Source of the DNA: Firmicutes bacterium HGW-Firmicutes-1
GTDB taxonomy: Bacteria > Bacillota > Clostridia > Lachnospirales > Vallitaleaceae
Length of the DNA: 64,000 bases
NCBI GenBank assembly: GCA_002841625.1
Contig: PHAG01000001.1
Coordinates: forward strand, 248,001 to 312,000
Reading direction: 5' to 3'
The notes under the pieces were generated by a model, which worked only from the letters and a program-made list of their open reading frames with translations, was not told the DNA's origin and searched no databases. The position numbers were made by a program, and so were the translations under genes. Of this stretch, positions 1-64,000 are shown piece after piece. Numbering within the stretch: the stretch's first letter is position 1; each line of letters starts with the position of its first letter.

Positions 1-13
1 AAGCTTATAATGC

Positions 14-1135
14 TCAAATTATCCCCCCCCAAACTACACTTGCTAAGGCTTTCGTTATGCTACTTCCAGTTATTATACCCGCAACTGAGTCATTTTCATC
101 TAATACGACGAGATAATCGGACTTGGTTTCAATCAATCTATCAAAAGCATGTTTCGCATTGGTGGTAATCATAACAGTTTCAATATTGCTATCCACAATC
201 GTAGATACCATCTCACCAGGCTTACCATGTGCCCTTATATTTTCAATAGTCACTACACCTTTGAATCTATCGTTGGAATCCACAACAACTGCTGAATTCA
301 ACTCTCTCTGCTTCATGAGGGAAATACATTCAAGCGTTTTTTTGGTCTCTAGTACAATTAATACTTTTTTCTTCATAACATCAGCACAAGTCAAATCATT
401 ATCATTTGAAGAAGAAGTGATTTTCCCTAAAAAGTTACTAATGATTGGATCTGCTGGATTGTTAAGCATCTCTTCTGGTGCAGCTACTTGCAATATTTTA
501 CCTTTGGACATAAATACAATCTTATCAGCCATATTAACCGCTTCATCCATATCATGTGTCACAAATATAATGGTTTTATGTAATTTCTTTTGTAGTAACT
601 TCAGTTCATCTTGTAGGTTTTCTCTTGTAATGGGATCAAGCGCACCAAAAGGTTCATCCATTAATATAATAGGTGGTTCCCCTGCAAGTGCTCTTAGAAC
701 ACCAACACGCTGTTGTTGCCCCCCACTTAATTCATTTGGATATTTATGCGCATTTTCTTCATATGGCATATTCACAAGTTCTAACAGTTCACGTACCCTT
801 TGATTACATCTCTCTTTGCTCCACTTTAACAATTTAGGCACAACAGATATGTTCTCTTCAATGGTCATGTTAGGGAAAAGACCTATTTGTTGAATAACAT
901 AACCAATTTCTCTACGAAGCTCAACTGCATCGATATTCATAATGTTTTTATCATCAATGAAAATAGTACCTTCATCCATTTTGATTAATTTATTTATTAA
1001 TTTTAGCGTTGTAGTTTTACCACAACCAGAAGGTCCAATGAGTACAACAAACTCTCCATCGTTAATTGTTAAGTTTAGGTTATCAATAACTTTTACATTA
1101 TTGTACTTTTTACTAACATTCTCGTAAACAATCAT
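14..1135 (-). CDS. opuCA: Osmoprotectant ABC transporter ATP-binding protein with CBS pair (OpuCA/BusAA-like)
   Basis: ATPase of a glycine betaine/carnitine/choline-type importer. It powers uptake of compatible solutes at the inner face of the membrane. Visible motifs are Walker A GPSGCGKTT near residue 34, signature LSGGQQQR, Walker B ILMDEP followed by a switch His in FVTHD, and two CBS repeats in roughly the last 120 residues. The CBS pair is typical of the osmosensing OpuA/OpuC branch. The start chosen is the ATG at 1135, preceded by AGGAG at good spacing; the frame is open a little further upstream without a ribosome site. The permease genes would lie to the left, outside the window. A palindromic operator overlaps the promoter, and a BusR-like regulator lies upstream. 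A run of eight G residues (minus strand) sits four codons before the stop. The family call is firm; the exact substrate is inferred. Confidence 0.9.
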   Translation of the reverse strand: MIVYENVSKKYNNVKVIDNLNLTINDGEFVVLIGPSGCGKTTTLKLINKLIKMDEGTIFIDDKNIMNIDAVELRREIGYVIQQIGLFPNMTIEENISVVPKLLKWSKERCNQRVRELLELVNMPYEENAHKYPNELSGGQQQRVGVLRALAGEPPIILMDEPFGALDPITRENLQDELKLLQKKLHKTIIFVTHDMDEAVNMADKIVFMSKGKILQVAAPEEMLNNPADPIISNFLGKITSSSNDNDLTCADVMKKKVLIVLETKKTLECISLMKQRELNSAVVVDSNDRFKGVVTIENIRAHGKPGEMVSTIVDSNIETVMITTNAKHAFDRLIETKSDYLVVLDENDSVAGIITGSSITKALASVVWGGII

Positions 1136-1237
1136 GTATTTCTCCTCTCTATGTATGAAATCATTTGGTAATCTTGAATCAGAAAATTTATTTGTCAAGG
1201 TTCCCAAAAATCAATTTTTATGTTTTTCAAAAATAAC

Positions 1238-1276
1238 TGACAACTTAATTTTAACATCAAGTTGTCACATTGTAAA
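1238..1276 (-). promoter_or_regulatory. opuCA promoter with overlapping palindromic operator
   Basis: On the minus strand TTTACA (1276-1271) and TAAAAT (1253-1248) are separated by exactly 17 bases, a good vegetative promoter. A perfect inverted repeat, TGACAACTT and AAGTTGTCA with a 12-base spacer (1238-1246 and 1259-1267), brackets the -10 box, the layout of a repressor site. The adjacent BusR-like gene is the obvious candidate regulator; that link is inference. Confidence 0.7.
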
Positions 1277-1384
1277 CCACAACATTAAAATTACCAACTA
1301 AAAAACCAATTAATTGTACTTCATTTTTTTCCATTCTTCGTATCATAATCAAGCATGCTTGCTTATGATAACTTTTCTTGCAAA

Positions 1385-1415
1385 CAAAAAAAGCACCTGC
1401 AATTGAGATGCTTTA
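1385..1415 (-). terminator. Rho-independent terminator of the GntR/RCK_C gene
   Basis: On the minus strand AAAGCATCT pairs with AGGTGCTTT (one G-U pair) and is followed by a run of T. It separates the regulator gene from the opuCA promoter, so the transporter has its own transcript. Confidence 0.7.
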
Positions 1416-1475
1416 CAAATAAGCCATAAATTTTGTTATTTTCCGTCTTGTTATTATACCTGCCATTTTGCATTA

Positions 1476-2099
1476 TTAATTATTGAGGTACCCAATAATA
1501 CGTTCGTATGCATTCTCATCTCCAATAAATATAAAAATATCTCCTTCTGTAAATAGCGCATATGGACCGGGAGAAAGTATAATCTGCCCCTCTCTTCTAA
1601 TGGCTATAATCGTAGCTCCCGTATTCTGCCAAAAATTTACTTCTGCAATAGTCTTTTCTAAGAGCTTACACGAATTACCAATGCCAATTTCAATTGGTGA
1701 AAAGGGATTCGTATTCTTAAATCTTTCAGAAAAATCTATTAGTTTGTTGATTTTTAATTCTAAATCTTCATTCATTTTTCTTTTATTTTGAATTATGGTT
1801 AAAATATCCTTCTTGATATAATTCAAGGAATCTATGTTTTTAAATTTTTCTATAAATTTATATGCATCGTTTCTTGATTTCACAACTATTCCGCTTCCTT
1901 GATATACCTCAACGATAAATACATCCTCTAACAATATAATTGCTCTGCGTATAGTTTCTGGCGAAACATTATATTGACTTGCTAACGTTGATCTCCCATG
2001 AATCTTTGATCCGACTGCAAATTCCCCATTCGCTATTCTATTTGCTATATCAATTGCTATTTGTTGATATAAAGGTTTTATGATTTGTTCCTCTGGCAT
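1476..2099 (-). CDS. GntR-family regulator with C-terminal RCK_C (TrkA_C) domain, BusR-like
   Basis: A 207-residue protein with an N-terminal GntR winged helix-turn-helix (about residues 8-75), a short charged helical linker and a C-terminal TrkA_C/RCK_C domain (about 120-207) that carries the usual GATIIAI...SPGP...GDIF pattern. This architecture and length match BusR of lactococci and streptococci, a cyclic-di-AMP-responsive repressor of the busA betaine importer. Here the next gene downstream is the ATPase of just such an importer, which supports the same role. The start at 2099 is preceded by GGAGG. It lies 39 bases after the rRNA methyltransferase gene and may share its transcript. Ligand and target are inferred from family and context. 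Confidence 0.85.
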   Translation of the reverse strand: MPEEQIIKPLYQQIAIDIANRIANGEFAVGSKIHGRSTLASQYNVSPETIRRAIILLEDVFIVEVYQGSGIVVKSRNDAYKFIEKFKNIDSLNYIKKDILTIIQNKRKMNEDLELKINKLIDFSERFKNTNPFSPIEIGIGNSCKLLEKTIAEVNFWQNTGATIIAIRREGQIILSPGPYALFTEGDIFIFIGDENAYERIIGYLNN

Positions 2100-2138
2100 C
2101 TTAATCCTCCGTCTATAAATTTTACATTTTTTCCTAGC

Positions 2139-3329
2139 TTATTTCTTAATAAAAACAACCTTTAGATAATTACCTTCTTTAAATTCTTTTATCCCTCTAA
2201 AATCTTCTGGCAAGGAAAATTCTTCCACTATCTCATACTTCTCATTTATTTCTTTAAAAGCTTTATCAATAAACACCTTAAACATATCTATATCGAAATT
2301 ACTACAATTTGTGGAAGCAATCATAATACCATTGTCCTCTGTTATTTCTATAGCTTCCTTCAACAAACCAACATAATCCTTTGTCACACTGAAAGTATGC
2401 TTTTTAGATCTGGCAAAACTTGGAGGATCAAGAATAACGATATCAAACTTTAGATTTTTCTTAATAGCATATTTAAAATAATGAAATACATCTTCAACAA
2501 TGATATCCTGAGCTTCACAATCAATTCCGTTTATAATAAAATTCTCTCTCGTCTTACTTAAACTTCTATTCGCAAGATCGACACTCGTCGTCTTATACGC
2601 GCCCCCTAGTGCTGCAAATACCGAAAAAGCTCCAGTATACGAAAATGTATTTAAAACACTTTTTCCTTTTGCATATTTATCTCTAAGTTTCTTCCTTACC
2701 TCTCTTTGATCTAAAAACACGCCAACCATTGGCCCATCATTTAAATAGATTGAAAATTTTACACCATTTTCTTTCACTATAATTGGAAATTCCGCTCTTT
2801 TTCCACTAACAAAATCATCTTCCTCAATATATTTTCCCTCATCATCAAATCTTTTTTTCTGGTAAACCGCTTTATATTCAACCAATTTATAAAGTGAATT
2901 TAAAATGTCATCTTTAAACTCATAGATTCCCTTACTATACCAATTAATCAAGTAATAGCCATCGAAATAATCGATTGTTAAGCCGCCTATTCCATCACCT
3001 TCCCCATTAAATACCCTAAAAGCAGTAGTATCAGTATCATTATAATATCTTTTTCGTCTATCTATTGCCGACTTAATCCTATTCTCAAAAAAAATTTGAT
3101 CTATCTTTTCGTTTTCTTCTCTACTTAAAATCCATCCTGCTCCCTTATTCTGTTTTCCATAATACCCTTTTCCAATAAATTTCTTGTTTTCAGCGAAGAG
3201 ATTAACAAGTGTTCCTTCTTCCCCAACTTTCTCAAAGTCAATGATTGCTTCTTTTGATATTAAGGGGTATCCCATTTTATACTTTTTTATATGCTTAGAT
3301 TTTATATTTAAATCGACTTCATTTTTCAT
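2139..3329 (-). CDS. Class I SAM-dependent rRNA cytosine-C5 methyltransferase (RlmI family)
   Basis: Probably methylates a cytosine in 23S rRNA at carbon 5 using S-adenosylmethionine. It has an N-terminal PUA-like RNA-binding segment (about residues 10-80), a middle domain and a C-terminal Rossmann methyltransferase fold with NTFSYTGAF (SAM loop) and LDPPSF (motif IV). About 396 residues is the usual length for RlmI-like proteins. The start at 3329 is preferred because GGCAGG stands nine bases upstream; the ATG three codons earlier sits directly on that Shine-Dalgarno sequence. It is the first gene of a minus-strand pair with the GntR regulator. Confidence 0.85.
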   Translation of the reverse strand: MKNEVDLNIKSKHIKKYKMGYPLISKEAIIDFEKVGEEGTLVNLFAENKKFIGKGYYGKQNKGAGWILSREENEKIDQIFFENRIKSAIDRRKRYYNDTDTTAFRVFNGEGDGIGGLTIDYFDGYYLINWYSKGIYEFKDDILNSLYKLVEYKAVYQKKRFDDEGKYIEEDDFVSGKRAEFPIIVKENGVKFSIYLNDGPMVGVFLDQREVRKKLRDKYAKGKSVLNTFSYTGAFSVFAALGGAYKTTSVDLANRSLSKTRENFIINGIDCEAQDIIVEDVFHYFKYAIKKNLKFDIVILDPPSFARSKKHTFSVTKDYVGLLKEAIEITEDNGIMIASTNCSNFDIDMFKVFIDKAFKEINEKYEIVEEFSLPEDFRGIKEFKEGNYLKVVFIKK

Positions 3330-3391
3330 TCGTATCATCCTGCCTTTTTAATTATCTGATATGATAAATTTGATGATTATCTGCTATACTC

Positions 3392-3958
3392 TTACTCCTT
3401 ATAATGATAGAGAATTTTACTTTTTTGTAATCGCTGATAGTGTTTTATCTTATGGCCAAGCGCATTCACTTGAAAAAACCAAATAGAAAATATTTCCCAT
3501 ATAGCAACCCACGCACCAATAAATAAGCCCTCTGAAATAATACGATCAAATAGTGGGTCTAGAATTATTTTATTTGAAAATACCGTTGAAATCAATAATA
3601 ATGTACCGATAATAAAAAACAATACGGTACTTCTCATCAATCGATAACGTTCTGACTGGGTTTGACGAATCTTATATCCAAAATAATTATGAATCCCCTC
3701 AATGCTCCTTGTCTCCCGTTTCACATCATATAAATGCATCAACAGGAAAAAATCAACTATAAACTCTCGCTTCTTCGGAATCTCATATGAACAAGACATC
3801 AGGTACTCAAGCAAATCCTCATCTAAATCCCGATTCACAAAAGGTGAGTAATCCCAATCACTATATACATCCCGATAGTCATTGAGTTGAATATCAATAT
3901 GATATATCTTTTTATTCTCATCATAACGATAGATAGTTTTTAGTATCTTTTCCTTCAT
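3392..3958 (-). CDS. Hypothetical membrane protein with two C-terminal transmembrane segments
   Basis: About 188 residues, family not recognised. The first 110 residues are soluble, rich in acidic and aromatic residues (YRDVYSDWDYSPF region). Two hydrophobic segments follow (roughly residues 113-132 and 145-165), then a basic tail of about 20 residues. Both ends should therefore lie in the cytoplasm. The start at 3958 follows GAGG; an in-frame ATG ten codons upstream lacks a good site. It stands alone on the minus strand, with about 60 bases to the methyltransferase start. No function can be proposed. Confidence 0.6.
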   Translation of the reverse strand: MKEKILKTIYRYDENKKIYHIDIQLNDYRDVYSDWDYSPFVNRDLDEDLLEYLMSCSYEIPKKREFIVDFFLLMHLYDVKRETRSIEGIHNYFGYKIRQTQSERYRLMRSTVLFFIIGTLLLISTVFSNKIILDPLFDRIISEGLFIGAWVAIWEIFSIWFFQVNALGHKIKHYQRLQKSKILYHYKE

Positions 3959-4138
3959 TTCCTCACCTTTGCTTTTACTTATTGTCATTATTGAGATTAT
4001 TATAGTCTATATTGGCCAATTGTCAATAGATTTCTATTTATCTCTAATCATTATAAGGCATTTTCAAATGTAATAATTAGGTAATAGGGATGATTTTTGT
4101 AGTTTAATTAACATTCATCTTTACTCTTCAAAAAATAA

Positions 4139-5794
4139 TTAATAACAAATAACAGGAGTCCCAGTATCAATATTATCGTAAATTACATTTACTACATCGT
4201 AGGAACAATTTATACAACCATGAGACCCATCTGTCTCATAAATATTTCCTCCAAACTTACTTCTCCAATTTGCATCATGCATTCCTATACCTCCGTTAAA
4301 AGGCATCCAAAAGGTAACCGGAGCTGCGTAATCTGGACCTCTTAATACAACATTCTTTGCTTTTCTTTTTAATGTGTATACGCCTACCGGTGTTGCATGA
4401 CCGCTACTTACATTGCCCGTAACAATATTCCCTTCTACAAGAAGCGCGTCACTTTTATAAAACCATATATGCTGCTTGGTCAAACTTATTTCTACATAGG
4501 TATTGCCGATATCACAGTATGAGGGTTCCAGTATAGTAGTTGATCCTTTTTTAATAGTTGAAATCAAATTTTGCATTTCTATATCTTTATGAATAGAGTT
4601 TGCAAAATCACCTCCATCGATTTGTATTGCTTCACCTGAAGATGTTTTAATGTTTCTTGTCCTTCCGATCGTATTGTATTTTTCTGATAATACATCTATA
4701 TACTCTTCCACTTTCCTCTCATTGATTGCAACATCAAAATTTTCATCAACTATTAGCCATTTATTTATTATGGAACCGTCTAAAACTTCTTTACTGTTTC
4801 CGAAAGTATAGATAATTGTTGAAGATGCGTACTGATTAAGGATATTTTTAACCTCTATTGTCTTTTGTGACTTATAATTATACTTCGGCTCTATGTAGCA
4901 CCTGATTAATTCCAAATCAAGCTCTACTTCCGCCTTAGATAATGTATCCGACAAATGAGCATATAATTTCGATTGATCTACCTTGTTTCCAGAGATTTCA
5001 TCTACAATTACATAATAGCCATCTACGTATTGAAAACTGGGATTTCTAGGTTCGATAATATTTCTGCTATCAAGGCAAGAGAGCTTATCTATTCGTTCCT
5101 TTAATAGTAGCTCATCATATGTAACTCTTACGGTCATTTCGTAATCATTTTTATTGAAATATGCTAAAATCCAGTTAAAAGGATTTTGATTTTGCCAATC
5201 TTTAAGTTCATTAAACTCAAGCAAATTATACTTCAAACCTACCTCAGTGGCTTTTATTTGTTCGCTTTTTCCTCCTCGCTCTTTAAGGTTTAAACTATAA
5301 TTCTCAAGCTCTGATATCATTAGAATTTTTACATTCTTTACCGATTTCCCTGAAACATTTATTCCATTAATTTCAGAGCCAAAATAAAAATGATTCATGA
5401 AAAATACTGTCATAACAAAATAGATGCCGAGTAAAATGCAAAGAGTAATTATGATGTGTAGAACAAATTTCTTGTAGTTTTTTAATGGTTTATCTTCTGG
5501 TTTTTGTTCTTGTTCTTCCTGCTCTTGTTCTTCTCGTTCTTCTTGTTCTTCTTGTTTTTCTTGTTTTTCTTGTTTTTCTTGTTTTTCTTGTTCTTCTTGT
5601 TTTTCTTGTTCTTCTTGCTGTTCTTGCTGTTCTTGCTGTTCTTGCTGTTCTTCTTGTTCTGCTGATTTCTCCACTTCATTTTCTAATAGACTTTCCATTT
5701 GCTCTTCTGTCAGATTTTTCACTTCATTCTCTATTGGATTGTTCACGCCCTTTTCCATTTGATTACCTGTTGTGGTTCCCACTTCCTTTTCCAT
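4139..5794 (-). CDS. Membrane-anchored L,D-transpeptidase (YkuD) with Glu/Gln/Lys-rich cytoplasmic tail
   Basis: Forms 3-3 cross-links in peptidoglycan outside the membrane. The predicted 551-residue protein starts with a long charged N-terminal tail containing a degenerate EQ/EK repeat (about residues 45-100). A single membrane segment follows (about 115-138), then an extracellular region resembling the putative peptidoglycan-binding domain found in such proteins, and a C-terminal YkuD catalytic domain with GMHD and SHGCINCSY; the Cys in the latter is the expected nucleophile. The start at 5794 has AGGATGG upstream; the frame runs 26 codons further without support. It stands alone, apparently monocistronic. 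The repeat tail is unusual and probably varies in length between strains. Confidence 0.85.
   Translation of the reverse strand: MEKEVGTTTGNQMEKGVNNPIENEVKNLTEEQMESLLENEVEKSAEQEEQQEQQEQQEQQEEQEKQEEQEKQEKQEKQEKQEEQEEREEQEQEEQEQKPEDKPLKNYKKFVLHIIITLCILLGIYFVMTVFFMNHFYFGSEINGINVSGKSVKNVKILMISELENYSLNLKERGGKSEQIKATEVGLKYNLLEFNELKDWQNQNPFNWILAYFNKNDYEMTVRVTYDELLLKERIDKLSCLDSRNIIEPRNPSFQYVDGYYVIVDEISGNKVDQSKLYAHLSDTLSKAEVELDLELIRCYIEPKYNYKSQKTIEVKNILNQYASSTIIYTFGNSKEVLDGSIINKWLIVDENFDVAINERKVEEYIDVLSEKYNTIGRTRNIKTSSGEAIQIDGGDFANSIHKDIEMQNLISTIKKGSTTILEPSYCDIGNTYVEISLTKQHIWFYKSDALLVEGNIVTGNVSSGHATPVGVYTLKRKAKNVVLRGPDYAAPVTFWMPFNGGIGMHDANWRSKFGGNIYETDGSHGCINCSYDVVNVIYDNIDTGTPVICY
5500..5670 (-). repeat. 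In-frame tandem trinucleotide-type repeat (GAA/CAA-rich) in the L,D-transpeptidase gene
   Basis: On the plus strand the tract is a degenerate array of TTCTTG and TTCTTGTTTTTC units. On the coding strand it encodes alternating Glu, Gln and Lys. All variants are multiples of three, so copy-number slippage would change tail length without breaking the frame. Confidence 0.8.
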
Positions 5795-6277
5795 AATACC
5801 ATCCTTTAATACTAGCAAATTTATAATTAGTGCCACTTTTAGAGATAAGTTTATCAACATTAATAAAGACAATAAAGTCTACTGTCAATTTTATGTGGTA
5901 GCATTCATATTTAAAACGATTATCTCAGATTATGATTTAGAATTAGTTATCACAATTTAGACTAATAAAAAAAGAGCAGCAATTTTATTTTTAAACTGCT
6001 AGTCTTTTTATCGAGATTAGTTTGGGATAAATATAACAATTATGTAAACCTGTTTCAAAACATGATATTACTTCTAATTTAGGTTGGCTTTTTCTGTTTA
6101 TATGAATCTAACTAAACATAGGTGTTCTATATGTTTCCGAACAAAAACTACTTTAGATATCTAACTAACTTGCAATTTAACAATAAAAACCACAAACTCA
6201 GAAATTATTTAACTGTTTTTGTGGTTTTATATTTTCTAAAAACGAATCCCTAAATGATAGCTTGTAGGGTACATAAT
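5795..6277. other. Intergenic region between the L,D-transpeptidase and tlp genes
   Basis: No gene seen. It contains the promoter region of the transpeptidase, a weak hairpin at about 5970-6009 (AGCAG pairing CTGCT, with A-rich and T-rich flanks) and the tlp terminator near 6186-6228. The rest is AT-rich with no recognised feature. Confidence 0.5.
6186..6228 (-). terminator. Terminator downstream of tlp
   Basis: AAAACCACAAA and TTTGTGGTTTT form an 11-base perfect stem with T-rich sequence on both sides. It can serve the minus-strand tlp gene. Confidence 0.65.
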
Positions 6278-6505
6278 TTACTTATAACCATCCTTTTTGT
6301 CCATAGCTTCATCTTTAATTTCTTCTCTCATACCATTGAGAGCACCTTCTCTACGTTCATTTCTCGCTTTTAATGTTTCTATCGTTTTCTCATCATCTGT
6401 TTCATCAATCATATCTTCTGCTCTATGAATATTCTCTAAAGTCATATCTATATTGTATTGAATTCTTTCTACATTATCACTTCTATCGTCTTTATTGTGT
6501 TTCAT
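6278..6505 (-). CDS. tlp: Small acid-soluble spore protein Tlp
   Basis: A 75-residue hydrophilic protein with the Tlp hallmark DDRSDNVERIQ near the N-terminus, a central ENI-(x)-AED segment and NERREGAL further on, ending in DGYK. Tlp proteins accumulate in the developing forespore core and are degraded at germination. Length and motif order match the Bacillus and Clostridium family. It is transcribed alone, between two hairpins. It is the clearest evidence in the window that the organism makes endospores; expression under a forespore sigma factor is expected from the family but no promoter was assigned. Confidence 0.88.
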   Translation of the reverse strand: MKHNKDDRSDNVERIQYNIDMTLENIHRAEDMIDETDDEKTIETLKARNERREGALNGMREEIKDEAMDKKDGYK

Positions 6506-6686
6506 CGTTCTTGTCTCCTTTATATGAATAGTTTTTGGTGAGCTTATGTTAAACGCCTACGTCTTATCTTTTGTATATCTATTGCTTTTATTCATCTATC
6601 ATTAAAATCTCCTAACTATATTTATATTTATCTTCCTCACTAATTTCTTAATAAAAATAAGCTTAACATATTATCTTTCTATATAG

Positions 6687-6710
6687 AAAAGCACCCCATT
6701 TGGGATGCTA
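6687..6710 (-). terminator. Terminator of the diacylglycerol kinase-family gene
   Basis: On the minus strand AGCATCCC pairs with GGGGTGCT (one G-U pair), followed by TTTTC. It lies about 50 bases after the stop codon. Confidence 0.6.
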
Positions 6711-6756
6711 ATAAATTTTACAATATAGGATATGTATTAAGTCAAACTAACTAATG

Positions 6757-7638
6757 TTATGGAACCAATATTTGCAATGCCTTTTCCTCAATTTGTACAG
6801 AAATGTTATCACTCCAAATAATTTCACCATCAATATTAATTGGCATGGCTTGTTCACTTTTAACCATTAACTTTTTTCCCCTACAAACTGATACTTCGTC
6901 AAGAGATTCATGCTTTCCATTAATAAATCTAGGAAGTAAAATCAAAGCTTTCATCCTTGATACTTTAGCAATTATACCAAAATCCAATTCACCATCATCT
7001 AATAAAGCTTTAGGTGCCGGTTGCATACCACCACCATAATAACGTCCATTTGCCATAGTGATAAATAGAATACGTTTCTTCATAATGCTTTGATTATCAA
7101 CACTAATGAAAACCGAATAATCTTTTAGTCGAATGAGATTCCTAAAAATACTGATAAGATAAGAAAATTCACCACTTACCATAGGAATTCGTTTATATTT
7201 TTCTGCTTGATGTACAACTAATGCATCAAATCCGATTGATGCGATATTAGTATAATATCTATCGTTGATCTTTCCCAAATCAATCACTTTCAATTTTTGT
7301 TTTTGATATCGCTTAAGTATTTCAACAGGATCCTTTATATTCGTTATTCCCTTTATAAAATCATTGCCGGATCCACAGGGAACAGCAGCTACTATTGTTT
7401 CGCTATAGTACTTTGACTGAAGCACTCCATTAATGATTTCATTTAATGTCCCGTCACCACCAAGAGAATAAATAATCGTATGCTGTCTCGCATAAGTTTT
7501 AGCAAGCTCCGTTGCATGTCCTTTATAACTGGTCACTAAAATCAAAGGATTATTATAAGTTTCTTGAATATAATCTTTTAGATTAATCCCCTTTTTCTTA
7601 CCTGCTTCAGGATTAATAATAAATACATGTCTTTTCAT
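6757..7638 (-). CDS. Diacylglycerol/lipid kinase family protein (DagK/YegS-like)
   Basis: Phosphorylates a lipid such as diacylglycerol, probably returning it to the phospholipid pool at the membrane. The 293-residue protein carries the ATP-binding GGDGTLNE motif near residue 59 and PCGSGNDF near residue 90. The C-terminal beta-rich domain follows with GGGMQPAP and DDGELD. Size is normal for the family. The start at 7638 is the first ATG. Divergent from the catalase gene, with 342 bases between them. Some relatives act on sphingosine or undecaprenol, so the substrate is not certain. Confidence 0.85.
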   Translation of the reverse strand: MKRHVFIINPEAGKKKGINLKDYIQETYNNPLILVTSYKGHATELAKTYARQHTIIYSLGGDGTLNEIINGVLQSKYYSETIVAAVPCGSGNDFIKGITNIKDPVEILKRYQKQKLKVIDLGKINDRYYTNIASIGFDALVVHQAEKYKRIPMVSGEFSYLISIFRNLIRLKDYSVFISVDNQSIMKKRILFITMANGRYYGGGMQPAPKALLDDGELDFGIIAKVSRMKALILLPRFINGKHESLDEVSVCRGKKLMVKSEQAMPINIDGEIIWSDNISVQIEEKALQILVP

Positions 7639-7980
7639 TTTTATCTCTTTTCTATTTTTTTATGATATTTATTTGAGTAAAGTTCATTCTTGTGGTTAAC
7701 AATATATTCTTAACAACAATTAAATATAAAATTTCATATTTATTTCTATATAGCAGTTTTAATTATTATCAACAATTTTACCATTAACAAGCAAAAAAAT
7801 CCACCTCATTCAAATTTATTAATGTGTATTATTGATGAAATAATAGTATACAATTTTCCGACTGAGGAATACTTAAATATAATTACATTATTAAAAGATT
7901 AGAATGGTCTAATGATTATTAACATTATTTATTAATCTAATAGACTGCGCATTCGATATTCTAAATCTGAAGGAGGTATC
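7639..7980. promoter_or_regulatory. Divergent intergenic region upstream of the catalase gene, with palindromes
   Basis: No gene seen. Within 70 bases of the catalase start there is a perfect palindrome ATTAGA-ATGG-TCTAAT (7898-7913), followed at once by an AT-rich imperfect palindrome (7914-7937). A TATAAT at 7878-7883 could be a -10 box, but no convincing -35 pairs with it. These may be regulator sites; the regulator is not identified. Confidence 0.4.
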
Positions 7981-10116
7981 ATGGATTCAATTCAAAAAAG
8001 CAACGCTCCTATAACAGAGCAAAGTAAAGAGGATCAATTAGCTATTTTTCGAGTAAACCATGCCGAAAACAAACTTACTACGAATCAAGCTATCTGTGTA
8101 TCTAATACAACCGATTCACTAAAGGCTGGTAACCGAGGCCCAACTCTTATGGAGGACTTCCACTTTAGAGAAAAGCTTACTCACTTTGACCACGAAAGAA
8201 TTCCAGAACGAGTAGTTCATGCCCGTGGCTTTGGTGCTCACGGTTATTTTCAAGTTTATGAACCTATGAAGGAGTTTACAAAAGCAATATTTCTCCAAGA
8301 TCCATCCGTAAAAACACCAGTCTTTGTACGTTTTTCTACTGTAGTTGGATCACGAGGTTCAGCAGATACTGTAAGAGACGCACGAGGATTTGCTACTAAG
8401 TTTTATACTGAGGATGGAAACTACGATCTCGTAGCTAATAATATTCCCGTATTTTTCATTCAAGACGCAATTAAGTTTCCAGATGTTGTACACGCTCTTA
8501 AACCTGAGCCACACAATGAAATACCACAGGCCTCTGCTGCTCACGATACTTTTTGGGACTTTGTAGTGAATAACACAGAAACTGCACATATGATTATGTG
8601 GCTGCTTTCAGATAGGGCTATTCCAAGAAGCTTTAGAATGATGGAAGGCTTTGGAGTGAACACCTTTAGATTCGTTAACGATCAGGGCAAAGCTAGTTTT
8701 ATTAAATTTCATTGGAAGCCTGCTCTTGGGGTTCATTCTCTCGTTTGGGATGAGGCGCAAAAATTAGCAGGTAAGGATCCAGATTATCATCGAAGAGATA
8801 TATGGGAAGCTATAAATATGGGCGAGTTCCCTGAATATGAATTTGGTGTTCAGCTGATAGATGAAGCGGAAGAGTTCAAATTTGATTTCGATATTCTAGA
8901 TCCTACTAAAATATGGCCTGAAGAACTTATTCCAGTAAAGATAATTGGTAAAATGACGCTAAATAGAAACGTAGATAATTTCTTTGCAGAGACTGAGCAG
9001 GTTGCCTTTCATCCAGGTCATGTAGTGCCAGGAATAGACTTTAGCAATGATCCTTTGTTACAAGGTCGTCTATTTTCCTACTTAGATACACAACTTATCC
9101 GGCTGGGTGGACCCAACTTTCATGAAATACCGATAAATCGTTCTGTGGTACCTGTCCATAACAATCAGCGTGACGGTTACCACAGAATGACTATAGACCA
9201 AGGGACTGTTAGTTATTTTCCTAATTCTATGCAAAATAACACTCCTACCCCTGTTCCAAGTTCTCAAGGTGGCTATGAACATTATGCTGAAAAAGTTGAA
9301 GGATCTAAGGTTCGTGAGCGCAATCAAAGCTTTGCTAACCATTTTAGTCAAGCAACGCTTTTCTGGAATAGTATGTCCGAGATAGAGAAACAACATATTA
9401 TTGAAGCATTCCACTTTGAGGTTGGAAGTGTTATGGATAAGGAGATTAAGCAGAAAGTTGTAGATATGTTTAATAATGTAGATGGACAACTAGCAACTCA
9501 AATAGCTTTAGGGATAGGTGCCGTATCGCCACAAACTCCAAAACCTACTGAGAGCACTACTATTTCATCAGCATTAAGCCAAGCTAACACAAAAAAAGAT
9601 GCCCGAACAAGAAAGATAGCTATTTTAGCAGACAATGGATTTAACTACGAAGAGCTTACTCAAGTAATGGATACTCTTAAAAATGCTAGCGTACACACAG
9701 AAATAATAAGTAAGAATTTAGGCATGATAGTAAGTTCTGACGGAAAGCAATTAGAAGTTGGTAAAAACTTTGTTACCACCGGTTCTATAAAATATGACGG
9801 AGTCTATATAGCCGGAGGAAAGCAAAGTGTAGATAGCCTGGTCCAGCAAGGTGATGCTATACACTTTGTAAATGAAGCCTTTAAACATGCTAAGACAATA
9901 GGGGCTTCCTGTGAAGGAGTAGATCTATTAATGTCCACAGCTGTAAAGAATGTAACAATGGCCAGTCTAGAACAGTCAGAGATAGTTAATGAATTAGGCA
10001 TAATTACTATACGAAATGCTGTTAATATGAGCGATTTCAGTAACCAATATATATCAACCCTTGCTCAGCATAGACACTGGGATCGTCAGAATCAAAAAGA
10101 AATGGTACCAGCTTGA
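7981..10116 (+). CDS. katE: Large-subunit (clade II, HPII-type) haem catalase with C-terminal DJ-1/PfpI-like domain
   Basis: Breaks hydrogen peroxide down to water and oxygen in the cytoplasm. The 711-residue protein has the catalase core (residues about 25-500) with the active-site His in RVVHARG (His80), an Asn in the ANNIPVFF segment and the haem-ligand Tyr in [10 protein letters not shown] (about Tyr367). After a linker comes a flavodoxin-like DJ-1/PfpI domain (about 545-700), which marks the large-subunit clade. The Shine-Dalgarno GGAGG is six bases from the ATG. It is monocistronic, with its own terminator. Such catalases are patchily distributed in anaerobes, consistent with acquisition by transfer, though base composition here is ordinary. 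kat symbols vary between species. Confidence 0.93.
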
Positions 10117-10190
10117 TGAGTACACTATACGCAAAGCATTGTTACAATGATAATATTTTCATTCATTCTACTATTAACTTTCAAAAAATT

Positions 10191-10225
10191 ACACCACATT
10201 AGGTTTTCTTAATGTGGTGTTTTTA
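10191..10225 (+). terminator. Terminator of the catalase gene
   Basis: ACACCACATTA pairs with TAATGTGGTGT across an eight-base loop and is followed by TTTT. A textbook rho-independent terminator about 75 bases after the stop. Confidence 0.85.
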
Positions 10226-10377
10226 ACTACTGTTTAATAAAATTTTGTTTATTATATATCTATAATTCACATTTTAATCTTATTTTATATTCAATACCAA
10301 TCATTGCCGTTTTAGGTACAAAGGGGACGATTCTATTTGTTTTACCTGTATTTTTAACAACCTGATAATCCCTTTAT

Positions 10378-11265
10378 TTAGGCTTTCAAATACTGTTTTA
10401 TATATTCTGTAATTTCCTTGAGGGACTTTTTCCCTTCTGGGGTAAGCTTAGGAAATATAGTAAAAACATGGAACATACCCTTCCATAACTTTAAGTTTAC
10501 TTGTACTCCATCTTTTCTAGCCTTTTCTGCTAAATTTAATGAGTCGTCAAGCAATACCTCATCGTCACTTGTATGTATAAGTATAGGAGGAAATCCATTG
10601 AAATTTCCATACCTTGGAGAAATCAAAGGATTTTTTGTATCCTGGCCTCTTGTATAGGCCTCCACCAATGATATTTGATCTTCCAAAATCACCATTGGGT
10701 CTTTTTTCGCGTTGGTTTTATAGCTCTTGGCAGTTAGGGTAAGATCCGTTAACGGAGAAAAAAGAGCAAGCGCCGCTGGTAAAGCATCTCCTTTGTCTCT
10801 TAATGCTAATGTCAAAGCTAAGCATAATCCTCCTCCCGCAGAATCTCCCACAAGAATAATATTTTTAGAAGCTATTCCTTCAGATAAAAGGCTTTGGTAT
10901 ACTGAAATTGCATCCTCCAATGCTGCAGGAAATGGGTTTTCAGGAGCTAACCTATATTCCACATATAGTGTTCTAATACCCGTCTCCTTAGCTAAAATAC
11001 TAGTAAACTGCCTGTAAGTAGTTATGGATCCTACACAATAACCCCCACCATGTAAAAACACAATGACTTTGCCTTTAGGTGCGTTCTCTAAAAAAAACCA
11101 CTCTCCTGTTACACCACCTAACTGCACCTGTTGTAATTTAACATTCTTTGCTAATGAATATTTTCTGCTTAATTCATCAGTTTTTTTTCTTCTTAAGTTA
11201 AAATCTTTATCCCTTGGTATTACTTTCTTCATGATTTTTTTTACTATCCAAGCTTGTATACTCAT
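10378..11265 (-). CDS. Alpha/beta hydrolase, hormone-sensitive-lipase (HSL) family esterase
   Basis: Probably hydrolyses short-chain or bulky carboxyl esters in the cytoplasm. In its 295 residues are the HSL oxyanion motif HGGGYCVG (about residue 71) and the nucleophile elbow GDSAGGG (about 142). A late acid segment HTSDDEVLLDDS and a catalytic His in MFHVF near the C-terminus complete the site. No signal peptide or membrane segment is evident, although the first 12 residues are weakly hydrophobic. The start at 11265 has GGAGG upstream. Monocistronic on the minus strand. The physiological ester is unknown. Confidence 0.85.
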   Translation of the reverse strand: MSIQAWIVKKIMKKVIPRDKDFNLRRKKTDELSRKYSLAKNVKLQQVQLGGVTGEWFFLENAPKGKVIVFLHGGGYCVGSITTYRQFTSILAKETGIRTLYVEYRLAPENPFPAALEDAISVYQSLLSEGIASKNIILVGDSAGGGLCLALTLALRDKGDALPAALALFSPLTDLTLTAKSYKTNAKKDPMVILEDQISLVEAYTRGQDTKNPLISPRYGNFNGFPPILIHTSDDEVLLDDSLNLAEKARKDGVQVNLKLWKGMFHVFTIFPKLTPEGKKSLKEITEYIKQYLKA

Positions 11266-11530
11266 TTAATCCCTCCATCTTCCTAATGATATTTATATAA
11301 CTTATTATACCATATCATACAAATACCCTTTATCAAATAATATATTCGTCAAAGGATACTCGCCTTCTGTATTCGCATTCGAAAGTACAACCTAAACGAT
11401 AATGTTTATATTGTATCCAAAAGATTCATTATGGGCTTCATCAATAATCTTAGTTAAATACTCTTCAATAGTAATTTTCATAACTCTCTATTCATTATTG
11501 CGTCATAAAGAAAGCCACCCTAACTCTACA

Positions 11531-12811
11531 TTAAATAGTTACCCCATTTACATTTGCATGCTCATTTTCATCCATTGGTATGATAATGCATCTCCTTCCG
11601 TCAATGATTTGTGATTTAATCTGTGATATTTTCTCGGGTTTTACCCGAAGAAACACATCATAATTTGATTTAGTGCCTGCTGAATTAGGCTCAATATCAA
11701 TCGGAGTATCTTCAATATCATTTGCTTCGAATGTGTTAATGCTCATTGTCTTTTCTAGCTTCTCTTCCAATCGTTCTACCTGTTCGGCTAAGGTCTTTTC
11801 CACTTTCCTTTTTTTGTTTTCAGCCAATACTTTTTTATCAATGAGATGATCGATTACTGGCAGGTCATCTCCAAAATTTTCAGCAAAGTCAAGATCAATT
11901 TTCTTAGTAATTTCTTCAGGCAAACCACTTTCCATCAAAATCTCCCGAACCGTTTCTTTAGTCAATTTCGCTGATCCTTCGAACGAATCCGTACAGGCAG
12001 TCTGCTCCTCTGCAAATTGAATTAAGCTTTCCTGGATATCACCAAAGACCATACTGCTTTTTTCAGTATCATTTACAGCCTTATTAATAATTGTTTGGAA
12101 GATGTTCTTTTGTTTAGAAGCAGTAGGTTTTACTTGGCATCCTAATACCAGCTCCATCAATTCGTTATGAGGTTCTGTTGTATTCTTCGTATAAAACATA
12201 ACCGAATGGATATCCGTGCTGCGATCAGTAAATGCCGGAAATATAAAGGCTGTTTCAGGTGCGCCTACAACCCAGTCTCTGGTACGTGCACCTATTCTGT
12301 TTTCATCCTCCAAATATCCAAGCCCCGGTTTTGTAAGGTCCACAGGACATATGGCAACTATTAAATACTCATAGACCTCTTCTGATTCATCCAACTTTTG
12401 GTTATCGCTTGTTTTTGTCATGACATCATAAGCATCATGAAATGCTACAATTAGATAGTTCCCCACATATTCATAGCTATCAATGATGAGTTGATAAAAT
12501 GCATCTAGAAGCCCTGCATCTTTCAATTTGCTTTCTTTAATTCCCAATAAAAAACGCTGTTTGCCGCCTTCTTTTTCTTCCTCAGGGAGAAATGGCAGTT
12601 CAAGCAAATTGTTACCAATGGTTCCTGATAATGTTTTTTTAGCAATATCTAAATACTTGAAAAATTCTACATCTTCCAAACTTAGAAATGTTTTATTAAA
12701 ATTGACTAGAATTTCTTTATGCCCATTGACATAGCATCCACTCATTTTAGTGAATGTACCTTCATTCTTATTTAATCGTCTTCTTAACTCAAGTACATCT
12801 TTTTTGTTCAT
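11531..12811 (-). CDS. DUF4317 family protein
   Basis: A 426-residue protein matching the uncharacterised DUF4317 family seen mainly in Clostridia. It begins with MNKKDVLELRRRLNK and contains an early MSGCYV segment and a middle segment with GARTRDWVVGAPE. A coiled-coil-prone Lys/Glu stretch lies near residues 330-370. No signal peptide or membrane segment is present, so it is likely cytoplasmic. I chose the ATG at 12811; a GTG two codons earlier is also possible, as the GGAGG lies four bases from it and ten from the ATG. Monocistronic. No function is known to me. Confidence 0.8.
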   Translation of the reverse strand: MNKKDVLELRRRLNKNEGTFTKMSGCYVNGHKEILVNFNKTFLSLEDVEFFKYLDIAKKTLSGTIGNNLLELPFLPEEEKEGGKQRFLLGIKESKLKDAGLLDAFYQLIIDSYEYVGNYLIVAFHDAYDVMTKTSDNQKLDESEEVYEYLIVAICPVDLTKPGLGYLEDENRIGARTRDWVVGAPETAFIFPAFTDRSTDIHSVMFYTKNTTEPHNELMELVLGCQVKPTASKQKNIFQTIINKAVNDTEKSSMVFGDIQESLIQFAEEQTACTDSFEGSAKLTKETVREILMESGLPEEITKKIDLDFAENFGDDLPVIDHLIDKKVLAENKKRKVEKTLAEQVERLEEKLEKTMSINTFEANDIEDTPIDIEPNSAGTKSNYDVFLRVKPEKISQIKSQIIDGRRCIIIPMDENEHANVNGVTI

Positions 12812-12992
12812 ACCCACCTTACCTCCGATTATGCATGATTATCTAGTTTTCTATTATATAGCAAATCAGAGATAAAGCAAAGAAGTAATCATCCATTGCA
12901 TATAAATTACATTTCGTCAGCATCGTAACGGGCTCCACACCATATATAAAATTACTTTTAGAGTTAACACAACTATATATATTTGCATTAAG

Positions 12993-13190
12993 TCAAAAGA
13001 ATTTAAACCCTATGGCTTTGGTTTTTATTGTTTTAGCGTATTTTACCACCATATGAATCCCTTTGTCTTCACTATCTAACGCATCCTTTATAATGAAATA
13101 CATATCCTCACCGGAACCCTTCATAATGAAATACCTAAAGGTATCAAAGACGTCTGAATTGTATGACACCAATAGAATTAGGATTATACC
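12993..13190 (-). pseudogene. Short ORF remnant cut by a repeat element
   Basis: The minus strand has an open frame ending at 12993 with coding-like composition; its last 43 residues begin MKGSGEDMYFIIKDALD. The frame continues upstream through residues resembling protein sequence (SYNSDVFDTF) and hits a stop at about 13190, right where the hairpin repeat starts. It looks like the C-terminal part of a larger protein truncated by the repeat. The family is not recognised, and it could also be a small intact gene starting at the ATG at 13124. Confidence 0.35.
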
Positions 13191-13199
13191 TTGTCAAAT

Positions 13200-13315
13200 G
13201 TTACAAAACCTCCACATTCGCTACGGTTTTGTAACCGAATGCAAGCTAACGCTTGCACATAGGTGGGGGCTTGAACCCCCACTTATAGAAGCGGGGGACT
13301 TCTTCCCTTCGGTTA
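13200..13315. repeat. Hairpin-rich repeat, possible IS200/IS605-type end or solo element
   Basis: The unit starts with GTTACAAAACC and GGTTTTGTAAC (perfect 11-base arms) and continues with GCAAGC-TAAC-GCTTGC. It ends with GTGGGGG and CCCCCAC arms and a GAAG...CTTC hairpin. The first 48 bases recur at 53137-53184 and, degenerate, at 45501-45532. The stacked small hairpins with a G-rich tail resemble right ends of IS200/IS605 elements, but no transposase or tnpB is present, so that identity is tentative. Confidence 0.5.
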
Positions 13316-13331
13316 AATATTGCTGAATAAC

Positions 13332-13361
13332 AAAAGTGCCAATGATGGTATTGACACTTTT
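13332..13361 (-). terminator. Terminator of the sugar ABC transporter operon
   Basis: On the minus strand AAAGTGTCAAT pairs with ATTGGCACTTT (one wobble), followed by TG and T-rich sequence. It lies about 70 bases after the binding-protein stop. Confidence 0.6.
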
Positions 13362-13431
13362 GAAAGAATTTTTAATTATTTCCACTCTCTTTGACAGGGA
13401 GCAGTTCATGAATATAGGTTCTTAGGGTTTC

Positions 13432-14541
13432 CTACTTTAGTAGCTCTAAGCGGCCTGGGTCATTAGCAAATGCATCTTTTGCATTTTCCTTAGTGACAAC
13501 AAGTGGAGGAAGTGCGTAGATGCCTACTTCCTTCTTGCCATTGTTCACGTCTGTGTCAAATGCAGGCATACCGTTTCCTGCTTGCAGCGATTTGATGATC
13601 TCAATCGTTTTGCTTACTAACGTGTCTGTTGGCTTAGCTATAGTTGAATACTGTCTGCCTTCCCAAATCCACTTAACTGTTTCGTTCTCGGCGTCGAGGC
13701 CCGAAGTCACAGGAAGCTCTTGACCAGCCTGCTCAGATGCGGTAATGCACGCACGAGCGATGCCGTCGTTAGGGCAGAGAACACCATCGATTTCCTTATC
13801 TGAGTAGAAGCCGGAAAGAAGGGAGTCCATACGAGCTTGAGCTTTAGAATTGTCCCAGTCCAAAGTAGCACACTGAGTAAACTCGTTTTGGCCTGATACT
13901 ACAACTATAGTACCGTCGTCAATCTTAGGCTGGAGCACTGACATGGCACCCTTGAAGAAGTTGGGAGCGTTGGGGTCTGCAGGGCCGCCGCCGAACAACT
14001 CGATGTTGTAAGGACCCGCTCCCTTTTTAGCAGCCAATCCATCTAGCAAAGCCTGCCCTTGAAGTTCGCCGGTCTTGATGCTGTCGAACTGCACTACGCC
14101 GTCAATAGCGGTAGTGTTCTCAATGAGGCGATCATAGCCGATGATGAAGATGCCAGCCGCAGCTGCTTCTTCTAGAACCGCACCAAGCTGGGAACCGTCC
14201 ACAGGACCTACAACGATTACCTTGGCACCATTTTGAATCATCGACTCAATCTGCTGTTGTTGCGTGGTAACCTTGTTGTCTGCGTGCTGGACGATTGCTT
14301 CAAAGCCTGCAACCTTCAATTTGCTTTTGAACATCTCATCCGCTTCTGCCCAGTTCTGAGTTCCGAGCCAAGGCAGTGCAACGCCGATGACTGCGTCTTC
14401 GGCAAACCCATCGCCGTCTGTAGCAGGTGTCTCAGCTGTTTCGCTGGTTTGTGGTACGTTGGTTTGAGGTGCGCGACCGCAACCCTGTACCATTACCATG
14501 ATAAGCATTATTACGAGGAATAACGATATTGATTTCTTCAT
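13432..14541 (-). CDS. Sugar ABC transporter substrate-binding lipoprotein (ChvE-like)
   Basis: Captures a monosaccharide outside the cell and delivers it to the adjacent permease. The 369-residue protein has a lipoprotein signal (MKKSISLFLVIMLIMVMVQGC, lipobox VQGC, Cys about 21). The rest is a periplasmic-binding-protein type I fold of the xylose/ChvE group, with GVALPWLGTQNWAEA at the start of the mature domain. GGAGG precedes the ATG. Third gene of the operon, about 100 bases after the permease. The gene is much richer in G+C than the flanking chromosome (58% in a sampled line, 13981-14040), like the two genes upstream. Arabinose, galactose, glucose or xylose are all possible substrates. 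Confidence 0.88.
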   Translation of the reverse strand: MKKSISLFLVIMLIMVMVQGCGRAPQTNVPQTSETAETPATDGDGFAEDAVIGVALPWLGTQNWAEADEMFKSKLKVAGFEAIVQHADNKVTTQQQQIESMIQNGAKVIVVGPVDGSQLGAVLEEAAAAGIFIIGYDRLIENTTAIDGVVQFDSIKTGELQGQALLDGLAAKKGAGPYNIELFGGGPADPNAPNFFKGAMSVLQPKIDDGTIVVVSGQNEFTQCATLDWDNSKAQARMDSLLSGFYSDKEIDGVLCPNDGIARACITASEQAGQELPVTSGLDAENETVKWIWEGRQYSTIAKPTDTLVSKTIEIIKSLQAGNGMPAFDTDVNNGKKEVGIYALPPLVVTKENAKDAFANDPGRLELLK

Positions 14542-14638
14542 TTTACTATTCCCTCCTGTTTTAAGTCCATCGACTAATATGTAAACCCAGCCATGAGTTT
14601 ATTAGGAACTACAGTTGGCAGGGTTACCTTCATTAGGT

Positions 14639-15850
14639 TTACTTTCTTTTTCCCGGAAATATCCTTCCTATGATGGATAGGCGACCCTGCTGCTTGTTGA
14701 AAACATCGAAACCAACTGCCGCAAGCAACACAAAGCCCTTAATAACCTGTGTGCGGTCAGCACCAACACCCATGAGCATCAGCCCAGAGTTGAGAACAGT
14801 CATCACCAGTCCTCCAACCATCGTAGCAATAACGGTTCCGACACCACCTGAAACAGCCGCCCCACCGATAAATACCGACGCGATGGCGTCCAATTCCCAT
14901 CCGATGCCATCCGACGGGCCAGCCGCAGTTGAGCGGCCCACAAACATGATTCCGGCTAAAGCCGCAAGCATGGACATATTGAGCATGGTCAAAAAATATG
15001 TTCTCTGGACATTTACACCAGACAATGCGGCCGCACTTTTATTGCCTCCGACAGCGTAGATGTAGCGTCCAAATCTAGTCCGCTGTGTGATGATGTGGTA
15101 GATAATGACCAAAACCACAAGAATCAGACCCGGTACGGGGAAGGATGTGCCAGGGCGCCCTGTGCCGAAAATCCATGTTATGTACCCAATGACGATGCCG
15201 ATCAAGCCAATCCGAACCACCACCGGCCAAAGCTCCTCTGTTTTTTCGGACCGTTTTGCCAAACGATTGTACTTGCGCAGTTGCGTAAAGGCGAACGCGG
15301 CGACTGCGATTATTCCCAGCAGTAGCGTCGAGTTGTTCATCCCTGTAAAAGCTGGCCCCCACTCGGGCAAATATCCCGCACCGAACACTTTGAGTTCCAC
15401 CGGCGCCGGCACCGAGATCGACTTTGAAATCCAGATAACGCCGCCACGGAAAATCATCATGCCGCCCAAAGTTGTAATAAATCCTGGAATATTGAGCTTG
15501 GCCAGCCAGAACCCCTGCCACGCTCCGATCGTAGCGCCGACTGCAAGGCTGAGGAGTACTCCGAGCCACCACGGCAATCCCAAATCCCGCACCCCAATAG
15601 CCATTACCATTCCTGAGAAACCAGCCACCGAACCGACGGATAAATCGATTTGTCCGATTACGATGACCATCAACATTCCAATCGCCAGTACCATTACATA
15701 CGCATTACCGGATATCAGGTTTTGGAAGTTAGAGGAAGTAATCATTTTCCCCTTCGAAGTAATATTAAAGATAATGGTAAGTGCCACTAAGGCAATTACC
15801 ATGGTGTAATCCCGTAGTCCGCCACCTAGTATTTTGTTAAAATATTTCAT
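14639..15850 (-). CDS. Multiple-monosaccharide ABC transporter permease (GguB/MmsB-like)
   Basis: Inner-membrane channel subunit of the sugar importer. The 403-residue protein has about ten hydrophobic segments and the branched-chain/ribose-type permease signature region ([13 protein letters not shown] near residue 65). The size and the spacer between the central helices match the ChvE-linked GguB subfamily rather than RbsC. Its ATG overlaps the ATPase stop as ATGA, a sign of translational coupling. One sampled line (15361-15420) is about 60% G+C against roughly a third for the flanking chromosome. That contrast produces several long spurious open frames on both strands here. Confidence 0.9.
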
Positions 15851-17415
15851 AACGACTTTTCATCCTTTCTTGCTTTAGATTCTGACCCAGAGGTGTTTGT
15901 CATCATTTTCATGAGTATTTCCTGCTTGGCCTCATGGCGGTCTATCACGCCCGTTATGTTTCCCTCAAAAATGGTATAAATTTTGTCTGATATACCAAGT
16001 AGCTCGGGCAACTCGGAGGAAATGATTATGACTGCTTTCCCCTGATCTGCAAGTTCATGAATTAGGCGATAAATTTCGTACTTGGCGCCAACATCAATCC
16101 CACGGGTGGGCTCGTCAAGAATCAGAACATCCGGCTCTGTAAACATCCACTTGCCCAAAACAACCTTTTGCTGGTTCCCTCCGGACAAGGTGGCCACTCC
16201 GTGGTCAACGCTTTGCGTCTTGACATTTAAGGAACGGCGGTACTCTTCGGCAACCTGAAATTCCTGTTCCATATCAAGGAGCCCCCCGCGTAAAATTGCC
16301 CTTAGATTTGCCGACACAGTGGTTTTGCGGATGCTGTCTAACAAATTGAGCCCCAAGTTCTTGCGATCCTCGGGCACATAAGCGATGCCCTGACGGATTG
16401 CGGAGGCAACCGATGTGACGCGTATCTCTTTGCCCTTGACTTTGATAGAGCCTCCAAGGTGGACGCCGTAGTTTCGCCCAAAGATAGACCGCATCAGCTC
16501 AGTTCTTCCCGCACCCATAAGACCGGCGAAGCCGACGATCTCTCCGGCTCTGACAAAGAAACTGGAGTTCTTACATACCAGCCGCCCCGGATTATTGGGG
16601 TCTTCTACACGCCAATCGGTCACCTCGAAGATGACCTCGCCGAGTTTAGATTCATGAGCGGGATAGCGGTTTTCAATGGAGCGTCCTACCATAGCGCGGA
16701 TGATGCGGTCCTCATCGACGTGTCCCGCTTCAACGGAGTAGGTTTCGACAGTGCGTCCGTCGCGGATGACTGTGACAGCATCTGCTATTGCCGCTATCTC
16801 GTTGAGCTTGTGCGAAATCATGATACAGGTGATGTCCCTGTCTTTTAAGCCGTGCATGAGCTCGAGCAAGTTCGCGGAGTCGGCCTCATTGAGTGCGGAG
16901 GTCGGCTCATCGAGAATTAGTAACTTAACGTTTTTGGAAAGTGCCTTCGCGATTTCCACCAGTTGCTGCTGGCCTACGCCCATGTGCTTAATCAAGGTGT
17001 TGGGATCAATACTCAACCCTACCCTCTCAAGCAGCTCTACCGTCCGTTTCCGTTCGGCGTCCCAGTCAATCAACCCATACTTCATGATCTCGTTTCCCAA
17101 AAAGATGTTTTCAGTAATGGATAGCTCTGGAATCATTGCCAGCTCTTGGTGAATAATAACTATGCCAGCACTTTCCGATTCTTTGATGTCCTTGAATACC
17201 ATTTCACGGCCCATATAGATAATCTTTCCTTCATAGGAGCCGTGAGGATAAACACCAGAAAGAACCTTCATCAAAGTTGATTTCCCCGCACCATTCTCGC
17301 CGCAAATTGCGAGAATGGTGCCTCGATGTACCTCCAGCGACACATCGTCGAGCGCACGCACGCCCGGAAAAAGTTTGGTGATACCTTGCATCTGTAGTAT
17401 TAAAGGATGTTCCAT
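15847..17415 (-). CDS. Multiple-monosaccharide ABC transporter ATP-binding protein (GguA/MmsA-like)
   Basis: A double-ABC ATPase of about 522 residues that drives sugar import. The first domain has Walker [10 protein letters not shown] and a LSK-type signature region with [10 protein letters not shown]. The second domain has a degenerate Walker A (GLMGAGRTE) with LSGGNQQK and [10 protein letters not shown]. That pattern is usual for ribose/xylose/ChvE importers. The start at 17415 is chosen from GGGAG at seven-base spacing; a possible start 12 codons upstream lacks a site. First gene of the three-gene operon. A HAD-phosphatase remnant ends two bases upstream in the same direction. Composition is G+C-rich like the rest of the block. 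Confidence 0.92.
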
Positions 17416-17417
17416 AA

Positions 17418-17600
17418 TCACACTCCCCATACGCTTGCACTTTGCAAGCAAATATTATTGCGATTCTCCGCAAAATTCAACTGTTTAAGTCCTGCAATCA
17501 CGCCCTCGTGATCATTTTCCAACGTAACATTTCGTGCCTGTCTTTTTATCTCTGCCGACGCATTGCCCATTGCAATGCAGGTGCCAGTAGCGAGCAACAT
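17418..17600 (-). pseudogene. 3' remnant of a Cof-type (HAD-IIB) phosphatase gene
   Basis: A 60-codon frame beginning MLLATGTCIAMGNAS and continuing through VTLENDHEGVIAGL. This is the C-terminal motif of Cof-like HAD phosphatases (IAMGNA...A..VT..N..DGV). The catalytic N-terminal DxD part, the Lys and the usual DxxND stretch before this point are missing. The match starts exactly where base composition turns AT-rich, and an in-frame stop lies about 13 codons upstream. It marks the right-hand break point of the G+C-rich block and suggests the intact donor operon had a sugar-phosphatase gene ahead of the transporter. Confidence 0.7.
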
Positions 17601-17731
17601 ATACTTTTTGCCTTCTATGGTATAAAAGATTCCTTCTTAGATTTTGCTTTACTTGGTTTAGATTGTATAGCATTGCAGCATAGCATTCTAGTGCTTAATG
17701 TCATTCTTCCATGGTGACAATTGTCATAAAT

Positions 17732-17769
17732 GAAACGAAGAGGCTCCTAATTAGGAGCCCCTTCGTTTC
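17732..17769. terminator. Strong bidirectional hairpin between the G+C-rich block and the recombinase gene
   Basis: GAAACGAAGAGGCTCCTAAT pairs with its near-perfect complement (one mismatch) with almost no loop. It lies 40 bases after the recombinase stop and probably ends that transcript. Confidence 0.6.
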
Positions 17770-17809
17770 TATACATTTCTTCTTTATGCACTGTTTATCT
17801 AAGCGCTAA

Positions 17810-19528
17810 TTATGGGGTACAAAAAAGCTGCAAAACACAGTTATTTACCTGTATTTGCAGCTTTTTACGGCTGGAGGTGAAGCTGTACCGCTTCGAGCCG
17901 CGTAAAACGACTTCGCTTGGTTCACCAACACAATCGTTAGGACTTGTTGTATCTGCTAAGGTACCTGAACTCCTGTTAAGTAAGATTTCGTAACAGGAAT
18001 GGACCATATCTGGATGAAGCCTGTATAATACAATAGCCTCATCTCTGTATATCACTACTTTTTCAACATAGAGCTCAATCAATTTTTTACAACTTCTTAA
18101 GTCAGAGGCCTCAAATAGCTGTTTTACTATCTTAAATGAATCCTTTATCATATCTTCTGTAACTTCTTTCAAGTTATTGTTATTGCATAGCCTTTGATAC
18201 TCTGCTTCTGATTGAATTTTTAGATGTTCAAGTTCTGTGAGTTTATTTGCTAACGCCTCAGATGAAACCTTTGATGCTAGGATTAATAAATTATCGATTT
18301 CTTTCGAGAATTGAATAATATTTTCTTTAAGATCTTCTCTCCTCTTGACTAGTTCAGCATTTTTACCCAGTTGATAATTTCCATAGACCTTAACAAGTTG
18401 AGAAATAAATGCCTCATCATAAACGATTTCTGCTAGTTTTCTAAGCGCTATTTTTTCAATATATTCTCTTCTCACTTCTTTATTCACGCACATGTGCTTG
18501 TTTTTTCTTACACTACACCTATACGCTACTTGAAGGGATTTACTTCTTCCAGCATACCTAGAATGTCCAATAAAAGCGCCATGACATTCTCCACAAATTA
18601 TTTTTCCACTTAAGACATAAATGTGTTTAGGAATCTTACGAGAATCGCCACGTACACGCTTCTTGATTATTTCTTGAGCAAGTTGGAAAGTTTCTTTTGA
18701 TATTATAGGTGGAACTACACCTTCAACTTTGATGATTTCACTTTCGTCTTTAGAACCACCATGTCGGATTCCATCAACATCTTTCGCTGCAGACTTATTG
18801 AAAATATATAAACCAATATATTTTTCATTTCTAATAATGCCACTTAATGAACCATGGGCGAAGTGTTTTCCATTTTTTGTCCTGTAATTTCGCAAATTTA
18901 ATTCATCTATTACCGCACCGTAGCCTTTACCTTGTGTGTATAAATTAAATATCAGTTTTACCACTTCTGCTTCTTTTGGATTAATCACTAACATCTTTGT
19001 TTGAGGGTTTACATCATACCCCAGCGGCGGGTGTCCGCCTGTATGTTGGCCCTTCAAGGCATTTTCTTTCATACCCTTGTGAACTTCCCTTGCAAGGTTT
19101 TTAGAGTAGTATTCTGCCATAGCTTCCAAAATCGATTCTAAAATCAAACTTTCTGGGCTTTCATCATCTAAGTACTCTAAGACACTGATGAGCGAAACGC
19201 CATGACGTTTGAGTTCCATACGATAACCAATACTGTCTTGCCGATTCCTAGCAAAACGATCAAGTTTATGAACCAATACCAAATCAAAGATTTCTTCTTT
19301 AGAATCTGCAATCATTTGTAAGAATTGTGGCCGATTATCTGTAGTTGCAGATTTTGCTTTATCAATATATTCATTCACAACAATCAAATTGTTTTTATTG
19401 GCATAATCTTTGATTGCCCTTAGTTGGGCTTCAATAGATTCCTCTCTCTGATTATCTGAACTAAATCGCGCATAAATCACTGCACGAACTACTTGTTTTT
19501 TTAATCGAATTTTTTCTATAATATTCAT
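17810..19528 (-). CDS. Serine recombinase (resolvase-recombinase-zinc ribbon), about 573 residues
   Basis: Site-specific DNA recombinase of the large serine family. The N-terminal resolvase domain has VIYARFSSDNQ with the nucleophilic Ser (about residue 22-23), then KLDRFARNR and YSKNLAREV. A recombinase domain follows (GGHPPLGYD). Next comes a zinc ribbon with CGEC and later Cys residues near residues 300-350, and a long coiled-coil C-terminus. The start at 19528 has AAAGGAG upstream. It looks intact and lies alone. The final 40 residues read on through a short repeat-like tail (SSRKKLQIQ), so the C-terminus could have been altered. Its own element ends were not found. It may be the resident recombinase of the island. 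Confidence 0.85.
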   Translation of the reverse strand: MNIIEKIRLKKQVVRAVIYARFSSDNQREESIEAQLRAIKDYANKNNLIVVNEYIDKAKSATTDNRPQFLQMIADSKEEIFDLVLVHKLDRFARNRQDSIGYRMELKRHGVSLISVLEYLDDESPESLILESILEAMAEYYSKNLAREVHKGMKENALKGQHTGGHPPLGYDVNPQTKMLVINPKEAEVVKLIFNLYTQGKGYGAVIDELNLRNYRTKNGKHFAHGSLSGIIRNEKYIGLYIFNKSAAKDVDGIRHGGSKDESEIIKVEGVVPPIISKETFQLAQEIIKKRVRGDSRKIPKHIYVLSGKIICGECHGAFIGHSRYAGRSKSLQVAYRCSVRKNKHMCVNKEVRREYIEKIALRKLAEIVYDEAFISQLVKVYGNYQLGKNAELVKRREDLKENIIQFSKEIDNLLILASKVSSEALANKLTELEHLKIQSEAEYQRLCNNNNLKEVTEDMIKDSFKIVKQLFEASDLRSCKKLIELYVEKVVIYRDEAIVLYRLHPDMVHSCYEILLNRSSGTLADTTSPNDCVGEPSEVVLRGSKRYSFTSSRKKLQIQVNNCVLQLFCTP

Positions 19529-19968
19529 TGTGCCATCTCCTTTAAATTTATGAGATAGCCTCCAAAAATCTCTATTCACTTATCAAGGTGCAGTAAATAT
19601 CATTTTAATGTTACTTCCCTTTTTACTCGGAAGTATTGTATCTATCAAAAGTCATGGCAAATTATCTATACCATAACATTTTTATGCTTAAAATCATCAT
19701 CTAATATGGATAACCTTTCTATAGTTATTTTCAAAAACTTTATTCTCCAAATTATTAATAACCATATTTAAGAAACCGTCATGGCGTTTTTCATTTTTAT
19801 ATATAATTCATGTTCTAATTCATCTTTACATTTCCATAATAATAATGTTATTAGAGTACAGCTTATTTCTCGTACCAATGGTGCGAGAATTTGATTTTTT
19901 AAATAGTATACAAAGAAATTACACATTATGCAAATAGAGCTTTAGCTTGAAGTATGATATTTTCTAAA
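19529..19968. other. Intergenic region between recombinase and broken helicase
   Basis: AT-rich, no gene seen. It holds the recombinase promoter region and one hairpin, TTCTCGTACC pairing GGTGCGAGAA (19867-19893), followed by T-rich sequence on the plus strand. Confidence 0.4.
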
Positions 19969-21190
19969 TCAATTTTCTTTATTTGGCATACCTCTGTTCT
20001 CAATAATTCCAATTAATTCATTTCCTAACTCTTCATTTATAATCCTAATTATCGATTCTTCATTACGATTTTCACCTAATATATCAACCCCACCATACCA
20101 TATTAGCTCATGATCGATTATCATAAATTTATGACTATGCCGCTCTTGCTGTATCACATTAATGCCAATTTCTTCATATTCTTTAATAAATTGATTAATG
20201 AAATCTCTTTGCTTTTCTGGGTACTCTTCGAGTCTTTTAGTCAACACTACGATACGAAGACCGCTGTGGTACTTAGCTGTTAACAATTCCTTAACTAATT
20301 CTACTTTGTTTTTTTGAATATGAGGACTAGATATTATAATCATCTTTTTTGATTCCCCAATATCTTTTATTATTTGACTAAAGTAATCAGTTGAACTATA
20401 TATGACTTCTCCTGTACTATTGTCTTTGTTATTACTTTTAATGTTATAACCTACAGCTCGGTATTCATTAAGTCTTTTTTGATACATTCTCTCTAATACG
20501 CCTATATGAACATCAATATAATCATAAATTTGTACTTCTTCTTTGCCAATGTAGTTTCTATGAAGCCTTCCAGCATATTGAGCTATTGTGCCCTTCCATG
20601 ATATTGGCATTGCCATGAATAAAGTATCTTGTCTTGCTTCATCAAATCCTTCACCAATTAATTTGCCTGTGGCAACAATTACAAACGTATCTGTGTTTTT
20701 ATGATTCTTAATTTTTTCCATAGACGCTTTTCGTTCTTTTGAACTCATCCTACCTGAAAGTTCAATAACTTCAAAGTCTTTGTCTTTCATCATTTCTAAA
20801 AGCAAATCAATATGTGTTGTTCTTTCTGTAAGGACTATCGGATTTCTTCCAGCAAGTACAGCTCCCTCTATATCTTTTACTATTAAATTATTTCTAGATT
20901 TATTTTCACAAAGGTGTTTATAAACATCACTAATATGCCATTCACTTTCATTTTGATATAAAGGTATTCTGAACGAAGTAAATCGTGGAATTATGTAATG
21001 ATCAAACGTTCTTTTTAGTGCCTCTTTTTTTGCATCTACTTTAAATCTAATTGGCCCACACTGCATAAAAATTATCGGATGTTGTCCATCTTTACGAATA
21101 GGTGTGGCTGATAATCCATAAACAAATTTAGAATGTGCTGAGCTAAGAATTCTATTAAAGTTGCTAGCAGAGACATGATGACATTCATCA
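19969..21190 (-). pseudogene. C-terminal half of a disrupted TOTE-type primase-helicase gene
   Basis: The frame begins inside helicase motif II (DECHH) and runs through GLSATPIRKDG (motif III), a second RecA-like domain with FDEARQDTL and YAGRLHR (motifs V and VI), and a C-terminal phospholipase-D-like segment (HSHKFMIID...WYGGVDILG). The first residues of the open frame (MTPA) come from inserted DNA. The missing upstream part is at 29059-30189. Joining 21190 to 29059 across the shared TCA restores an unbroken reading GMIIV-DECHH. The protein cannot be made whole as the sequence stands. Confidence 0.85.
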
Positions 21191-21203
21191 GCCGGTGTCA
21201 AGT
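21185..21203. other. Left attachment junction of element A
   Basis: Host codons for DECHH (ATTCATCA) meet element sequence GCCGGTGTCAAG. The same GTGTCAAG stands at the internal junction (26947-26954). The core shared with the right junction is TCA at 21188-21190. Confidence 0.65.
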
Positions 21204-21210
21204 AAAAACT

Positions 21211-21256
21211 AAAAAAAGATCAATAAACGAATACCGCGTTTATCAATCTTTTTTGA
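21211..21256. terminator. Bidirectional hairpin at the left end of element A
   Basis: AAAAAAGAT and ATCTTTTTT, then ATAAACG and CGTTTAT, form a two-part stem around a short loop. It lies just after the hydrolase stop and can terminate that gene and shield the element. Confidence 0.6.
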
Positions 21257-21274
21257 ATTAACATTTTATCCAAC

Positions 21275-22315
21275 TCAATCACTAACAGCCCCTAGAATAT
21301 GTTTCTCAATCAAAGGCCATCTATCTTTTGGGTTATTTATTATCTCTGATGCAATTGCAATCACAATATCCTTCTCCGGAATACAACAAATAACATTTCC
21401 GCCAGCTCCGAGTGCCGAGAATGAAAACAAATTATTATCATCCTTTAACCACCATAAATAGCCATAATGATTACTATTCATACTAATCGACTCCAAAATC
21501 CATTCTCTCGAAATAACTTGTTTTTGCTCCCACATTCCTTGGTTTAAATAGAGAAATCCAAAGCGTGCCATGTCTCTAGGTGAGAGTGTCAGTCCGAATC
21601 CTCCTGCTGTTATTCCTTGTGGATCTTTAGTCCAACCTTTAATATCCTTCCCAAACACAGCCTCAAGGCTAAACGATTTCATCTCATAATCAGGGATTTC
21701 CTTCATCCCCAATATTCTAAACAACTCTTTATTGGCATACTCGAGCATACTTTTTCCAGTTGCTTTTGTAATGATGGCTGAAAGCAAATGCGTACCTGCA
21801 GTATAATACTGAAATTGACCCAGTTGACCCTTTTGACCCAATAGATTTAGGGAATACGTAACCCAGTCCTTTTGTCTTCTGAGTCGATCTAATGGCTCAT
21901 GACTTCGAGAATCCCCTTCTTTCCATGAAAATGGAAAGGGTGCTGTCATAGTAAGTAGGTGTTTTATGGTCACTGCCTTCTTCAAAAAATCCTCATCTGA
22001 TACTTGATATTCTGGAAAATACTCCAGTACCTTTTGATCGACACTTTTTATATACCCTTGATCAATAGCAATCCCCGCAAGAGCAGATACAACACTCTTG
22101 GTTACCGAAGCCACATGATGAACATCAGACTCTTTATAACCATTGTAATAATTCTCATAAGTAATACTGCCATTTTTCACAATGACGATGCCATTGATAT
22201 TCTTATATTGAGACTTGATGTAACTGTCAAGTTCGCTTAATTTTTCAATGTTCATACTAACGTCTTGTGGTGATACAAAGTTCCATTCACAGGTCGGCCA
22301 ATAACTTCTAATCAC
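21275..22315 (-). CDS. Serine hydrolase of the beta-lactamase class C/penicillin-binding fold
   Basis: A 346-residue serine beta-lactamase-like hydrolase. The SxxK motif is in SVTKSV (about residue 71), a Tyr-containing second motif in YYTAGTHLL, and a late GAGG in place of the canonical KTG. No signal peptide is visible, so it is likely cytoplasmic and more esterase-like than a true lactamase. It starts with GTG at 22315, overlapping the UvrA-like stop by one base (TAGTG) with GGGAGG upstream, so the two genes are translationally coupled. The first 35 residues match the usual family start (W-P...W), which supports GTG. Cargo of element A. Confidence 0.82.
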   Translation of the reverse strand: MIRSYWPTCEWNFVSPQDVSMNIEKLSELDSYIKSQYKNINGIVIVKNGSITYENYYNGYKESDVHHVASVTKSVVSALAGIAIDQGYIKSVDQKVLEYFPEYQVSDEDFLKKAVTIKHLLTMTAPFPFSWKEGDSRSHEPLDRLRRQKDWVTYSLNLLGQKGQLGQFQYYTAGTHLLSAIITKATGKSMLEYANKELFRILGMKEIPDYEMKSFSLEAVFGKDIKGWTKDPQGITAGGFGLTLSPRDMARFGFLYLNQGMWEQKQVISREWILESISMNSNHYGYLWWLKDDNNLFSFSALGAGGNVICCIPEKDIVIAIASEIINNPKDRWPLIEKHILGAVSD

Positions 22316-24684
22316 TATAAATACCTCCCTGTCATAGAATTCGGATTATCCTTAAGCGTTAAAGGTGCCCCCGATGCGATTAAATAACCGCCATCTTCCC
22401 CTCCACTTGGTCCAAGTTCAATAATCCAATCACAGACTTTAAGTAGATCCGGATCGTGTTCCACAACAACCACAGAGTTCCCTTTTTTAACAAGTTCATC
22501 GAGTAACGCTATAAGCTTTGCAGTGTCATACAAACTAAGCCCTGTAGTAGGTTCATCTAATACATACAACACATTCCCTCTTCGTTTTTTACCGATTTCC
22601 TTAGCAAGCTTGATTCTTTGAGCTTCTCCGCCGCTTAGTGTGGGTGTTGGTTGACCTAATTTAATATAGCCCATTCCGATGCGCTTCATTACATTCAGAA
22701 CCGAAAGAATGCCTTGTTGGTCTTTAAAAAACTTAACAGCTTCAGAAACCGTCATTTCAAGAATGTCATAAATACTTTTATCTCTAACCCTAACTTTTAA
22801 TACCTCTTCGTTATACCGTTTTCCATGGCACTCTCTGCAGGTCTTGTTGATTTTAAGATTACCCCCAAGCCAAATTGTTTCTTGTCCACTGCCACCACAA
22901 ACAGAACAAGCACCTTTAGAATTGAATGAGAAATGTCCTGTTGCAAAATTCCTTTCTTTCGCTATGGGTTGTTCTGCAAAAAGCTTACGAATCTTATCCC
23001 ATATTCCGATGTAGGTTGCAGGATTTGAATTCATTTTTCTTCCTATAGGTGCTTGTGAGATTTCAGCATAACCTGAAATAGTTTCGATGCCTTCAAGCTT
23101 TTCTGCAATCGTTTCAACACTATCAATTTCTTCACTTTCATCTATCTGATCTTCATCATTTTCTAGGTCGGCACCACCTGATTTACCTAAAAAAGAGGCT
23201 TTCAATAACGGAATCAATGTATCAGAAATAAGTGAACTTTTACCACTTCCAGATAACCCAGCAACACCCACTAAACACCCCATTGGAATAGAAACAGTAA
23301 GATCTTTTAGGTTATTTGTCCTAGCGTTTTTAATTGTAAGCCCAGGTTGATTGATTACATCAATTAGTATCTGCTCTCTTACTGGCATTCCTTCATCAGA
23401 AAGATATCTTCCTGTTATAGAGTTCTGACACGCTAGTAAACCTTTTAAATCTCCCTGGTAGACTACTTCTCCACCTAAGTCCCCAGCTTTAGGACCAATA
23501 TCTATGACATAATCAGCGAGTTCAATGGTGTTTCTATCATGCTCTACAACAATAACTGTATTCACTAAATCCCTTAACGCCTTCATGGATGCAAGTATGC
23601 CTTCTTTTTCAGCTTCGTGAAGCCCTGCTGTTGGTTCGTCAAGAACATAAATAAGTGAGTCCAGTTTTGAATCTAAATGCAAGGTTAAAAAAAGTCTTTG
23701 AATCTCCCCGCCACTTAGACTTGGCATTTCTCTGTAAAGTGTTAAATAACCCAGTCTCACCTTAATCAAGCTACTCTCTTTTTCTAGTAGTTCCTTAATG
23801 ATATTATCCCCAAATTTCGAAAAGGTTTCTCTATTCTTCAAATCTTCAAGAAATCTTTCCAGTTCTGTAATGGTCATTTTACCCAGCTCGCCGATATGCT
23901 TGCCACCAATAAAGACACTTCGTGCCTCTTCACCAATTCTAAAACCATGGCACTCTGAACATATTGTCTTGCCGTAAAAATGACTAACATCTTCAACTTT
24001 CCTATAAAGATGACCCTCAAAGATTCTTGTCAGACAATAACTAAGCTTATCTGAATTACCACCAACATTGTGACCATAAATAACTTCAGACTTTAATTCA
24101 TCGGATAGTAACATAAATGGTGAATCCATGTATGACCCGTAATTCCTATCTAAAAGTCTTTCATAACCTGGAGTTAAACCAGCTTTCACGAACACCTCTC
24201 TAAGGGTTACACAATCATCTGGTACCAATTTTTCTAAATGAATCTTATTGTAGAATCCACGCCCAGAACACTTAATACACATGCCATTCGGTGAGTTGTG
24301 TGAGAAGTAACTCGGTGGAAGACGCTCCTCTGAGTTACTATCTTTTCCCTCTCCAGAATAAAGCAAGCATAAAAGGTTCAAAATACCTGTCTTTGACCCT
24401 ACTGTTGAACGCGGATTACTCTGTCTGATAATGCTCTGCTGAACTGCAATAGTTGGACCTAATCCGGATATGCTATCATATTTGTCTTCATCATCAATTC
24501 CTGATAATATTCCCAAGGATTTTAAGTATTGGCTACGACCTTCTTCAAAGATGATGTCGAACATAAGGCTGGATTTACCTGATCCGCTAACACCTGTTGC
24601 CACTATTAATTTGTTTTTGGGAATTGATATATCAATATTCTTGAGGTTGTGAATCCTCGCACCCTTAACTGTAATATTTTGCAT
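22315..24684 (-). CDS. UvrA-like ABC ATPase (UvrA2/DrrC-type short form)
   Basis: About 789 residues with two ABC modules: GVSGSGKSS and LSGGEIQR with VLDEPTAGL in the first, GLSGSGKSS and LSGGEAQR with VLDEPTTGL in the second. Zinc-finger Cys pairs are present (CIKCSGRG, CSECHG; CSVCGGSG, CRECHG). True UvrA is about 940 residues and has a UvrB-binding domain; the shorter length here fits class II UvrA proteins, many of which are linked to resistance to DNA-binding drugs. The start at 24684 follows GAAGG. It lies 58 bases after the AraC-type gene and overlaps the hydrolase gene, forming a three-gene cargo operon. The resistance role is inference. Confidence 0.87.
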   Translation of the reverse strand: MQNITVKGARIHNLKNIDISIPKNKLIVATGVSGSGKSSLMFDIIFEEGRSQYLKSLGILSGIDDEDKYDSISGLGPTIAVQQSIIRQSNPRSTVGSKTGILNLLCLLYSGEGKDSNSEERLPPSYFSHNSPNGMCIKCSGRGFYNKIHLEKLVPDDCVTLREVFVKAGLTPGYERLLDRNYGSYMDSPFMLLSDELKSEVIYGHNVGGNSDKLSYCLTRIFEGHLYRKVEDVSHFYGKTICSECHGFRIGEEARSVFIGGKHIGELGKMTITELERFLEDLKNRETFSKFGDNIIKELLEKESSLIKVRLGYLTLYREMPSLSGGEIQRLFLTLHLDSKLDSLIYVLDEPTAGLHEAEKEGILASMKALRDLVNTVIVVEHDRNTIELADYVIDIGPKAGDLGGEVVYQGDLKGLLACQNSITGRYLSDEGMPVREQILIDVINQPGLTIKNARTNNLKDLTVSIPMGCLVGVAGLSGSGKSSLISDTLIPLLKASFLGKSGGADLENDEDQIDESEEIDSVETIAEKLEGIETISGYAEISQAPIGRKMNSNPATYIGIWDKIRKLFAEQPIAKERNFATGHFSFNSKGACSVCGGSGQETIWLGGNLKINKTCRECHGKRYNEEVLKVRVRDKSIYDILEMTVSEAVKFFKDQQGILSVLNVMKRIGMGYIKLGQPTPTLSGGEAQRIKLAKEIGKKRRGNVLYVLDEPTTGLSLYDTAKLIALLDELVKKGNSVVVVEHDPDLLKVCDWIIELGPSGGEDGGYLIASGAPLTLKDNPNSMTGRYL

Positions 24685-24742
24685 ATGATTACCTTCCATT
24701 CATATAAACAAATTTGTATTTCTTTTGTGGATTACAGCGACC

Positions 24743-25705
24743 TTACAATGGCTTAACAGGCACATAAATATCAACAATGCTTTTATGCTCAGGATGTTCG
24801 TTAGGATTATTCATGTACACTTCAAAACATGGGCGTTCATCCGGTTGGTATCCACTTTCTGGCAGCCATTCACCCCATATAAAATCCCATGCCGATTTAA
24901 ACTCATTTGCACCGATCATAAAATGTGCAACAGCATATTTTCCTCCTGGGATTACCATTTTACCAATTTCTCCGTCTACTTTAGTATGCTCCGGTACAGT
25001 GACGCAAAGACTGGTTCTAAGCTTTATATCGTCTGTTATATCGGGATTATCATGATAAAGAGAAAGAATTTTTGTTTCTGGAAACTGTATTAAGTCTCGA
25101 ATTTCTGCCCACCTAACAAGCCGTAAGAGAGTGTTTTGAAATACTTCTAATTCACCATTAAATGTGCCAATAATGCGAATATAAGCAACTGCCATTTCAT
25201 TACTGTTTTTCACTTCAATACTAAGTGGCCGTACTTTAGGCACATATGTTTTTCTTCCCATATTCTCCACAATACTATTATAGGCTAATGGATCTAAAGA
25301 ATCTTTGCGCCGCTTGCTATCTGTTTTACATTTCTTGCTTTCTAAAAGACTCTTATCTTTCCGGAGTTCACTTGCACTAAAACCGAAGTGCATTTGAAAA
25401 GCTCTTGAGAAAGAAGATTGATTTTCAAACCCACATATAGAAGCAATTTGACCAATTGGGTATTTTGAATTTGATACTAGGATGAGTGCGGCCTTTTCAA
25501 GACGAATTCTCTGAATATACTTGGACAAAGGTTCTCCAATAATTGTGCTAAATATCCTGTGGAAATGATAGCTGGAAAAATTCGCCACATTCGAAAGTAC
25601 ATCCAGTGATAAGTCGTCACCCATATTTGAATCAATATAGTCCAATACTTTATTAATCCTATATATATATTCATTATTCAAATTATTATTTTTGATACTT
25701 CCCAT
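24743..25705 (-). CDS. AraC-family regulator with C-terminal GyrI-like effector domain
   Basis: A 320-residue regulator. Residues about 15-115 form two AraC helix-turn-helix units (SFSRAFQMHFG). After a basic linker, about 165-320 is a GyrI/Rob-type small-molecule-binding domain (SIEVKNSNEMAVAYIR, VYMNNPNEHPEH). Such proteins activate multidrug or detoxification genes when they bind a compound. It is the first gene ahead of the UvrA-like and hydrolase genes on the same strand, so it probably controls them. The start at 25705 has GAAGAATG upstream, a weak site. Cargo of element A. Confidence 0.88.
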   Translation of the reverse strand: MGSIKNNNLNNEYIYRINKVLDYIDSNMGDDLSLDVLSNVANFSSYHFHRIFSTIIGEPLSKYIQRIRLEKAALILVSNSKYPIGQIASICGFENQSSFSRAFQMHFGFSASELRKDKSLLESKKCKTDSKRRKDSLDPLAYNSIVENMGRKTYVPKVRPLSIEVKNSNEMAVAYIRIIGTFNGELEVFQNTLLRLVRWAEIRDLIQFPETKILSLYHDNPDITDDIKLRTSLCVTVPEHTKVDGEIGKMVIPGGKYAVAHFMIGANEFKSAWDFIWGEWLPESGYQPDERPCFEVYMNNPNEHPEHKSIVDIYVPVKPL

Positions 25706-25755
25706 TCATTCTTCCTCTTTCATTTGTTTGTAAGCAAACACTGGAATCATTATTA

Positions 25756-26854
25756 CTACAATAATTCAATATCAATCTGGCGTTCAAATATGTTTATTTT
25801 TTTAATGATGCAATCAAGATCTTCAGCATCATGATCAGTATTATTTTGATTTTTCAAGTCTTCAACAACTTGCTTCAGCTTATTTATTTTATCACGAACC
25901 TGTTTTAATAACTTCTCATGATAAAACAGTTCATTTAATTCACTTTCTGTATCTTTGATTTTTGCGTCAATTAAATCTAAATCTTTTCGTATGCTTTCAC
26001 CGTCATAATCATTGCTTTCCATATAGACATCATAAACAAGTTCTCGATTGAGTATCAAGCTCTCGATTTCATTTTGTAAAAAAACAATCTGAACCTTGAA
26101 ATTATAACCCTTGTCATACTTTGCTGGCTCATTCTCCAAGACTAAAATCTGATTTTCTACTTCTCGCACTAACGCATTAGTGATCCTATCTACTCGCCAG
26201 CTTTTCAAGCTGCAGGCACCCTTTGTTTCACTATATTTAGGGCAAACATAATAAATACTTGATCCCCAAACCTGCTTTTTCATTTTCCGCCCACAGTCTC
26301 CACAATATAATAACCTGTCAAATTTACTTGCCTGACTTATGTTTACTATGTCATTGTTCCTTATTAAATTAGTGTCTGTTTTTAACCGTTTATCTTTTTT
26401 TGCTTCAATAACTCTCTGTACCTTTTCAAAAGTTTCTATATCAACAATCGCTTCATGATGATTATCTATGGTAATCCAATCTTGTTGATTTCTTTTGATA
26501 AATGGCTTCATACCACCAAGTGTATTTTCAGTTTTCCCCATTTCAAGAGCACCTGTGTAAAAACGATTATTGATAATCCGGCTAACTGCTTTAACTGTCC
26601 AGTCATTGCCCCCAGGTGATTTGATATCAGCGTGATTAAGTTCCCCTGCGATTTTATAATAACTGTCTCCTGCAAGAACCAGCTCAAATACTTTTTTGAC
26701 TACTTCGGCCTTTTCAGGATCAGTAACATAAATTGTTCGACCTTCAACAACTAGCTTTTCGTATCCATAAGGTGACCTCACTGCAACGTATTCTCCTAAA
26801 ATCTGTTTTTGCTTAACAACACTCTTTACCTTTTTAGAAATGTCTAGAGAATTT
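25756..26854 (-). pseudogene. Serine recombinase remnant lacking its catalytic domain
   Basis: The frame holds the recombinase domain (SPYGYEK near the start, DWTVKAVSRIINNRFYTG), the zinc ribbon (CGDCGRKMKK) and a C-terminal coiled coil. The whole N-terminal resolvase domain with the nucleophilic Ser is missing. The frame can be followed upstream past the GTG at 26781 through family-like residues (DISKKVKSVVKQKQ) to a stop at about 26855-26857. There the right-end repeat of the element begins. A deletion between the gene and the element end therefore removed about 140 codons. It cannot catalyse strand exchange. Confidence 0.8.
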
Positions 26855-26954
26855 TTTCAACATATAAAAAACTACTTTGATTATACCATACAGGTAAAAT
26901 AGAAAGTAGTTTTTTGGGAATTATCTTACTGTCATGTGACTCGCTTGTGTCAAG
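26853..26954. other. Internal attachment junction: copy of right end joined to a left end
   Basis: About 90 bases (26853-26942) match 28971-29057 with few differences, including the AAAACTACTTT and AAAGTAGTTTT hairpin arms and CTTACTGTCATGTGACTC. The sequence then continues as GCTTGTGTCAAG, like the left end at 21191. This is the structure expected when two elements sit in tandem at one site. Confidence 0.7.
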
Positions 26955-27017
26955 AGAACTTATAAAATAAATTACTTGCAGCAAAAAGTGCAATGGATTA
27001 TATATACATGTTAACAC

Positions 27018-27479
27018 CTATTTTATTGGCACAACAATCTGTGTAAGAAGTTCATCTGCTGGGCGGTTTTCATCATTTAGGTAATAATTAAATATCCCCC
27101 CTTGCTGTTCATGACCATGCTCTGATATCCATTGTATAATTTCCATCATCAATGGGTCAGTATCATTATATGACCCTAAGAAGATACCTGACACCGCTTT
27201 CTGGACAGGAATTGTATATCCCACAATATCACCTTCTCCTTTCACTGGTTTAGCTACAGGAAAGCCCATTTCTACATCAAGATTTTCAAGATCAGCATTA
27301 TGATAACATACAAATGGACCACCAGAGAGTAAAAACTCATTTTTATTTGCATACTCCATAATTTTCCTATATGCTAATTCAGCATTTCTTGGATAATCAT
27401 CAAAATGAATGATAGTTCGGATAGACAAGACATGTTGTTTTGGTAGCTCATATAAATCAATCTTGGAAATTATCGACAT
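27018..27479 (-). CDS. Stand-alone GyrI-like small-molecule-binding protein
   Basis: About 153 residues forming a single GyrI-like domain (two SHS2 units), with an Asp/Glu-rich ligand pocket region and LEVEMGFPV-like NLDVEMGFPV near the middle. Stand-alone members bind, and in some studied cases hydrolyse, DNA-damaging natural products. The ATG at 27479 has GGGAGG at eight-base spacing; an ATG two codons earlier is too close to it. It is 16 bases downstream of the AraC/GyrI/DUF3788 gene and surely shares its transcript. Cargo of element B. Confidence 0.8.
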   Translation of the reverse strand: MSIISKIDLYELPKQHVLSIRTIIHFDDYPRNAELAYRKIMEYANKNEFLLSGGPFVCYHNADLENLDVEMGFPVAKPVKGEGDIVGYTIPVQKAVSGIFLGSYNDTDPLMMEIIQWISEHGHEQQGGIFNYYLNDENRPADELLTQIVVPIK

Positions 27480-27495
27480 ATTCATTACCTCCCTA

Positions 27496-28848
27496 TTATT
27501 TCTTTTTTATCCCTCTTCGAATAGCAATGCATTGCTTTACATCTTCGAGTACCGCTTCATCTATTACATTGATCATGAGCCATTTCTGACCCATACCCGT
27601 TTTTGTATTATGATACAACTGCTGTAGATACTCCGTGAAAATAGGAAGTAACAATTCGGTCTCCATTCGTTCACGTTCCCCAATAACAACGAGGGCAATA
27701 TAGTATCCTTCCATTGGATATAGGGTACACAAGGTACGTCCTGCCTTTTTATACTTCACATTCCATCCAAACTGCATGGAACACTTGCTAAACTCCAACA
27801 CTGGTTTGCTCTGATATTCCATCTCTACATATTTGCAAAGTTTATCCCACAAAGGACTGTTTACATAATTACCGATTGAATCCAGGGATGGTGTCTTTGA
27901 TCCATTTGTTATATCACAGGTTTCCCGGATTCTCATGTCTCTTTGAGATGAATTTAGTGGTAGCCATATTTCCATATAGCATGCGTCTGGATCAGTATTA
28001 TAGTACAATTCTGCTGTAAAATCTCCACAAACCAGACTGTGTTTCCTCATCCATTTATTCATAAATGAGGACGCTTTGAAAATCGCAGAACCAGTCAATT
28101 CATTAAAATTTTCCGCTTCAAAGCAGCAAATAATATATTCACCACACGGAAGTGTATATGACACATATTCCTCTATACTTACATTTCCTATAACTTCAGC
28201 TCCTGCAAAGTAGGTACAGCAACCTTCTCTGGCGTCACCCATATATATAGCACCAAACTCATTGCCGTTTGGTAGCAAATGTGGAATAGTCGTTTTTAGA
28301 TGGTGAAAATTATCCCATATTACACCAGTCGTAGCGATGCCTGTGGCTTTACCTTCTGTCAGTTCTGTAATTGGCACTTCACCTGCAATTCCAATAAATT
28401 TGCGTGTCACATTCAATTTTCTGCGAGTTACTTCTATCACAATACCATCAGAAATCAACGGCACATTTTCGTCAACTATGACATGATTCAATAGCAAGTC
28501 CGGCTTGATAAATTGACTTAATATAACAGGACGACTACGATATTCCTCAGGTGTAATGCCGTAAACCTCTTTAAAAGAGCGGGTAAAGCTAGAATGATCA
28601 GAAAATCCAAAATCAAGTGCCACATCAATGATACGCTTATCTTTGTTCTTAAGAACTTCCGATGCATTAGCTAGTCTTCGTAATTTTACATATTCATTTA
28701 CTGGTTTCTTCACCAAACGTTTAAATAAGCGCTGAAAATAGTACGGCGATAATGATGCAACACGTGAAAGGGTTTCCATTTTAATCTCTTCAGACAATCT
28801 ATCTTCAATATAATTGATGGCGTTTTGTATCGCTTCCCATGCGTACAC
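27496..28848 (-). CDS. AraC-family regulator with GyrI-like and DUF3788 domains
   Basis: A 450-residue three-domain protein: AraC helix-turn-helix pair (residues about 5-105, with FSDHSSFTRSFKEVYG), a GyrI-like effector domain (about 120-300) and a C-terminal DUF3788 domain (about 315-445, with LCTLYPMEGYY). The first two parts indicate a drug- or metabolite-responsive activator. The function of DUF3788 is unknown to me; it often occurs alone or fused to such regulators. It heads the two-gene operon of element B, with AGGAGG upstream of the ATG at 28848. Confidence 0.87.
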   Translation of the reverse strand: MYAWEAIQNAINYIEDRLSEEIKMETLSRVASLSPYYFQRLFKRLVKKPVNEYVKLRRLANASEVLKNKDKRIIDVALDFGFSDHSSFTRSFKEVYGITPEEYRSRPVILSQFIKPDLLLNHVIVDENVPLISDGIVIEVTRRKLNVTRKFIGIAGEVPITELTEGKATGIATTGVIWDNFHHLKTTIPHLLPNGNEFGAIYMGDAREGCCTYFAGAEVIGNVSIEEYVSYTLPCGEYIICCFEAENFNELTGSAIFKASSFMNKWMRKHSLVCGDFTAELYYNTDPDACYMEIWLPLNSSQRDMRIRETCDITNGSKTPSLDSIGNYVNSPLWDKLCKYVEMEYQSKPVLEFSKCSMQFGWNVKYKKAGRTLCTLYPMEGYYIALVVIGERERMETELLLPIFTEYLQQLYHNTKTGMGQKWLMINVIDEAVLEDVKQCIAIRRGIKKK

Positions 28849-28970
28849 TGTAACACCTCCTTTAATATAATGTAACTCAAAATAAGTCTATCTGCTTGTC
28901 TTCTGATGCTCTTTTTACATTAATTATTTCGCAACATAGAAAATTGCCATAAAATTATATCCACTTAAGC

Positions 28971-29058
28971 TTTTTCAATATAAAAACTACTTTGATTATA
29001 CCATGGCGGCAAAATCGAAAGTAGTTTTTTGGTAAATATCTTACTGTCATGTGACTCA
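28971..29058. other. Right attachment junction of element B
   Basis: Element sequence, including a hairpin (AAAACTACTTT and AAAGTAGTTTT arms) and GTCATGTGACTC, passes into host helicase codons at TCA (29056-29058), followed by ACAATGATCATCCC. It is nearly identical to the internal copy at 26853-26942. Confidence 0.7.
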
Positions 29059-30189
29059 ACAATGATCATCCCATAACTATTGATAAGTTCTTTAATATTT
29101 TTATTTTTATCAAACATTGATTGCATAATTGCAATATCAACTATACCATTTATTCTCTTTATTCCTCCACCTAATTGTCCAATAACTTGATTATTCTTTT
29201 TTCTTCCATGTTTTTTTTGCTCTACTGCAACTGATGTTTCATCAATGATTAAAAACTCTTCTAATCTTTCTACCCATTGCTCAGCTAATTGTTTAGTATG
29301 AACTAATACTAGGGTAGTTATCTTCTTCTCCGCTATTAACCTCGCACCTAAAACAGTCTTCCCAAATCCCGTTGTAGCCGATAACACCCCATTTGAATGT
29401 GCATTCATAGCGAGGAATGCCTGATCTTGTCCTTCTCTTAATTCACCTTTAAATGAAACTTCAATTTTTCCACCTTCATATCGACAATCTATCAAATTAC
29501 AGTTTACTGACAGTCCACTGAGAAGCTCAATAAGTTGACTTTCTAGTCCTCTGGGAAGTGTTATATTTTCATCATCCTCTTCATATGCAATTACAATTCT
29601 AGGTGTACCATAGGTCGACATTCTCATGGCTTGCATAGAAAAAAACTCTGGATTGGAGTAAGACGCCAATCTTCTTATTATATTAATCCCTTTAGCTGAT
29701 AATCCTGCTTTATTAATAATTAGTCCTCTGGATAGCACTATATTCATACTGTCTGGAAAATCTTCTTTAGTTGCTAAAATACTATGACTTTCATATATTT
29801 CATTTCGAGTACTTTTCTTATCTAAACTAACGTTATCTTTTTCAACTCTATTATTTTTTATGAACTGAAAAACAAATTGATCTGCAATTTTTTCTACACT
29901 TCCAAGGTAAGCCCATTGATCCGCTATCTCGTTAAATTCTTTATCTATAAAAATGGTATTATGCTCTTTTCTTGCATTTTTTTGTAACGGTAAAGCGATC
30001 AAGTTACCAAAACCATCTTTTTGCAAAAAATCCTGTGATGGAAATAAACGATCATATGAATCGAATTGTATTCGTGCACTCTTACTCATTGCTATATCTA
30101 AAATAGCAAAACCAAATTTCCTTGCAATTTGCGCTTTAATATCTGTATTAAAGAAAAACCATAAATGGCATCCATTACCTGATCTAGTA
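29059..30189 (-). pseudogene. N-terminal half of the disrupted TOTE-type primase-helicase gene, also lacking its 5' end
   Basis: The frame carries the end of an archaeo-eukaryotic primase-like domain: RSGNGCHLWFFF, then SYDRLFPSQD and GFGNLIALPLQ, hallmarks of the TOTE conflict-system primase family. A helicase domain follows with Walker A (TTGFGKTVLGARLI) and VHTKQLAEQW. It breaks off after YGMIIV, just before DECHH. The homology continues upstream of the ATG at 30089 to about 30189 and then stops dead against unrelated DNA, so the front of the primase domain is deleted. Last residues of the open frame past 29059 are element-encoded. Non-functional as it stands. Confidence 0.8.
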
Positions 30190-30259
30190 TGAAGAAGTCC
30201 TTGAAATTGCAGATATTATTGGATACAAAATTGAATGGGTGGAAAAAGATAAAACTTAA
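30188..30259 (+). pseudogene. 3' tail of an XRE-type regulator gene
   Basis: On the plus strand a short frame ends EVLEIADIIGYKIEWVEKD-KT-stop, the typical C-terminus of small Cro/C1-type helix-turn-helix regulators. A stop codon lies just upstream, and the rest of the gene is absent. It abuts the truncated primase gene in the opposite direction, so this is a deletion junction. Confidence 0.55.
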
Positions 30260-30791
30260 TTTGTTTTAATTAATGTTTATAATACACATATATATTTGTT
30301 TTGTCAATGGTATTATTCTTTTTTATTTATTTTTTTTATATTATATTACTTTTTGGCAAGGTGTTATTATAAGACATATTAAAAACAATAAGGCGTCGAT
30401 ATAAACTATATTATATACTTTAGTCCACCCAAATAAGAGCCATCTAAAATAGGCTCTTTTGCTTTACCCCTATCCACAATACGTCTACAGGCTCTCAGGA
30501 CACATATGTAAGTACTTGAATACTATATGTGGCAATTTATATGTTTATAAAATAAGCCTATGTATAAACGTCTTTAAATGGGCTGAATTTGGAAATATTG
30601 TCGATATGGGATAATTGTAGGGTAAATGTTGTTTGAAGGTAAATAGATGGATTATAGGTGATTTCGCTAAGTAAATAGATGTAAAAAATACACATACCCT
30701 ATTACGTCCGATAATACAAAAAGACAAATACCTTTTTGATAAAGATACTTGTCTTATAGTGTTATCATATTGTTTTTTATATGTGTTATTT
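30260..30791. other. Gene-free AT-rich stretch downstream of the integrase
   Basis: Only a hairpin terminator (30434-30461) is clear. A 60-codon open frame on the minus strand (30545-30727) has no ribosome site or family resemblance. The stretch looks like decayed DNA next to the integrase. Confidence 0.45.
30434..30461 (+). terminator. Rho-independent terminator
   Basis: AAGAGCC pairs with GGCTCTT across a ten-base loop and is followed by TTGC. It lies about 175 bases after the XRE remnant and probably served that gene. Confidence 0.5.
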
Positions 30792-31922
30792 TTACTTCAT
30801 AGCGTCTGAAACTTTATTTATTGCATTTGTATGAGTCTGATCAAACATATGCATGTAAATTCCACTTGTTGTTGCCGTAGTACTATGCCCGAGAGCCTTA
30901 GAAATATCAAATAACGAAATACCTTGTAAATTTGCGATACTTGTAAAAGTGTGTCTAAGATCATGTAATCTTATTGGTGGTAATTGATTGGTATCTATTA
31001 TTCGTTTAAATAAATGACTAATGTAATTTGGTCTAGTTGGTTTACCATCTTCATCACAAACTACAAAATTTTGATCCAAATAATTTCCTTCTAAAAAAAC
31101 TTTTTCACTTTCTTGTGTTTGTTTAATTAATTTAAGCAAATCCAATATATCATCTGGCGCATGCAATGTCCTATATGACGATGTATTTTTAGTTTCCTTC
31201 TCGATATTCTTAGATCCAGCCTGAGTACGTGCTTTATTAATAACTATAATTTTATCATCAAATTTAACAGCTTCCCATTTCAAACCACATATTTCTTCTC
31301 GCCTAAGTCCAAGTATACCAGCTAATCTTATAACTATTTCCAGCTTATCACCTTCTACAATTGAGATAAGTTTCTTAAGTTGCTCGACAGTATAAAAGTT
31401 CATCTCGTTTTTTTTCGTTTTAATTGGTTCAATTTTATCAAGTGGATTTTTAAGAAGCTTGTCCTCATTTACTGCTTGCATTAAGATGCTTTTCAATAAA
31501 TCCTGATGTTTTCTAACCGTATTTTTGGATAAACCTTCTTCAGTGATTTTAACATTAAAATATTGGTTAACGATTGTTGTATCTATCTCCTGTAGTTTAT
31601 ATTCTTTAAAGTAAGGCTTAAAGTGTTTGTTAATTATGTTGGTATATCCATAAAGCGTTGTCTCTTCCACTTTATACTTTTTAACACCTAACCAATAATC
31701 AAACCAACCGTTACACATTTGCGAAGATGGTTTAACCATGTTCCCTTTATTCTTATCTGCTTCATGTTGCGATAACGCTGCTCTAGCTTCTTTTTTAGTG
31801 TAGAACGTTTTTGTGTTTTTTACTCTTTTACCAGATGCATCTTTACCAAAATTAAATGTAACATAGAAGAGATCCTTCACATCATCATAAGCAATATTAT
31901 TTTCAATTTTTGTTCTTGCCAT
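30792..31922 (-). CDS. Tyrosine site-specific integrase
   Basis: A 376-residue phage/ICE-type integrase. The N-terminal arm-binding domain (KDLFYVTFNFGKDASGKR) is of the AP2-like type, the core-binding domain spans about 65-160, and the catalytic domain has Arg in LGLRREEICGL, His-x-x-Arg in LHDLRHTF, and a late His in LGHSTT with the Tyr nucleophile in SGIYMHM. AGGAGG stands nine bases before the ATG at 31922. It reads in the same direction as ssrA and begins about 130 bases after its 3' end, the classic arrangement for elements that integrate into tmRNA genes. The element it belongs to should extend to lower coordinates; its far end was not found. Confidence 0.9.
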   Translation of the reverse strand: MARTKIENNIAYDDVKDLFYVTFNFGKDASGKRVKNTKTFYTKKEARAALSQHEADKNKGNMVKPSSQMCNGWFDYWLGVKKYKVEETTLYGYTNIINKHFKPYFKEYKLQEIDTTIVNQYFNVKITEEGLSKNTVRKHQDLLKSILMQAVNEDKLLKNPLDKIEPIKTKKNEMNFYTVEQLKKLISIVEGDKLEIVIRLAGILGLRREEICGLKWEAVKFDDKIIVINKARTQAGSKNIEKETKNTSSYRTLHAPDDILDLLKLIKQTQESEKVFLEGNYLDQNFVVCDEDGKPTRPNYISHLFKRIIDTNQLPPIRLHDLRHTFTSIANLQGISLFDISKALGHSTTATTSGIYMHMFDQTHTNAINKVSDAMK

Positions 31923-31940
31923 ATTATCAATCCTCCTATC

Positions 31941-32005
31941 AAAATGTCTACCTGTTACTGATAGGATAACATATGGCAATAAAAATGTCTACCAAAATGT
32001 CTACC
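31941..32005. repeat. Three direct repeats AAAATGTCTACC between integrase and ssrA
   Basis: Identical 12-base copies at 31941-31952, 31982-31993 and 31994-32005; the last two are adjacent. Position just upstream of the integrase start and beside the presumed attachment site fits arm-type integrase binding sites, possibly also autoregulatory. Confidence 0.6.
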
Positions 32006-32021
32006 TTGGTCATTTTTAGTA

Positions 32022-32045
32022 CAAAAAAACCGCTATTTCAGCGGT
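32022..32045 (-). terminator. Terminator of ssrA
   Basis: On the minus strand ACCGCT-GAAAT-AGCGGT is followed by a run of seven T. It begins nine bases after the tmRNA 3' end. Confidence 0.8.
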
Positions 32046-32053
32046 AATTTTAG

Positions 32054-32402
32054 TGGAGGTGAGGGGAATTGAACCCCTGTCCGAAGACCCTTCCGATAGA
32101 TTTTCTCCCATTAGAGTCGGTGTTTTGTCATTCCCTCGAAAAGACGCCCATCGACAGGCTTAGTTTCTTGGTAGCTTCATTTAATCTTTTTTTATCTCAA
32201 AGCTTTGATAAAAAAGTGCCTCGCATTAGTTGATGCCTAATTGCCTAGCCGCGAGTGGCGAGGGTTAGACAGCTGCCATTAGGCAGCGAATTGTAAATTA
32301 TTTTCTGCGTTTAAGTTTAATTTTCCAGTTTTTAACGCAGGCCCGGAGTCTGCGAATGGCTTATCTAAATTCAGTCGTCCCCGTCGAAACCAGTACACCC
32401 CC
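32054..32402 (-). ncRNA. ssrA: tmRNA (ssrA)
   Basis: Rescues stalled ribosomes together with SmpB. On the minus strand the 5' end GGGGGTG pairs with CACCTCC at the 3' end to form the acceptor stem, followed by discriminator A. The CCA tail is not encoded (CTA instead). The T-arm GGTTCAATTCC and a 5' TGGTTTCGACGGGGA block are conserved tmRNA features. The tag frame most likely resumes at GCA (32308) and reads AENNLQFAA then TAA (32279), placed about 95 bases from the 5' end as usual. A tyrosine integrase lies just beyond the 3' end, and smpB lies just upstream. Confidence 0.93.
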
Positions 32403-32469
32403 GTAATATAACGGCTACGCAAAGTCGTTATTATTTTACTAACGGGCTAGTTATTGAATACTGAGGATA

Positions 32470-32934
32470 CTACAAGTTTTTAATCTTAAAATCTCTCTCT
32501 GTATCTCTACGTTGATCTTTTTTTGCTATGTCGTCACGTTTATCGTAGTTCTTCTTGCCTTTTGCAATTCCAATTTCAATCTTCATCAAGCTTCCTTTTA
32601 AGTAAACCTTTAAAGGCACCAAGGTATAGCCGTCTCTTTCAGTTGCTCCTCTTAATTTGTTAATTTCCATTCGATGAAGTAGCAACTTTCTAGTTCTAAC
32701 TGGATCTTTGTTGAAAATATTACCTTTTTCATATGGTGTAATGTTCATGTTTAAGATCATGACCTCATTGTTTAAGACTCTTACAAAGCTTTCTTTAATG
32801 CTACATTTCCCCATTCTAAGGGATTTGACCTCTGTTCCTGCTAGAACAACGCCAGCTTCATAAATTTCTTCTACAAAATAATCGTGATATGCTTTTTTGT
32901 TTTGAGCGATAAGCTTATATCCTTCTGTTTTCAT
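32470..32934 (-). CDS. smpB: SsrA-binding protein SmpB
   Basis: Binds tmRNA and delivers it to the ribosome for trans-translation. The 154-residue protein shows the OB-fold core with [17 protein letters not shown] near the start and GTEVKSLR, and the basic C-terminal tail [13 protein letters not shown]. That tail enters the decoding centre. Length is typical. It lies between rnr and ssrA on the same strand, the standard clostridial order rnr-smpB-ssrA. Confidence 0.95.
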
Positions 32935-33082
32935 GATCTACCCCACATAGTTTGAACTGCAAAGACAATTATAACATAACGACAATGTTTTTCAAGTACT
33001 ATTTATTTCATAGCTTTACATTTATTCTCTATTTCATAGTATTTTTACTTTTCGCATTTAAATCAAGAAGATAAAGATAGTA

Positions 33083-35233
33083 TTATGCTTTTACCTCATC
33101 ATCCTCATCACTTAACTCGAAATCAATCGTCCTTTGGGCTTTATCAGCTCCTACAACTACTATCTTCACTACATCTCCAATTCTATAGATCTTGCTGGTT
33201 CTTTCACCAATATAGCAATGATGATCTTTATCATGATTATAATAATCATCGGTCATTGAACTTACATGAATCAAGCCTTCTACTGTGTTTTCTAATTCAA
33301 TAAATAGTCCAAATGAAGTTACGCTAGAAATAACCCCATCAAAGGTTTGTCCAATTTTATCTTGCATATATTCAACTTTTTTAAGCTTTTCTGTTTCTCT
33401 TTCTGCTTCCTCTGCTCTTCTTTCATTTTCCGAACACTGCTTTGCAATTTTTTCTAGTATACTTTCATAATGTTCTGCCCTACCATCACTCATTCTTCCG
33501 TTGATTACATCCTTAATAATTCTGTGAATTTGCAAATCAGGATATCTTCTTATTGGAGAGGTAAAATGGCAATAATACTTTGCAGCTAAACCATAATGAC
33601 CATCATTCGTAACTGTATACATCGCTTTTTTCATTGATCTTAGTGTCAATCTACTAATGATCGTTTCTTCCTTGCTTCCTTCAACATCGATCAATAGTTT
33701 TTGCAATTCTTTTGGATGCACTTGTTCTTTACCTTTGATATGGTAACCAAAATTATAAATAAATGCAGCTAGGTTACTGATTTTAGCAGGGTCTGGTTCT
33801 TCATGCGTACGATATACAAAAGGCATTTGTTGCCAGAAGAAGCTTTCTGCTATTGTTTCATTTGCAAGCAACATAAACTCTTCAATAATTTTAGTCGCAA
33901 CATTTCTATCATAAGGTTTAATATCTATTGGTACACCTTTTTCATCCATAATGATTTTTGCTTCTGGAAAGTCAAAATCTATAGAACCACGCTCTTTTCT
34001 CTTCGCACGTAATATTCTAGCCAACTCTTCCATATTGTTAAACATATCAAGCAATTCTGAATATTCAGCTATAACCTCTTCATCATGATCTTCCAGAATC
34101 TTCTTCACATTTGTATAGGTCATTCTTCTATCTACATGAATAACTGTTTCAGCTGCCTTGTAGCTCAATACATTGCCTTTTAAACCAATTTCCATGATAC
34201 AGCTAAGGGCAAGCCTATCTTCACCTTGATTTAAGGAGCAGATGCCATTAGAAAGCTTTCTTGGTAACATTGGAATAACTCTATCAACAAGATATACACT
34301 AGTCCCTCTTTTGATCGCTTCTTGATCTAGCGGTGAGCCTTCTGTTACATAATGAGTAACATCTGCAATATGAACACCAAGAGTATAACCAGTATCAGTT
34401 TTCTCTATTGTAATTGCATCATCTAAATCCTTTGCATCCTCACCATCAATCGTTACTGTTTGCAAATCTCTAATATCTAATCTGTTTTTTAATTCTTCTT
34501 CTTTAATCTCTTGCAATACCCCTTCTGCTTGTTGTTTTACAGCTTCAGGAAACACAGAAGGAATTTCCAAATCTCTAACAATTGCCAGAATATCTGTCTC
34601 TGGATCAGTAATATTTCCAATGATTTCTGTTATTTCACCCTCTGGTTTTTTGTCGTCATCACCCCATGAGGTTATTTTAACAACTACTTTGTCTCCATTT
34701 ACTGCGTTAAATTCACTTGATTTCGGAATAAAAATATCTTTGTTAATTTTTTTGTTATCTGCAATAACAAAGCCAAAGTTCCTGCTTTTTTGATAAGTCC
34801 CGATAACCTCGCTCTTGCCTCTGCTAAGAATTTCGACAACTTCCCCTTCTTTCCGTCTCCCTTGTTCTGCGGCTTTTACAAGCTTAATTGCAACTTGGTC
34901 TCCGTGAAAGGCACCATTGGTATATTTACCAGGGATGAAGATGTCTTCAGTTTCTCCTTCAATTTCAACAAAACCAAAACCTTTCGGATTGGCAATAAAC
35001 TTCCCAACAATCATCATTACGCTTTGAGGGCGTACATATTTACCTTTTTTAGTTTTGATTACCTTACCTTCTTTGATAAGATCGTTTAATACATCCTCAA
35101 GTGTCTCTCTATCCTCAGCCTTAATTTGTAACATTGTAGCAATTTCTTTAATCTTCATAGGCTTATATTCTTCATCTTTGATTAAATCAAATACAAGTTT
35201 TTTTCTTTCATCTAATTTTTCTACTGTTTTCAT
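33083..35233 (-). CDS. rnr: Ribonuclease R
   Basis: A 3'-5' exoribonuclease that degrades structured RNA and works with tmRNA on non-stop messages. In 716 residues it shows an N-terminal helix-turn-helix-like segment, cold-shock OB domains (GKFIANPKGFGFV), and the RNB catalytic domain with the metal-binding TIDGEDAKDLDDAI stretch. A C-terminal S1 domain (GVISSVTSFGLFIEL) completes it. It is somewhat shorter than enterobacterial RNase R but normal for Firmicutes. AAGGTG precedes the ATG. Third-from-last of the conserved secG-rnr-smpB-ssrA order, here interrupted by two surface-protein genes. Confidence 0.95.
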   Translation of the reverse strand: MKTVEKLDERKKLVFDLIKDEEYKPMKIKEIATMLQIKAEDRETLEDVLNDLIKEGKVIKTKKGKYVRPQSVMMIVGKFIANPKGFGFVEIEGETEDIFIPGKYTNGAFHGDQVAIKLVKAAEQGRRKEGEVVEILSRGKSEVIGTYQKSRNFGFVIADNKKINKDIFIPKSSEFNAVNGDKVVVKITSWGDDDKKPEGEITEIIGNITDPETDILAIVRDLEIPSVFPEAVKQQAEGVLQEIKEEELKNRLDIRDLQTVTIDGEDAKDLDDAITIEKTDTGYTLGVHIADVTHYVTEGSPLDQEAIKRGTSVYLVDRVIPMLPRKLSNGICSLNQGEDRLALSCIMEIGLKGNVLSYKAAETVIHVDRRMTYTNVKKILEDHDEEVIAEYSELLDMFNNMEELARILRAKRKERGSIDFDFPEAKIIMDEKGVPIDIKPYDRNVATKIIEEFMLLANETIAESFFWQQMPFVYRTHEEPDPAKISNLAAFIYNFGYHIKGKEQVHPKELQKLLIDVEGSKEETIISRLTLRSMKKAMYTVTNDGHYGLAAKYYCHFTSPIRRYPDLQIHRIIKDVINGRMSDGRAEHYESILEKIAKQCSENERRAEEAERETEKLKKVEYMQDKIGQTFDGVISSVTSFGLFIELENTVEGLIHVSSMTDDYYNHDKDHHCYIGERTSKIYRIGDVVKIVVVGADKAQRTIDFELSDEDDEVKA

Positions 35234-35445
35234 ACGATCACCTTCTTACTAATTATTGTGTTATTGGTCTTATATACTTGAGGATCGCCTTTGCAATCAA
35301 CTTGTTCTGGTCAAAAGCAATTCACCTCTATACTTATATTGTCTCAATTATATCATAAATCATTCTTAAAACACAGTTATTCATTCCCGATAGGTTCAAA
35401 AGACTGTGGCTTTCTAATTATTTGCGCAGAACTTATTCAAAAAAT

Positions 35446-35473
35446 ACCCTGCTTACTCAATAATAAGCAGGGT
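35446..35473 (-). terminator. Terminator of the SLH-VWA operon
   Basis: ACCCTGCTTA pairs with TAAGCAGGGT; on the minus strand it is followed by ATTTTTT. It lies 34 bases after the VWA stop. Confidence 0.85.
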
Positions 35474-35506
35474 AGCTAACTTCAATTATTATTTAATTAA
35501 TATCTC

Positions 35507-37909
35507 TTATAGTAATTCCGGCAGGCTTTCAATGATATTGTTAATAATGATGACTTTAACACTCTTATTACCTGCTTCATCTTTTGCATAAACCGCGTAA
35601 TACCCATTATGATCTACTATAAATTTTTCATGCTTATATTCTGTATTTCCTAAATTAGTTGCAAAAGCTGGTATTGCCACAATCTCTGATTGGGACATAT
35701 CATTAAGTAGTTCAATAGGATTTCCAGCTTCGCTTGAAAAATCGGCTATAGTTGCGGTAGTCACCCCAGGATCAAGCTCATAATAAAGAGTTTCAACAAT
35801 TTTTGAGCCAGTACCATTGGATTCCACAAATATTGTCAAGGTATCATTACCCTCACTTTTTACAATAAAGCCTCTATAAAAGCTAGGTGTAATAATTGGT
35901 GCTATGTCGTCCAATGATAAATTTTTAGTAAAATATAGTGTTCCACTATTCCCAGAATTAGTTGCAGTAGCTTTGAGGATATTTGAGCCCTCTTTTAATG
36001 TAACATTTGTTTTATATAGTCCGCCTTCAGTAAACCTTTTTTCTTCTACACGTACTCCATTTACAAATAATTCTTTAATTTCTGAATTTAATTGTGTTTT
36101 AATCACCAACTCTGCTTGTAGCTTACTTTGTAAAGAGTCTAATTTTACAATAGGAACTGTCTCGATGTTGATTTTATTGAATACATTGGTTGCTCGAACC
36201 TTAAGATAATCACCTGTTAATTGTGCAGAAGTAAGATTAAAGGTATTGATACCTTCCTTTCCATCCACCAATGTAGAAATAACAACATCATTCATATTCA
36301 ATACTTCAATCTTTGAATCTTCATTAATGTCAACTTTAAGTGTATAGTTTAATAAGTTGCTTTCGCTGTTTGATAAATCAGCGATTATTTCTGGTGGCAA
36401 ATTATCATATACCTTTATGTTTACTGGCGTAAATGGTTTGACTTTAATGCTATTATTGATATCCATGTATCGAATGAACGATGAATTATTAGCACCTAAA
36501 ACATAGTCTCCTACCTTTTTCGCTTTTAATGTAACCGCAAATTCCTGTGGACTCGCTTGAAAAAAAGTACCAGCTGCATTCAAATTATAATTTACACTAC
36601 CAAATTCGCCTTTAATCACATTATTTGTAACCGTCATATTAGTTGGTTTTAAAACTATTTCAAAATCACTTGGAATAGTCTCTTCAAAGTATATATTCTT
36701 AATTGATATGTCACTACTAATTTGCTCACCTAACTGAGCATAAATGTCAGAAAGTGCATTTCCAGACATAGCATTTTTGTAATTACCACCCGCAGCAATT
36801 GCGATATCATTTAATTTATTACCAGCATCGCTATCCGCAAAGGCTACAAAATAGCTATCCAACTCCATAGTTGTTGCTTTCATTAAGTCCCCAACTGCTT
36901 TACCATAGTTTAATGAAGTATCATTAGGGTCGCTGCTTCCTGTACCACCTAGTCTTATTGAATTACCATTATCAAATAGATAATAGGATTCATTACTACT
37001 TTTAGTTCCACTACCATCTGTATCGTAATAGGAGTAGTAAGTTGGCACGCCATCTGTCAAGAAAATAAAATACTTATCAGCAGCTGTATTTCCAGATTCT
37101 AATAGCTTAAATCCTTTATACATTCCTTTACCAATGTTTGTACCTCCATTTGCATCTAAATCATTAATTGTATCAACTAAAAAAGTATAATTTGAAGAAT
37201 TATTAACTGGTAAAAGCGACTTACTATTGTAAGATTTTATTGAAGTATCGCTGTTATACTCGACAATTCCTACGCTAATATTAGGCTTGCCTTGTAATTG
37301 AGCTAATAAATCTATTGCAGATGCTTTTGCTAATGTAAGCCTCGAAGGTGCTGGTGTATTAATCCATAATCTTTGATAATATGTATATGTATAATAGTGA
37401 TATTTATAGTATTTGGTACCCCACCAGTAATGTGTATAATAATCGTATGGTTGTCCTGATGAAACTTGTATACTAACTCTTTCATCATAAGCATCATTTA
37501 CAGTAACTTCCGCTTTCAACTCTTTTTTATATGCAGAATTATTTGCGATATATTGAGCTTTACTAATTTCAAAATACTCACCCCAATAACCAGAACTGGA
37601 AATGGCATTGCCATTTACATCATATTTCATACTACCTGATGTATCAATAACTAGAACAATTTCTTTCTGCTTTTGATAACTTTCAGGCGGTATATTAGCG
37701 GCTGGTATATCTTGTGGTTGGAATTTATAGTTTACAGTGAAAGTATCATTTATTAGAACTTGAGTCTTATTATCTAGAATAGATTTATTCATAAATATAG
37801 GAGCTTCATAGTTAATCGTTTGAGCGACAGCATTCGAATTTATATTAAAACTTAAAATGCAAATAAATACAAGTGCATAGCTAATGATTCGATTTCTAAC
37901 TTTATGCAT
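35507..37909 (-). CDS. Secreted von Willebrand factor A (VWA) domain protein
   Basis: An 800-residue exported protein with a Sec signal peptide (first about 30 residues, cleavage near NAVAQT). The VWA domain starts about residue 84 with a complete MIDAS motif (DTSGS), a Thr in the GGTNIGKGMY segment and TDGVP. About residues 155-185, inside the domain, are exceptionally rich in Tyr and Trp. The C-terminal half is a string of beta-rich, Ig-like modules, and no sortase motif or membrane anchor is visible. It lies 14 bases after an SLH-domain protein gene, so the two are co-transcribed and may form one cell-surface complex. Adhesion or metal-dependent protein binding is the likely role. Confidence 0.85.
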   Translation of the reverse strand: MHKVRNRIISYALVFICILSFNINSNAVAQTINYEAPIFMNKSILDNKTQVLINDTFTVNYKFQPQDIPAANIPPESYQKQKEIVLVIDTSGSMKYDVNGNAISSSGYWGEYFEISKAQYIANNSAYKKELKAEVTVNDAYDERVSIQVSSGQPYDYYTHYWWGTKYYKYHYYTYTYYQRLWINTPAPSRLTLAKASAIDLLAQLQGKPNISVGIVEYNSDTSIKSYNSKSLLPVNNSSNYTFLVDTINDLDANGGTNIGKGMYKGFKLLESGNTAADKYFIFLTDGVPTYYSYYDTDGSGTKSSNESYYLFDNGNSIRLGGTGSSDPNDTSLNYGKAVGDLMKATTMELDSYFVAFADSDAGNKLNDIAIAAGGNYKNAMSGNALSDIYAQLGEQISSDISIKNIYFEETIPSDFEIVLKPTNMTVTNNVIKGEFGSVNYNLNAAGTFFQASPQEFAVTLKAKKVGDYVLGANNSSFIRYMDINNSIKVKPFTPVNIKVYDNLPPEIIADLSNSESNLLNYTLKVDINEDSKIEVLNMNDVVISTLVDGKEGINTFNLTSAQLTGDYLKVRATNVFNKINIETVPIVKLDSLQSKLQAELVIKTQLNSEIKELFVNGVRVEEKRFTEGGLYKTNVTLKEGSNILKATATNSGNSGTLYFTKNLSLDDIAPIITPSFYRGFIVKSEGNDTLTIFVESNGTGSKIVETLYYELDPGVTTATIADFSSEAGNPIELLNDMSQSEIVAIPAFATNLGNTEYKHEKFIVDHNGYYAVYAKDEAGNKSVKVIIINNIIESLPELL

Positions 37910-37923
37910 TATATATTCCTCCT

Positions 37924-39054
37924 TTAATTCAATTTTTCATAATATTTAACAATATATGAATTATCTACTTCAATATCATCTGTTCTCATTAATATATTAT
38001 ATCTATCAGCTATATCTTCATCTTTGTTCGTTTTATTCAAATTAAGAGCTGTAATACCTTCTTGCACACTATCAAGAACAACGTCATTTTGATTGATCGT
38101 CATTAACAATTCAGTATAAATCTGTGTTGCACGAGCACTTACCGCTCCGATTGAATAGAGATCTAAACCAATTCCATCGTCATATTTTACAAGATAGATC
38201 ACTGTCCCATCATCAACGACTATTACCGAAGATTTATTAGTGATGTCTATAATGGATGCATCATTCACTGCATCAAGTCCAAGGATTTCTGTTGCTGTCT
38301 TATCCGTAAATTGTCTGGCAAAATACGTCAAGTCAAAAACATCACCTGCTTCATTAATCGTACTAATTTTTGTAGTGTTTTGATCAATTGTTATGGTGCC
38401 AAATACTACATCACTTATTACCTTTTCAACTTTTGCTAGTCTATATACTAATAAAATGGATTCTTCTCGAGTTGCAGTTCCTAAAGGTTTTAGTATATCA
38501 AGACCTTTTTTGTCTTTTCCAACACCCTTAATAATATTGTTTGCGTAACAATATTTAACTGAATCCATTGCCCATGAACTAATTGATAAGGAATCTGAAC
38601 ATTTGATATTGCCATTAATCGTTGTGTTTTTATCAAAATCTATTTTCTTGAGAAGCTTTACAATAAGCGTCGCAACCTCTTCTCTTGAAATGTTTGCATT
38701 TGGTTTAAATAATCCGTTGCCATATCCATCTATAACACCTGCATGATAAGCTTTTAGTATTTCTTTTTCATAAGAATGTCCAATAATATCATCAAATACA
38801 TATTCTTGTTTTATTGTCACGTCAATTCCACTCTTGTCTAATATGTCTAATGCCAAAAGCACATACTCGTATCGCTTAATTGGTGTTTGATAATCGCTTC
38901 TAAGAACCTCGTGAACCAAATCGTTAGTTATTGCTTCTTTAACTTCAATCTCTGCCCAAGAGTTTGGTTTGGATTGAGCCCCCAAGATGTTAACAGATGC
39001 AATTATTGTTAAAATGACTGCTATCGCGAAAAAAGAACGTAATTTTTTACTCAT
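37924..39054 (-). CDS. SLH-domain surface protein
   Basis: About 376 residues with a Sec signal peptide (about residues 1-26). One clear S-layer-homology repeat (EKEILKAYHAGVIDGYGNGLFKPNANISREE) is split here as AYHAGVIDGYGNG and FKPNANISREE, and a second weaker one follows (SVKYCYANNIIKG). Such repeats bind secondary cell-wall polymers. The C-terminal 180 residues match nothing I know. The ATG at 39054 has AGGAGG at good spacing. It is the first gene of a two-gene operon with the VWA protein and may anchor it to the wall. Confidence 0.82.
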   Translation of the reverse strand: MSKKLRSFFAIAVILTIIASVNILGAQSKPNSWAEIEVKEAITNDLVHEVLRSDYQTPIKRYEYVLLALDILDKSGIDVTIKQEYVFDDIIGHSYEKEILKAYHAGVIDGYGNGLFKPNANISREEVATLIVKLLKKIDFDKNTTINGNIKCSDSLSISSWAMDSVKYCYANNIIKGVGKDKKGLDILKPLGTATREESILLVYRLAKVEKVISDVVFGTITIDQNTTKISTINEAGDVFDLTYFARQFTDKTATEILGLDAVNDASIIDITNKSSVIVVDDGTVIYLVKYDDGIGLDLYSIGAVSARATQIYTELLMTINQNDVVLDSVQEGITALNLNKTNKDEDIADRYNILMRTDDIEVDNSYIVKYYEKLN

Positions 39055-39599
39055 TTTGACCTCCTTATACATTTTGGATAATGACGATTTTTTATCTATA
39101 TGTCAGTAGTACCACTCATCGAAATTTACAACCTCCTTATTTTTTTATGAAGTTGCCCCATGTAATCATTTATTGCTTTTAAAAAATGGTCGGAATTATT
39201 CTATAATAATACTATTATACCACTTCTTGTTGTTATAAGTCAATTTATGTACTTGAAACTTGTTACCTATATTCAATGGGTACATTGAATGAATTTAACA
39301 TATTTATAACTGAATTGCAGGTAAATATGATCAAGTTTTGAAACATTATTAGAACAAAGCTCTTGTCAGCGCGTTGCATAATAATTTATGCTATCTACCG
39401 CTTTGTTCTATGCTTCGTGGAAAGTAGAACTTTCCTACTGGATAACAAAAATGGGCTGCCCGCTTGGCAACCCATTTTTAATAGGCTAGGATTGACCTAG
39501 CCTATTAAATATAACACACTCTTAGCTTTCACTACGAGTTCATAACTACTGAACGAAAGCTTGTTACCCAATTAAAATAGGGTTAACGAACTTCATAGG
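39055..39599. other. Intergenic region with stacked hairpins between secG and the SLH gene
   Basis: No gene. From the secG side it holds two strong hairpins (39480-39506 and 39447-39479). Then comes a structured stretch at 39352-39440, with AGAACAAAGC and GCTTTGTTCT arms around an inner GCATAA/TTATGC stem, resembling one at 45350-45450. Last is the AT-rich promoter region of the SLH-VWA operon. Confidence 0.55.
39447..39506 (-). terminator. Tandem terminators after secG
   Basis: AAAAATGGG-CT-GCC pairs with GGC-AA-CCCATTTTT (39447-39479), and AATAGGCTAGG pairs perfectly with CCTAGCCTATT (39480-39506). Together they close the glycolytic/secG transcript before the SLH gene. Confidence 0.7.
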
Positions 39600-39836
39600 T
39601 TAAATTAAATTTAATGCTACAGATAAGATCATAAACAAAACAGCTATTGCAACCGTTGCTTTGTGAAGTCCACCTTCCATAGAACGTGCTTTGTTTTTAC
39701 CCCAATAGGATTCTCCTGCACCACCAATAACCCCTGATAATCCAGTAACTTTACCTTGTTGTAACAGTACGATACCTACTAGAGCTACACAATCTAAAAA
39801 ATAAACTATTTTCAAAATAAATTCTAATGTTTCCAC
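39600..39836 (-). CDS. secG: Preprotein translocase subunit SecG
   Basis: Small accessory subunit of the SecYEG translocon. The 78-residue protein has two membrane segments (about 8-26 and 55-75) joined by a Gly-rich loop with LSGVIGGAGESYWGKNKARS, quoted up to the conserved GKN-KA part. Size and layout are typical. It follows eno by 80 bases on the same strand, the usual clostridial order. Confidence 0.9.
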   Translation of the reverse strand: METLEFILKIVYFLDCVALVGIVLLQQGKVTGLSGVIGGAGESYWGKNKARSMEGGLHKATVAIAVLFMILSVALNLI

Positions 39837-39916
39837 GACTACACCTCCTAATCAACTTTTTTATTTTAGCACAAAATGTAATTAGAATCAAGCCAAAGTT
39901 TTGATTGATCAGTTTT

Positions 39917-41326
<1,410 letters not shown>

Positions 41327-41382
41327 TTAAGAAAATTGCAAGGTCCTTTTTACCATTCTTCCTCAAAAATTTTCAATCAAAA

Positions 41383-41435
41383 AAAAAAGAGCTGTCCCCA
41401 CTCGAATATAATATCCGCTCAGAAACAGCCCCCCA
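41383..41435 (-). terminator. Hairpin terminator between gpmI and eno
   Basis: On the minus strand GGGCTGT...ACAGCTC arms with an imperfect inner stem are followed by a run of ten T. It can end or attenuate transcription after gpmI. Confidence 0.65.
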
Positions 41436-41461
41436 AGGTAAACTACCCTACTATTCATTTT

Positions 41462-43003
41462 TTATTTTTGAAGCAACGACTTTCCTGTCATTTCTTCTGG
41501 TTTCTCAATTCCCATCATATCTAAAAGTGTAGGTGCAATATCCGCAAGCTTTCCACCTTCTCTTAACGTAACACCTTTCTTATGATTGAATAAAATAAAT
41601 GGAACTGGATTTATCGTATGAGCTGTAAATGGATCACGTGTTTCATAATCAATTAGTTGCTCCGCATTTCCATGATCTGCGCACAAGAACATTTGTCCAT
41701 CCACATCCAGCAATGCCTTCATCGCATCACCAACGCATTCATCTACAACTTCTATAGCTTCGACAGCGGCTTTTTCTATTCCTGTATGACCAACCATATC
41801 TGGATTAGCAAAATTCACTATAATTAAATCATAAGACTTTGATTCAATAGCTTGAACCAATTCATCTCTTACTTTAAATGCACTCATTTCTGGCTGCAAA
41901 TCATAAGTAGCAACTTTTGGAGAAGAAACCAAAATTCTTGTTTCACCCTCATTTGGAACTTCTACACCACCATTGAAGAAGAAAGTAACATGCGCATACT
42001 TTTCCGTTTCTGCTAATCGGAGCTGTTTAATTCCTTTTGAACCCAAATATTCGCCTAATGTATTTGATAGTGCGTCTTTTGTAAATGCTATAATTGTATT
42101 TGAAATTGTCATATCGTATTCTGTGAAACATACAAAACTTAAAGGCATATATCCTTTTTCTCTTTCAAACCCCTTAAATTCCTCATCACAAAATACTCTT
42201 GTCAATTCTCTTGCTCTGTCTGGTCTAAAATTATAGAAAATGACTGAATCGCCTGAAGTAATCGTTGCAGTAATTTTTCCCTCAGTTAATACAACCGTAG
42301 GAAGAACAAATTCATCATTTGAATCAGTATCATATGATTGTTGAACAGCTGCAATAGCACTAATTGCTTGATTACCTTGTCCTAGCACCATAGCATCATA
42401 AGCTAACTTCACACGATCCCAACGATTATCTCTATCCATCGCATAGTAACGTCCCATAACTGTAGCAATTTTACCTACGCCAATTTCTCTAATTTTTTCT
42501 TCCAATTCTTCTACAAATTGCTTTCCTGATGTTGGAGCTGTATCACGTCCATCTAAAAAGCAATGTACAAATACATCTTCTACCTCATATTTTTTTGCTA
42601 ATTTAAGAAGTGCATATAGATGCGTATTATGGCTATGTACACCACCATCGGATAATAATCCAAACAAATGTAATGCACTGTTGTTTTCTTTGCAAGCTTT
42701 AATAGCTTTCAAAAAACCTTCATTGTCAAAAAAAGTTCCATCATCAATTTCTTTTGTTACTCTAGTGAGCTCTTGGTAAACAACTCTACCTGCTCCAATA
42801 TTTAAATGGCCTACTTCTGAGTTACCCATTTGTCCATGTGGTAAGCCCACATCTAGTCCACTTGCATGGCCTTGAACAAAAGGATGATTCGCCATGAGAT
42901 CATCTATGTTTGGTTTTTTAGCATGCGCAATCGCATTTCCTTCACTTTTTTCATTTAAACCAAATCCATCTAATATCATCAAAACTGTTGGTTTTTTATT
43001 CAT
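41462..43003 (-). CDS. gpmI: 2,3-bisphosphoglycerate-independent phosphoglycerate mutase
   Basis: Interconverts 3- and 2-phosphoglycerate using two Mn ions. The 513-residue protein shows MILDGFGLN at the start, the phosphoserine nucleophile in MGNSEVGHLNIGAGR (Ser about 61), HCFLDGRDTAP, and the late metal ligands ADHGNAEQ. Length is the iPGM norm. AGGAG precedes the ATG. Between tpiA and eno in the glycolytic cluster. Confidence 0.97.
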   Translation of the reverse strand: MNKKPTVLMILDGFGLNEKSEGNAIAHAKKPNIDDLMANHPFVQGHASGLDVGLPHGQMGNSEVGHLNIGAGRVVYQELTRVTKEIDDGTFFDNEGFLKAIKACKENNSALHLFGLLSDGGVHSHNTHLYALLKLAKKYEVEDVFVHCFLDGRDTAPTSGKQFVEELEEKIREIGVGKIATVMGRYYAMDRDNRWDRVKLAYDAMVLGQGNQAISAIAAVQQSYDTDSNDEFVLPTVVLTEGKITATITSGDSVIFYNFRPDRARELTRVFCDEEFKGFEREKGYMPLSFVCFTEYDMTISNTIIAFTKDALSNTLGEYLGSKGIKQLRLAETEKYAHVTFFFNGGVEVPNEGETRILVSSPKVATYDLQPEMSAFKVRDELVQAIESKSYDLIIVNFANPDMVGHTGIEKAAVEAIEVVDECVGDAMKALLDVDGQMFLCADHGNAEQLIDYETRDPFTAHTINPVPFILFNHKKGVTLREGGKLADIAPTLLDMMGIEKPEEMTGKSLLQK

Positions 43004-43091
43004 TTAAAATAACTCCTTTCTATACCTCAATAAATGTCATTATATCATAAAGTTTTTATGATTACATTATGTTTTTTGTCCTGCAATACTT

Positions 43092-43125
43092 AATTACAGG
43101 CGTACCGATTGGTACGCCTGTAATT
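43092..43125. terminator. Perfect 15-base hairpin between tpiA and gpmI
   Basis: AATTACAGGCGTACC and GGTACGCCTGTAATT around the loop GATT. T content after it is modest on either strand, so it may act as an mRNA processing or stabilising hairpin rather than a full terminator. Confidence 0.6.
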
Positions 43126-43188
43126 TCAATTCTATAATTAGTAAACAATGCTCTTCTTTCGATTAACTACGAATACTATTTACGCAAA

Positions 43189-43935
43189 TTATTTAAAGCA
43201 AACTACTTTTCCAAAATCCTCTGTTATGCTAGCTCCACCAACAAGTCCACCATCGATGTTTGGCATTGCAAAAAGCTCTGCTGCATTTTTAGGACCAACG
43301 CTACCGCCATATTGAACTCTTACAGCCTCAGCAACTTCTTTCCCATATAACTCTTCAACAACTGTTCTAATTGCTGCACATACTTCTTCAGCTTGCTCAG
43401 AAGTCGCAGTTCTACCTGTTCCAATAGCCCAGATTGGTTCGTAAGCAATAACAACCTTCTTCGCATCTTCAGTTGTTACATCTTTCATACCAATTTTGAT
43501 TTGAAGTCTTACAAGATCAATTGTAATTCCTTGATCTCTTTGCTCTAATGTTTCACCACAGCAAAGAATTGGTACTAAGTTATGCTCTAAAGCTTTCAGT
43601 ACTTTTTTGTTCGCTGTTTCGTTCGTTTCAGCAAAGTATTCTCTTCTTTCTGAGTGACCAATTACTACATATTCTATTCCGATTTCGGTAAGCATATTAG
43701 CTGCAATTTCACCAGTATATGCTCCCTTTTCTTCAAAATGCATGTTTTGAGCGCCAATTTTAATATTACTTCCTTTTGCAGCCTCAAGAGCTGGAATTAA
43801 AGAAATAGCTGGTACACAAAAAACCACTTCTGCATCATCATTTTTGACCAAAGGTTTTAAAGTATTGATTAATTCAATTGCTTCCTTCGTCGTTTTATTC
43901 ATCTTCCAATTACCTGCAATTACCATTTTACGCAT
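43189..43935 (-). CDS. tpiA: Triose-phosphate isomerase
   Basis: Interconverts dihydroxyacetone phosphate and glyceraldehyde 3-phosphate. The 248-residue TIM barrel has GNWKMNK at the N-terminus, the catalytic His in IGHSERR, the catalytic Glu in [11 protein letters not shown] and the C-terminal YGGSV and GLVGGAS phosphate loops. The ATG at 43935 has GGAGG nine bases upstream; a start five codons earlier is not supported. It is 24 bases after pgk, clearly one operon. Confidence 0.97.
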
Positions 43936-43959
43936 CTTTGTATCCTCCAATTATTCCTA

Positions 43960-45153
43960 TTATTTATCGTTAGCAGCTACTACACCTGGTAGTTCTTTAC
44001 CTTCTAAAAATTCAAGTGAAGCGCCTCCACCAGTTGAAATATGAGTCATTTTATCACCAAAGCCTAGTTGGTTAACTGCTGCAGCTGAATCTCCACCACC
44101 AATGATCGTTGTTGCATCTGCTTCAGCTAAAGCTTTCGCAACTGCAATTGTACCATTCGCAAAGTTTGGAAACTCAAATACGCCCATAGGTCCGTTCCAC
44201 ACAACAGTTTTTGCATCTTTGATTGCATCAGCATAAATGACTCTAGTTTTTTCTCCAATGTCAAAGCCTGACCAATCTGCTTCCATACCATCAACAGCAA
44301 CTTCTTTGAATGGTGTATCATTTTTGAATTCTTGAGCAACTATGTGATCTACTGGCAATAAGAAATTAACGCCTTTTTCTTTTGCTTTTTCAACCATTTC
44401 TAACGCATAGTCTAATTTATCTTCTTCAAGTAAAGATTTACCAATTTCATACCCTTGCGCTTTTAAGAAAGTGTAAGCCATTCCGCCACCAATGATTAAT
44501 GTATCAACCTTATCTAAGAGGTTGTTAATTACATTGATTTTATCAGATACTTTAGCTCCACCAAGAATAGCTACAAAAGGTCTAACTGGTTTATTTACTG
44601 CATTTCCTAGGAAGTCAATTTCTTTTTGCATTAAATATCCAACAGCACTTTCTTCAACATATTTGGTTACACCAACGTTAGAACAATGTGCACGATGAGC
44701 TGTTCCAAATGCATCATTTACGAAAACATCACAAAGGCTAGCCAATTCTTGACTAAATGCTTCACCATTCTTAGTTTCTTCAACACGATAACGAGTATTT
44801 TCTAATAATACAACATCGCCATCCTTCATTTCTGCAACAGCTTTTTTTGCATGATCTCCAACAACATTATCGTCAGGTGCAAAAACAACCTCTTTTTTCA
44901 ATAACTCTGTTAATTTTTTAGCAACCGGTGCTAAAGAAAGAGCAGGTTTTGGTTCACCTTTTGGTTTTCCAAGGTGTGAACATAAAATAACTTTTGCGCC
45001 TTCTGAAATCAACTTGTTGATTGTTGGTAAAGCCGCTGTTAATCTGTTAACATCTGTAATAGCACCATCGATAAGTGGCACATTAAAATCACATCTAACC
45101 AATACTCTTTTTCCTGCTACCTTTAGATCTTCTACTGATTTTTTATTTAACAT
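43960..45153 (-). CDS. pgk: Phosphoglycerate kinase
   Basis: Transfers phosphate from 1,3-bisphosphoglycerate to ADP. The 397-residue protein has [11 protein letters not shown] and the HLGKPKG substrate loop in the N-domain, and [20 protein letters not shown] and GGGDSAAA in the nucleotide domain. First gene of the pgk-tpiA-gpmI-eno-secG cluster. The gap gene that usually precedes it in Clostridia is not here; the neighbour upstream is a phosphate transporter. Confidence 0.97.
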
Positions 45154-45458
45154 ATTTATAGCTCCCTTCTTTTACTTGACTTTATTATGATAAAAAGCTT
45201 AATCCTTACAAGACCAAACCTCTTATTGAACATGATTAAAATCATATTTTAGAAATTACCTTCATCACTGATTATACCAATTATTTCTAAAAGTTCAAGC
45301 CTTTTTTTGAAATTGATGGTCTATCATTTTGTAATTACCAACCAATAAAATCGGCTTCGCAGCGTTAAATAACATTGTTATTTATACGCCGAGTTAAAAC
45401 TCTCGTTACCTATATGCCGCTTTTCCAATTGTTTATGCAGAACTTTCCCTAGTAACTT

Positions 45459-45489
45459 AAAAAGCCCCCTAATAATTTAGAGGACTTTT
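45459..45489 (-). terminator. Terminator of the Na/Pi cotransporter gene
   Basis: On the minus strand AAAAGTCCTCTAA pairs with TTAGGGGGCTTTTT (two wobbles or mismatches) and runs into T-rich sequence. Confidence 0.6.
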
Positions 45490-45500
45490 ATTTAGTTCCT

Positions 45501-45532
45501 GTTATAAAACCTCCGCATTCGCTATGGTTTCA
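45501..45532. repeat. Degenerate copy of the GTTACAAAACC hairpin repeat
   Basis: GTTATAAAACCTCCGCATTC followed by GCTATGGTTTC matches the first part of the repeats at 13200 and 53137 but lacks the GTAAC arm and the tail. Confidence 0.5.
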
Positions 45533-45541
45533 AACAAATTT

Positions 45542-47212
45542 TTATAGAGCTTCATCTTTTACATAATAAGCTATATTCAGAGCATGGTCAGATATTCTTT
45601 CAAGGTTACTAATTGTATCCAAGAATACAACACCTGTTGTCGAATCGCATAAATTACCAGCAAGTCTTCGTATATGCTTTTCTCTTAATTCTTCTTCTAA
45701 CGTATCCACTAACTCTTCATTCTGCTCAACTTTTTTGACTAAATCCGCATTATCAGATTTTCTAGCTTCAATTGCTAACTCAACTGTCTCAAGCGTTCTT
45801 TGGTAAATTTCTTTAATTTCTAGCTCTGCAGACTCCGACATTGTTAAATTGTTGACCAAGTAATATTTTGCTAACTCGCCAATATTCTCCGCATGATCCC
45901 CTATTCTCTCGATGTCATTTACTGTATAAAATAGATTCGTAATGACCAAATGTTGGTGTTCATTAAGAGATACATTGCTTATTTTCACCAAGTAATCTGT
46001 TATCAACTTGTCTAATTTATTTATATCTTTTTCTATTTTTAGCACTCTCTCAAATTTTTCTTCGTCTTTTTCTAATAAGGACTCCATGGCAAGCTTCGTA
46101 TTTACAATTGCCAATTCACCCATATGCACTACTTCTTTAATTGCATTTTCCACTGCAAAGCTTGGTGTTTCTAAAATACGTTCATCTAAATGACGTAATG
46201 CAATCGCATCTTCACCTTCTTCAAAAACATCCACACCCTTTACAATCTTACCAGATAATGTAACCAATCTATCTGCAAATCCAAAAAGTAGAACTGTATT
46301 TGAAATATTAAATATAGAATGAAATATACTAATTTGGGTTGCAGTTATTAATCGTTTTCCAATCTCTACATTAATAAATTTGAAAAAGATAATACATATC
46401 ACTGCAAATACGACTGTACCGATTACATTAAAGAGTAAATGAATAACCGCTGCTCTTTTTGCGTTTTTATTTGCTCCAATACTAGATAATATTGCAGTTA
46501 CACATGTACCGATATTTTGGCCTAAAATAATATATACCGCAGCATTCCAAGGCACAAGTCTTTGTATTGCAATCATTTGTAAAATACCAACCGAAGCTGA
46601 ACTACTTTGAATAATTGCTGTTACAGCTGCACCAGCTAATACTCCAAATAATGGATTCTTACCCAATATTCTAAAAGCATCTTGAAAGGCTTTTAACTCT
46701 CTAAATGGAGCAATAGAGTCACTCATCATCTCAAGTCCTATAAATAACAATCCAAATCCAACAATGATTTCTGCAACTTGTTTCTTACTTTTGCTTTTTG
46801 CAAGAAAAAGAATCATTGAACCAACACCAATCGCCAGTGGGGCAACTTGCGCTGGTTTAAACACTGCAAACCAATCTGAACTTGAAACAATCCAGGACGT
46901 TACTGTTGTCCCAATGTTAGCTCCCATAATTACGCCAACTGCTTGAGATAAGTTCAACAATCCAGCATTAACAAAACCTACAACCATAACTGTACAGGCC
47001 GAACTACTTTGTATAATCGCTGTAACTCCAGTACCAACCAAAACACCTAATACTCTGTTATTTGTAAGTACGCCTAATAGATTTTTCATTTTATTGCCAG
47101 CTGCTTTTTGCAGGCCTTCTGCCATAATATTCATACCATATATGAACATTCCAAAACCACCAATAAACATGAACCCAACAAAGATTAAATCGAGTGTCGA
47201 GTAACCTTCCAT
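45542..47212 (-). CDS. Na/Pi cotransporter family protein with C-terminal PhoU-like domain
   Basis: Sodium-coupled phosphate transporter in the membrane. In 556 residues there are two inverted Na/Pi-cotransporter repeats, each with the QSSSA signature (TAIIQSSSACTVM near residue 65 and TAIIQSSSASVGI near residue 200), about eight to ten membrane segments, and a cytoplasmic PhoU-like helical domain (about 345-556). AGGAGG lies eight bases before the ATG. Three 11-base-spaced TTGACA-like hexamers stand just upstream of that site, like a Pho box. Monocistronic. Uptake or export of phosphate are both on record for this family. Confidence 0.9.
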   Translation of the reverse strand: MEGYSTLDLIFVGFMFIGGFGMFIYGMNIMAEGLQKAAGNKMKNLLGVLTNNRVLGVLVGTGVTAIIQSSSACTVMVVGFVNAGLLNLSQAVGVIMGANIGTTVTSWIVSSSDWFAVFKPAQVAPLAIGVGSMILFLAKSKSKKQVAEIIVGFGLLFIGLEMMSDSIAPFRELKAFQDAFRILGKNPLFGVLAGAAVTAIIQSSSASVGILQMIAIQRLVPWNAAVYIILGQNIGTCVTAILSSIGANKNAKRAAVIHLLFNVIGTVVFAVICIIFFKFINVEIGKRLITATQISIFHSIFNISNTVLLFGFADRLVTLSGKIVKGVDVFEEGEDAIALRHLDERILETPSFAVENAIKEVVHMGELAIVNTKLAMESLLEKDEEKFERVLKIEKDINKLDKLITDYLVKISNVSLNEHQHLVITNLFYTVNDIERIGDHAENIGELAKYYLVNNLTMSESAELEIKEIYQRTLETVELAIEARKSDNADLVKKVEQNEELVDTLEEELREKHIRRLAGNLCDSTTGVVFLDTISNLERISDHALNIAYYVKDEAL

Positions 47213-47230
47213 ATTGTAATCCTCCTAAAA

Positions 47231-47258
47231 TGTCAAATCAATGTCAAATCAATGTTAA
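47231..47258 (-). promoter_or_regulatory. Pho-box-like direct repeats next to the Na/Pi cotransporter start
   Basis: On the minus strand TTAACA, TTGACA and TTGACA occur with exactly five bases between each (11-base period; 47258-47253, 47247-47242, 47236-47231). This matches the direct-repeat design of Firmicute PhoP boxes. The last copy ends only four bases before the Shine-Dalgarno sequence, an unusual place for an activator site. Confidence 0.55.
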
Positions 47259-47400
47259 GCTATGTAAACACCAATCCTATATTAACATAAAATCATATTT
47301 TGTCCAAGCACAAATTGTTTGATTATAGATTTTTTTGTTTTACTCCGACTTGAAATATGATAAAATGGCTTTAACATCAATTAAAATAGAGGTATCCACT

Positions 47401-48204
47401 ATGATAATAAGCGATTTTCATGTACATAGTTCTTTTTCTGGCGATAGCAAAACTGAGATGGAAGTGATCATAAAGCATGCTATAGATAAAAAAATCCAAA
47501 ATCTGTGCTTTACTGAACACCATGACTTAGATTTACAAAATAATGACACTTCATTTCAACTAGATTTCCAAACTTACTATGATACTTTTTTAAAATTAAA
47601 AGATCAATACTCAAATGCGATTGGTTTGTTACTTGGAATTGAACTTGGAATTCAACCACATTTATATTCCGAATTATCTAAAATAGCAAAAAATCACCCT
47701 TACGACTTTATACTCTGTTCTAGTCATGTTGCTAAAGGTATTGATCCATATTTCCCGGAATATTTTGTTGGTAAGACTAAGGAAGTAGCATATTCAGAAT
47801 ACTTCGAAACGATACTAACCTGCGTCAAAAATTTTTCTGATTATGATGTTTATGCACATTTGGATTATGTAATTCGATATGGCCCTTACGAAGACAAACA
47901 TTATAAAATCAAAGATTACCAAGACCTCATAGATGAAATACTCAAAACAATCATTCACAAGAATAAGGGCATTGAAATAAATACTGCTGGTTTTAAATAT
48001 AACTTAGGTGATTCACATCCATCCTCCGAGGTGATTAAACGCTACAGGGAACTTGGCGGAGAAATTATTACCGTCGGCTCAGATGCACACCACCCCAACC
48101 AACTATGTAATTATTTTGATCTTGCTCATAATATATTATTAGATGCAGGCTTTAAATATTATACGATTTTTGAAGGAAGGAAACCAGAATTCATTAAATT
48201 ATAA
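47401..48204 (+). CDS. PHP-domain phosphoesterase, HisJ/histidinol-phosphatase-like
   Basis: A 267-residue metal-dependent phosphatase of the PHP superfamily. The N-terminal HVHSSFSGD motif, TEHHD, the SSHV segment, YAHLDYV and a late GSDAHHP provide the usual trinuclear metal ligands. It resembles HisJ-type histidinol phosphatases, but no other his gene is near, so the substrate is open. The start at 47401 is preceded by AGAGGT; the frame is open 22 codons upstream without a site. Divergent from the Na/Pi cotransporter gene. Confidence 0.85.
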   Translation: MIISDFHVHSSFSGDSKTEMEVIIKHAIDKKIQNLCFTEHHDLDLQNNDTSFQLDFQTYYDTFLKLKDQYSNAIGLLLGIELGIQPHLYSELSKIAKNHPYDFILCSSHVAKGIDPYFPEYFVGKTKEVAYSEYFETILTCVKNFSDYDVYAHLDYVIRYGPYEDKHYKIKDYQDLIDEILKTIIHKNKGIEINTAGFKYNLGDSHPSSEVIKRYRELGGEIITVGSDAHHPNQLCNYFDLAHNILLDAGFKYYTIFEGRKPEFIKL

Positions 48205-48223
48205 GATAACGATGTCATAAAAG

Positions 48224-48261
48224 GATGCACTCCTAGTAAATACCATTATTAGGAGTGCATC
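48224..48261. terminator. Bidirectional terminator between the PHP gene and mnmA
   Basis: GATGCACTCCTA pairs perfectly with TAGGAGTGCATC. It sits between two convergent genes and can serve both. Confidence 0.75.
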
Positions 48262-48305
48262 TAAGAAATTTCATCATTGTATGATTTTGTTTATTTACAT
48301 TCTAC

Positions 48306-49394
48306 TTAAGTACAATCTCTAATGATCGTACCTCCGCCAACAACCAAGTCTCCATCGTAAAATACGATCGCTTGTCCTGGCGTTACAGCTCTTTGTGGCT
48401 GTTCAAAGATACATTCTATTTTATCTTCTGCTACCATTTTGATTAAACATTTGGCTGGTTGATGACTATATCTTATTTTCGCTTCTAACTCTACTTCACC
48501 TTCAATACTTTCAATTGACATAAAGTTCAAGTTATTCGCTAGAAGCCTCTTTGAAAAGACATCCTCATTTTCTCCAATAACAACTTCATTTGTTTCGGGT
48601 CTAATTTCTACTACAAATCCTGGTTTACCCAAGTTTAAGCCTAAACCCTTCCTTTGACCTACAGTGTAATGGATGATTCCATTGTGCTGACCAATTACTT
48701 TTCCATCAGTTGTTATAAAATTACCTGGTTCAAATTTTTTTCCAGTATACTCTTCTAGAAATCTTCCATAATTATTATCTGGAATAAAACAGATTTCTTG
48801 ACTATCAGGCTTATTCGCAATACGTAAGTTTATTTTTTCTGCAAGGATCCTTACTTCTTCTTTCGTATAAGCACCAACAGGCATTAACGTTCTTTTTAGT
48901 TGTTCTTGTGTTAAATTATACAAAGCATAGGTCTGATCCTTCGCAAGCGTTGCTGATTTCTTCAAGGCATATCTGCCATTCTCAAGCTTAACAATTTGAG
49001 CATAATGTCCAGTAGCAATATAATCCGCACCAATGCTTAGGCTTCTTTGAAGGAGCGACTCCCACTTCACATAACGATTACATGCTATACATGGATTTGG
49101 AGTTCTACCTTCGATGTATTCATTTACAAAATATTCTATTACGTGCTCTGAAAATTCTTTTTTAAAGTTCATAACATAATATGGGATACTAAGGGCATTT
49201 GCAACACGTCTAGCATCATCAACAGCAGAGAGTCCACAACAACCACCATTTTCTTCTACTGCTTCTTGATCCTCATCTTGCCATATTTGCATTGTGACTC
49301 CAACAACATCATAACCTTGTTCTTTCAGTAAATAAGCTGCAACAGATGAGTCTACCCCACCTGACATACCGACTACAACCTTATTTTTGTTCAT
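48306..49394 (-). CDS. mnmA: tRNA-specific 2-thiouridylase MnmA
   Basis: Adds sulfur to the wobble uridine of Lys, Glu and Gln tRNAs. The 362-residue protein has the PP-loop [10 protein letters not shown] near the start, the first catalytic Cys in NPCIACN and the second in QEICFIPD, then a C-terminal beta domain. It lies nine bases after iscU at the end of the isc operon, fitting its need for sulfur delivered from IscS. Confidence 0.96.
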
Positions 49395-49403
49395 TTCATC
49401 ACC

Positions 49404-49838
49404 TTATTCTTCTTCTTCAAGCTCATGGTCATGATCTTCTTCTTTAGGTTCTTTAAGTCCTTCAATTACAATATCGTTCTTCTTTGCATAATCCCATAAT
49501 GCTGCTTGTAACGCTTCTTCCGCTAACAAAGAACAATGAACCTTAACCTTTGGCAATCCATCTAATGCTTCCATAACAGCTTTATTCGTTACATGTAAAG
49601 CTTCTTGAACAGTCTTGCCTTTAACCAACTCTGTAGCCATACTGCTTGTTGCGATTGCTGCTCCACAGCCAAAAGTTTTAAATTTTACATCTTCAACAAT
49701 ACCGTTTTCAATTTTCAAATAAATGCGCATAATATCACCACATTTTGCATTTCCAACAGTACCTACACCATCTGCATTTTCTATTTCGCCCATATTTCTT
49801 GGATTTGAAAAGTGATCCATTACCTTTTCAGTATACAT
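49404..49838 (-). CDS. iscU: Iron-sulfur cluster scaffold protein IscU/NifU-type
   Basis: Scaffold on which Fe-S clusters are built. In 144 residues the three ligand Cys appear in NAKCGD, FGCGAA and VHCSLL. A C-terminal extension of about 20 acidic residues with His (EDHDHELEEEE) goes beyond the usual scaffold length. It lies 33 bases after iscS on the same strand. Confidence 0.93.
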   Translation of the reverse strand: MYTEKVMDHFSNPRNMGEIENADGVGTVGNAKCGDIMRIYLKIENGIVEDVKFKTFGCGAAIATSSMATELVKGKTVQEALHVTNKAVMEALDGLPKVKVHCSLLAEEALQAALWDYAKKNDIVIEGLKEPKEEDHDHELEEEE

Positions 49839-49871
49839 AATAACACCTCTTATTTTCTTTTGTAGTAGTAT

Positions 49872-51056
49872 TTATTGGTTACTCATCATAAAATCATCGT
49901 ATAAAGGAGACATTTCTCTGAGTCTAGTAACAATTCCTTGTAAAACTTCAATCAAGTAATCAACTTCTTCAAGCGTGCTTTTTTCACCAAAAGTTATTCT
50001 TAGAGAACCATGCGCAATCTCATGAGGTAATCCAATACCTAGTAACACGTGAGATGGATCTAATGCTCCCGAAGTACAAGCTGAACCACTTGAGGCACTA
50101 ATTCCTTTCATATCTAACATAATCAATAACGCTTCGCCCTCAATAAATTGAAAGCTGAAATTAACATTATTAGGTAATCTATTTACTTTATGACCATTTA
50201 ATCTCGTATAAGGTACTTTTTCCAATACCTCCTTGATCAAATAATCCCTGAGTTTTGCTTGCCTTATACTTTCTTCTTCCATATGAGCTGTTGCCAACTC
50301 AATAGCTTTACCAAGTCCCACTATGCCAGGAACGTTTTCTGTACCTGCTCTTCGTCCTTTTTCCTGTGCTCCACCATGAATGAAAGCTTTTAACTTAATG
50401 CCTTTTTTAACATATAGTGCACCAGTCCCTTTTGGACCGTATAATTTATGTCCACTCATAGATAGAAGATCAATATTCATTGCATGAACATCAATTGGAA
50501 GATGTCCTACTGCTTGTACTGCATCTGTATGAAAAATAACACCTTTTTCTTTTGCAATCTTTCCAATCTCTTCAATTGGTTGTACTGTACCGATTTCATT
50601 ATTTGCAAACATAATCGTGATTAGAATCGTATTATCCTTAATTGCATTTCTAAGATCTTCTAAGTTAATTTGGCCATACTGATCAACTGGTAAATAAGTG
50701 ATCTCATAGCCATACTTCGCTAAATATTCACATGTATGAAGTACTGCATGATGTTCTATAGTCGTTGTTATAATGTGATTGCCTTTTGCTTTATAACTTT
50801 CTGCAATACCCTTAATAGCCCAATTATCAGCTTCTGTTCCGCCACTTGTAAAAAATATTTCTTTTTCATCTGCCCCAATGGCAATTGCAACCTGGTCTCT
50901 TGCAACATCTATAGCATTCTTATTTCCAACAGCAAAATTATAAATGCTAGAAGGGTTTCCGAAGCTTTCCGTAAAATATGGCAGCATGGTATCAAGTACT
51001 TCTTTTTTTGTTGATGTTGTTGCTGCATGATCAAAATATATCGTTTTTTTATCCAT
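49872..51056 (-). CDS. iscS: Cysteine desulfurase IscS/NifS
   Basis: PLP enzyme that takes sulfur from cysteine for Fe-S clusters and tRNA thiolation. The 394-residue protein has FDHAATT at the start, the PLP Lys in SMSGHKLYGPKG and the sulfur-carrying Cys in SSGSACTSG. It is 27 bases after iscR. Co-transcription with iscU and mnmA supplies both users of its sulfur. Confidence 0.95.
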   Translation of the reverse strand: MDKKTIYFDHAATTSTKKEVLDTMLPYFTESFGNPSSIYNFAVGNKNAIDVARDQVAIAIGADEKEIFFTSGGTEADNWAIKGIAESYKAKGNHIITTTIEHHAVLHTCEYLAKYGYEITYLPVDQYGQINLEDLRNAIKDNTILITIMFANNEIGTVQPIEEIGKIAKEKGVIFHTDAVQAVGHLPIDVHAMNIDLLSMSGHKLYGPKGTGALYVKKGIKLKAFIHGGAQEKGRRAGTENVPGIVGLGKAIELATAHMEEESIRQAKLRDYLIKEVLEKVPYTRLNGHKVNRLPNNVNFSFQFIEGEALLIMLDMKGISASSGSACTSGALDPSHVLLGIGLPHEIAHGSLRITFGEKSTLEEVDYLIEVLQGIVTRLREMSPLYDDFMMSNQ

Positions 51057-51083
51057 TGGAACGTCAACCTCCTTGATGATTCG

Positions 51084-51539
51084 TTAAGATTTAATTATTT
51101 GTTTAGAGGGATTACAAGCATCAATACGTTCCTGTTCATGTACCAAATCCTCTAAAGAGATGTTATCTACTACCTCATTAATACTATCGCTAATTCTTTT
51201 CCATACATACTTTGTAACGCAAAGTTCTGCTTCGCTACATTGCACATCTTCGTTAACCGTAATACAATCAACGGGGTTTAAATCTCCTTCTAATGCCCTT
51301 AGAATATCTCCTACTGAAATATCTGCTGGCTCTTTGGTTAGGGAATACCCACCCTGTGCACCTCTACAGCTCTTTACAAAACCATTTTTCTTAAGAATTG
51401 CTATAATCTGTTCTAAATAATTCTCAGAAATGTTCTGTCTTTCTGAAATAATCTTAATCGATAGCTGGTTTTCTTTAGAATTTATTGCTAAATCTATCAT
51501 TGCTCTTAGTCCATATCTACCTTTTGTTGAAAGTTTCAT
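51084..51539 (-). CDS. iscR: Rrf2-family regulator IscR
   Basis: Transcription factor sensing Fe-S status. The 151-residue protein has the winged helix (KGRYGLRAMIDLA, SENYLEQI, GAQGGYSL) and three Cys near residues 92, 101 and 107 (VDCITV, VQCSEAELC) that can ligate a 2Fe-2S cluster. An extra Cys lies near the C-terminus. First gene of the isc operon, and a perfect palindrome 24 bases upstream of its start suggests autoregulation. Confidence 0.93.
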   Translation of the reverse strand: MKLSTKGRYGLRAMIDLAINSKENQLSIKIISERQNISENYLEQIIAILKKNGFVKSCRGAQGGYSLTKEPADISVGDILRALEGDLNPVDCITVNEDVQCSEAELCVTKYVWKRISDSINEVVDNISLEDLVHEQERIDACNPSKQIIKS

Positions 51540-51562
51540 ATACCAATTCTCACCTCTTCAAT

Positions 51563-51581
51563 TCCTACTAAAAGAGTAGGA
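51563..51581 (-). promoter_or_regulatory. Palindromic operator upstream of iscR
   Basis: TCCTACT-AAAAG-AGTAGGA is a perfect seven-base inverted repeat 24 bases before the iscR ATG. Size and position suit an Rrf2 dimer; that IscR binds it is inference. Confidence 0.55.
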
Positions 51582-51770
51582 TTTATTTTAGATTATCATT
51601 TTTTTAAAAAATTGTCAATACATTAATAAATAATTTTATTCCCTATTATATTCCTATTCAAGTCAATTATTTTGGACAGATGATAAATAACTGGTAACAT
51701 GGTTACCATAATGGTAAAATAAACAAAACATGAAGTAGCATAGTAATGCAAATGAAAGGCAGGAAAATAT

Positions 51771-52946
51771 ATGACAAAAAAAATTATAATTATAGGAAAC
51801 GGCGCCTCAGGAAATGCAGCTGCCGAGGAAATTCTAGCACAAAACGATAAACATAATATCACCATGATTACAAATGAAGCAACGCCCCTCTATTATCGTC
51901 CTATGCTCTCTGAATATATTAGTGAAGAAGATATACCAAAGCGTTTTTATATGCACACTTTTGATTGGTATAAAGACAATAATATCAATTTAATGATAGA
52001 TACAAAGGTAAATAGTATTACTCCTGACCAGCAAATAGTCACTCTGTCAAATGGTGAGCTACTACATTATGATGCTTTGATTATTTGCACCGGTAGCTTT
52101 AACTTTATACCTCCAATGCCTGGGGCAGATAAAAAAAATGTTGTAAGCTTGAAAACTCTAGATGATGCAAACCAAATCAAAGAAATGGCTCAAAAAGCAA
52201 AAAAAGCCGTTATATTCGGCGGCGGACTACTTGGACTAGAATTGGGTTGGCAACTTAGAAAGTTAGATATTGAAGTAACTGTTTTGGAAATGATGGATCG
52301 ATTACTTCCTAGACAATTGGATACGGAAGCTTCTGAGTTATTTGAAGAAAAAGTTGCTAAGACCGGGATAAAAGTCTTGAAGAATGTAGAGACAAAAGGC
52401 ATTTTGGGCGATACATACGTCAGTGGCATCGAACTCGTTAGCGGTGAAGTCTTGGATGCAGATTTGGTTCTATTTTCTATAGGGGTTCGCGCAGATGTTT
52501 CATTGGCACAAGAAGCCGGTATCAACATAGATCGCGGAATTATCGTAGATGATTTTATGAGAACTAATTTTGATAACATTTATGCAGCCGGAGACTGTGC
52601 ACAGCATAACAAAGTAAATTACTCCATTTGGCCAGAGGCTGTTGCTCAGGGGAAAATAGCTGGGCTAAATGCCTCTGATATTCAATCAGTTTACGAACCT
52701 GTTGTTCCTTTCAATGTTTATCACGGTATGAATATAAAATTATTCTCTCTTGGAGACGTTGGTGGCAACCCTACGCTTCATTATGATATGCATCGTGTCA
52801 AAATTGACGAAGATTTCGAAAAGTATTTTTTTGTGGACAATGTCATCACAGGAGGAATACTATTCGGAAATATCTCCAAGTCGACTAAGTTAAAAAAAGC
52901 TATTGCAAGTAAAATGTCTAAAGAAGATTTTCTTAAATTAATTTAA
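51771..52946 (+). CDS. NAD(P)/FAD-dependent oxidoreductase (rubredoxin/nitrite reductase-like)
   Basis: A 391-residue pyridine-nucleotide-disulfide-fold flavoprotein. It shows an N-terminal FAD Rossmann motif (IGNGASGNAAAEE), RPMLSEYI, a second NAD(P) Rossmann motif (FGGGLLGLELG about residue 148) and the FAD-binding YAAGDCA. No redox-active CxxC is visible in the first domain, as in NADH:rubredoxin-type reductases. Such enzymes feed electrons to oxygen or peroxide detoxification in anaerobes. Divergent from iscR with 230 bases between, so Fe-S and redox control may be shared. The electron acceptor is not known. Confidence 0.87.
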   Translation: MTKKIIIIGNGASGNAAAEEILAQNDKHNITMITNEATPLYYRPMLSEYISEEDIPKRFYMHTFDWYKDNNINLMIDTKVNSITPDQQIVTLSNGELLHYDALIICTGSFNFIPPMPGADKKNVVSLKTLDDANQIKEMAQKAKKAVIFGGGLLGLELGWQLRKLDIEVTVLEMMDRLLPRQLDTEASELFEEKVAKTGIKVLKNVETKGILGDTYVSGIELVSGEVLDADLVLFSIGVRADVSLAQEAGINIDRGIIVDDFMRTNFDNIYAAGDCAQHNKVNYSIWPEAVAQGKIAGLNASDIQSVYEPVVPFNVYHGMNIKLFSLGDVGGNPTLHYDMHRVKIDEDFEKYFFVDNVITGGILFGNISKSTKLKKAIASKMSKEDFLKLI

Positions 52947-52970
52947 TTTGTTGATGATAAGGCTGTCGAC

Positions 52971-53103
52971 AAAAGCATTTTTTCTGATAGGTGTATTCAT
53001 TATTGGCAGTAAGTGTTCATTTTTCTGGCCTTACCCTTCGGCCGGTCAGGCGAAAAATGAACACTTACTGCCTTTATATTAATCTTGAAGAAAAAATGCT
53101 TTT
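52971..53103. repeat. Large nested inverted repeat
   Basis: Outer arms AAAAGCATTTTTTCT and its exact complement (52971-52985, 53089-53103) enclose 21-base perfect inner arms (53005-53025, 53052-53072; beginning GGCAGTAAGTG). The innermost loop has GGCC...GGCC. It can terminate the flavoprotein gene, but its size suggests a MITE-like element. Confidence 0.7.
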
Positions 53104-53136
53104 ATCTCTGTTTCGTTAATTGATAATTAAGTCAAT

Positions 53137-53184
53137 GTTACAAAACCTCCGCTTTCGCTACGGTTTCGTAACCGAATGCAAGCT
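53137..53184. repeat. Second full copy of the GTTACAAAACC hairpin repeat
   Basis: About 48 bases match 13200-13247 with few differences (GTTACAAAACCTCC, TCGCTACGGTTT, GTAACCGAATGCAAGCT). The G-rich tail seen in the first copy is absent. Confidence 0.65.
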
Positions 53185-53246
53185 GAGAATGGTACTAGGT
53201 GCTTTGATTTTCGTTTTTATTCCACGGTTTTATTTAGAAACTTGTT

Positions 53247-54356
53247 TTAGCTGTCGACTTTTGGAATGAGCTTGATAATTTTATCATCTGATCTATCTGG
53301 AACTCCTCTGCCATCCATATTACTTGTTGTTATATAAATTGATCCATCTTTTGCTTGAATAACCTCACGCAAACGTCCATATTCATTCCTCAACCATGAC
53401 TCTACATTTTGTACTTCTGTTCCTTTTTCATTCAATGAGATAGTAAGTAGTTGTTCACCACGCAAAGCAGCAACAAGTAATTTTTCTTTCCATGGTCCTT
53501 GATTTGAGAAGGTAATACCAGACGGTGCCCAGGTATCTTCTCCGCTATGGATCAAAGGCTTTTGTATCTCAATTTGACTAGAGTCTTCATCCCCTTGAAC
53601 GAGAGGCCAACCATAATTGGCTCCTGGTTGTATAATGTTGATCTCATCATGTGCTGTCTGTCCATGCTCTGATGCGTATAAGATATTTTCTTGATTCCAC
53701 GTTAATCCTTGGGGGTTTCGATGACCTAAGCTATAAACCGGTGAATTAGGGAATGGATTATCTTCAGGGATTCCTCCGTCTAATTCAATTCGCAGTATTT
53801 TTCCAGCTGTACTTGTTGGATCTTGTGCCAATGCAGAATTTCCTGCATCGCCAGTTGTTATGTACAATCTCTGGTCTGGTCCTATCTTTAGCCTTCCTCC
53901 ATTGTGAATTCGTCCACCAGGTATTTTATCCAGAAGTACTCGGTCAATGTAAGCTTTATTATTTTGTTCAACCAATCGGACTATACGGTTATAGATTTGA
54001 AACCCTTCTCTATATGAATGCATAACATACATATAATGATTTTGCGAATAGTTCGGGTCAAGCGCAATACCCATCAAACCACCTTCGCCTTGACTCACAA
54101 AAGGTGTGACAAATGTGATAAGTGGTTGTGGATTTAGTTTACCCTCCTCAATCAATCTAATTGCCCCAGACCGCTCAGTAAAATACACTTTACCTTCATC
54201 GCTTATTGCTATCGCCCACGGTATATTTAGATTTTCTACCATAACTTTAATTTCATAAGGAAATTCACTTGATGTGACTATATTGACTTTGACATTCACT
54301 GCATTACGCCCACGCAATATCAGATTAGACAATACAGTGTAAATGATTATGTTCAT
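53247..54356 (-). CDS. Glucose/sorbosone dehydrogenase family (PQQ-type beta-propeller) protein
   Basis: A 369-residue six-bladed beta-propeller of the GSDH family, which oxidises aldose sugars using PQQ. Visible family segments are NIPWAIAI, GEGGLMGIALDP, IHNGGRLKIGPD with TTGDAG, LGHRNPQGL with SEHGQ, and GANYGWPL. No clear signal peptide or lipobox is present, whereas most relatives are exported. The N-terminal 40 residues are not family-like, so the start region may be altered. GGGGG precedes the ATG at 54356. Whether the host has PQQ cannot be judged here; some relatives act without it. Confidence 0.82.
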   Translation of the reverse strand: MNIIIYTVLSNLILRGRNAVNVKVNIVTSSEFPYEIKVMVENLNIPWAIAISDEGKVYFTERSGAIRLIEEGKLNPQPLITFVTPFVSQGEGGLMGIALDPNYSQNHYMYVMHSYREGFQIYNRIVRLVEQNNKAYIDRVLLDKIPGGRIHNGGRLKIGPDQRLYITTGDAGNSALAQDPTSTAGKILRIELDGGIPEDNPFPNSPVYSLGHRNPQGLTWNQENILYASEHGQTAHDEINIIQPGANYGWPLVQGDEDSSQIEIQKPLIHSGEDTWAPSGITFSNQGPWKEKLLVAALRGEQLLTISLNEKGTEVQNVESWLRNEYGRLREVIQAKDGSIYITTSNMDGRGVPDRSDDKIIKLIPKVDS

Positions 54357-54732
54357 ACCATTGTCCCCCAAACTCAAATAAATACATCATTGAATACACA
54401 CTTTAATCATATTATGAGATATCTATTTTAATGATATGAAATAAGTTTAATCACAATCAAATATCATTACTGATACAGTTCTGAAGAGGGAATACAAGCT
54501 CAATGAATACTTAATAATAGAATGCATCTCTATTTGTCCAAGGATGCATTTTCCATTTATATTTCCACATTCTTTAATAAAGTACTGCGTACCTAGTAAA
54601 TCCTAGTGTTTACAATCGTTTCAACAGTTACCAAGTCTCCACGTAGGTGGTGTAGTATTTTGAACAGATTCATCGGCACCGTTATACAACTTAGACGAAT
54701 TGCATTTCAATAACGCAATCAAAACTAATTGC
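54357..54732. other. Intergenic region between the DUF3307 gene and the sugar dehydrogenase
   Basis: No gene. A hairpin AATGCATC and GATGCATT (54521-54550) could end the DUF3307-satD transcript. The remainder is AT-rich and holds the promoter region of the dehydrogenase. Confidence 0.45.
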
Positions 54733-55500
54733 TTATTTGATTAATAAAAAATTACCTATTGTGATGCAGAATAATGAAATAGCAACGCTCATAAGTGTTC
54801 CTAATAGGTATTTCTCTGCAAAATTTTTATCTTCTAATTGTTTAAACCTTGCCAAACTTTTCGCAGCTAAAACAAATCCAATTGCTCCCAATTGTGCATT
54901 TAATCCAAGCGTTAGAATTATTATTCTTTCAAGAATTCCTATGAGATATCCACTGCTAATTAATTCTTCTTTCTTATCGGTATCTGTATCATTCTGAATT
55001 GAGAAAAACACAAAAACCTTCTTGATAAAAACAGCTGTTGGCGACAAGCAAATTATGTATAAGAGTATGTAAATAAGAATATTATAAACCTGCTTCCATT
55101 CGAGGTGCTTACTCAAAATATTCTTAATTGCATCTCCAATGATACTAAGGTCATTAATAAAGTGACTACACACCATAATTACCAAGATATGCAATATTTG
55201 ATCAGTGATAAAAATTACAAAATCTTTCGATTTATGATCTGCTTTCTTTTTTCTCATTTTTTTTAGAATTTTGATCCGACCATAGTCTATAACTGCATGA
55301 ATCACTACAATAGCACTAAAAATCAAGGCAATACTTCCAGTGGGACCAAAGCATAATAAAGGTAATAAAATTACTCCTGAATAAATAGCGCAATGTAAAA
55401 AGAAATACTTAATATCATTCATCTTTTTATGAGCAATTCTAGAACTTTGAAACACAAAATCTCCAAGCAAATGAGCTATTAATAATAATAAAATCTCCAT
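54733..55500 (-). CDS. DUF3307 membrane protein
   Basis: A 255-residue integral membrane protein with about six to seven hydrophobic segments. Conserved polar features lie inside the first: HLLGDFVFQSSRIAHKK, then HAVIDYGRI about residue 68 and FITDQILH near 97. The His and Asp residues inside membrane helices suggest metal binding or catalysis, but no function is known to me. It starts three bases after the satD stop, so the pair is translationally linked. DUF3307 and SatD genes are commonly neighbours. Confidence 0.82.
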   Translation of the reverse strand: MEILLLLIAHLLGDFVFQSSRIAHKKMNDIKYFFLHCAIYSGVILLPLLCFGPTGSIALIFSAIVVIHAVIDYGRIKILKKMRKKKADHKSKDFVIFITDQILHILVIMVCSHFINDLSIIGDAIKNILSKHLEWKQVYNILIYILLYIICLSPTAVFIKKVFVFFSIQNDTDTDKKEELISSGYLIGILERIIILTLGLNAQLGAIGFVLAAKSLARFKQLEDKNFAEKYLLGTLMSVAISLFCITIGNFLLIK

Positions 55501-55503
55501 AAA

Positions 55504-56358
55504 TCACCTCTGATAATTTCTATAAATGAAAATAATTGTTGTTAAATCAATATTCCTAATTGACAAAATATTTGCACTCTTTATTATGTTATCAATGTTC
55601 TGCCTAGTTGTATTAGTAATATTTGAGATTTTTGTCGATATCCCCTTCTTAATAGTTGATTCAAGAAACATTTTCTCCTCATAAATGTTTTCTGAAAATA
55701 TTTGAATAGGGTCATTTCCAATTGAAGCATTGTAAACATTCTTAAATACATCATTTTTACCCTTAGTAGACAAATAATAATTTATATGCCCCTTATCTTG
55801 AAGTAAATTTAAAATCTCTTGCAATCCATCCAATTCCATTACGTTTGCATCAAAAAACGGATTAGTTAATTCTACCAATAGGGAGACCTCATTTTGATAT
55901 ACACTTTGCTTTCGAGATAACAAAAAAGAGGAATTCAATAATGTATTAATATAAAAGTCATTATCACTATTTGAGTTCAATAAAACATTCCATCCAACTG
56001 TGTTATGTGCTTGCGAAATTGCTTCTCTTGCATTATGATATGCCGATCCATCCTGTTCCGAAGATGTTCCATTAATGATTTTTACATCCCATTCCCCAAC
56101 TCCTATACCGCAACGTATTTGAAGTGGAGCTAGAATCATTTTAAGCAAACGATAATACATAACAGCAGAACTAGGATTTTTGAATAGACCCTGAACTTCG
56201 TCACCAGCGCTGAAAATAATGTCAAAAGTCAGAGATGGTCTAAAAATTTTGTTCAAAACATCTAGGCTCTGCTTTATGAAAAATTGTACTTCTTCTCTAT
56301 TTTCTTTAGAAAGTTTTTTCGAATTTACTATATCTACCATAAAAGCGGTGTATCTCAT
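55504..56358 (-). CDS. SatD family protein
   Basis: A 284-residue soluble protein of the SatD family (named after the streptococcal sat acid-tolerance locus). Residues 5-110 contain VDIVNSKKL, FSAGDEVQG and RCGIGVGEW. The pattern of a first Asp strand, a GDE hairpin and a GIGxG turn recalls the class III nucleotidyl cyclase/GGDEF palm fold; that is my reading, not an established assignment. The C-terminal 80 residues look like a helix-turn-helix. GGAGGTGA precedes the ATG at 56358. Operon with the DUF3307 membrane protein. Confidence 0.75.
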   Translation of the reverse strand: MRYTAFMVDIVNSKKLSKENREEVQFFIKQSLDVLNKIFRPSLTFDIIFSAGDEVQGLFKNPSSAVMYYRLLKMILAPLQIRCGIGVGEWDVKIINGTSSEQDGSAYHNAREAISQAHNTVGWNVLLNSNSDNDFYINTLLNSSFLLSRKQSVYQNEVSLLVELTNPFFDANVMELDGLQEILNLLQDKGHINYYLSTKGKNDVFKNVYNASIGNDPIQIFSENIYEEKMFLESTIKKGISTKISNITNTTRQNIDNIIKSANILSIRNIDLTTIIFIYRNYQR

Positions 56359-56389
56359 TAAAATCACCTCCAAACTATATTATAGCACC

Positions 56390-56452
56390 CAAAAATAAAA
56401 ACGCAACCTATTTTGATTGCTTTTTAAAAATGCAATAAAAACAGATTGCGTT
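56390..56452 (-). terminator. Long imperfect hairpin terminator of the UMF1 transporter gene
   Basis: On the minus strand AACGCAATCTGTTTTTATTGC pairs over 21 positions with three mismatches or wobbles, and the loop is ATTTTTAAAAA. A TTTTTATTTTT run follows. It stands 42 bases before the satD start and so may also influence that gene. Confidence 0.7.
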
Positions 56453-56574
56453 ACTAATATGATCATATATAGATTCTGCAAGCTTTACAATCCAAATGGT
56501 AGAAGAAGCCAAATACCCCTATTCTCCTGTTGCTTTAAATTGAAATTAACCATATATATAAATTAGTCCTCTAT

Positions 56575-57846
56575 TTATATTCCCATAGTTTCAACTGAAT
56601 CTGTCATCCTAGTTGAAATCAGGAATAAAATCAAGCCAATCACCAATAGTGGAATGATTGCAACCATGCCAAATCTGGGATTACCCGTAGTTTGAGTAGC
56701 AACCCCTACTAAGATAGGGCCAAGAATTGCTGCAAACTTACCAAATATATTATAAAATCCAAAAAATTCATTTGAACTGTTTTTAGGAATGATCTTGCCA
56801 AAATAAGATCTACTAATGGACTGTATACCACCAAGTGTCATACCTACAAGAATAGCCAAGATCCACATGTCAACAGCAGTTTGAATTGTAGCACCGATAA
56901 AGCAAACAATGATATAAACCACAATACCTACGGATATCATGATAGTCGTTCCAAGTTTTTTCGTTAGCCATCCATACAAAATTGCAAATGGAAAAGCTAA
57001 AAATTGTATGAGGAGCACTATTTCGATTAATAAGACTTCGTCAACAATATTAAGTGCCATACCAATCGGAATAGACGCTGTAATAATTGTATCAACTGCA
57101 TCAATATAGAAAAAATAAGCTATTAAGAACACAAATACCTTTTTATAGCTTTTTATATTCTTAAAGGTTTTATGTAAGCGTGAAAAAGTATGCGCAATCG
57201 GTTTTTCAACGTTTTCAATATAGTAGTTTTGTTTCACGTTCTTAATCAATGGTATGGAAAACAAGGACCACCATATTATGGTAATGAAAAATGCTATAGA
57301 AATTGCAATGTTTTCTTTTAATTCTATGATATTAAAATGTGCTAAAACATAAAACGCAAATCCTGCAATGAAAGGTACTGTACTCCCAATGTACCCCAAC
57401 GCATATCCCCAGGATGATACTTGATCCATTTTTTCCTCGGTAGTTACGTCTATCAAAAAGGCATCATAAAATACATTGGCGCCTGCATAACCAACTGTTG
57501 CAAAAATATAAGTTACAAAAACAACTTTCCAGCTTAGATTAGGAATACACAGCAAGAAACCTCCTACAATACCTATTGTTAGAAAGAATATAAACATTTT
57601 CTTCTTCTTTCCTTTATAATCTCCATAAGTTCCAAGTATGGGTGCCAATAATGCTACTATAATTGAGTAAATGGATTTTGCATATTGAGTATATGCTGTT
57701 GCTACAGAATTTGATAATCCATCCTCAATAGCTAAATTCATAAATAGTATTGGAAACAAAACGGTTAATACCGTTAGGGTGTATGCAGAATTGGCAACAT
57801 CATAAAGTATCCAACTGCGTTCCTCTTTTGTAAAGTGTTTTAACAT
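56575..57846 (-). CDS. UMF1-family MFS transporter (Atg22-like)
   Basis: A 423-residue major-facilitator protein with twelve predicted membrane segments. The start KEERSWILYDVANSAY is the family signature, followed by YGDYKGKKKKMF between helices 2 and 3. Fungal Atg22 exports vacuolar amino acids; bacterial members are uncharacterised, with amino acid or metabolite efflux likely. The ATG at 57846 has GGAGGAGG upstream. Monocistronic, with its own terminator. Confidence 0.88.
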   Translation of the reverse strand: MLKHFTKEERSWILYDVANSAYTLTVLTVLFPILFMNLAIEDGLSNSVATAYTQYAKSIYSIIVALLAPILGTYGDYKGKKKKMFIFFLTIGIVGGFLLCIPNLSWKVVFVTYIFATVGYAGANVFYDAFLIDVTTEEKMDQVSSWGYALGYIGSTVPFIAGFAFYVLAHFNIIELKENIAISIAFFITIIWWSLFSIPLIKNVKQNYYIENVEKPIAHTFSRLHKTFKNIKSYKKVFVFLIAYFFYIDAVDTIITASIPIGMALNIVDEVLLIEIVLLIQFLAFPFAILYGWLTKKLGTTIMISVGIVVYIIVCFIGATIQTAVDMWILAILVGMTLGGIQSISRSYFGKIIPKNSSNEFFGFYNIFGKFAAILGPILVGVATQTTGNPRFGMVAIIPLLVIGLILFLISTRMTDSVETMGI

Positions 57847-58028
57847 ATAGCCTCCTCCTAATCGTCATATTTCAATTGTACATAAAAAACTTTCAAAAAG
57901 ATAGTGTGTTTATTTTAGACTAAGACACATTAAGAACACAACTAAAACATATGCATAACACATTACGATAATATAATTATATTAACAAGTTAATAGAAAA
58001 TACAATTTAATCCCCTCTCATTATAGCC

Positions 58029-58061
58029 AAAAAAGGAGAAACATCATGTTTCTCCTTTTTT
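58029..58061 (-). terminator. Terminator of the ClpE-like gene
   Basis: AAAAAAGGAGAAAC pairs with GTTTCTCCTTTTTT around a five-base loop. It begins 18 bases after the stop codon. Confidence 0.85.
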
Positions 58062-58078
58062 CTGTCTATATATTAGTT

Positions 58079-60397
58079 TTAACTCACTTGAAAAATCATT
58101 TTACCATCTTCTAAATCTACCTTTATTTCATTTCCAGCTTTCACTTCACCTTTAATGAACTTTTCAGCAATTTCATCTTCAATGTATCTTTGAATCGTTC
58201 GACGAAGTGGTCTTGCACCAAACTTAATATCATAGCCCATTTCTAGAATATAATCCTTGGCTTTTTCAGAAACGATTAAAGTGATTGCTTTTTCCTTTGC
58301 ATCTATGGAAAGCTCCTTAATCATTAGCTCAACAATTTGTCTTAATTCAATCTTATCTAATTCTGTAAATACAATTGTCTCATCAACTCTATTGAGAAAT
58401 TCTGGCCTAAATACTTGTTTTAATGCTTCTTTTGTTTTTTCAGCCATAGAATCATATCCTGTCTTTCCAAAACCAATCCCATTTCCTTTGGTATTGGTTC
58501 CTGCATTTGACGTCATAATAATAACTGTATTTTCAAAATTAACAGTTCTTCCTTGACTATCAGTCAATCTACCGTCTTCAAGAATTTGAAGAAGCAAATT
58601 AAAAATATCTGGATGCGCCTTTTCAATCTCATCTAGCAAAATAACTGAGTAAGGTTTTCTTCTCACCTTTTCTGTTAATTGACCTGCTTGTTCATACCCA
58701 ATATACCCAGGCGGAGCTCCAATAAGCTTAGAAACTGTATGCTTTTCCATAAACTCTGACATATCAAATCTAATGATTGCTTCCTCACTATTGAAAATTT
58801 CTGCTGCGAGTGCTTTGGTAAGCTCTGTTTTTCCAACACCTGTAGGTCCAACAAATATAAAGGATGCTGGTTTTTTCTTTTTCTTGAATCCAGAACGATT
58901 TCTTCTAATTGTTTTAGACAATCTGATTACAGCTTCATCTTGACCAATTACCCTTTTATGAAGTCGGTCCTCAAGATGCATAAGCTTATAAGCTTCATCC
59001 TCTGAAATACTTTGTACTGGAATTTTAGTCCAAGCTTCTATCACATAAGCAATATCATCAATTGTAATCTCAACATTTTTGCATTGATTTTCAATAGATA
59101 GAATTTTATCTGTAAGTCTTAGTTCCTTTACTCTACAATCTGCCGCTTTTTCATAATCATCGTTCGCTGCAGCTTCTTCTTTTTCCAAAACCACTTCCTT
59201 GAGCTCTTCTTTCAATGCTTCTAGCTCAACTAGCCCTTTGTTTTTCAAATTGGCTCTTGAACCAGCTTCATCAATGACGTCAATCGCTTTATCCGGCAAA
59301 AATCTATCACTAATAAATCTCTCAGACATTTTCACTGCGCACTCAATAACCTCATCAGATATAGTTACCTTATGATAATCTTCATAGTAATCCTTGATAC
59401 CCTTTAATATTTCTATAGAATCTTCAATTGAAGGTTCGTCTACAATAATCGGTTGGAATCTTCGCTCTAATGCTGCATCTTTCTCAATATGCTTTCTATA
59501 TTCCTCTAGGGTTGTAGCACCTATAATCTGAACTTCACCTCTAGCTAATGATGGCTTCAATATATTAGCTGCATTCATTGATCCACCTTCAGCATCACCA
59601 GCCCCAACAATATTGTGAACTTCATCAATAACCAGAATGATATTACCTTCTTCTGTTGCTTCTTTAATAATCGCCTTCATACGAGCTTCAAATTGTCCTC
59701 TAAACTGTGTTCCTGCTACGATTGCAGCTAAATCCAATAAATAAATTTCTGTATTTAATAGCTTTGCTGGAACTTGTTTTTCAACAATTCGCACTGCAAG
59801 ACCTTCAGCTATTGCAGTCTTACCAACACCAGGTTCTCCAATAAGAACAGGGTTGTTTTTAGATCTTCTGTTTAAAATTTGAATTGCTCTGTCAATTTCT
59901 CTATGTCTACCAATAATTCTATCCACCGCATTGTTTTTTGCTTTTTCCGTCAAATTGATACCATATGTATCTAGGTTTTTTCTTTTTTTCTTCTTATTGA
60001 TTGTTTTTGTTTTTGTTTTGGTTTTAGATTTTAGTGTACTTAAATCGTCATCATCCTCTTCAACCTCTTCTTGCTCACTATTTGAAGCAGGTGAATGGGA
60101 CCCAAACATACCACTTAACAAACTTGAAAATGGATTCTTATTCTCACTATTGTTTTCTTCATAGATTGCATCTGATAACTCTTCCATATCTATATCTTCA
60201 AATAATGTACTCATTTGTTCATTTATATTATTAAAATCTTCAGGTGTCATTCCACTTTGTTCTATAATTTGTTCAAGTGGCGCAATTCCTTGCTTTTGTG
60301 CACATGGTAAGCATAAGCCTATTCTATTTTGTTTTCCATCAACGATTTTTGTTACATAAATCATTGCTGTATTGATATTACATGCTGAACATTTCAT
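58079..60397 (-). CDS. clpE: ClpE/ClpC-like AAA+ unfoldase with N-terminal zinc finger
   Basis: Unfolds proteins for ClpP or for refolding. Of 772 residues, the first 30 form a zinc finger with CSAC and CLPC, typical of ClpE and absent from ClpC. A low-complexity Asp/Glu and Lys/Thr linker spans about residues 65-160. AAA1 has GEPGVGKTA, a UVR motif lies about 405-440, and AAA2 has GPTGVGKTE. The two-repeat N-domain of ClpC is missing. The ATG at 60397 has AGGAG upstream. No CtsR-type heptad repeat is visible upstream, so control may differ from that in bacilli. Monocistronic. Confidence 0.88.
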
Positions 60398-60615
60398 TTT
60401 ATCACTCCTAATTACTAATCTATATGTCATGTTCTAACTAATTTATCACATTTATGTTTATAAGTCTATAAGCTAAGAAAATTATAATGATATGTTAATG
60501 GTTTGTTCATCTTTCTTAATTTATTAATGTATTATCCAAATATTGCCGATATACATATAAACAATCGTATAACCACACACAACGGATTAAAATGATTTTC
60601 AAGGAGGAAAAAATT

Positions 60616-61224
60616 ATGTCTAATATTAATCAAGTATCTAATTTACAATCGACTATAGCGACTTCAATATCTGTCAAAACATCTGAAACGGTTAGAGAAG
60701 AAGTCCAATTAAACACGAATACTTCAACAGAGGATGTTATTTATAATGTTAAAAGTGATGAAAGCGCAAATCCAAAAAACTTCAAAGTAGACATGGAAAA
60801 AGTAAAGAACATGAAAGAAGAAACAGATAAAAGAATGGTTGACCTATTAACAAAATCAATTACCAAAGGTCATCTCAAACAATTAGGCGGCTTACGTGGT
60901 GTATTAGAGAAAATCCTTAGCGGTGAAAAAATTGAAGGACTAGACATTGAAATAACTGATGAGACAATCCAAAAGGCTAAAGAGGATATTGCTCCCGGTG
61001 GTTATTGGAGTCCCGAAAAAACTTCTGACAGATTCTTAGAATTTGCCAAAGCTTTATCCGGTGATGATCCATCAAAAGCAAATATGCTTCTTGATGCATT
61101 TAAAAAAGGTTATAAAGAAGCGGAAAAAATATGGGGTGGCGAACTTCCCGAGATTTCCAAAAAGACGTATGAATTGACGCTAGAAAAATTTGAAGCCTGG
61201 TCAAATACAGGGGACTCTGAATAG
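60616..61224 (+). CDS. Conserved hypothetical protein
   Basis: About 202 residues, strongly hydrophilic, no signal peptide or membrane segment. The first 60 residues are low in complexity and rich in Thr, Ser and Asn. The C-terminal half has a compact helical look with SPEKTSDRFLEFAKALSGDD and EAEKIWGGELPEIS; I recall similar tails in other uncharacterised bacterial proteins but cannot name a family with confidence. AAGGAGG precedes the ATG at 60616. Divergent from clpE, own terminator. Function unknown. Confidence 0.7.
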   Translation: MSNINQVSNLQSTIATSISVKTSETVREEVQLNTNTSTEDVIYNVKSDESANPKNFKVDMEKVKNMKEETDKRMVDLLTKSITKGHLKQLGGLRGVLEKILSGEKIEGLDIEITDETIQKAKEDIAPGGYWSPEKTSDRFLEFAKALSGDDPSKANMLLDAFKKGYKEAEKIWGGELPEISKKTYELTLEKFEAWSNTGDSE

Positions 61225-61240
61225 CATTCGACATAAAAGG

Positions 61241-61271
61241 AAAAAGAGAAACTTTGATGTTTCTCTTTTTT
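61241..61271 (+). terminator. Terminator of the hypothetical gene
   Basis: AAAAAGAGAAAC pairs with GTTTCTCTTTTT around a six-base loop, ending in a T run. It is 17 bases after the stop. Confidence 0.85.
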
Positions 61272-61319
61272 GGTTGCAAGCTTATTTCAATTTTCCATTC
61301 AAATATTAAGACGATTCAT

Positions 61320-62213
61320 TCAATTCGAATCCATAGCTACCGCTGTTTCATTCCTAACCAAAACTTTTGGTATATCTAGTTCATCAACATAGTCATTCAT
61401 AATCGATACATCTCCATATCCATGATTACTATTGATAAATTTTGCTGTTTTATAGTTAATAGATTCGAAGTCATAGGTTATTTTTATTCTACCCTTTGTT
61501 CTAACAAATTTCTCTTTAAAAGAAAGATTAAGTATGTTCTTTTTAACGATTACTTTAGGATACAAGATCTTTAACATTTTATAACAATGATAATAATTCA
61601 TTTGCATGGAAAACCTATGATCTGTCCCAAAGGAAAAATCATCTATCAGCTTCTCCTTTTTTTTAATTTTCAAGGTTTCTAAATCAAATATAATTTTTTC
61701 AACCTTTCCTTCCGCTTTACCGATATCATTGTCTGTTATAAATGGTGAGCAGGTTCCATAGCTCATATATTCAGGTAAAACTTGTGCTTTTTTCAAGAAA
61801 CCTGAGCCCTTCAAATTCAAAATTTCTTTAAGCCTAATTGTATTAATAAAACATCCTGTTTCAGGTACAACAACCGCATAAAGAGTATGATCTACAGAAT
61901 ATTCAAAGTATAGTGCTTTGATTACATTTAAGGGATCCCAGGATTCTAATAAGTCAGCTTTCTCAAAACAAGTATCTGTTTCGTAAGGATGCGAGATAAT
62001 GCGATAATTAAGTCCTTTAGAACTGAAATATTCATCTATATAAGCAATACCATATTTCTTAAGGAATAATTTATTAAAATCCTCTTCTGAAAGCTTGAAC
62101 TCATTCGCTAGACTATTTGCTTTATTTCCGTTTATAGATGGATCTTTATTTAAAATATCTATTTTATCATCCGAAAACTCTTTTGCATTCTTATCAATTA
62201 TGTAAACACTCAT
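61320..62213 (-). CDS. YbaK/aminoacyl-tRNA deacylase-like protein
   Basis: A 297-residue soluble protein. Residues about 60-180 resemble the YbaK/ProX editing domain, which clears mischarged tRNA: YRIISHPYETDTC, then VIKALYFEY (position of the conserved Lys), YAVVVPETG and FINTIRLKEIL. The segments on either side (first 55 residues and last 110) do not match that family, so this is an enlarged member and may act on a carrier or another substrate. GGAGG precedes the ATG. It follows a membrane protein and a PP-loop ATPase gene on the same strand. Confidence 0.6.
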   Translation of the reverse strand: MSVYIIDKNAKEFSDDKIDILNKDPSINGNKANSLANEFKLSEEDFNKLFLKKYGIAYIDEYFSSKGLNYRIISHPYETDTCFEKADLLESWDPLNVIKALYFEYSVDHTLYAVVVPETGCFINTIRLKEILNLKGSGFLKKAQVLPEYMSYGTCSPFITDNDIGKAEGKVEKIIFDLETLKIKKKEKLIDDFSFGTDHRFSMQMNYYHCYKMLKILYPKVIVKKNILNLSFKEKFVRTKGRIKITYDFESINYKTAKFINSNHGYGDVSIMNDYVDELDIPKVLVRNETAVAMDSN

Positions 62214-62294
62214 CCCTTTACCTCCAAAAAAAGAATTTCGTTCATTTCCCTCATTTAAGAGGAATGAATTCCATTGTTCATTATATACCTGTAT

Positions 62295-62834
62295 TCATTC
62301 TGGATTTTCTACTAGTTTTTCTACCGGCTTTTCTACTGACTGGTCAATTGGACCACCATTTAAGAATATTCGGAAGAATAGTATTAATCCACCCGTAAAA
62401 AAAATACCACCTAACAGCGACACTTGCATCCATTCAAATGTTTCTTGTTTCTGACTTGCAAAGGCTATCGTATAATAACAAAATGCATAATTATTAAATA
62501 TCATTGGAAGTACTTCGCCTAAAGAAATAAGCAAAAAAACGATTACAAATACAGGAACCATGTACATATAGTATATCCCTGTACCTCCAACGAGGTAGTT
62601 AATTGATTTTAGGGCTATAGCTCCTAAAAGTATCCCTGAAATACTTCCAGTAAAAATATTCTTCAGTTGATTTGTTTTCCATCCACCTACTGTAAAGAGT
62701 ACAAAAGGTATAAAAGCTGGCCATGTACTAGAATATTGAAGCAATCCAAGTAAATATAAAGTTACACAAACCCATACACTTGCAATGAATGCAGCTATAA
62801 CAGTACCTTTTTCAATTTTCAACTTCTTTTTCAT
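62295..62834 (-). CDS. DUF1097-like small membrane protein
   Basis: About 179 residues with five to six hydrophobic segments, resembling the DUF1097 family (GTVIAAFIASVWVCVTLY at the start). The last 15 residues are a hydrophilic tail with a PVEK/LVEN duplication. GGAG lies eight bases before the ATG at 62834; a TTG two codons earlier is less likely. It is 25 bases after the PP-loop gene and 80 before the YbaK-like gene, so a three-gene operon is likely. Function unknown; transport of the cluster product is possible. Confidence 0.6.
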   Translation of the reverse strand: MKKKLKIEKGTVIAAFIASVWVCVTLYLLGLLQYSSTWPAFIPFVLFTVGGWKTNQLKNIFTGSISGILLGAIALKSINYLVGGTGIYYMYMVPVFVIVFLLISLGEVLPMIFNNYAFCYYTIAFASQKQETFEWMQVSLLGGIFFTGGLILFFRIFLNGGPIDQSVEKPVEKLVENPE

Positions 62835-62859
62835 AATCAAAGCTCCTTTTTTGATTAAA

Positions 62860-64000
62860 TCATTTTTTTATATTTAGGTTTAAATCAATGTCTTTTGCCA
62901 AGCGTTCAACAACTCCTTCTGGCGGATTAAATTCTAAGTCTGCTAGTGCCTGTGTTCTTGTTATCTCCCCTTTTCTAACAAGACTAGCATATTCCTCGTG
63001 GTACATTGTATGTTGCATTCTTTGTAAATCCATATAAGTATTGAGCCATACCATATCACAATTCGTAGTACGACCTGGATACGAAGTCTTCATTTGACGC
63101 CAATCAAACATTTCCTCACATTTCTTTCTCAAAATCACTTTATCCGTTTTGTTAAATTTAAATATATAAAAAGGTATTACAAGGATTTTATTTTTATCGA
63201 CTGGAGTGTCAAGATCTTCTCTTGCTAAATATACTTTCTGTTTACTCATTGGTTTTTGACGCTCCATAAATTCATCAAAAAAAGCTTCATCTTCTTGGAA
63301 TTCTTCAATCATTTCCTCCCAAAATTCCAATGCTGTTTCTTTATTTGCCATCATCGTAGCTTGTCCTTTTGAGTAACCATTGATAATTAAAGGAATGTCA
63401 TATCTGTCAGCAATTTCTACTGCATTGGCATATAATATGCCCCCACAAACAAAGCAACTACTTAATCCTTTTACCTTTGATTGATTTGTATGTTTCCATA
63501 ATTTCTTCATAAAAGGAGTATCGTGTTGTTTAATAATTAAGTCAACTTCTAATGCCTTACATAGCTTTTTAACATTATTTGTCGCTGTTTCATCTTCATA
63601 TCCATGATCATTATGAAATCCTAAGGCCTTGAGTTTATACTTTTTAACAATTTCTATTAAAGCTACACTGCTATCAACACCACCACTCAAAGGAACCAAT
63701 ACGTCATATTTATTTCCTAATTTTTTATATTTCTCTAAACTTCTTAGGAGCTCCTCCTCATCTGCAAAATCTTTTGAATCATCGATGATTACAGAATGAT
63801 AGTCTTTGCAATAATTGCACGTACCCTCTTCACTTATTTCAATTTTAGGAAAGGTATTTGGTAAAATACACTTTTTACAGGTTGTTATATCCTTTGTAGC
63901 TTTATCCCATAGAGCATTTATTTTACAAGTAAACTCTTCTTGTATGATTTCAATAAATGCTTGAATCGTCTCTTGCTTAAACAAATTTTTACTATAGGTT
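62860..64000 (-). CDS. PP-loop ATPase, N-acetyl-sugar-amidotransferase-like (partial, 5' end outside window)
   Basis: An adenylating enzyme of the PP-loop/adenine nucleotide alpha hydrolase superfamily, close to WbpG/PseA-type amidotransferases. Those turn an acid or keto group into an amide or amidine. At least 374 residues are visible, with CKKCILP...CNYC (zinc ligands, about residues 35-60 of the visible frame), the PP-loop SGGVDSS near residue 100 and a CFVCGG pair near 177. The frame is still open at the window edge, and the first in-window start is only a TTG, so the true start probably lies beyond. First visible gene of a cluster with a DUF1097-like and a YbaK-like gene. Confidence 0.75.
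   Translation of the reverse strand, partial: TYSKNLFKQETIQAFIEIIQEEFTCKINALWDKATKDITTCKKCILPNTFPKIEISEEGTCNYCKDYHSVIIDDSKDFADEEELLRSLEKYKKLGNKYDVLVPLSGGVDSSVALIEIVKKYKLKALGFHNDHGYEDETATNNVKKLCKALEVDLIIKQHDTPFMKKLWKHTNQSKVKGLSSCFVCGGILYANAVEIADRYDIPLIINGYSKGQATMMANKETALEFWEEMIEEFQEDEAFFDEFMERQKPMSKQKVYLAREDLDTPVDKNKILVIPFYIFKFNKTDKVILRKKCEEMFDWRQMKTSYPGRTTNCDMVWLNTYMDLQRMQHTMYHEEYASLVRKGEITRTQALADLEFNPPEGVVERLAKDIDLNLNIKK

Follow-up and report, generated by a model that had tools for sequence, protein, structure and literature searches.

The BusR repressor of Streptococcus agalactiae binds two sites that share the motif 5'-GAC-N22-GTC-3', one of which overlaps the -35 and -10 elements (Bandera 2021, PMC8517857). 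As described in that report, the four experimental BusR sites, which come from S. agalactiae, Lactococcus lactis and T. halophilus, are all spaced by 22 bp, and binding is prevented by loss of an arm, by the addition of 5 bp or by the removal of 10 bp. Cyclic-di-AMP improves the KD of S. agalactiae BusR from 577 to 5 nM (PMC8517857). BusR of L. lactis (Romeo 2003 and 2007, known through the papers that cite them) responds to ionic strength in its in vitro binding (PMC10243994), and in L. lactis IO-1 the further targets arsC, hom and thrB have been predicted (PMC7051946). BusR-type regulators have already been noted in clostridia (Devaux 2018, PMC5919688; PMC6108528), and their occurrence there is not new as such. 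In Dehalobacter, a tandem Na+ and cyclic-di-AMP riboswitch is located on the gene for lysine 2,3-aminomutase; control of acetyl-beta-lysine by cyclic-di-AMP is therefore already known by another device (PMC9337991).

Here we describe a BusR locus in a window of 64,000 nucleotides, the whole stretch of DNA that was analysed, from Firmicutes bacterium HGW-Firmicutes-1. The locus is like BusR-busA/busAB of S. agalactiae in the domain order and ruler length of the regulator, in the GAC-N22-GTC motif, in the placement of the candidate operator, which overlaps a promoter for an importer of the betaine type, and in a predicted cyclic-di-AMP pocket that retains most of the published residues. It also resembles the BusR system of another clostridium, Clostridioides difficile, where cyclic-di-AMP and BusR reportedly control the uptake of compatible solutes. 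The regulator is of the same type as L. lactis BusR, a repressor of betaine uptake with an RCK_C/TrkA_C domain (Pham 2018, PMC6108528). Several features differ from those reported for S. agalactiae. In the window, busR adjoins its target, whereas the two are 655 kb apart in S. agalactiae (Devaux 2018, PMC5919688). The predicted target is an opuC-type operon of four genes rather than busAB, and its promoter carries one operator rather than two (PMC8517857). In addition, among the relatives of the window the half-site recurs as a longer sequence, TRACAACTT, unlike the S. agalactiae motif.

A candidate operator on the promoter of an opuC-type operon

The candidate BusR operator, TGACAACTT-N12-AAGTTGTCA, occupies positions 1238 to 1267 (no strand assigned). 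It consists of a palindrome that is perfect over 9+9 bp, and it carries GAC at 1239-1241 and GTC at 1264-1266 with 22 bp between them, in exact agreement with the published 5'-GAC-N22-GTC-3' (PMC8517857). The sequence-only reading had proposed an operator in the form of a perfect 9-base inverted repeat whose arms flank the -10 box, and had suggested a comparison with known BusR sites. The palindrome is real and its arms lie as proposed, but the operator is better described as a bipartite GAC-N22-GTC ruler site. It is the sole match to the palindrome at up to three mismatches in the 64-kb window, where 0.06 matches are expected.

A perfect 9-bp inverted repeat alone is weak evidence. When the 340-bp gap between busR and the importer gene was shuffled 1000 times, such a repeat arose in 149 cases, and the real gap holds two such pairs. 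GAC-N22-GTC, in contrast, was present in just 5 of 1000 shuffles. The palindrome carries weight as evidence because it fits the BusR ruler motif exactly and because it is conserved; given this fit, the compensatory conservation in the genus mate and the recurrence on busR-linked opu promoters described below, the probability of a chance palindrome, which the shuffled repeats would by themselves permit, is negligible. No other perfect copy exists in the genome of the window. When three mismatches were allowed, five places were found versus four for a reversed-pattern control, and the further sites (L002-L004) were dropped because the count is near the control level. The window also holds a second, near-perfect palindrome, TATCATAATCAAGCATGCTTGCTTATGATA at 1341-1370, which lies between the operator and the terminator of busR and is likewise the sole copy in the window.

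The operator overlaps a consensus promoter predicted for the importer operon. On the minus strand, TTTACA (1276-1271) is followed after 17 bp by TAAAAT (1253-1248), which carries a TG extension; the pair scores 10/12, in line with the promoter first proposed. The feature as noted, which ends at 1276, takes in the -35 element, and the -10 element sits between the two operator arms. Transcription would start at about 1241, inside the second arm.

The first gene of the target operon (14..1135, minus strand, ATG at 1135) encodes an opuCA-type importer ATPase. It matches TIGR01186 (proV) with 385.5 bits against a cut-off of 326.6 and contains two CBS repeats (PF00571 found twice). Beyond the window (L019, 6032-3835) are two permease-like ORFs and an ORF resembling a substrate-binding protein, all three named by reading alone. 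The initial identification of an osmoprotectant importer gene was borne out, and the predicted target is an opuC-type importer operon of four genes, whose ATPase belongs to the proV family and whose genes 2-4 are named by reading. Its exact substrate would be betaine, carnitine or choline. In OpuCA proteins from other sources, CBS repeats are a site for cyclic-di-AMP (PMC10243994), and those of the importer ATPase may provide a second layer of cyclic-di-AMP control.

A scan calls the palindrome terminator-like on the minus strand, with 12 pairs of which 3 are G-C and the tail GTTATTTTTG, as would be expected if transcription from busR ran on into the gap and the palindrome acted in that RNA as a hairpin, either an attenuator or a terminator. 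We consider this highly improbable. A terminator-like hairpin for busR already exists at 1390..1414 on the minus strand, downstream of the gene and before the importer promoter, and with a start inside the second arm the importer mRNA would be without the hairpin. In the genus mate (G002) the arms are kept while the T tail is interrupted, and many relatives hold the arms at fixed distances from a hexamer that resembles TATAAT. Co-occurrence with BusR, described below, is also unexpected for a terminator.

The best explanation of the palindrome is that it is a BusR operator on the opuC promoter, to which we assign a probability of roughly 93%; binding and repression are inferred from sequence. 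Each GAC/GTC arm would receive one sequence-reading winged helix of a BusR tetramer, with a distance of three helical turns between the two. The tetramer would thereby cover both the -10 element and the opuC start point and block RNA polymerase. By analogy with BusR of S. agalactiae and Lactococcus, cyclic-di-AMP would drive the protein onto the site. Under osmotic stress, again by analogy, cyclic-di-AMP would fall, BusR would leave and the importer would be made.

Elsewhere in the window there is a tmRNA gene (32051-32402, minus strand).

The regulator and its signal

The busR gene (1476..2099, minus strand) lies 39 bp behind a methyltransferase gene and encodes a protein of 207 amino acids with a GntR wHTH, a coiled coil and an RCK_C (TrkA_C) domain. 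PF00392 and PF02080 are both over their cut-offs. Full-length phmmer comparison with S. agalactiae BusR (PDB 7b5t) gave an E-value of 3.8e-43 with 203/203 residues aligned gap-free, and comparison with PDB 7wjg gave 5.1e-47. The sequence-only reading had called the neighbouring gene product a BusR-like GntR/RCK_C protein, and these matches agree with it. The window protein is a full-length homologue that is colinear with the structurally solved BusR, and we regard its fold as settled by its sequence identity to that protein. The ruler from the wHTH to RCK_C comprises 113 residues between landmarks, the same as in relatives.

Six DNA-contact positions were mutated in the structural study (PMC8517857). 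Taking these residues from the 7b5t alignment, with the paper's numbers inferred to be the chain number minus 2, R38, R53, G70 and G72 are identical in the window protein, K54 is replaced by R and K36 by H. The published cyclic-di-AMP pocket is identical at 8 of 11 positions (I153, N157, W159, A164, T165, I166, G180 and P181) and differs from that of S. agalactiae by G154A, V158F and H160Q. Among relatives, F occurs at 158 in 76/82 proteins and Q at 160 in 53/82. The genome (G000) encodes one protein with a DAC domain, the domain of cyclic-di-AMP synthases. The pocket and the single synthase gene suggest that the window BusR depends on cyclic-di-AMP, in keeping with the osmotic cyclic-di-AMP switch that was first proposed.

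The site could also bind BusR in this lineage in response to a signal other than cyclic-di-AMP, such as ionic strength or K+. This idea draws on the in vitro behaviour of L. lactis BusR (PMC10243994) and on the three pocket positions that differ in the window protein. The eight retained positions speak against it, as does the DAC protein, and no cyclic-di-AMP riboswitch that might serve instead was found in the genome; we therefore think such a signal unlikely. Autoregulation of busR by the same type of site was rejected, as the best pair upstream of the gene scores 13/18 at N25.

The genus mate and the history of the regulator

Among the 22 family genomes searched, a single other genome (G002) belongs to the genus. 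Its orthologous opuC operon (L087, ATPase 88% identical) is not beside its busR gene (L021). The opuC promoter of this genome retains TTTACA and both arms, GACAACTT/AAGTTGTC. In its operator the outermost pair is A-T on both sides instead of the T-A of the window, and the 12 central bases have diverged. We read the change of the outer pair as compensatory. The pattern as a whole is the one expected of a site contacted by a protein at two arms, and mere linkage would not explain it.

BusR of the window shares 66% identity with the protein of Clostridium prolinivorans (L107, in the same tree group), which is among the best 80 of 323 relatives, and 40% with that of the genus mate. For the ATPase and the first permease of the importer, identity to the genus mate is 85-88%. 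The regulator, rather than the transporter, looks exchanged, yet the operator is the same.

Sites on opu promoters of relatives

BusR was found at E <= 1e-15 in 14/22 family genomes, in 47/295 genomes of the order sample (incomplete genomes included) and in 68/299 genomes of the phylum sample. Regions around BusR were collected from the family and order samples (first set) and from the best 80 of 323 relatives (second set). Sites were scored to a maximum of 18, with A or G accepted at the second base of each arm, and were called present at 16 or more at spacings of 10-40. Before counting, promoters were dropped if the match started past residue 45 or if they had fewer than 150 bases, as were duplicates within a set; L104 and L106 were taken out of the unlinked group and L068 out of the BusR-negative group.

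A site of at least 16/18 was present on 30/37 busR-linked opu promoters of the first set and on 37/55 of the second, two sets that overlap in genomes (for example L035/L153, L036/L155 and L037/L154) and are not independent. The best pairs of the first set were spaced at N22 in 11 cases, N23 in 14, N24 in 2 and otherwise in 3 (27/30 at 22-24 bp), and those of the second at N22 in 11, N23 in 25 and N14 in 1 (36/37 at 22-24 bp). Among opu promoters far from busR in BusR-positive genomes, 5/16 carried such a site, all at N22. None was found on 19 opu promoters of BusR-negative genomes, most of which belong to operons of other transporter subfamilies. The single near orthologue compared from a BusR-negative genome (L067, 69% ATPase) is also without a site. 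Shuffled sets gave 0.12 for the 37 promoters, 0.38 for the 55, 0.15 for the unlinked group and 0.00 for the BusR-negative group. Conservation of the palindrome with the same gene pair, the check first proposed for the operator, is thus apparent on linked promoters of both overlapping sets as well as in the arms of G002.

Many promoters lack a 16/18 site: 25/92 of those linked to busR (overlapping sets) and 11/16 of those unlinked. Fifteen of the 25 are at loci with a 14-15/18 pair, which is spaced at N22 or N23 in 12. Second ABC ATPases of another kind seem to account for L033, L036, L041 and L059.

Over entire regions the picture is similar. In all 93,175 bases of BusR-negative regions no 16/18 site was found at spacings of 12-36. 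The BusR-positive regions (582,239 bases) contain sites of at least 16/18 at N22 (17), N23 (17), N24 (3) and other spacings (13). The last comprise N30 (7), N31 (3), N12 (2) and N35 (1), and the N30 and N31 pairs consist of the -35 element paired with the same far arm.

Four opuA promoters (L022, L023, L025 and L027) carry two 22-bp operators about 35 bp apart, a double arrangement like that of pAB1 and pAB2 reported for S. agalactiae. In G290, a single contig carries two busR-opuC copies (L051 and L052) separated by 154 kb. Their matches and site are the same, and they are either a duplication or an assembly artefact.

Genome-wide distribution and Enterococcus

The stringent pattern ACAACTTN{12,14}AAGTTGTYA, searched exactly in the 295 order-sample genomes, matches 22 of them. 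Seventeen are among the 47 BusR-positive genomes (G000, G009, G010, G011, G046, G057, G077, G086, G107, G120, G153, G194, G225, G231, G261, G270 and G272) and five among the 248 BusR-negative genomes (G014, G053, G169, G175 and G200; Fisher p 2.5e-11, relatedness ignored). The reversed pattern, used as a control, matches 5/295 genomes. Within the genome of the window, the stringent pattern matches the window site and no other place. It is absent from 30/47 BusR-positive genomes, including G002, where the site differs in its last base. A looser pattern with spacings of 8-18 occurs in at least 86/295 genomes. Presence of the palindrome without the regulator, named at the outset as evidence against a BusR operator, is thus confined to 5/248 genomes by the stringent pattern and was seen on 0/19 BusR-negative opu promoters.

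In the phylum sample, S. agalactiae BusR was the better match at none of 40 loci. Two Enterococcus plasmid records, NC_013317.1 and NZ_CP142821.1 (L258 and L260), have busR beside an opu operon. In both busR-opu gaps TTGACA is followed by GAC-N22-GTC across the -10 region, the promoter being identified by reading. The inner bases of the E. faecium operator are unlike the clostridial half-site. In E. faecalis the gap has an extra N20 pair (15/18) followed by T's, which is probably the busR terminator. The two gaps appear to have the same architecture as the window, in Lactobacillales, the order where BusR was characterised.

These distributions also bear on the identity of the binding protein. 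Linkage alone cannot name the binder, and at L087, L095, L100, L101 and L102 the operator is far from busR, so another repressor that accompanies busR might read the site. However, the GAC-N22-GTC geometry is that reported for BusR (PMC8517857), the site tracks the presence of BusR genome-wide, and it is also found next to busR in Enterococcus. We judge a different repressor to be very unlikely, and BusR remains the preferred binder.

Spacing of the operator arms

We compiled 69 distinct sites of at least 15/18 at N22-N24, of which 26 are spaced at N22, 40 at N23 and 3 at N24. Examples that score 18/18 include the window site at N22, L167 at N23, and L049 and L053 at N24. The tally over 138 half-sites is T105 R137 A133 C136 A137 A137 C132 T119 T119 (TRACAACTT); as the sites were chosen by likeness to the window half-site, those with GAC alone, as in E. 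faecium, are missed and inner conservation is overstated. Both-side GAC..GTC occurs in 11/69 sites and AAC..GTT in 32/69.

Of 82 loci, 28 at N22, 45 at N23 and 3 at N24 have a ruler of 113 residues. The ruler is 123 residues long at one N22 locus (L066), and no landmarks were located for two other N22 loci; the rows at N20, N25 and N26, one of each, rest on weak 14/18 sites. Co-variation of the ruler, in which wider spacing would go with a longer coiled coil, was rejected because the length is 113 residues for N22, N23 and N24. The BusR of L066 has a 10-residue insert between the coiled coil and RCK_C and is still beside 22-bp sites. On a BusR tree of 77 rows (a quick tree with long branches, rows at N20, N25 and N26 included) the spacing label switches at least 18 times. 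An N24 site scoring 17/18 is also present in another class of the phylum (L221).

Natural spacing, as predicted from these sites, varies by up to 2 bp at constant BusR length, with one exception. The published tests at +5 and -10 bp neither predicted nor excluded variation between 22 and 24 bp, and we recognised no report of 23- or 24-bp BusR sites, or of BusR control of abl genes, in the openly licensed PMC literature.

Further candidate targets

Candidate operators also precede genes other than those of opu importers. The names of these genes (abl, permease and others) are ones that we presume from similarity and recall, without a family search. At L188, L189 and L192, which are further matches of the stringent pattern, the operator is 63-70 bp before an ablB-like ORF (beta-lysine acetyltransferase), which is followed by lysine 2,3-aminomutase (ablA). 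It likewise precedes ablB-ablA at L065 (15/18) and L213 (17/18). An amino-acid-type ABC importer follows the operator at L190 and L191, and in L190 the importer runs into ablA; at L194 and L195 the operator is before a permease-like ORF. In four further loci (L024, L026, L028 and L029) the operator precedes busR, and an ablB-like ORF (39-40%) is behind busR.

AblB was found in 27/295 genomes, 24 of which also have BusR (Fisher 3.1e-19, relatedness ignored). Among 16 fetched ablA-ablB operons, L213 is the only one with a site of at least 15/18 before the operon. Operator control of ablA-ablB in the window's own genome (L198) was rejected, there being no site of at least 15/18 upstream. This operon has a gap of about 480 bases upstream of ablA, and the locus contains no Rfam family at gathering score. 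Gaps of about 480-620 bases without an Rfam family at gathering score precede ablA at L198, L199, L201, L202 and L206, and these long gaps could hold an unknown regulatory RNA. In one genome (G001, L020) ablA, ablB, busR and opuC are clustered in this order on the same strand, and the operator lies in the busR-opuC gap.

The comparative set may reflect a broad switch, a reading to which we give even odds. BusR of constant length would read 22-, 23- and 24-bp operators built from TRACAACTT, often with AAC for GAC, and in several clostridial relatives would govern importers, ablB-ablA (for de novo synthesis of N-epsilon-acetyl-beta-lysine) and amino-acid permeases. The predicted targets in L. 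lactis IO-1, as reported, do not include abl genes, unlike those of the relatives considered here. The Dehalobacter riboswitch shares the logic that cyclic-di-AMP shuts off a gene for synthesis of the osmolyte acetyl-beta-lysine (PMC9337991). The device there is an RNA, whereas some relatives here have a BusR operator before ablB-ablA, and under the broad switch the BusR protein would do what the cyclic-di-AMP riboswitch does in Dehalobacter.

In the window, a likely osmotic switch of a clostridial lineage that works through cyclic-di-AMP is given an operator that is precise and can be tested. The 22-bp rule is called into question by the comparative set, in which natural 23- and 24-bp sites lie beside BusR proteins of the same length, and with the operators before ablB-ablA the reach of BusR would grow from the import of osmolytes to their synthesis.
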